From positions 1 through 23,559 of IMG/VR virus record IMGVR_UViG_3300027749_003205: a DNA stretch of 23,559 nucleotides. The stretch is one strand, 5' to 3'. The position numbers and the translations under genes were made by a program. Numbering within the stretch: position 1 is the stretch's first letter; each line of letters starts with the position of its first letter. This stretch comes from a virus. The notes under the pieces were generated by a model, which worked only from the letters and a program-made list of their open reading frames with translations, ran no database searches and had not been told where the DNA came from. Shown here piece by piece: positions 1 through 23,559 of this stretch.

Positions 1-1918
1 CAATCTTGACAAATTGATCGTCATTGCCTAGATACAGGTCAGTGGTGCCACCGCCTGCGGTCAAGTGTATGTGATCACCTTCGCCTTCAGCAGTTGGATA
101 AATCAGCAATGCTTGATAAACGTTGGCACCGCCTGCGGGTGTAAGTCGAATAGCACCAGTAAATCCACCGCCTTCTGCAATAGTGCCACCAGCTGGTAGT
201 TGTAAAGAACCATCTGTGCCAAAGGTCCAATAATGTTGGGCACCAATCTCTGACGAAGAAATCTCAACCCCACCAGCACTTGGAAGTTTTACATAGTTAT
301 TGTCATCACCTAAGAATAAATCAATAGCTTGCTGACCTGCCTTCATTATGTGGAAATGACTTTCCCCACCCGCACACTCTGCTAGGTTGCCTAACAATAT
401 AGTGCCACGGGCTGTGGTTATTGGAACACCAAAAACTGCGTCACCATCTCCTATAGTAGACCCATTAGGCAATGTTAGTTTACCATCTGAGTCAAACAAC
501 CATTCAACGTGTCCGTCGTGTGCGGGATTCTTAATCTGTAAATGAGCACGATGATTGGCAGTTAGGTAATCACCGCCATCTTTGTCAAAGTAAAAGTAGC
601 TGGTGTTGTTGTCGTTGATCTCACCGTAGCTGATACCAATCCAATCTGCTCCAGCTCCAGTGCGGAATTCTAATCCAGTATATGGACTTTCTAGTTGTCC
701 TATTTGTCCGTTGTTGTTGGGAAAGTTTAGTACGCCATCTGTACCAAAACGCCAAACTTGTTGATCACCGCCATTGACATCGTTAGCACCAATCTCTACA
801 CCATAAGGCATAGATGGGGGAATGTTTTCATAGCCTTTTAATTTAACATAATTGAAATCATCACCAAGGAATAGGTCCACATGATACGGATCCTGCTTCA
901 TGATGTGGAAATGGGTAGTAGTTCCCGGCTCTGGGTGATTACCAAACAATATGGTTCCGCGGTCTGTGGCCATTCTGAGACCAAGTTCTGTATCACTACC
1001 ACCGATACTGTATCCACTGGCAAATTGTATTTGACCATCTGTGGTTATCTTGAATCCACCAGTTCCACTAGGTGTGTCAATACTACCATCAGTAGGTAAT
1101 GTTAATATACCATTGGTGCCAAATGTCCACGCCTGATAACCACCTGTGTTATCAAAGCGAGTATTGATTAAAAAATCTGTTCCGTTTGGACCAAAGATAC
1201 CAGCAGAGCCTTCTAGAGATCCAAGCCATGTACCGTTAGGGAATGTTAACGTACCATCTGTGCCAAATGTCCAATAGTTTTCAGTTGTCTCACCTTCGAC
1301 AAAATTGCTAGTAACATGTGCTCCAACATCATCTACCCAAAAACTATTAGCACCGTTGTTGCTTAATAGGCTTGCCCAAGCGGCTTCACCGCTGCCGGCC
1401 TTGACAATAATATTTCCATCGGTAGTTGCTGTAACTGTATCGAATGTCCAACTGCCAGGGTCAGCAGTACCACCTAATACTGAGTCACCGTTGCTGTCAA
1501 CAATGTCACCACTTTCTGGTAGTTCTAATACTCCATCATCTCTAAAGGTCCACATGTTATTGTTAGACTCGATAGTAACCTGCTGTGCGGCCAATTCAAT
1601 GTTGCCAGTAGTTCCATTGTTGGGTAGTGGAGCACCGCCAGCTTCAATAATAACGTTACCACCAACCCCTTCATCACTACAGTTAGCACCTTTGATGTAC
1701 ACTGGCATGCCAGTATCAAATCCACTTTGTATAACAACCATACCAGTATCTGGATCAATGTCTACAAACTGTGTATCATCACCTAGATGATATTGTATAG
1801 GATTCCCTGCCGCGTACAGTTCGTCAAAGTTTGCATTTACTTTATCAAACGCTGTACGTATTGGGTCGCCATTTTTAGCATTGGCTGCAGTTCCAGTATT
1901 AATATGTTGCTTAGTCAT
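1..1918 (-). CDS. Tail-fibre-like structural protein, 3' part outside window
   Basis: This open frame starts at ATG 1918 and runs off the left edge without a stop (639 codons seen). Its start overlaps the stop of the giant gene upstream in a TAATG junction, with GGGAGA a few bases before it. Residues about 16-35 hold the motif GDPIRTAFDKVNANFDELY, close to one in the giant protein's N-terminus and probably a virion attachment segment. The rest is beta-rich and repetitive. A motif of the form WxFGxDGxLxxPxxGxI occurs six times, near 1530, 1250, 1110, 730, 485 and 205. A longer module containing RGTILxGN, an HxH pair and DLFLGDDxNYVKL occurs twice in full and once in a diverged form. The HxH pairs are residues 336/338, 521/523 and 616/618. 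No enzyme domain is visible. Tail fibre or other distal virion protein is inferred from motifs and neighbours. Confidence 0.85.
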   Translation of the reverse strand, partial: MTKQHINTGTAANAKNGDPIRTAFDKVNANFDELYAAGNPIQYHLGDDTQFVDIDPDTGMVVIQSGFDTGMPVYIKGANCSDEGVGGNVIIEAGGAPLPNNGTTGNIELAAQQVTIESNNNMWTFRDDGVLELPESGDIVDSNGDSVLGGTADPGSWTFDTVTATTDGNIIVKAGSGEAAWASLLSNNGANSFWVDDVGAHVTSNFVEGETTENYWTFGTDGTLTFPNGTWLGSLEGSAGIFGPNGTDFLINTRFDNTGGYQAWTFGTNGILTLPTDGSIDTPSGTGGFKITTDGQIQFASGYSIGGSDTELGLRMATDRGTILFGNHPEPGTTTHFHIMKQDPYHVDLFLGDDFNYVKLKGYENIPPSMPYGVEIGANDVNGGDQQVWRFGTDGVLNFPNNNGQIGQLESPYTGLEFRTGAGADWIGISYGEINDNNTSYFYFDKDGGDYLTANHRAHLQIKNPAHDGHVEWLFDSDGKLTLPNGSTIGDGDAVFGVPITTARGTILLGNLAECAGGESHFHIMKAGQQAIDLFLGDDNNYVKLPSAGGVEISSSEIGAQHYWTFGTDGSLQLPAGGTIAEGGGFTGAIRLTPAGGANVYQALLIYPTAEGEGDHIHLTAGGGTTDLYLGNDDQFVKI

Positions 1919-4900
1919 TATGCTCTCCCTACAGCAATTTGTATTACTCCGGCTTCGCCGTAGTCCTTATCCTCTAATGCTTTACCAATAATAGCACCTA
2001 GTGTTGGTGTTGTTGCTTTAACAGCACATCCAGGAGTAGCACTAGTTGTTAGCATGTCACCTTTCTTAACACGTCCAACTACTCGACATGGAATACGGCC
2101 AGCTAGTGCAACACAAACTTTAATACCTTTTTGTTCACTGTTCATCACATACGCTGGATTAGTTGTTACTACTCCTGCTGAACGGGTATCGTTCATTGTA
2201 ACAGTTGTTGTAACTTCTTTATCTCCGCCAAACACTAGCACGGTACCTGCTTCGTATTCTTGATCGCCTTCATAATATTCAGCCAAGTCAGCATAGGTAG
2301 CTTCAAATGCGCCACTTAGATGCCACGCACCAGTGATGTCGCCCCGTGTGCCACTAGCACCAGTTGTAAGAGTAACACTCTTTAGTGTACCACCAGTAAT
2401 ATCGAGTAGACCAGTTGTCACAGTTAGTGTACCATCTGATATAGTTAAGTTACTGCCAGTAGCGAATCTCAATTGACTTGCCGCCGCCACAGTCCAATCG
2501 CCTACAATTGAACCAGTGGTTGCCGGAGCACCAGTATACAAGCTCTTAGTTTTTAACGAACCGTTTGTAACATCAATAGTGCCGTAAACAGTTGCTACTC
2601 CGTTGCTACCATCAGTACCGGTAGCAGTTAGGAAGTTAAATGTTCCAGGAGTATAAAAATCTACACTTGGAGTTGCCGCCGTAGTATCAATGATCTTATA
2701 GCCGTCAATCTTTAACTGTTTAGCATCGATCTCCCCAGCACTACCAGTTTTGACAATACTGTTATTACCGCCACTAGTTGTAACAGCAGTAATACTGTAT
2801 GTATTATTGTTAGTGTTAGAACCATCGTATGCTGTGATCATCACACCGCTGGCAGCAAATGATGCGTTCTTAATACCGTCACCTGCGGTAACAACATTGC
2901 CCGGAGTAACTTCAGTAGGAGCAGCCGATACAGTACCTAAATTACCAACAAGACTCTTGGCACCAATATATTGTAGTCTGGTTAAAGTTACACCAGTGCT
3001 TGTTGAGCTACTTGGTTTAATAGTAATCCAACCATTTGATGATGTAAATTGTTGTTGATCAAATGCTGCAAGACCTAAGTCTGCCTGTGCGACACTTGGG
3101 GCAGTGTACGGTGATAAACTTGTTGGAGCAATAGTTCCAGCGGCAGTCATTGATAGTTTACTTTGAACAATAGCTGCACTTGCGCTAACCATTGTGTTAG
3201 TAATCTTACCGCTAGCAATTGCTGTAGTAATTGTACCAGCACCTGCGTTGTATGTTATAGTAACATCGTTACCTGTGCTAGTTGCCGGTAGAGCAATATT
3301 TTTCCACTGCGGCCTCACCACAGTTCCACTACCGCCCCATAGGGTTGTATATGTGCTGATCCATGATACTGAGTTAATAGTACAGTCAGTTACTAGCCAT
3401 TCACCATTGTATCCAGTTGATGTTAGAATTCCACTGATTCTAATAATTGATCCAACAGCAAACGGAGGACTAGATTGTGTAGCAAAATTTACTGTGGCAA
3501 CTGCTCCGGTGCCACTTGCGCCAATGATTGTAAATGTTGTGTTTAAATCATATACAGCAATGTTTCCTTGGGCGACACTGGTAAAGTTTGCATCACGCAA
3601 TTCACCAAATTGATCGTGAGCGTCAACTAACGCATCAACATACCCTTTGGTTGCCGCATCAAATGCGCCAACTGGAGTAGCAATGTTGCCAATGCCAAAA
3701 GTAGCCATGTTAAGGTTACCTTTCATTGTTCCGCCGTTCAATGGCAAGTAACCTGGTCCAATCAAGTTAGATGACGGAACTGGGCCACCGCCGTGATCAA
3801 GACCCAGTCGTTTATCAATGTATCCTCGAACAGCACTTTGTACTGGAACAATCTCACTAGCGTTGTTGGTCATAGTTGAGTCTGTTGAGAACTCACTGAT
3901 AACAACACCACGTTTAAATCCTAATCCGTCCAAGTTACTCAATGCAATTGACGCTGAGAATGTAACAGTACCGGTACCTTGGTCAACTGTAAAGAACTTA
4001 CCAACTCGGAAGATACCGTTTTGGTCAGTAGTTACATAGAACACACGACCGACTCCGTCCTCTTGAATTTCTTGAGCTTGTTGACGACCTATTACTGGAT
4101 TACCATAAATGGTATATGGGTAGTTGGTAGTTGAATACCCACCAGTACCGATGTCTAAGAAATCATGCCCCGTAGCACGGTTTGTACTAATACGCTGAGT
4201 GATCTGTGCTGACGCCCCAACACCATATCCTAAACGCAGTGTTGCGGCAGCGTCAGTTGGGAAAGGTTTACTAATACCTAACGAATTACTGGTTCCTGTA
4301 GTAACTTCTTTCATTATAAAAGTTACAGGAGTTAATACAGTTATTCCAGTACTATATGCTCCGGGATTGGAAGCATAACTAACTGTGACTGTTGTTGCCG
4401 TTGACGCAGTAACGGTTACGGTACGGTTATACCCAGCAGTAGCATTTCCAGTAACTGTCCAATAACTACCAACGGCCGGCAAGTTAGTTTGACTTGGTAT
4501 CGTGTAGGTTACTAGATACGGACCAGTGCCAGTAACGCTGTCGTAACTGGCAATAGTAATACTAGCAACACCGCTGTTCCATGTACCTGGGTTATACGGA
4601 TAGCTTAATGTAATGCTACTAGTAGTACTGGCCACGCAATAGTAGAATCCGTTATACAACGGATTGTTGTTACTGGTAATATTAAAATACTTACCAACTG
4701 TTGGAGCAGTACCTTGTGTACGCAGACCTAATACTACCGCATAGGTAGTTGTTATAATTCCACTTGCTACCGTTTGTGAAACACTAACAGTCCACGATGA
4801 TCCAGAACCAGCGGTAATATAAGTTCCCGCTGATACACCTGTACCAGTGACTCCTTGGCCAATGGCAATAGTGCCAGTGCCCACAGCAACCACAGTTAGT

Positions 4901-7900
4901 GTAGTCCCAACAATAGTTCCAGTAAATGAAGCAGGGCCGGTTATACTAGTAAATGTGTTAACTGCTACTTGAGCAGTAACCGCGGTACTAGTGAATGTTT
5001 GTGAAGGACTTACAGTCCATGATAATCCAGATCCTGCGGTAATGTACGAGCCAGGAGTAACGCCGTCACCGACGATAGTTTGGCCAATAGCAATAGTACC
5101 TGTAGTCAACGAACTAACAGTTAATGTAGTAGACCCTGCCATTGCCCCAACAAACTCAGCATAGTTACTCTTGGTAAATGTTCCTGGGTTGCTAGTATAG
5201 GCAACTGAAATTTGGTTAGTTGACACACCTGCCACAGCAACTGGAGTAACTGTTGCAGTAGCTGACAACACAGCAGTAAGAGTAGCGTTATTATGAGAAG
5301 TATCAATTACTTGCCCATTCAAGTAAACTAATGGGGTAGAGGTGTAGCCGTATCCCGGACTTACAATGCTAACAGCAGTAATACTGCCGCCACTAATTGT
5401 ACAAGTAGCCAGGCCCCCGGCAGTCTCGCCGTTGACAAACGCCCCGTTAATACTGCCGCCACGTCCAATAATAATTGTAGGCGGAGTAGTAAATCCACTA
5501 CCACCGTTGGTTATAGTAATACGATCTAATACTGATACCACTGTGGAACTAACACTGGCTCCGGCTGGAATCCAACCAGCAGGGGCAATTGTAAATTGTG
5601 TAGTGCTGTCAATGCTTTGAATAACAGTACCTGACGAAATATAAGCACCCGCTGTTGAGCTGGTCACAACCATACCTACTGCCAATCCAGTGACATCAGG
5701 TACCGTAATTTGCGTTTTACTCAATACCCCAGTAACTTGACGATATCCGTTGTATGCTACACTAGCACCAGTTTGTCCACTAATATTATACCAAGCATCA
5801 ACAATTGGCAAAGCCGTAGGCGTCCAAGGAACGCTATAAGTAACAATCTTTTTACCGCTTGTTGGAACAGTTTTACTAACAAATGTCAACGCACTAATAA
5901 CACTGCCGTCGCCGACGATGTTAATAACTGGGTTTGGATCAATATTTAAATATCCGGTATATTGTGTACCAAATGTAATTGATGAGCTGCCAACGATTGC
6001 TGTGTTGGCTAATGCGCTTAATACTACAGTTGTCAAAGTGCTTGGATATACCGGAGCAGTAACGCTCAGTACATATTGATTGCTTGAAAACGCGGCATTA
6101 ACAATAATATCGCCAATCTCAATAACCCCAAGTACTGTGTCAACAAGCATAGTTGTACTGGCACTACCGCCACTTACAAATCTTGCTGTGGCAATAAACG
6201 TTGGTTGTGTATAACTAGAAATTGTATGTATACGACCATTCCAGCCAGTTACGTAGGTACCTTTATTAATTTGGTCAATTGTTGCTTGTACGCTGATCTG
6301 TAGTACAGAGATCTTATTGTCACCAACCTTAGCACCCTGTGTTTTTGCCCCAACCTGTCCGCCACTGGCGTAGGTTGCTGTTACTGTGCTAGCGTATTGT
6401 ACTTGAGTGGCGCTACAAGTCGTAACAGTATATGTACCGTTATATAAATCAGTAGTACCTCCTGTGTTTACTACGCCTTGTATTGTAATACTATCGCCGG
6501 CAGCAAACGGAGCACTTCCTTGATTAGCAAAAGTAATAGTAACAGTTGAACCACTACCACTTGCTCCAGTTACAGTAATTGCGCCATCTGGGTCAAGTAA
6601 CCCAATATTTAAGATATCAGTTACAAATTTATAATATTGGAATGACGCATCTGTACCTAACACCGCAATATTAGCAGGTAACGTTTCGCCTGTTGATTCG
6701 CTTAGGTTATAAGCAATAACACGATAGATGTCAGCTAACTTGTCATTAAATTGCAACGCGGTACTTGGACGAGTAGGTCTAACGTTGTCAATACCTGTAA
6801 ACTTAATATTAGTCAATGATCTAATAGTTACTTGTTGTCCGTCATACAGTGTATAAGCAAGGCCAGTGCTTGAAGTACCATTGTTACCTGCGGTACTTAG
6901 GTTAATCTTAAGAACGTTTTGTCCGTTAATAGTAACAGTAGTATGTTCAACGCTGGTTACTTCGTATCGAGTAATACCCCCACCAAATATAATACTGTGA
7001 TCAATTTCAAGTTCTGATGTATTATAAGGAGAAAAGTCGTAGCCAATAATGTAAACGGCCAATGATTGTTTAGCAGTAGTTGGGGTCATCTCCCCGGCAA
7101 AACTACCTTGTTTATACACACGGGCTACCTGCATCATGTTGTTGGCAAGTGTAACACTATCGGGTTTTTCAGTTACATCATATCCTGAAGCTCGTAGACC
7201 ATACACCCCGTGTGCGTTAGACCCACCAACAGAACGAATTTGTCCGCCGTTATTCGACCAATAGTGTGTATAACAGTAATATGTAAATGTTGAAACTTGT
7301 TCTGAAATACCGCCGTTGGTACAAATAACAGCATAACCTAAATCGTTAATCATCGCAAAGTCGTTGGCTAACATGGACTTGTTGCCGCCCATCTCAAGAT
7401 TGATTAATAATCCACCACCGTTATTTAGATAGGTGATTGTATTAGTTTTGATTGAAGTCTTGGCCGCTACAATTAATGTCTGTGCTTCAATTAATGATCC
7501 AGCGCCGGTTGGCAAGCCAGATAATGAAGGAGTAGTTCTTGAAGTTGCGCTCACGCCATCAAGCACATAGTCAACAATTAAATCACTTAAATCTCCAATT
7601 TTAATATATTCAGCATCAGTGTTTAAAATAATATAACCGGCAGTAATTGTTTGTACAGCAATATTACCAGCTGATTTACTAACTGTTGTGTTTAACGAAA
7701 TTTGTTGTAGTACGTTCTTGAAACGTCCGTAGGCCGCTGCCGTTACTGATTCTTCACCTGTAATTTGATTGCTGCCGCTTTCGCCTGAGACACTTCGCCC
7801 ATAATACGATAGTACTGCATCAAACGTCATGCTATTACCACCATACATTATGTCGTAACATATAGCATCAATCATATAGCCTACATCACGTGAACATGTT

Positions 7901-10900
7901 ACTGCGCTGTAATTAGGAATTGTTTTAATTGCGTATGTAGAAGCAATCCACGCAACAATTTCAGCTCGAATAAACGATCTGTTGGCTTGTAAGTTATTTT
8001 TTAATTTAACTGCTGCCGCTGTCGAGTTTACGCTAGTTGGGTATGTAATTGTTGGAGCTGCCGTAATGCCTTGGTCAATAATAGTATTAAGAATATTCAT
8101 ACTACTAGTAACTGCAGCTACTGCCGAACTATTACCGGCAATAGTAGCCAATGCTAGATCTCTAGTTTTGTTAAGTCCTGCTACAGTTTGTGTCTTTTGA
8201 TTTGTTATAACAAGGCTAGCATCTGCTCGAGCATATGATATACCTGCTCTAATAGTTTGGAAATTAGACCCAAGTACCATGTCATAGGTTACGGCATCAA
8301 GGATTAAACCAACGTCACGTGAGCAAGTTGCTTGATTATATCCAACCGGGTTAGATACATTAGTAGGATCGTATGGGGTAGCAGTATCTAATGTTAGTAC
8401 AACGGTTTTAGTTGCTGAATCAAAACTTACTATATCATTAATTTGGAAACGATTTCCTTGAACAAAAAACACGCAAGGTGCCTGTGGCGGTCGTATATCA
8501 AGCCCACTATTTGTTTCTCCAACTACGGTAACAGTAATACCGCTGTTGGCAATGTTGGTAATTGTACCAAATAGTCTACCAGTAAAGCCGTCAACAAATT
8601 GCCCACCTGCAAACCGCTTGCGATTATTTGATTGAGTAAAACTTGTTGCTACTTGTCCGTATGGTGATTTAGTCTTAATTGATCCTTCTGGGTCAAGTAC
8701 CATGGCAAAGCCACCATGCCCTTGGAATGTTATATTGTTTACCCGAACAGCATCGTTACATAAAATAACGTCAATTTCTTTATTATTTTTAGCTTCGCTG
8801 GTGATGTCTAACGGATTTGTTAGATAATGTCTACCATAATTAATAGTATCGTATATGTGCCAATTACCAGTAGTCAGTGTAACTGCCGCATTAAATGGAT
8901 ATATGACTTCACAGTTCATAACATTACCGCTCACGCTGGTAACAACTGCCTTACCTCGGCGATCGTCTCGCATGACCGTAATACTACCGCTGCCGTTGAT
9001 CAACGCAACTGGCACTGTAGAATTGTATTTGGCCGTTAACGTAAAGGTTGTTAGCGTTGGAGTTGTTAATACATAGTAAATTTGACCTGTTACTAAATTG
9101 CCAAACGTAGTTCCCCTAAATACAACAGGGCTACCAATTTCAAATCCGTGATTAGTACTAGTAGTTATTCTACCAGTTGATTGTGTAGTGGTTGTAGCAG
9201 TTACCTTAGTAGTATCGTCCACTAATACTTTACTAATCCAACTTTGCGGAACTTGTCCAGTGCCTAGACTAATAGTGATAGTGTTATTGACGCCGCCTAA
9301 CGTAATTGAAGAACCAGCCGCATAATCTGTTCCTGAATAATTAATTGGACCCAATTGCATCGCATCAATAATTGCGTCACGATAGAAGAATAATTTCCTC
9401 CAAGGAGATTGACTAATACGATCGCGTGGACGCATAATAGTTCTACGGAATTCGTCACCTTTAATTGACACGTTGTCGGCTAGTCTAATTGGATAGTCTT
9501 CGTAATAAACACCAGATTCCATAAAGATAACAATTTGTAGTTCCCTTACAGTTTCACCAAATTCAAGTTGCTCTCCAAGAACAAAAAATCCTGGTTTAGT
9601 TAACCGAATCTGAATAGTATCAACATTACTAATTGCTCCTGGTAGGTATTTTACAATAGTACCATAGGCAGCACTTGAATATCCTACAAGCACCTTCGCA
9701 GGAATAATGTCGTTGTTGCCCGGAATACCTTGATCAACATACCCATTGCCGCCGTTTGATATTACCACGTTCCAAATACCAGTACCAAAACTTGGAGTAG
9801 GTGCCGCACCATACCCGTTTTGTATGATGTTAATTAACAAGTCCATATTATTACTGAACGTTGTTTTAGCGCCACTGCTTGCGGTCTTAGCAGGACGTAG
9901 CTGTTGTTCTACTAACAGTTGATATCTAGTTGCTTTAGTTTGATTTAGTACCTGTAACGCAACAGTCTTAGCGTATTGAATACCGTCGAGGGTTTCAGAA
10001 TATTGTGTTCCAATCGCAATAGCCTTAGCTGACGCATTTTTGTAATAGCTCTTACCGGCACCAATACTTTGATAAGTTCCGCCAGTAACTAAGTCAATGA
10101 CCATGGCGGTAATGATTAGTCCAACATCTCGATAGCAGACTGTTTCGTCATAGTTAAATCCACCACTGAATGTTGTGTCAATGTATATGATGGTGTCATA
10201 CGCAACTTGTGTTTTACTTGCTTGAATAATTTCTCTTGCTGTGATAGCATCAGCATCGTACGCACCATTATCAATAACAGGGTAGACAAGATCTAATGTT
10301 TCTGTTGGAAGGTCTGGATTAGCCTCGTTAATAATAGTGTATGTAGCGTTCCAAGAATTATTAATTACAGAGGCAGCATAAGAGCCGTTGCTCCAAGCAT
10401 TGTTACTGTATTGTGGAATTAATGTTTGTCCAAGCTCTCCAGCTAACAACACATCATTTTGACTTACACGTATTGATAATGACTGAGCAAATGCCAGCGC
10501 CGCAAGGGTTGAAGTTAATTCGTTTCCTGCGATCTGTAATGCTGAATATTGAAAGTATTGTTGTCCAGATAAGATACCCCCGCTGTTACCACCGTAGGTA
10601 ATATCGTAAGCAACCCCTTCTATGATATAACCTAAATCTCGAGCACAGGTTGCTTGACTATAACCTGTTGCGTGAGGATTTGCGTTAATAAACGCAATAG
10701 TCTCAGCAATAATAAAGTCAATGTTGTTTAGTATTAAATCTCTAGCATGTCGATATCCAAGTGGTCGATAGACCGCATCGGGATCAGTAAATGTTGGATA
10801 CACTCTAGTATCAATACCATTTTCTAATAAGTCAGTAACAATTTGGAATAAGTCGCTGATTTGACTTAAAATTGTTGGATTGTTGATTGGAGTAAAGTTA

Positions 10901-13125
10901 TTATCAATATAATTTGTAGAAGATGTTAACAATACAGTAACTTTGGCAGGATCAACAATTGCCGACCTTGCTCCTTGTAAACTAATTGGGGCGTTGGCAG
11001 CTATTGGATATACAACTGCTGGCGCATTACCACTGTCGTCGATAATAGTAATGACATTATCAACACCGCCGCCAATTGATAAACTAACAGCATCACCGGG
11101 TACAACTCCGCTTAGTGTTTCGTTTCTATATTGCTTAACACTTTGCTGATATACAGTAGTTGGTGATTGATTATCAATAATTGATAACGATAACGATTTG
11201 ACATAGGTAAATGCTGCAATTATTGGGGCAACTTCTGTTTCTTGGATATTTAAAACAGCACCGATCCAATATCTTAAACCAGCATACACGGATTGGCTGT
11301 TGCCGCCATACATCATGTCATAGACTACACTCCAAATAACATACTCAACATCTCGTTGACAGGTAGCTTTGTTATAGGTTAATCCTGGATACTCAGTTGT
11401 TAAGAACGAAATTACCTCAGCTTGAATAAATGTAATATTGTTCAATAATAATTGTTTTGCTGAATTCTGCGCTGAGGTAGTTCCTGATAAATTAGGAATA
11501 ACAACATCGGGCAACTTATTGCCAAGGATGATGCTAGAAATCAATTCAATGTTTGACACAATTGAACTAACTGCTGAAGGTATATCTTTAACCGCAGTGA
11601 TACCGGCAACTACTGGCACAGCATCCGGATTGCCAATGATTTGATATTTTAAATTGGTAAGTACCTCAATTATTTCTGACTGACTTAAGAATGTGCCAGC
11701 TCTCGCAAATGCTAGACCTACTTGTATTGATTGATAGTTTGATTGGAATACTAAATCATATGCCAACGCATTGATTACATTAGTGATGTAATCGTCAACA
11801 CCTATTGTGCTATATGAATTATTTAAAATTTGATCTCGGGCAAATTTAATACCGCTAACTGTTTGTACTAAATTGTTTGGAGCAATTTTTTGTAATGAAC
11901 TTGTTGCAGCTCTAGTAACATTAAATGTACTGTCTAAAACAAGGTCGTATCCAACAGCATCTAAAATTAATTTAACATCGCGACTACATTTAATTTTATC
12001 GTAAGTAAACGTGTTAACATATTTGTTGTTAATATACGCAACAACCTCAGCTTGAATAAAAGGTGTGTTTAATTCTAACAAATCTCTAGCATCGGTATAG
12101 CCAGTGTCTCCACTATTGCCACCGGATAGTGTTGCGCTTTGGACTGTAGAAAATGTTTGATCCGCCCCGATGGTGTAACTTAATCGTTGACGATATGGGC
12201 CAGGTTCCTGTGTTGCTAGAGCAATTAGTGTTTCGGCTTGTAAAGCGGCAGCACCAACGGTCTTATAAGCATAGTTCCAATAACGGCCTTCTTTGCCTAC
12301 TGGTGTTTTTTGTTGTAAGTCATCACCATTACTAGCAGAAACATATAAGTTAACATTGCTTGAATACGTACTATTATCTACATAAAACTTAGTTGCGGCT
12401 TGTAAGTCGTCACCGCTATTCGGAGTGCCTTGTCCAGCCATTGGAGCAGGATGATCGCTCAATGTTAGGGCGCCTGTCATTGTATCACCACCGCGGTATA
12501 CTACGTGCTGACGTTGTACAGCTTCAGTTTTTAAATAATTGCTAGATAATCGTACATCATAATCTGGGTCAGTAGTATCAGGGGCAATTGGCTCGTTACG
12601 TACTTTTAACGGGTCTCCTAGTGTACCAGTAGCAGATCGTTGGATATATCTATTATCAGCATATCCTTTTGGAATAACTAAATCGTCAATGGTAATGCTG
12701 AATCCGGGAGTTACGTATATTGCGTTAAATGCATCGACTAATGTTTGATTCGGTGCTTGAACATTACCAATACCTAAAAACGCATTTAACGGAGCACCTA
12801 ATGTTGGCGTGTATTCGTTAACTAGCTTACCAGCATTTGATCGAATATCGAGTTGTCCATTGTTGCTAGTTGTAAACGCAATTGAATTATCAGTACTAAC
12901 GATTGTACGTGCGGTAAGTTTATCGCCAGTGTGACTAGCCATGATAATTTGGTCCGGGTCATAGCTAGACGGCGCATCATCAAGGGCATTAAATTTAATC
13001 TTATCCCCACCCAATATGCCGTAAACTTGTGTAAAGTTTTCATTTACCTTACGGAACGACTCACGTATACTATCACCAGTGCCGTCGTTACCTTGTACGC
13101 CAATATCAATTGTTTGTTTTGCCAT
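1918..13125 (-). CDS. Giant fibre/virion structural protein (3735 aa)
   Basis: I place the start at ATG 13125, with GGAG about 10 nt upstream; a start at 13161 would run into the iscA-like gene and add 12 unlikely residues. Residues 5-30 carry the GDSIRESFRKVNENFTQVY attachment-type motif. Between about 375 and 1770 a repeat of the form YxxxxCxRDVxxIIDAVxYDxxxGGN occurs six times, plus one degenerate copy. Residues about 1195-1258 look like the start of a pectate-lyase-type beta helix (MESGVYYEDYPIRLADNV). Residues about 2180-3500 are Thr/Ser/Gly/Val-rich beta modules, many with a YNG core. LNGGTMKGNLNM...DAATKGYVD near 3130-3165 is typical of phage fibres. The C-terminus (YADLAEYYEGD onwards, about 3609-3735) resembles fibre-tip domains, some of which in other phages are self-cleaving chaperones; that is unproven here. 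It sits in one late unit with the iscA-like gene, 5 bp apart. It matches the very large virion proteins of marine T4-like phages. Confidence 0.9.
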   Translation of the reverse strand: MAKQTIDIGVQGNDGTGDSIRESFRKVNENFTQVYGILGGDKIKFNALDDAPSSYDPDQIIMASHTGDKLTARTIVSTDNSIAFTTSNNGQLDIRSNAGKLVNEYTPTLGAPLNAFLGIGNVQAPNQTLVDAFNAIYVTPGFSITIDDLVIPKGYADNRYIQRSATGTLGDPLKVRNEPIAPDTTDPDYDVRLSSNYLKTEAVQRQHVVYRGGDTMTGALTLSDHPAPMAGQGTPNSGDDLQAATKFYVDNSTYSSNVNLYVSASNGDDLQQKTPVGKEGRYWNYAYKTVGAAALQAETLIALATQEPGPYRQRLSYTIGADQTFSTVQSATLSGGNSGDTGYTDARDLLELNTPFIQAEVVAYINNKYVNTFTYDKIKCSRDVKLILDAVGYDLVLDSTFNVTRAATSSLQKIAPNNLVQTVSGIKFARDQILNNSYSTIGVDDYITNVINALAYDLVFQSNYQSIQVGLAFARAGTFLSQSEIIEVLTNLKYQIIGNPDAVPVVAGITAVKDIPSAVSSIVSNIELISSIILGNKLPDVVIPNLSGTTSAQNSAKQLLLNNITFIQAEVISFLTTEYPGLTYNKATCQRDVEYVIWSVVYDMMYGGNSQSVYAGLRYWIGAVLNIQETEVAPIIAAFTYVKSLSLSIIDNQSPTTVYQQSVKQYRNETLSGVVPGDAVSLSIGGGVDNVITIIDDSGNAPAVVYPIAANAPISLQGARSAIVDPAKVTVLLTSSTNYIDNNFTPINNPTILSQISDLFQIVTDLLENGIDTRVYPTFTDPDAVYRPLGYRHARDLILNNIDFIIAETIAFINANPHATGYSQATCARDLGYIIEGVAYDITYGGNSGGILSGQQYFQYSALQIAGNELTSTLAALAFAQSLSIRVSQNDVLLAGELGQTLIPQYSNNAWSNGSYAASVINNSWNATYTIINEANPDLPTETLDLVYPVIDNGAYDADAITAREIIQASKTQVAYDTIIYIDTTFSGGFNYDETVCYRDVGLIITAMVIDLVTGGTYQSIGAGKSYYKNASAKAIAIGTQYSETLDGIQYAKTVALQVLNQTKATRYQLLVEQQLRPAKTASSGAKTTFSNNMDLLINIIQNGYGAAPTPSFGTGIWNVVISNGGNGYVDQGIPGNNDIIPAKVLVGYSSAAYGTIVKYLPGAISNVDTIQIRLTKPGFFVLGEQLEFGETVRELQIVIFMESGVYYEDYPIRLADNVSIKGDEFRRTIMRPRDRISQSPWRKLFFYRDAIIDAMQLGPINYSGTDYAAGSSITLGGVNNTITISLGTGQVPQSWISKVLVDDTTKVTATTTTQSTGRITTSTNHGFEIGSPVVFRGTTFGNLVTGQIYYVLTTPTLTTFTLTAKYNSTVPVALINGSGSITVMRDDRRGKAVVTSVSGNVMNCEVIYPFNAAVTLTTGNWHIYDTINYGRHYLTNPLDITSEAKNNKEIDVILCNDAVRVNNITFQGHGGFAMVLDPEGSIKTKSPYGQVATSFTQSNNRKRFAGGQFVDGFTGRLFGTITNIANSGITVTVVGETNSGLDIRPPQAPCVFFVQGNRFQINDIVSFDSATKTVVLTLDTATPYDPTNVSNPVGYNQATCSRDVGLILDAVTYDMVLGSNFQTIRAGISYARADASLVITNQKTQTVAGLNKTRDLALATIAGNSSAVAAVTSSMNILNTIIDQGITAAPTITYPTSVNSTAAAVKLKNNLQANRSFIRAEIVAWIASTYAIKTIPNYSAVTCSRDVGYMIDAICYDIMYGGNSMTFDAVLSYYGRSVSGESGSNQITGEESVTAAAYGRFKNVLQQISLNTTVSKSAGNIAVQTITAGYIILNTDAEYIKIGDLSDLIVDYVLDGVSATSRTTPSLSGLPTGAGSLIEAQTLIVAAKTSIKTNTITYLNNGGGLLINLEMGGNKSMLANDFAMINDLGYAVICTNGGISEQVSTFTYYCYTHYWSNNGGQIRSVGGSNAHGVYGLRASGYDVTEKPDSVTLANNMMQVARVYKQGSFAGEMTPTTAKQSLAVYIIGYDFSPYNTSELEIDHSIIFGGGITRYEVTSVEHTTVTINGQNVLKINLSTAGNNGTSSTGLAYTLYDGQQVTIRSLTNIKFTGIDNVRPTRPSTALQFNDKLADIYRVIAYNLSESTGETLPANIAVLGTDASFQYYKFVTDILNIGLLDPDGAITVTGASGSGSTVTITFANQGSAPFAAGDSITIQGVVNTGGTTDLYNGTYTVTTCSATQVQYASTVTATYASGGQVGAKTQGAKVGDNKISVLQISVQATIDQINKGTYVTGWNGRIHTISSYTQPTFIATARFVSGGSASTTMLVDTVLGVIEIGDIIVNAAFSSNQYVLSVTAPVYPSTLTTVVLSALANTAIVGSSSITFGTQYTGYLNIDPNPVINIVGDGSVISALTFVSKTVPTSGKKIVTYSVPWTPTALPIVDAWYNISGQTGASVAYNGYRQVTGVLSKTQITVPDVTGLAVGMVVTSSTAGAYISSGTVIQSIDSTTQFTIAPAGWIPAGASVSSTVVSVLDRITITNGGSGFTTPPTIIIGRGGSINGAFVNGETAGGLATCTISGGSITAVSIVSPGYGYTSTPLVYLNGQVIDTSHNNATLTAVLSATATVTPVAVAGVSTNQISVAYTSNPGTFTKSNYAEFVGAMAGSTTLTVSSLTTGTIAIGQTIVGDGVTPGSYITAGSGLSWTVSPSQTFTSTAVTAQVAVNTFTSITGPASFTGTIVGTTLTVVAVGTGTIAIGQGVTGTGVSAGTYITAGSGSSWTVSVSQTVASGIITTTYAVVLGLRTQGTAPTVGKYFNITSNNNPLYNGFYYCVASTTSSITLSYPYNPGTWNSGVASITIASYDSVTGTGPYLVTYTIPSQTNLPAVGSYWTVTGNATAGYNRTVTVTASTATTVTVSYASNPGAYSTGITVLTPVTFIMKEVTTGTSNSLGISKPFPTDAAATLRLGYGVGASAQITQRISTNRATGHDFLDIGTGGYSTTNYPYTIYGNPVIGRQQAQEIQEDGVGRVFYVTTDQNGIFRVGKFFTVDQGTGTVTFSASIALSNLDGLGFKRGVVISEFSTDSTMTNNASEIVPVQSAVRGYIDKRLGLDHGGGPVPSSNLIGPGYLPLNGGTMKGNLNMATFGIGNIATPVGAFDAATKGYVDALVDAHDQFGELRDANFTSVAQGNIAVYDLNTTFTIIGASGTGAVATVNFATQSSPPFAVGSIIRISGILTSTGYNGEWLVTDCTINSVSWISTYTTLWGGSGTVVRPQWKNIALPATSTGNDVTITYNAGAGTITTAIASGKITNTMVSASAAIVQSKLSMTAAGTIAPTSLSPYTAPSVAQADLGLAAFDQQQFTSSNGWITIKPSSSTSTGVTLTRLQYIGAKSLVGNLGTVSAAPTEVTPGNVVTAGDGIKNASFAASGVMITAYDGSNTNNNTYSITAVTTSGGNNSIVKTGSAGEIDAKQLKIDGYKIIDTTAATPSVDFYTPGTFNFLTATGTDGSNGVATVYGTIDVTNGSLKTKSLYTGAPATTGSIVGDWTVAAASQLRFATGSNLTISDGTLTVTTGLLDITGGTLKSVTLTTGASGTRGDITGAWHLSGAFEATYADLAEYYEGDQEYEAGTVLVFGGDKEVTTTVTMNDTRSAGVVTTNPAYVMNSEQKGIKVCVALAGRIPCRVVGRVKKGDMLTTSATPGCAVKATTPTLGAIIGKALEDKDYGEAGVIQIAVGRA
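4772..5145 (-). repeat. Tandem 75-residue repeat inside the giant fibre gene
   Basis: Two copies (about 4772-4920 and 4997-5145) lie exactly 225 nt apart, which is 75 codons in frame. Both encode TGTIAIGQ, then GxYITAGSGxSWTVSxSQT. The DNA itself is still very similar, for example tggccaatagcaatagt against tggccaatggcaatagt, so the duplication is recent or kept alike by recombination. Both copies belong to the Thr/Ser/Gly-rich beta part of the protein. Confidence 0.8.
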
Positions 13126-13130
13126 TTTTC

Positions 13131-13454
13131 TTAAACTCCGAAGCTTGATCCGCACCCACACGTAGTTTGTGCGTTGGGATTTTTAATTGTAAAAGAACTG
13201 CCCATGAGTTCTTCTTTATAGTCTATTTCTGCGCCCTGTAAGTATTGCATACTCATGCTGTCTATAAGTACACGAAACTCATCTAATGGGACTTCAAAGT
13301 CATCTTCATTCATTACATCGTCAAATGTAAAGCCATAGCTAAATCCGCTACAACCTCCGCCTTGCACAAATGTACGTAGTGCTAGCTTGGGATTTCCCTC
13401 TTCGTATAGCAGATCTTTGATTTTTACTTTAGCTGACTCTGAAATTGTGATCAC
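13131..13454 (-). CDS. iscA: A-type iron-sulfur carrier (IscA/ErpA/HesB family)
   Basis: The 107-residue protein has the family's usual length and its three cluster-binding cysteines: Cys35 in [11 protein letters not shown], and Cys99 and Cys101 in the C-terminal CGCGSSF. Proteins of this family carry or scaffold Fe-S clusters and pass them to client enzymes. The start is GTG at 13454, supported by AAGGA 6 nt upstream; no in-frame ATG fits. A GATAAATA late octamer lies 18 nt upstream of the start. The giant fibre gene follows 5 bp after the stop, so the two are probably made together late in infection. HesB/IscA homologues are known in marine T4-like phages. Its clients here are unknown: three radical SAM proteins are encoded in the window but in a different transcription unit. 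Confidence 0.95.
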
Positions 13455-13472
13455 ATTAGGTCCTTGTTATGA

Positions 13473-13480
13473 TATTTATC
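13473..13480 (-). promoter_or_regulatory. T4-type late promoter octamer (GATAAATA) for the iscA-like gene
   Basis: GATAAATA on the minus strand lies 18 nt before the GTG start and just upstream of the AAGGA ribosome site. T4 late promoters have only a TATAAATA-like -10 box. The same octamer at a similar distance precedes the 483-residue fibre gene, and TATAAATA precedes the lysine-rich gene, which supports the call. No -35 box is seen, as expected for late promoters. Confidence 0.65.
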
Positions 13481-13510
13481 AATACCATTTTATAACCTTA
13501 ATGTAAATAC

Positions 13511-13801
13511 ATGATGTATATCAGCACTGAATTTATCAATACTCCACACTATCGTAAAAGCAAATATGGTACAATGCATACCTATATGCGTAAAAAATCA
13601 GTACTAGTAATGAGATGTGATAGTTGTCAAACTGTGTTTAGGCGTGACAAAGGCAACATGTCTCCCAAGCGAGTGAGTGACAAATATTACCATGTATGCG
13701 GTGATTGTGATGCTAAGAAATTTGCTCAGAGCAAGGGTGTTGAAGCTAGGAATGTATGGGATATGCCTGTGAGCAGTCTTAAGACGCTAGGCCAACTCTA
13801 G
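13511..13801 (+). CDS. Small zinc-ribbon-like protein, function unknown
   Basis: This 96-residue protein has two CxxC pairs, Cys36/Cys39 (CDSC) and Cys63/Cys66 (CGDC), 23 residues apart, which fits a single zinc-ribbon fold. The N-terminal part (PHYRKSKYGTMHTYMRKK) and the stretch between the pairs are rich in Lys and Arg, so nucleic-acid binding is possible. The start is 13511 or the next codon at 13514. No Shine-Dalgarno is visible. TGTAAATA, a weak late-type octamer, ends 1 nt before the first ATG, so the mRNA may be leaderless. A start at 13571 is possible but has no better ribosome site. The gene points away from the iscA-like gene and its 3' end overlaps the sod gene by 23 nt in convergent orientation. 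I cannot name a function. Confidence 0.8.
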   Translation: MMYISTEFINTPHYRKSKYGTMHTYMRKKSVLVMRCDSCQTVFRRDKGNMSPKRVSDKYYHVCGDCDAKKFAQSKGVEARNVWDMPVSSLKTLGQL

Positions 13802-14339
13802 AGCTGATCACATTCCAGTTCATGATCTTCCATTGATTGGCTAGATAGCCTTTCTTATCAGCTTGGTAATCCAATGCCCAGGCATGCTCCCACCAGTCTA
13901 CTAACAGTACGATATCCTGCTTGATTTCGTGATTAGCAATAGTTTTGATTTTGCCATCTCGAGCTAGATATGCCCATCCACTACCTTGAATCTTCATGGC
14001 TTCTTTTTCAAACGCATCCTTAAACTTATCAAAAGTTTTGAAATGTTTGTTAATAAATTCACCCGCCGATCCATCTGGCTCGTTTGATCTAGTGGGTTTT
14101 TGAAACTGAGTAAACCAAATATTGTGTAAAAACGCACCCGCCTCATTAAAGTCGGGATCGCCTTCCCCATCGTTAAATCGAGTAACATAGGCCTTGTATA
14201 ACTTGCCATAGTGATAGTCAATACTGTCTCTACTCATGCTCGGCTCTAGATCATCTTTGCCATACGGAAGTTTAGTCTGTACTAGTGTGCTAGGCGTTTT
14301 ACCCTCGTGTAGCGTGATATGCTTGATAAAGTTGTACAT
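13779..14339 (-). CDS. sod: Fe/Mn-type superoxide dismutase
   Basis: The 186-residue protein has the family layout and all four metal ligands: His43 (DYHYGK), His72 (in FNEAGAFLHNIWF), Asp148 and His152 (DWWEHAWALDY). The second-shell Tyr51 is present. The position that is usually the gateway His is Leu47. The position that is Gln in Mn enzymes and His in some Fe enzymes (as in mycobacteria) appears to be His137, which favours iron; this comes from alignment by eye. Superoxide dismutase converts superoxide to peroxide and oxygen. An 18-residue extension precedes the usual LPY start motif. ATG 14339 is the only start available, and it has no Shine-Dalgarno; TAAATA lies 5 nt upstream. No signal peptide is present, so it should act in the cytoplasm of the infected cell. 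Confidence 0.93.
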   Translation of the reverse strand: MYNFIKHITLHEGKTPSTLVQTKLPYGKDDLEPSMSRDSIDYHYGKLYKAYVTRFNDGEGDPDFNEAGAFLHNIWFTQFQKPTRSNEPDGSAGEFINKHFKTFDKFKDAFEKEAMKIQGSGWAYLARDGKIKTIANHEIKQDIVLLVDWWEHAWALDYQADKKGYLANQWKIMNWNVISSRVGLAS

Positions 14340-14344
14340 AATGA

Positions 14345-14360
14345 TATTTAGCTATAAATA
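14345..14360. promoter_or_regulatory. Divergent late-promoter element (TATTTA-gcta-TAAATA)
   Basis: An inverted pair, TATTTA then TAAATA separated by GCTA, puts a TAAATA hexamer on each strand between sod and the lysine-rich gene. On the plus strand it forms a perfect CTATAAATA late octamer (14353-14360), 19 nt before ATG 14380. On the minus strand the match is weaker (GCTAAATA) and only 5 nt from the sod start. The plus-strand promoter is well supported; the minus-strand one is a guess. Confidence 0.65.
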
Positions 14361-14379
14361 AAACACCAGGAGATTAACC

Positions 14380-14616
14380 ATGATTAAATTTATCAAAAGT
14401 TTTTTTAGTAAAAAAGAAGTAGCAGTCGAAGTAGCACCTTACAAAGTCGAAGTTGCTCCAACCCCTGTTCCAGTAGCAGAAGTTGCTACGTCAGTAGCTG
14501 ATCAAGCTGTTCAAGCTGTGGTTGAATCTATTGCTCCAGCTAAAAAGAAACCGACAGCTAAGAAGTCCCCATCAGCTAAAAAGCCACGTGCTCCTAAAAA
14601 ACCTAAAGCAGAGTGA
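14380..14616 (+). CDS. Lysine/proline/alanine-rich protein with histone-H1-like tail
   Basis: This 78-residue protein starts with a short amphipathic stretch (MIKFIKSFFSKK), continues through a Val/Ala/Pro-rich linker (residues 13-50), and ends in a strongly basic tail (53-78) with repeated AKK, KKP and SAKKPRAPKKPK units. Such tails resemble those of H1-type histones and bacterial histone-like proteins and would bind DNA or RNA without specificity. The start is clear: AGGAG 7 nt upstream and a TATAAATA late octamer 19 nt upstream. Late expression suggests a role in DNA condensation, packaging or the virion, but this is inference. It diverges from sod, and its stop codon directly abuts that of the next minus-strand gene. 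No known family is recognised. Confidence 0.85.
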   Translation: MIKFIKSFFSKKEVAVEVAPYKVEVAPTPVPVAEVATSVADQAVQAVVESIAPAKKKPTAKKSPSAKKPRAPKKPKAE

Positions 14617-14838
14617 TTAGAACTTAGATAATTGGCTAGAATAATTAGCCATGTCTTCTTGAATCCTAACCCTTCGTTTTTCGTCGAGGTTAGGATTTTC
14701 TTCTAGTTCTTCTCTTAGTGTTTCTATTCTGAAAATTAATTGCTCTCTAGAGAGCTTTTGTACAGTTCCATGCTGGCGAGGTTTTTCCCCTTGCTTTCGC
14801 ACATTATGTCGAACTGGTTTAGAAAAGTTATTGCCCAT
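14617..14838 (-). CDS. Small basic coiled-coil protein, function unknown
   Basis: The likely start is ATG 14838 (73 residues), with a weak GGAA upstream; a TTG at 14859 would give 80 residues. The N-terminal third is basic (SKPVRHNVRKQGEKPRQHG). The rest is a predicted charged helix (REQLIFRIETLREELEENP, then EKRRVRIQEDMANYSSQL) that could form a coiled coil. It overlaps the end of uvdE by 103 nt in another frame, which is long, so the true start could be further in or the frame could be fortuitous. The helix composition beyond the overlap looks like real protein. It is the last gene of the queD-uvdE unit. Confidence 0.6.
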   Translation of the reverse strand: MGNNFSKPVRHNVRKQGEKPRQHGTVQKLSREQLIFRIETLREELEENPNLDEKRRVRIQEDMANYSSQLSKF

Positions 14839-15755
14839 TCGTTTGTTTTTTGATTCCAATAAAAGTCGCTGTGTGCCCTCAGCTTTTGTTTCTTATATCC
14901 ATCTAGAAGTAGTTGGGCATGAACAGGTGCGGTAAGGCTGTCATGGCCCACAAGATAATCTTCACGACTAACTGAATAATGCATAGTAGGGCGCACACCA
15001 CGCCAGCTATCCACAACACGCTTAACGCGATCATCTTCCGGAAGGATATATTCCCCTTCACGTATCCAATGATGGTGTACATCGAGCACAATAGGAACGA
15101 TGTCGCTAATAGATAAACAATCATTTAACCCCCATGAGTTTTCTTCGTTTTCAATTGTAATACAATTCCGGGCTTCGGGGGTAAGGCGTTTGTAGGCAGT
15201 TCGTATCCCGTCGGGACCTTGTTTGCCACTAATATGTACGTTAATTTTAAAGTCCTGGAAGGTTTTTCCGTAACCCAACCATCGAGCCATGTCGGCATGA
15301 TATTCAAATTCTTCTATACTTCTTTCAACAATACCTTCGTTAATACTAGCTAGCACAACAAACTGCCCGGGATGCATAGACAATCGAACATGATTGGCAC
15401 GAGCAATATCACCTACTCTCTTAAAGTTAGTTTCGCAGTATGCTATAACATCAGGCTTACGCCAAAAGTTAGCGTAGTCGGCTTGAGTATAAACTGGCAA
15501 AATATCACTACTAATTCTAACCATCCTAAGGGCAGGATCAAGTAAGGCGACTCTTTCAACTAGCTTTCGTGTTGATTCAATATTGCCTACCATTAGGTCC
15601 CATAACCGTTGCTCTGCTACATCTCTTGACTGTCTATTTAACCATGCAACAGTAGTTGAGCCGGTGTTATATTGTTTGGCATCATCATCTTTGTGAATGC
15701 CATTAACTTGATCGGGACGATCAATCCATTTACATGCGAAGCCTATTTTGCCCAT
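14736..15755 (-). CDS. uvdE: UV-damage endonuclease (UvdE/UvsE family)
   Basis: This 339-residue TIM-barrel nuclease cuts DNA 5' of UV photoproducts in a light-independent excision-repair route. The metal-site motifs of the family are visible in order: RLSMHPGQFVV (His128, Gln131), NVHISGK (His174), IENEE (Glu202), LDVHHHW (Asp225, His227, His228), MHYSVSRE (His259) and AHSDFYWN (His295). ATG 15755 has GAAAGG 5 nt upstream, overlapping the stop of the preceding membrane protein gene. Length and motif spacing are normal, so it should be active. It is transcribed after queD and the small membrane protein, probably from the promoter at 16496-16523. Marine phages are known to carry this gene, where it could protect phage DNA in sunlit water. 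Confidence 0.95.
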   Translation of the reverse strand: MGKIGFACKWIDRPDQVNGIHKDDDAKQYNTGSTTVAWLNRQSRDVAEQRLWDLMVGNIESTRKLVERVALLDPALRMVRISSDILPVYTQADYANFWRKPDVIAYCETNFKRVGDIARANHVRLSMHPGQFVVLASINEGIVERSIEEFEYHADMARWLGYGKTFQDFKINVHISGKQGPDGIRTAYKRLTPEARNCITIENEENSWGLNDCLSISDIVPIVLDVHHHWIREGEYILPEDDRVKRVVDSWRGVRPTMHYSVSREDYLVGHDSLTAPVHAQLLLDGYKKQKLRAHSDFYWNQKTNEWAITFLNQFDIMCESKGKNLASMELYKSSLESN

Positions 15756-15764
15756 TTGTGCCTT

Positions 15765-15935
15765 TCACCAGTGTCGTATGACACCTGCGATTATAAAGAA
15801 GTTAGTAATAACATATATTAACACAATCAGCGTTCTAATACAAGCAATTCGGTCCGCCTCCACGTCCGAACTGCCTGCTTTCTCACCCAATGCTTTAGCC
15901 CAAACGTGCCAAAATTTACGCAAATAAATCTTCAT
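15765..15935 (-). CDS. Small single-pass membrane protein
   Basis: I choose ATG 15935 (56 residues), just inside the end of queD. A start at 15983 adds 16 residues and overlaps queD by 68 nt instead of 20 nt. The N-terminal half is amphipathic and basic (MKIYLRKFWHVWAKALGEKA), followed by an acidic patch (SSDVEADR), and ends with one hydrophobic span, IACIRTLIVLIYVITNFFII, at about residues 31-50, then AGVIRHW. It would sit in the inner membrane with a short tail. Its stop lies 9 nt before uvdE and overlaps the uvdE ribosome site, so the two are coupled. The function is unknown. Confidence 0.75.
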   Translation of the reverse strand: MKIYLRKFWHVWAKALGEKAGSSDVEADRIACIRTLIVLIYVITNFFIIAGVIRHW

Positions 15936-16422
15936 TCCATTCACGGTGGCCTTCAGTAAAGGCCATATTGCTTTGAGTTTCACGTACTTCTACACGATAG
16001 CACCATAGACGCTTTGCTTCACCATCACCCCACATGTCTGGAATGTAAACGCCATTAACATACTTGTACAGCATTTCACTAAGACCTTCGCATCCTAGTT
16101 TTGGCAAAACAACTACTTTAGCCATTTTTTTCTCTACTAGCAGGTTGTATGTTTCCATTTCTGGATCATCCTGTGCTACAATAAGTGTATGATCAAATTG
16201 ATCTTCTAGGATTTTCTTTAGTTCTTTTAAACCACCATAGTCAGCCGCCCAATTGCGGACATCTAGGTCGTTGGTGCCAAAGTAAAACTTCATGCTAAAT
16301 GAATAGCCGTGAATTAGATTACAGTGACTATCAGCTCGCCACTGGCGATAGGCGCATGGAAATGCGTCGTGATATTCTTTAGTGCTTGTATACTTGTAAG
16401 CTACTGGTTGTAGAGTTGCCAT
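15916..16422 (-). CDS. queD: 6-carboxytetrahydropterin synthase-like protein (QueD/PTPS family)
   Basis: The 168-residue protein fits the T-fold family that makes 6-carboxy-tetrahydropterin, the first dedicated intermediate towards preQ0, queuosine and 7-deazaguanine DNA bases. Family motifs seen are the catalytic-type Cys34 with His38 in CNLIHGY (canonical CxxxHGH), DHTLIVA (Asp77, His78), CEGLSE (Glu112/Glu116) and VEVRET (Glu148). Two of the three usual zinc His positions differ: the His after FxxA is Tyr25 and the second His of HGH is Tyr40. His33 or Cys23 might compensate. No QueC, QueE or GTP cyclohydrolase lies in the window. ATG 16422 follows AAGGAAA. A strong sigma-70-like promoter and a leader of about 67 nt precede it. 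It leads the unit with the membrane protein and uvdE. Confidence 0.85.
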   Translation of the reverse strand: MATLQPVAYKYTSTKEYHDAFPCAYRQWRADSHCNLIHGYSFSMKFYFGTNDLDVRNWAADYGGLKELKKILEDQFDHTLIVAQDDPEMETYNLLVEKKMAKVVVLPKLGCEGLSEMLYKYVNGVYIPDMWGDGEAKRLWCYRVEVRETQSNMAFTEGHREWNEDLFA

Positions 16423-16433
16423 TGTTTAGTTTC

Positions 16434-16443
16434 CTTGTTAACA
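16434..16443. promoter_or_regulatory. Palindrome TTGTTAACAA next to the queD ribosome site
   Basis: This perfect 10-bp palindrome touches the AAGGAAA ribosome site of queD. It could be an operator or a short RNA hairpin affecting initiation, but short AT-rich palindromes also arise by chance. Confidence 0.25.
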
Positions 16444-16463
16444 ATGACACGCAGAGTTTATAT

Positions 16464-16488
16464 TGCGGGATGAGCGTCTAAGTCCGCA
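16464..16488 (-). other. Hairpin at the 5' end of the queD leader
   Basis: On the minus strand TGCGG and CCGCA can pair around a loop of about 15 nt, at or near the predicted transcription start (about 16489). It is GC-rich compared with the surroundings. It may protect the 5' end of the mRNA. It does not match the preQ1 riboswitch consensus I know. Confidence 0.35.
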
Positions 16489-16495
16489 TATAGTA

Positions 16496-16523
16496 ATTAT
16501 ACACTATTGTAGTGTAAGGTCAA
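16496..16523 (-). promoter_or_regulatory. Strong sigma-70-like promoter for queD unit
   Basis: On the minus strand TTGACC (16523-16518), a 16-nt spacer and TATAAT (16501-16496) match 11 of 12 consensus bases. It lies directly after the stop codon of the 483-residue fibre gene, in the only gap before queD. A predicted start near 16489 leaves a leader of about 67 nt. Confidence 0.75.
16501..16515. promoter_or_regulatory. Palindrome ACACTA-TTG-TAGTGT inside the queD promoter spacer
   Basis: A perfect inverted repeat with 6-bp arms and a 3-bp centre fills most of the -35/-10 spacer. This is a position where a repressor would block polymerase. It resembles in form the palindrome at 19252-19266 (ACA-N9-TGT, 15 bp), but it sits differently relative to the -10 box. 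Confidence 0.4.
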
Positions 16524-16525
16524 TG

Positions 16526-17977
16526 TTATTGACGACTAATTGCGCCAAACGGCAACCAGGTGCCGGGTTCTCCAGTAGCAACACAAACCCAACCAATATA
16601 GGTAAACTCGGCTGGATCTGAGTTCCAACAAACATCACCCTTAGTAGCCATTCCAGTTACAGGCGCACCCGTTCCGGTTGTAAACTTTTTATCAGCAAAA
16701 CTGATATTTCCTTTAACTGCTAAATCTACAGTTGGGTCTGGATTGCTGATGCCAATACTTAGTTGTCCAAACACTTTTACAGCCCGGCGACTATTTAACT
16801 TGTTGCCAATTTCAATTTTTAAATCGTCTGCGTAGAATGCTTGGTGATTGTCAATGTTGATTGCGAATGAGTCTGCGCTTGCTAACGACTGTAATGTTAG
16901 TGATTTAACAGTAAGAGCATCAGTAATTACTGGTCCTAAGAATGTAGTTTCGCCTTTGACTACTAGCGATTTTAGTGCGCCAACAGAATTTAAATTTGAT
17001 TCTGTTACATTTGGACCAAGGCTGTGTGCTGATAGGACCATAGAGCCATTAATGTAATACTGTTTATCTTGTGCTAGTTCTAATGACTCTGTGGATAATA
17101 GTCTATCAGGATTAGCTTGGATGGTTAACTGCTTTGTTGTTCCGTTGCCCAACCATACTAGACCTTTGCCATAAATGTTATCATTATCAGATGCTCTAAA
17201 TTCTAAAGAGGTAGATTTTTCTAATCTAGTATCAGAAACTATGTTTTCAGCAAACAATGTGCCGTATACTCGTAATACACCATTTTTGTAACGCTCTTCG
17301 CCTATATGAACTTCCCCGTCATTTTTTACAGTAATGCGAGCGGTGTTATCTGTTACTAATGCTAGATCGTGATTAGTATAAGTTCCTATAGTAGCCAACC
17401 CAACGCTTGGGGAATCGATAATAATTTCTACATCATTTTCAACAATACCTAAAACACCATGTGGATTCTCAACATTGATACCAATACGATTCATGGAAGA
17501 ATTAAAAAACGCAAACTCGCCAATGGTTGCATCACCGTCTACTGCTAACTTTCTTAGATTACCAACTTCTGTTAAGCTACTCTTTTTAACTTGAGTGCCT
17601 AGTTGATTTAGACTAATAACAGTAGTATTGTCAATTTTGTAAGATTTATCGCGGTTTAAATCAACATCACCGTTAGTCCAAACTCTGCCGCCATTTTTAT
17701 AAATTAACTGTACGTTGCCAAGCCCCCAAGTCCAGCCTAACCCTTTACCGTTTAATTCTTCTTCAGTATTAACAGTCCACTGTCCAACACCTTCAATTGT
17801 ACCGGATTCTGTAATTAAGTTTTTGACTTTGACTGTGCCGGCTGTTATAGTACCCCCTACTGCGAGATCACTACTAACAGTAAGTGTTCCGTCATGGGTT
17901 ACCGCACCCGAAGTTGATTCTAAAACTAGGGTTTTTATAACAATTTTATCTTCTTGGATAGTAAGCAAGTTGGTCAT
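16526..17977 (-). CDS. Fibre-like virion structural protein (483 aa)
   Basis: The protein is beta-rich with no enzyme motif. A module of about 73 residues occurs twice, at about 77-149 and 270-342. Both copies run GKGLxW..., then LxxDKxYxI, then LGxxVxxSxLxxVGxLxxLxVxG. The N-terminal segment (TLTVSSDLAVGGTITAGTV) and the C-terminal one (VKGNISFADKKFTTGTGAP, GDVCWNSDPAEFTYIGWVCV, PGTWLPFGAI) are of types common in marine phage fibre proteins. Cys450 and Cys465 flank the C-terminal motif. ATG 17977 is the last codon of a long inverted repeat, and a GATAAATA octamer lies 20 nt upstream, so synthesis is probably late only. Whether it is a tail fibre, a baseplate or a head-decoration protein is not clear. 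Confidence 0.85.
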   Translation of the reverse strand: MTNLLTIQEDKIVIKTLVLESTSGAVTHDGTLTVSSDLAVGGTITAGTVKVKNLITESGTIEGVGQWTVNTEEELNGKGLGWTWGLGNVQLIYKNGGRVWTNGDVDLNRDKSYKIDNTTVISLNQLGTQVKKSSLTEVGNLRKLAVDGDATIGEFAFFNSSMNRIGINVENPHGVLGIVENDVEIIIDSPSVGLATIGTYTNHDLALVTDNTARITVKNDGEVHIGEERYKNGVLRVYGTLFAENIVSDTRLEKSTSLEFRASDNDNIYGKGLVWLGNGTTKQLTIQANPDRLLSTESLELAQDKQYYINGSMVLSAHSLGPNVTESNLNSVGALKSLVVKGETTFLGPVITDALTVKSLTLQSLASADSFAINIDNHQAFYADDLKIEIGNKLNSRRAVKVFGQLSIGISNPDPTVDLAVKGNISFADKKFTTGTGAPVTGMATKGDVCWNSDPAEFTYIGWVCVATGEPGTWLPFGAISRQ

Positions 17978-18009
17978 GGATAATACTCTCTTTAGAGTAT
18001 TTATCCATG
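17975..18009 (-). promoter_or_regulatory. Inverted repeat sequestering the fibre-gene start codon
   Basis: On the minus strand a 16-nt arm (18009-17994) pairs with a 15-nt arm (17989-17975) around a 4-nt AAAG loop, with one bulged A. The ATG of the 483-residue gene is at the 3' end of the stem. In a transcript coming from upstream, the ribosome site and start codon would be base-paired. The late octamer lies in the 5' arm, so a late transcript would begin near the loop and lack that arm. Confidence 0.75.
17998..18005 (-). promoter_or_regulatory. T4-type late promoter octamer (GATAAATA) for the fibre gene
   Basis: GATAAATA on the minus strand is 20 nt from ATG 17977 and identical to the octamer before the iscA-like gene. 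No -35 box is seen. Initiation about 6 nt downstream would start the mRNA in the loop of the surrounding inverted repeat. Confidence 0.65.
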
Positions 18010-18021
18010 TTTTGCTAACCC

Positions 18022-19227
18022 TTATGCTACTTTAAGTAGAATAGTTTCTTCGTTTAGTCGACCATTCATTTTAGTGTCTGTGGCATTGATGTCGTCTAAG
18101 AACTTGCGTAGTTGTACCTTGCCTGCCGCTTTGAATTCTTTGAGTTTCTCTTCGGGCTTGCGCAGAGTCTTACAAACACTCAAGTTTTCGTTGAATCCAA
18201 TGATTGTGGTTCCTTTAACGCCGAGTGTTTGGTATTCGGCGGCAACATACTTGCCCAATTTACGAGTTTTAGAATTATAAACCCACAACTCGCCGGCTCC
18301 TACGATATCTGTAGGGTTAATACTTACAAGTTTTAACGGCTCGTTAGTCTTCATATACTTGAGTTTAGCAACAATCTTTTCTGCTGGAACTGCTTTCTTA
18401 GCACGTGGTTTACGATTGACCTTAGCTTCTTGTGACAGCATATCACACGCACTCATAATCTCTTGATAGAAGGCAATTAAGTTCTTAATCTGCTTCTTAG
18501 TACGATGTGAATAGCCTTCACGCAACTGCTCGTCTGCCTTGCCGCTAGCAAGTTCTTCAAGTTCTGCTAGATCTTTAGCATAAAAGCCTTTGATGATGCG
18601 AGCATGTGCGGCTTTGACTTCTTTACCTTTGAGCAAGTTAAGCATCTTAAATGCCTTTGGATCAAATGCTTCTGGATCTACTTGAAAGCCTTCAATAGCA
18701 TCTTCAATTTCCTCAGTCATTCTATAAGCGGCTTCTTTTACACGATCTTGTATTGAAGGTGTATAAACAGCAGGCTTCGCCGCCTCAATTGCCTTGGCCT
18801 CATCAGGATCAATATCGTTTTTACCTTCAGCAATTACTTTGACAATCTCTGCTCGCAACCAAGCGGCAGTGTCACGGCCTTGATTAAAGTCAGCACGTAG
18901 CGTAGTCATTCCACGATTCAAACAGCAGGCAACGGCGCCCATTGTTGTACCAACACGGCTATCTTTAACTTTTTTGAACGCTGTAATGTCTGCTCGAGTA
19001 CAGCCAACGGATTCCATCCATTTGACAACAGCCGGCTTGTAACTTTTAATGTCGGACTCTAAGCGGTAGTAGTCCATTGAGCGTTTAAAATGGCGATGGA
19101 ATGTATCGGCATCCCATGCCTCGCAACCTTCCCAAACTGGACTATGGTCTTTAACAGCACGAGTACGGTGTGCTGTAACTTGAGCTTTAGTTACACGGGT
19201 CTTTTTTACTGGTGCTTTAGTCGCCAT
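18022..19227 (-). CDS. Basic phage protein of unknown function (401 aa)
   Basis: I do not recognise a characterised family. The N-terminus is a Lys/Arg/Thr-rich tail (APVKKTRVTKAQVTAHRTR, residues 5-23). Residues 30-300 look helical and charged, with a KGKEVKAAHARIIKGFY stretch and a basic linker (RKPRAKKAVPAEK). The C-terminal 100 residues contain GELWVYNSKTRKLGKYVA and EETILLKVA, which look like beta strands. The overall charge is positive, so nucleic-acid binding is possible but unproven. ATG 19227 has AGGAG 5 nt upstream and a perfect sigma-70 promoter about 30 nt upstream, so it is probably expressed strongly and early by host polymerase. No frameshift or truncation is apparent. Confidence 0.85.
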   Translation of the reverse strand: MATKAPVKKTRVTKAQVTAHRTRAVKDHSPVWEGCEAWDADTFHRHFKRSMDYYRLESDIKSYKPAVVKWMESVGCTRADITAFKKVKDSRVGTTMGAVACCLNRGMTTLRADFNQGRDTAAWLRAEIVKVIAEGKNDIDPDEAKAIEAAKPAVYTPSIQDRVKEAAYRMTEEIEDAIEGFQVDPEAFDPKAFKMLNLLKGKEVKAAHARIIKGFYAKDLAELEELASGKADEQLREGYSHRTKKQIKNLIAFYQEIMSACDMLSQEAKVNRKPRAKKAVPAEKIVAKLKYMKTNEPLKLVSINPTDIVGAGELWVYNSKTRKLGKYVAAEYQTLGVKGTTIIGFNENLSVCKTLRKPEEKLKEFKAAGKVQLRKFLDDINATDTKMNGRLNEETILLKVA

Positions 19228-19251
19228 TTCTACTCCTGTTTGTTAAGCAAT

Positions 19252-19266
19252 ACATATATTATATGT
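19252..19266. promoter_or_regulatory. Palindrome ACATATA-T-TATATGT over the -10 box
   Basis: A 15-bp perfect palindrome with a single central base covers the TATAAT box of the promoter for the 401-residue gene. It could be a repressor site or simply follow from the AT-rich -10 region. Confidence 0.35.
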
Positions 19267-19286
19267 TCATTCTGGAGTATTGTCAA
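19258..19286 (-). promoter_or_regulatory. Perfect-consensus sigma-70 promoter for the 401-aa gene
   Basis: On the minus strand TTGACA (19286-19281), a 17-nt spacer and TATAAT (19263-19258) match all twelve consensus bases at the ideal spacing. The stop codon of the upstream radical SAM gene lies in the spacer. Initiation near 19251 leaves a leader of about 24 nt with AGGAG before ATG 19227. Confidence 0.9.
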
Positions 19287-20460
19287 CCGAGTCTTCGAAC
19301 AATCTAGCAATATGCGGAACCATTTTGAGCACATCTAAATCACGTTCTTTGGCTAGTGCTAGTGTTTTTTCTTTAAATTCTTCCAAATTGGACTGGGACG
19401 GTAAGTTCATTCTGTGTAAAGTCGACACGAACGGATTACCAGCCCAACTGTGCCAATTACCTTTAACGGTAGTACTCCACAATGTTAATTTTTCTGCAAG
19501 TTCTTTTTTATACTTTTCAGGCAAAATAGCGGTCGCTTGCCAATATGGTCGATTCATCCAATCAAAATCAAGAATCCATTTTGGATAATTTATATTCATA
19601 TACTCAACATATTCATCTAAGTTCCATATGTTGTATATATTAACTACAGTATGTGTTCTTAAATGGAATTCAGGGCGATCACCCCACCACTCTTGAAATT
19701 GATTCATAACTACTTCAACTTCGCTAACTTTAGTAGGCCAACGATACCATTCGTTAACTGAACCTACACCGTCAATGCTAACGTCAAGCACTAGTTGTTT
19801 ACATTGATCAATAAGTTCTTTTAAACGTGCGTTTGGCAGTACGGTTCCATTCGTTGAAATTAGTAATTTAATCTTTGATAAATCGACCCGTTCTAACAAA
19901 TCAATGAATCTTTTCTGATCCATTAGCGGCTCGCCGCCGATCATCTTTAGCACTTCAAGCGAGCTTAGATCTAATTTATCAACATCGGAGTTATGTTCAA
20001 CTAATACTTTTGGAATTTGGTGCCACAATCTACCTCGCTTGTAATCTTCAGTAGCCCACGTACTTGAAAACCAAGCACTACAACTTACGCAGGCCAAGTT
20101 ACATAGATTGCTAAATGCAAATTCCAAAAATCGTATTTTATCTGGCTCAATGGTTGTAGGCAAAGTCTTATGTATTTTTATGTGTGCTTGAGTATCAAGC
20201 AGACGTGTGCTTGATTTTCCCGAAGCCTCGTCGTCATAACATTGTTTACATTCTGGAAGTTTAACCCCATCAAGCATTCTTTGACGAATGTCGTCCCATG
20301 TTGGACTATGTCTAAAATCTAGACGAACATTACTAGCCGTACCAAATGCCGTATCCGTCCTAAATCGACAGCAAGGCATTGCTACACTATATGGTCGTAT
20401 TGCAACAGAATCCCACGGAAGGACACACATTGACTCGTTAATTTCTGGAGGTATTTCCAT
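19267..20460 (-). CDS. Radical SAM protein with N-terminal twitch-type domain (operon gene 4)
   Basis: The radical SAM cluster motif CxxxCxxC is Cys120/Cys124/Cys127 (SNLCNLACVSC), followed by GGEP at 175-178, the SAM-contacting motif. Before it lie extra cysteines that could hold an auxiliary Fe-S cluster: Cys12 (CVLPWDSVAIRPYSVAMPCC), Cys30, Cys31 and a CxxC pair, Cys71/Cys74. SIDG near 235-238 also fits the family. Such enzymes make a 5'-deoxyadenosyl radical and often modify peptides or proteins. The substrate is unknown. ATG 20460 overlaps the previous gene by 23 nt. The fourth gene of the operon is a paralogue of the first (CxxC, then RFSNLCNFKC). The C-terminal 150 residues show no clear domain. 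Confidence 0.88.
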   Translation of the reverse strand: MEIPPEINESMCVLPWDSVAIRPYSVAMPCCRFRTDTAFGTASNVRLDFRHSPTWDDIRQRMLDGVKLPECKQCYDDEASGKSSTRLLDTQAHIKIHKTLPTTIEPDKIRFLEFAFSNLCNLACVSCSAWFSSTWATEDYKRGRLWHQIPKVLVEHNSDVDKLDLSSLEVLKMIGGEPLMDQKRFIDLLERVDLSKIKLLISTNGTVLPNARLKELIDQCKQLVLDVSIDGVGSVNEWYRWPTKVSEVEVVMNQFQEWWGDRPEFHLRTHTVVNIYNIWNLDEYVEYMNINYPKWILDFDWMNRPYWQATAILPEKYKKELAEKLTLWSTTVKGNWHSWAGNPFVSTLHRMNLPSQSNLEEFKEKTLALAKERDLDVLKMVPHIARLFEDSVDNTPE

Positions 20461-21484
20461 TTTCTTTTGTCATCCAAATAATTTCTTTTTCTTCGTATGG
20501 TATGATTTTTTTATCATGTCCATGGATAAAATCTATCGTAATGTTAGATGTAATCTTTTTACAGTCGTTATATAGTCTAGTGGCTAGTTCAAGTTTGCCC
20601 GGCTGTAACATAATCCTTACTCCTAACCAATTTAATTTTGATTCCTCAGTACTAACTCTACTAGTTTCTGCGGCTCGAATATTTTTTAAAAATTTATCAT
20701 ACATCGCAGGATTTTCTAAATATGATAAATGCGCACTGAATCCAATATCACTTACCTGTATAAGTTTTTTATAATACTCTTCTGTGTGACTACCATTTGT
20801 AGTAGTATGGGCTATATGATATAAATTATCATGTAGATGCGTGACAAATTCTAAAAAGTTTGGGTTAAAAGTTGGTTCACCGCCAGTGAACACAAACTTC
20901 ATTTTAGATCCCTTGGCCCAGAACAATTGAAGGCTTTCAAGCCCGGTCATGAAACTACCAAGAGTCTTATGGCCTTCATAGGTGTTATGACTATCTGGAA
21001 AACAATACCAACAATCATAATTACACCTGCGACCAATTTCCCAAACTACTAACTTATATTCTTTAAATGCCCCGCAAAAAGAAATTGTAGGGGATTCAAC
21101 TTTGTCAACCAGTTTTAAATTTGAATAGTCAATATCTTCCATAGAATATCGTGTAGCCAAGTATGTGTCTTCTTGATTAACTACTTTTAATGACTGCATG
21201 TCCGAGCCACACGCACACGTATTTTTAGTACATTGTATCCATTCTTCAGTTAGATGCGAGTTAAAGTTTTCGTTATATATACTACCAATTGCGCCACCTT
21301 GTTCGCAAGTGGCACGATATACTAGTCCGTCATGCTGTACATATAATGATCTAACACCAGCGGAACACCACCATCCGTTCCAGTTGTTCAACTGTTGAGC
21401 ATGTAATGCGTCAGCATCGTAAACTGCAATCTCACTCCTATTCATGAACAGGATCTTCTGTTCATCAATTGATTTCACTTCCAT
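20438..21484 (-). CDS. Radical SAM protein with N-terminal SPASM-like cysteine set (operon gene 3)
   Basis: The radical SAM motif is Cys154/Cys158/Cys161 (GRRCNYDCWYCFPD), followed by TGGEPTFNPN (GGEP 201-204). Residues 40-92 hold Cys40, Cys60, Cys85, Cys90 and Cys92, spaced like a SPASM auxiliary-cluster domain (WWCSAG, DGLVYRATC, IGSIYNE, CTKNTCACGSD). In classical SPASM enzymes this domain follows the radical SAM core; here it precedes it. The core sequence (CxYDCWYC) differs from that of the other two, so it is not a recent copy of them. Its ATG overlaps the stop of the preceding gene by 10 nt. The substrate is unknown. Confidence 0.88.
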   Translation of the reverse strand: MEVKSIDEQKILFMNRSEIAVYDADALHAQQLNNWNGWWCSAGVRSLYVQHDGLVYRATCEQGGAIGSIYNENFNSHLTEEWIQCTKNTCACGSDMQSLKVVNQEDTYLATRYSMEDIDYSNLKLVDKVESPTISFCGAFKEYKLVVWEIGRRCNYDCWYCFPDSHNTYEGHKTLGSFMTGLESLQLFWAKGSKMKFVFTGGEPTFNPNFLEFVTHLHDNLYHIAHTTTNGSHTEEYYKKLIQVSDIGFSAHLSYLENPAMYDKFLKNIRAAETSRVSTEESKLNWLGVRIMLQPGKLELATRLYNDCKKITSNITIDFIHGHDKKIIPYEEKEIIWMTKENGNTSRN

Positions 21485-22455
21485 TGAAGTACCTCAACGC
21501 TTTCTATGCTATGGAATTTTGAAAATACTTTCTTATTCCAATCAGCCTTAGTTTTACTATCTGGTAAGAGCCATTGATTAATATCATAGTTGAATGATAA
21601 TAACTTGTTGTTTATAACTACTTCTCCTATTAAAAATTTGCCCATAGTTAATTCATTCAAATCGTCATACGGCACTAATTTTTTTGTTTCTTCGTCAAGA
21701 TCGTCGTACCAATCTTCAAAAACCATTGCGTTGGCGTATTCATTATCGTTTTTACTAAAATTTATCCATGCTTCAGCTGCAAAACGTCTCTGTGGCCTTA
21801 CTGCTTGTCTTTTAACTAGATCAAGATCATTATCGGCACACGTAGCAGACCAATCTTTTCCTAACGTATTATAACCTAAATATAATTGTCCCCATTTATA
21901 ATTACATCTAAGATAATGCTTATCTCTTTCCTGTATAGGTTTAAAAATAGTTTGCGGATAATAATCAAATAACATATTCATATTTGGAAATTCTTTTCCT
22001 GACTCTACAGCATATTCGTATATATGAATCAATTCGTTAAGTCTTAAAAAGCTATTATGTATCAACTTTGTTGAGTCGAGGTCTATAGGCATAAACTTGA
22101 TATAGTCTCCGTACTGTTCATAATGATGATGCAATTCATTCAATTGCTGGTGAGTAAGAGCAGTATCTGTATTGTATACAGGTACTAATGTATGATAAAA
22201 TTGATTAATAATCTTAATATTTTCATTCATCTCATTATGAATTTCTAATAGGTCGTCTAATGTTTTATTCATAAACACACTATGGATAGTCTTATCAGTG
22301 TCTAACTGATTTTCTCTAATAGTGTTAAGCCAACGTTGAGCAAGTGTAGTATGATAGATTTGAAAATCTAGTGCTCCGGCACGAGTTCCATGCTTGTCTA
22401 AGAAAATTATTCTTATAACATCCATAACATCTTTAGGTATCATATATTCCTTCAT
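21475..22455 (-). CDS. Unrecognised protein encoded between radical SAM genes (operon gene 2)
   Basis: I do not recognise this 326-residue family and see no enzyme motif, membrane span or signal peptide. It is acidic and rich in Asn, Tyr, Leu and His. Noticeable stretches are LDFQIYHTTLAQRW (about 29-42), a helical segment at 60-150, CNYKWGQLYLGYNTLGKDW (about 184-202), and a basic run (VKRQAVRPQRRFAAEAW). The start at 22455 overlaps the first gene by 23 nt; ATG 22443 (residue 5) is an alternative with AAGGA only 4 nt upstream. Its place between radical SAM genes, with overlaps on both sides, suggests it is made in step with them as a partner, carrier or substrate. Confidence 0.8.
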   Translation of the reverse strand: MKEYMIPKDVMDVIRIIFLDKHGTRAGALDFQIYHTTLAQRWLNTIRENQLDTDKTIHSVFMNKTLDDLLEIHNEMNENIKIINQFYHTLVPVYNTDTALTHQQLNELHHHYEQYGDYIKFMPIDLDSTKLIHNSFLRLNELIHIYEYAVESGKEFPNMNMLFDYYPQTIFKPIQERDKHYLRCNYKWGQLYLGYNTLGKDWSATCADNDLDLVKRQAVRPQRRFAAEAWINFSKNDNEYANAMVFEDWYDDLDEETKKLVPYDDLNELTMGKFLIGEVVINNKLLSFNYDINQWLLPDSKTKADWNKKVFSKFHSIESVEVLQWK

Positions 22456-23559
22456 ACATGTCTTTAAGAACAGCTAATTCTGGAATCGTTTCAAAAATAC
22501 TCTCCCCTCTGATTTTATCAAGTCGATTGGATATTCCTAAAAATTCCTTGGCATGTTTAGGACTATGCGGTTTTTTCAACTCATGAATGATATGTGAAAA
22601 TAACGGGTCTAAATCAGTGTTATATTTTAAATTATGTTCTTGTATAAATTTCTTAAGTTTAATTACAATTTCTTCTTTAAAGTCGTCTGGTAAAATTTGA
22701 ACGTGATAATGTTTAGGATCTTCTAGTAAATTAATAAAAAAGTTATTGTAGTTAATATGACTAGACCTAGGGTGCCGATGAATGACGCCAATGCTAACTA
22801 AATGCGTTATGATTTCGGGCAATCTAAATACGTTCATTGCGCCTATGGTAAGCCCTGGGCGTAATATAACATTGTCTAATTTAACTAATTCTTTAAGATT
22901 TTCTTCCACCTTATGCCAAACTGTGCCTGATCGAATTAACTCGGCACGTTCCCCAATCTCGTCAATACTTGGCCATACTTCTAGCTTGCCGAATTGCCAT
23001 TGTTTCCAAAAGTCTAATACATTTTTCTTTCCGTAGATCCATGTACTGGCATTTGTGTTATAACTTAGTATTACATCAAACCTATCATTGTCTACTAGCA
23101 TTTGGAGAATTTGCCAATGCTCTGGCATGAGCAAAGGTTCGCCGCCGGCAAAATAAATTTTTTCAACAACATTAATTTGTTGTTTTAAAAAATCAAAATT
23201 ATTTGTATCGTTAACTGATTCGATATTCCATACTTTATCTTGTTCGTCGATCCACTTCATCTTTTTAGCATCAGGCACCCATGCTGAGCTATAACGTGGT
23301 CCACAGCTACGACATTTAAAATTACATAAATTACTAAAACGAAAATCCCAATATTTGAGATCCATTGTAGTACAAGTACCGTCCGGTCTTGTAATTTCTG
23401 GAATGATGTCAATTACCTTTGAGTAATCTCTATTCTTATAGGTCCGTCCGCTTTCACCAGTAACACGTTCACGATCAAAACATTTGCTACAAATTTTAGG
23501 TTCTTCTCCGTTAATCATTTGCTTGCGCAATGATTTCATATTGTCACTGTTCCAAATTT
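22433..23559 (-). CDS. Radical SAM protein with twitch-type domain, 5' end outside window (operon gene 1)
   Basis: The frame is open through the right edge: codons before the ATG at 23539 read IWNSDN, which fits the protein's usual run-up, so the true start is outside. Counted from that Met, a CxxC pair (Cys17/Cys20) is followed by the radical SAM motif Cys72/Cys76/Cys79 (SNLCNFKCRSCGP) and AGGEPLL (GGEP 132-135). The region around the CxxC pair (GEEPKICSKCFDRE, GESGRTYKN) aligns by eye with the equivalent part of the protein at 19267-20460, so the two are paralogues. About 40 residues or more, including further twitch cysteines, must lie beyond the window. The stop overlaps the next gene by 23 nt. 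Confidence 0.88.
   Translation of the reverse strand, partial: IWNSDNMKSLRKQMINGEEPKICSKCFDRERVTGESGRTYKNRDYSKVIDIIPEITRPDGTCTTMDLKYWDFRFSNLCNFKCRSCGPRYSSAWVPDAKKMKWIDEQDKVWNIESVNDTNNFDFLKQQINVVEKIYFAGGEPLLMPEHWQILQMLVDNDRFDVILSYNTNASTWIYGKKNVLDFWKQWQFGKLEVWPSIDEIGERAELIRSGTVWHKVEENLKELVKLDNVILRPGLTIGAMNVFRLPEIITHLVSIGVIHRHPRSSHINYNNFFINLLEDPKHYHVQILPDDFKEEIVIKLKKFIQEHNLKYNTDLDPLFSHIIHELKKPHSPKHAKEFLGISNRLDKIRGESIFETIPELAVLKDMYEGIYDT

Follow-up and report, generated by a model that had tools for sequence, protein, structure and literature searches.

A hairpin on the minus strand of a contig from an uncultured T4-like phage very probably keeps the gene that follows it, a 483-aa structural, tail-fibre-like gene, silent until late infection. 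The window analysed here is the entire contig, 23,559 bases in length, in which the long ORFs lie mostly on the minus strand, and we regard it as highly likely from its sequence and from that of its relatives that this hairpin serves as a timing switch by which a late structural gene is shielded against early transcription. The proposed target occupies positions 16526 to 17977 (minus strand), and its product matched two PHROG categories, virion structural protein at 1.8e-15 and tail fiber at 1.6e-6; a tail fiber of Bacillus phage Moonbeam was matched weakly. The gene upstream on the same strand (18022 to 19227) encodes a 401-aa product that matched phrog_11903, to which no function is assigned, and is presumed to be early; the Pfam search returned no match for either gene.

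Direct reading of the minus strand from 18009 to 17975 gives CATGGATAAATACTCT-AAAG-AGAGTATTATCCATG. The 5' arm, CATGGATAAATACTCT (16 nt, 17994 to 18009), starts 12 nt past the stop codon of the 401-aa gene and carries the late-promoter octamer GATAAATA (17998 to 18005), the ATAAATA core of which lies at 18004-17998. The loop is the 4-nt AAAG (17990 to 17993), and the 3' arm, AGAGTATTATCCATG (15 nt, 17975 to 17989), contains the start codon of the 483-aa gene at 17977-17975. The single bulged A of the hairpin is in the 5' arm, within the octamer. A Shine-Dalgarno-like GAGAG (17986 to 17990), 8 nt 5' of the ATG, is predicted to be paired on the long RNA and free on the late RNA, for which a 5' end near 17992 is predicted when T4 spacing (octamer plus 6 nt) is applied. 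The inverted repeat claimed in the preliminary description, with arms of 15 and 16 nt, a 4-nt loop and one bulge, was recovered at exactly the same coordinates, with the octamer and the ATG in the arms to which they had been assigned. The local fold of the hairpin region has a free energy of -26.5 kcal/mol (z = -4.8), and none of 200 dinucleotide shuffles was equally stable. A repeat finder with ungapped extension did not detect the hairpin, because the bulge interrupts such an extension, and an Rfam search returned no family.

The 401-aa gene is driven by a sigma-70 promoter (19258 to 19286, minus strand) that had been described earlier as strong, and the sequence TTGACA-17-TATAAT indeed matches the consensus at 12 of 12 positions. 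A 12/12 match with a 17-nt spacer was found at the same place in 41 of 46 relatives checked, and the remaining 5 have at least 10/12. The terminator scan called no intrinsic terminator at the 401-aa/483-aa junction of the window, and gave a weak terminator-like match within the 401-aa gene at 18944-18930, at chance level overall; the transcript of the 401-aa gene would continue into the 483-aa gene. A second strong sigma-70 match (11/12) lies at 16523-16496 (minus strand), just past the 483-aa gene and ahead of a QueD-like gene, so that the late gene appears to be wedged into seemingly early territory. About half of the contig is taken up by a 3747-aa fibre-like ORF (1918-13161, minus strand), which has as neighbours radical-SAM-type ORFs and UV-endonuclease-like, superoxide-dismutase-like and IscA-like genes, the last two of which were named from sequence without a family match.

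From this arrangement we infer the RNA start sites, the repression and its timing as follows. The host sigma-70 polymerase would start early RNA at the 19286-19258 promoter and pass the 401-aa gene without meeting a strong terminator. On this early RNA the leader of the 483-aa gene would form a 15-bp hairpin that buries GAGAG and the AUG, and we propose that ribosomes therefore cannot start there. Late in infection, polymerase carrying a gp55-type sigma factor would recognise the octamer in the 5' arm and initiate in the loop at about 17992, producing an RNA without the 5' arm; the start site would then be open and the 483-aa protein made.

The extent of masking was expressed as the free-energy cost of holding the start site open from -14 to +3, compared between read-through RNA and a late RNA that begins 6 nt past the octamer. 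In the window, the predicted opening cost was 17.7-18.6 kcal/mol when the RNA began 20-150 nt ahead of the octamer, compared with 1.2-2.3 kcal/mol when it began anywhere in 17994-17988, the low cost of the late RNA being insensitive to the exact start within this interval. The comparison of folded upstream and late transcripts that had been suggested as a check thus came out in favor of the switch, with a computed cost of about 18 versus about 2 kcal/mol to open the ribosome site. The read-through minus late difference was 16.0 kcal/mol in the window; the maximum among 661 control starts from five related genomes was 10.0. Differences above 8 kcal/mol were found for 13 of the 53 octamer starts in these five genomes versus 12 of the 661 other starts (Fisher p 1e-9). 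When T4 starts were ranked by the same measure, e, I-TevII, I-TevI, 49 and segB came out on top, and occlusion of this kind is documented for all five (PMC3014915, PMC2988022). The window value is higher than that of each of these T4 genes (at most 15.2 kcal/mol).

A relative of the 401-aa protein is encoded by 320 viral stretches, and the best 80 of these 320 loci were used to compare the junction. Among the relatives, the region after the 401-aa stop codon takes two main forms. In the terminator-free form (25 distinct junctions), the octamer is usually located about 20 nt past the stop, and either the start codon or the Shine-Dalgarno sequence is covered by a strong hairpin (mean occlusion difference, 15.7). 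In the terminator form (13 distinct junctions), the stop is followed by an intrinsic terminator; the octamer is found at a distance of about 60 nt, and occlusion by the hairpin is weaker (mean difference, 7.6). The 25 and the 13 junctions differ in this measure (Mann-Whitney p 2e-6), and full pairing of the start codon with the RNA preceding it was seen in 28 of 30 terminator-free rows versus 3 of 14 terminator-bearing rows (Fisher p 3e-6), the rows in both comparisons being related to one another and the terminator-bearing relatives clustering on the tree. Where the hairpin leaves the start codon largely uncovered, relatives instead have a terminator behind the upstream gene. On the tree built from the 401-aa protein, at least five changes of terminator state are needed, three of which are forced by well-supported branches, and about three independent hairpin/terminator swaps are supported, a number with which the sign test (p 0.25) cannot reach significance. 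The window groups with six terminator-bearing relatives in this tree (support 93), yet carries the hairpin. The gene downstream of the junction belongs to one family in both hairpin-form and terminator-form relatives, and the downstream proteins of L029 and L098, both of which have a terminator, share 47% identity over the full length. The octamer is missing from some loci, with the next gene on the opposite strand in L033, L038, L044, L051 and L082 and on the same strand in L045, L058 and L069. As far as can be judged from these loci, the start-covering hairpin and the terminator are alternating forms at this junction, a feature that is new relative to T4.

The position of the stem so close to the stop codon at 18022 raises the question of translational coupling, in which ribosomes ending the 401-aa gene would open the hairpin, both proteins would be made from early RNA, and the octamer would boost synthesis later. 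With only 12 nt between the stop and the stem in the window, and 2 nt in L096, a terminating ribosome might melt the stem. However, the usual spacer is about 10-13 nt, and the size of the ribosome footprint is such that a spacer of this length leaves most of the stem outside the terminating ribosome. Terminator-bearing relatives would moreover lose the coupling, yet they retain the gene and the octamer, and early synthesis of a structural protein is not expected. We therefore hold coupling to be quite improbable.

A further alternative is that the octamer is an ordinary late promoter accompanied by a hairpin that functions in RNA stability, RNase processing or termination instead of masking the start. 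Protection of RNA ends and guidance of RNases are common functions of stem-loops, and 40 of the 53 octamer starts in the five related genomes are without a strong hairpin, both of which would suit such a role. Termination is argued against by the absence of a U-tract 3' of the stem and by the terminator scan, which gave no call for the hairpin; a late RNA begun in the loop would itself lack the hairpin, the end of the 3' arm always falls on the start codon or adjacent to it, and strong folding is found at junctions that have no terminator. It is very unlikely that these roles account for the structure.

MAFFT misaligned the 3' arm across bulges, and pairs were for this reason counted by script on anchored positions. 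Directly beside the start codon, 22 rows have a G-C pair and 7 an A-U pair; the one other row counted (L065) has another hairpin design. Both sides of this pair switch in concert in three independent supported tree pairs, and the exceptions to joint switching were a small number of random pairings where one of the sides was the same. Compensatory changes were also seen in L086, which has ACCT/AGGT in place of ACTC/GAGT, and in L076, which has an extra A-U pair, while several relatives pair the invariable U of the start codon by G-U. In L052, L054, L065, L078 and L024 (CTTTTGGTATAAATATACAAAAGG) the arms are unrelated and the ribosome site is still covered. These results point to RNA pairing as the property under selection. 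Alignment of the junction, proposed in the preliminary description as a way to look for such changes, showed that octamer and pairing are retained among relatives through compensatory changes and that the early promoter is nearly invariant. Related phages that keep the octamer but not the arm pairing had been named as evidence against the switch, and PA5oct, a distant cultured relative (34% identity, with another downstream gene), does have the octamer without a start-covering hairpin. At the corresponding junction of the cultured relatives OC, Cr30, BUCT-ZZ01 and phiM12, no octamer was found.

The window contains three ATAAATA copies versus about ten scattered copies expected by chance, and all three precede ORF starts. 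The other two, at 13479-13473 (minus strand) and 14354-14360 (plus strand), are about 15-20 nt before the IscA-like gene and a 78-aa ORF, respectively. In the five related genomes the core is depleted genome-wide to about one third of comparable 7-mers, and 27-95% of the cores fall within 35 nt 5' of an ATG versus 4-8% for other A5T2 7-mers. A gp55-family late sigma factor (phrog_234) was detected in the three longest relatives (G001, G002 and G003; E ~1e-25); none was found in the window, which is a 23.6-kb fragment, or in the shorter relatives, and the gp55 link suggested for the window phage rests on the longer ones. The T4-like timing switch put forward in the preliminary description is supported at the level of sequence by covariation, promoter conservation, alternation with terminators and gp55 in relatives.

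On the opposite strand, each of the 21 distinct start-covering hairpins in the clade has its antisense core (TATTTAT) interrupted by a bulge, a deletion, a mismatch or a T-G wobble, with RNA pairing retained. Since the core is depleted and concentrated before start codons, avoidance of stray late promoters is a plausible explanation for the broken antisense cores; a confounder is that the remaining 3' arm (GAGAG, ATG) is itself constrained. A general rule that the antisense octamer is always broken was rejected for T4, where the I-TevI and segB hairpins have an intact antisense core, indicating that a broken core is not required by the mechanism. For the clade, we would give an even chance to a broader rule whereby every late gene behind a strong early gene needs an insulator, hairpin and terminator are interchangeable, and the arms are selected against an antisense promoter. 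The palindrome could instead be bound as double-stranded DNA by a symmetric protein, or act as a late promoter in both directions, the RNA fold being incidental, as the long arms, the octamer that a perfect palindrome would give on each strand, the intact T4 cores and the reported binding of I-TevI protein to its own operator at its hairpin (PMC2988022) might suggest, but we find this most unlikely given that every start-covering hairpin of the clade has a broken antisense core while RNA pairing persists, that wobbles maintain RNA pairing and destroy DNA symmetry, and that designs with unrelated arms still cover the ribosome site.

Further octamers and hairpins were observed in related contigs. 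A second octamer hairpin is present before a 241-242-aa gene (G004:C1:32834, G005:C1:37326 and near 73 kb in G008). It reads AGTACACT-ATAAATA...AGTGTACT-ATG in G005 and G008, in both of which the occlusion is strong, and a weaker variant is found in G004; in G004 and G005 the gene preceding it is ClpP-like (named from sequence), and in G008 it stands before a homologous-looking start. Many octamers in G002, G004, G005 and G008 (for example, G005:C1:16323) are only 4-5 nt 5' of an ATG, which would place the 5' end of the late RNA on the start codon or right next to it; leaderless late mRNAs are predicted in these cases. Octamer hairpins covering or touching an ATG were also seen in L102, L103, L112 and L108, contigs that match neither the 401-aa nor the 483-aa gene, and two of these hairpins apparently lie directly 3' of tRNA-like sequence.

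The masking mechanism is already known from T4, where e, soc, 49 and I-TevI have late promoters and an RNA helix that masks the ribosome site on early read-through RNA (PMC3014915); the precedents e, soc and 49 had been named correctly at the outset. The window shares with these T4 genes a late octamer in or beside the 5' arm, a late RNA (predicted for the window) without that arm, and a Shine-Dalgarno sequence and/or AUG inside the 3' arm (PMC3014915). Unlike them, the window has as its target a structural gene of tail-fibre-like type, preceded by a perfect sigma-70 promoter that is conserved, its computed occlusion is somewhat stronger, and its relatives exchange the hairpin for a terminator. 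The promoter-in-hairpin layout is shared with the homing endonuclease genes I-TevII, I-TevIII and segB of T4 and mobE of Aeh1 (PMC2988022), which, in contrast to the window gene, encode mobile endonucleases within early or middle units. The octamer itself pairs with the start region, as in I-TevI and segB, but the clade differs from these two in the broken antisense core of its start-covering hairpins. Such hairpins are not treated in one paper on Far-T4 phages or in one on pelagimyophages. What is new here, as read from the genomes compared, is that an uncultured T4-like clade conserves the element ahead of a virion gene, the alternation of hairpin and terminator, and the consistently broken antisense octamer. 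Evolutionary evidence for masking, in the form of covariation and terminator substitution, is not reported in the cited literature. These findings would extend a mode of regulation described for a few T4 genes to diverse uncultured phages, and to a virion gene as opposed to lysis and homing endonuclease genes. An octamer combined with a start-covering hairpin may then serve as a simple sequence rule for predicting, where a genome has no transcript data, which phage genes must be shielded against early expression.
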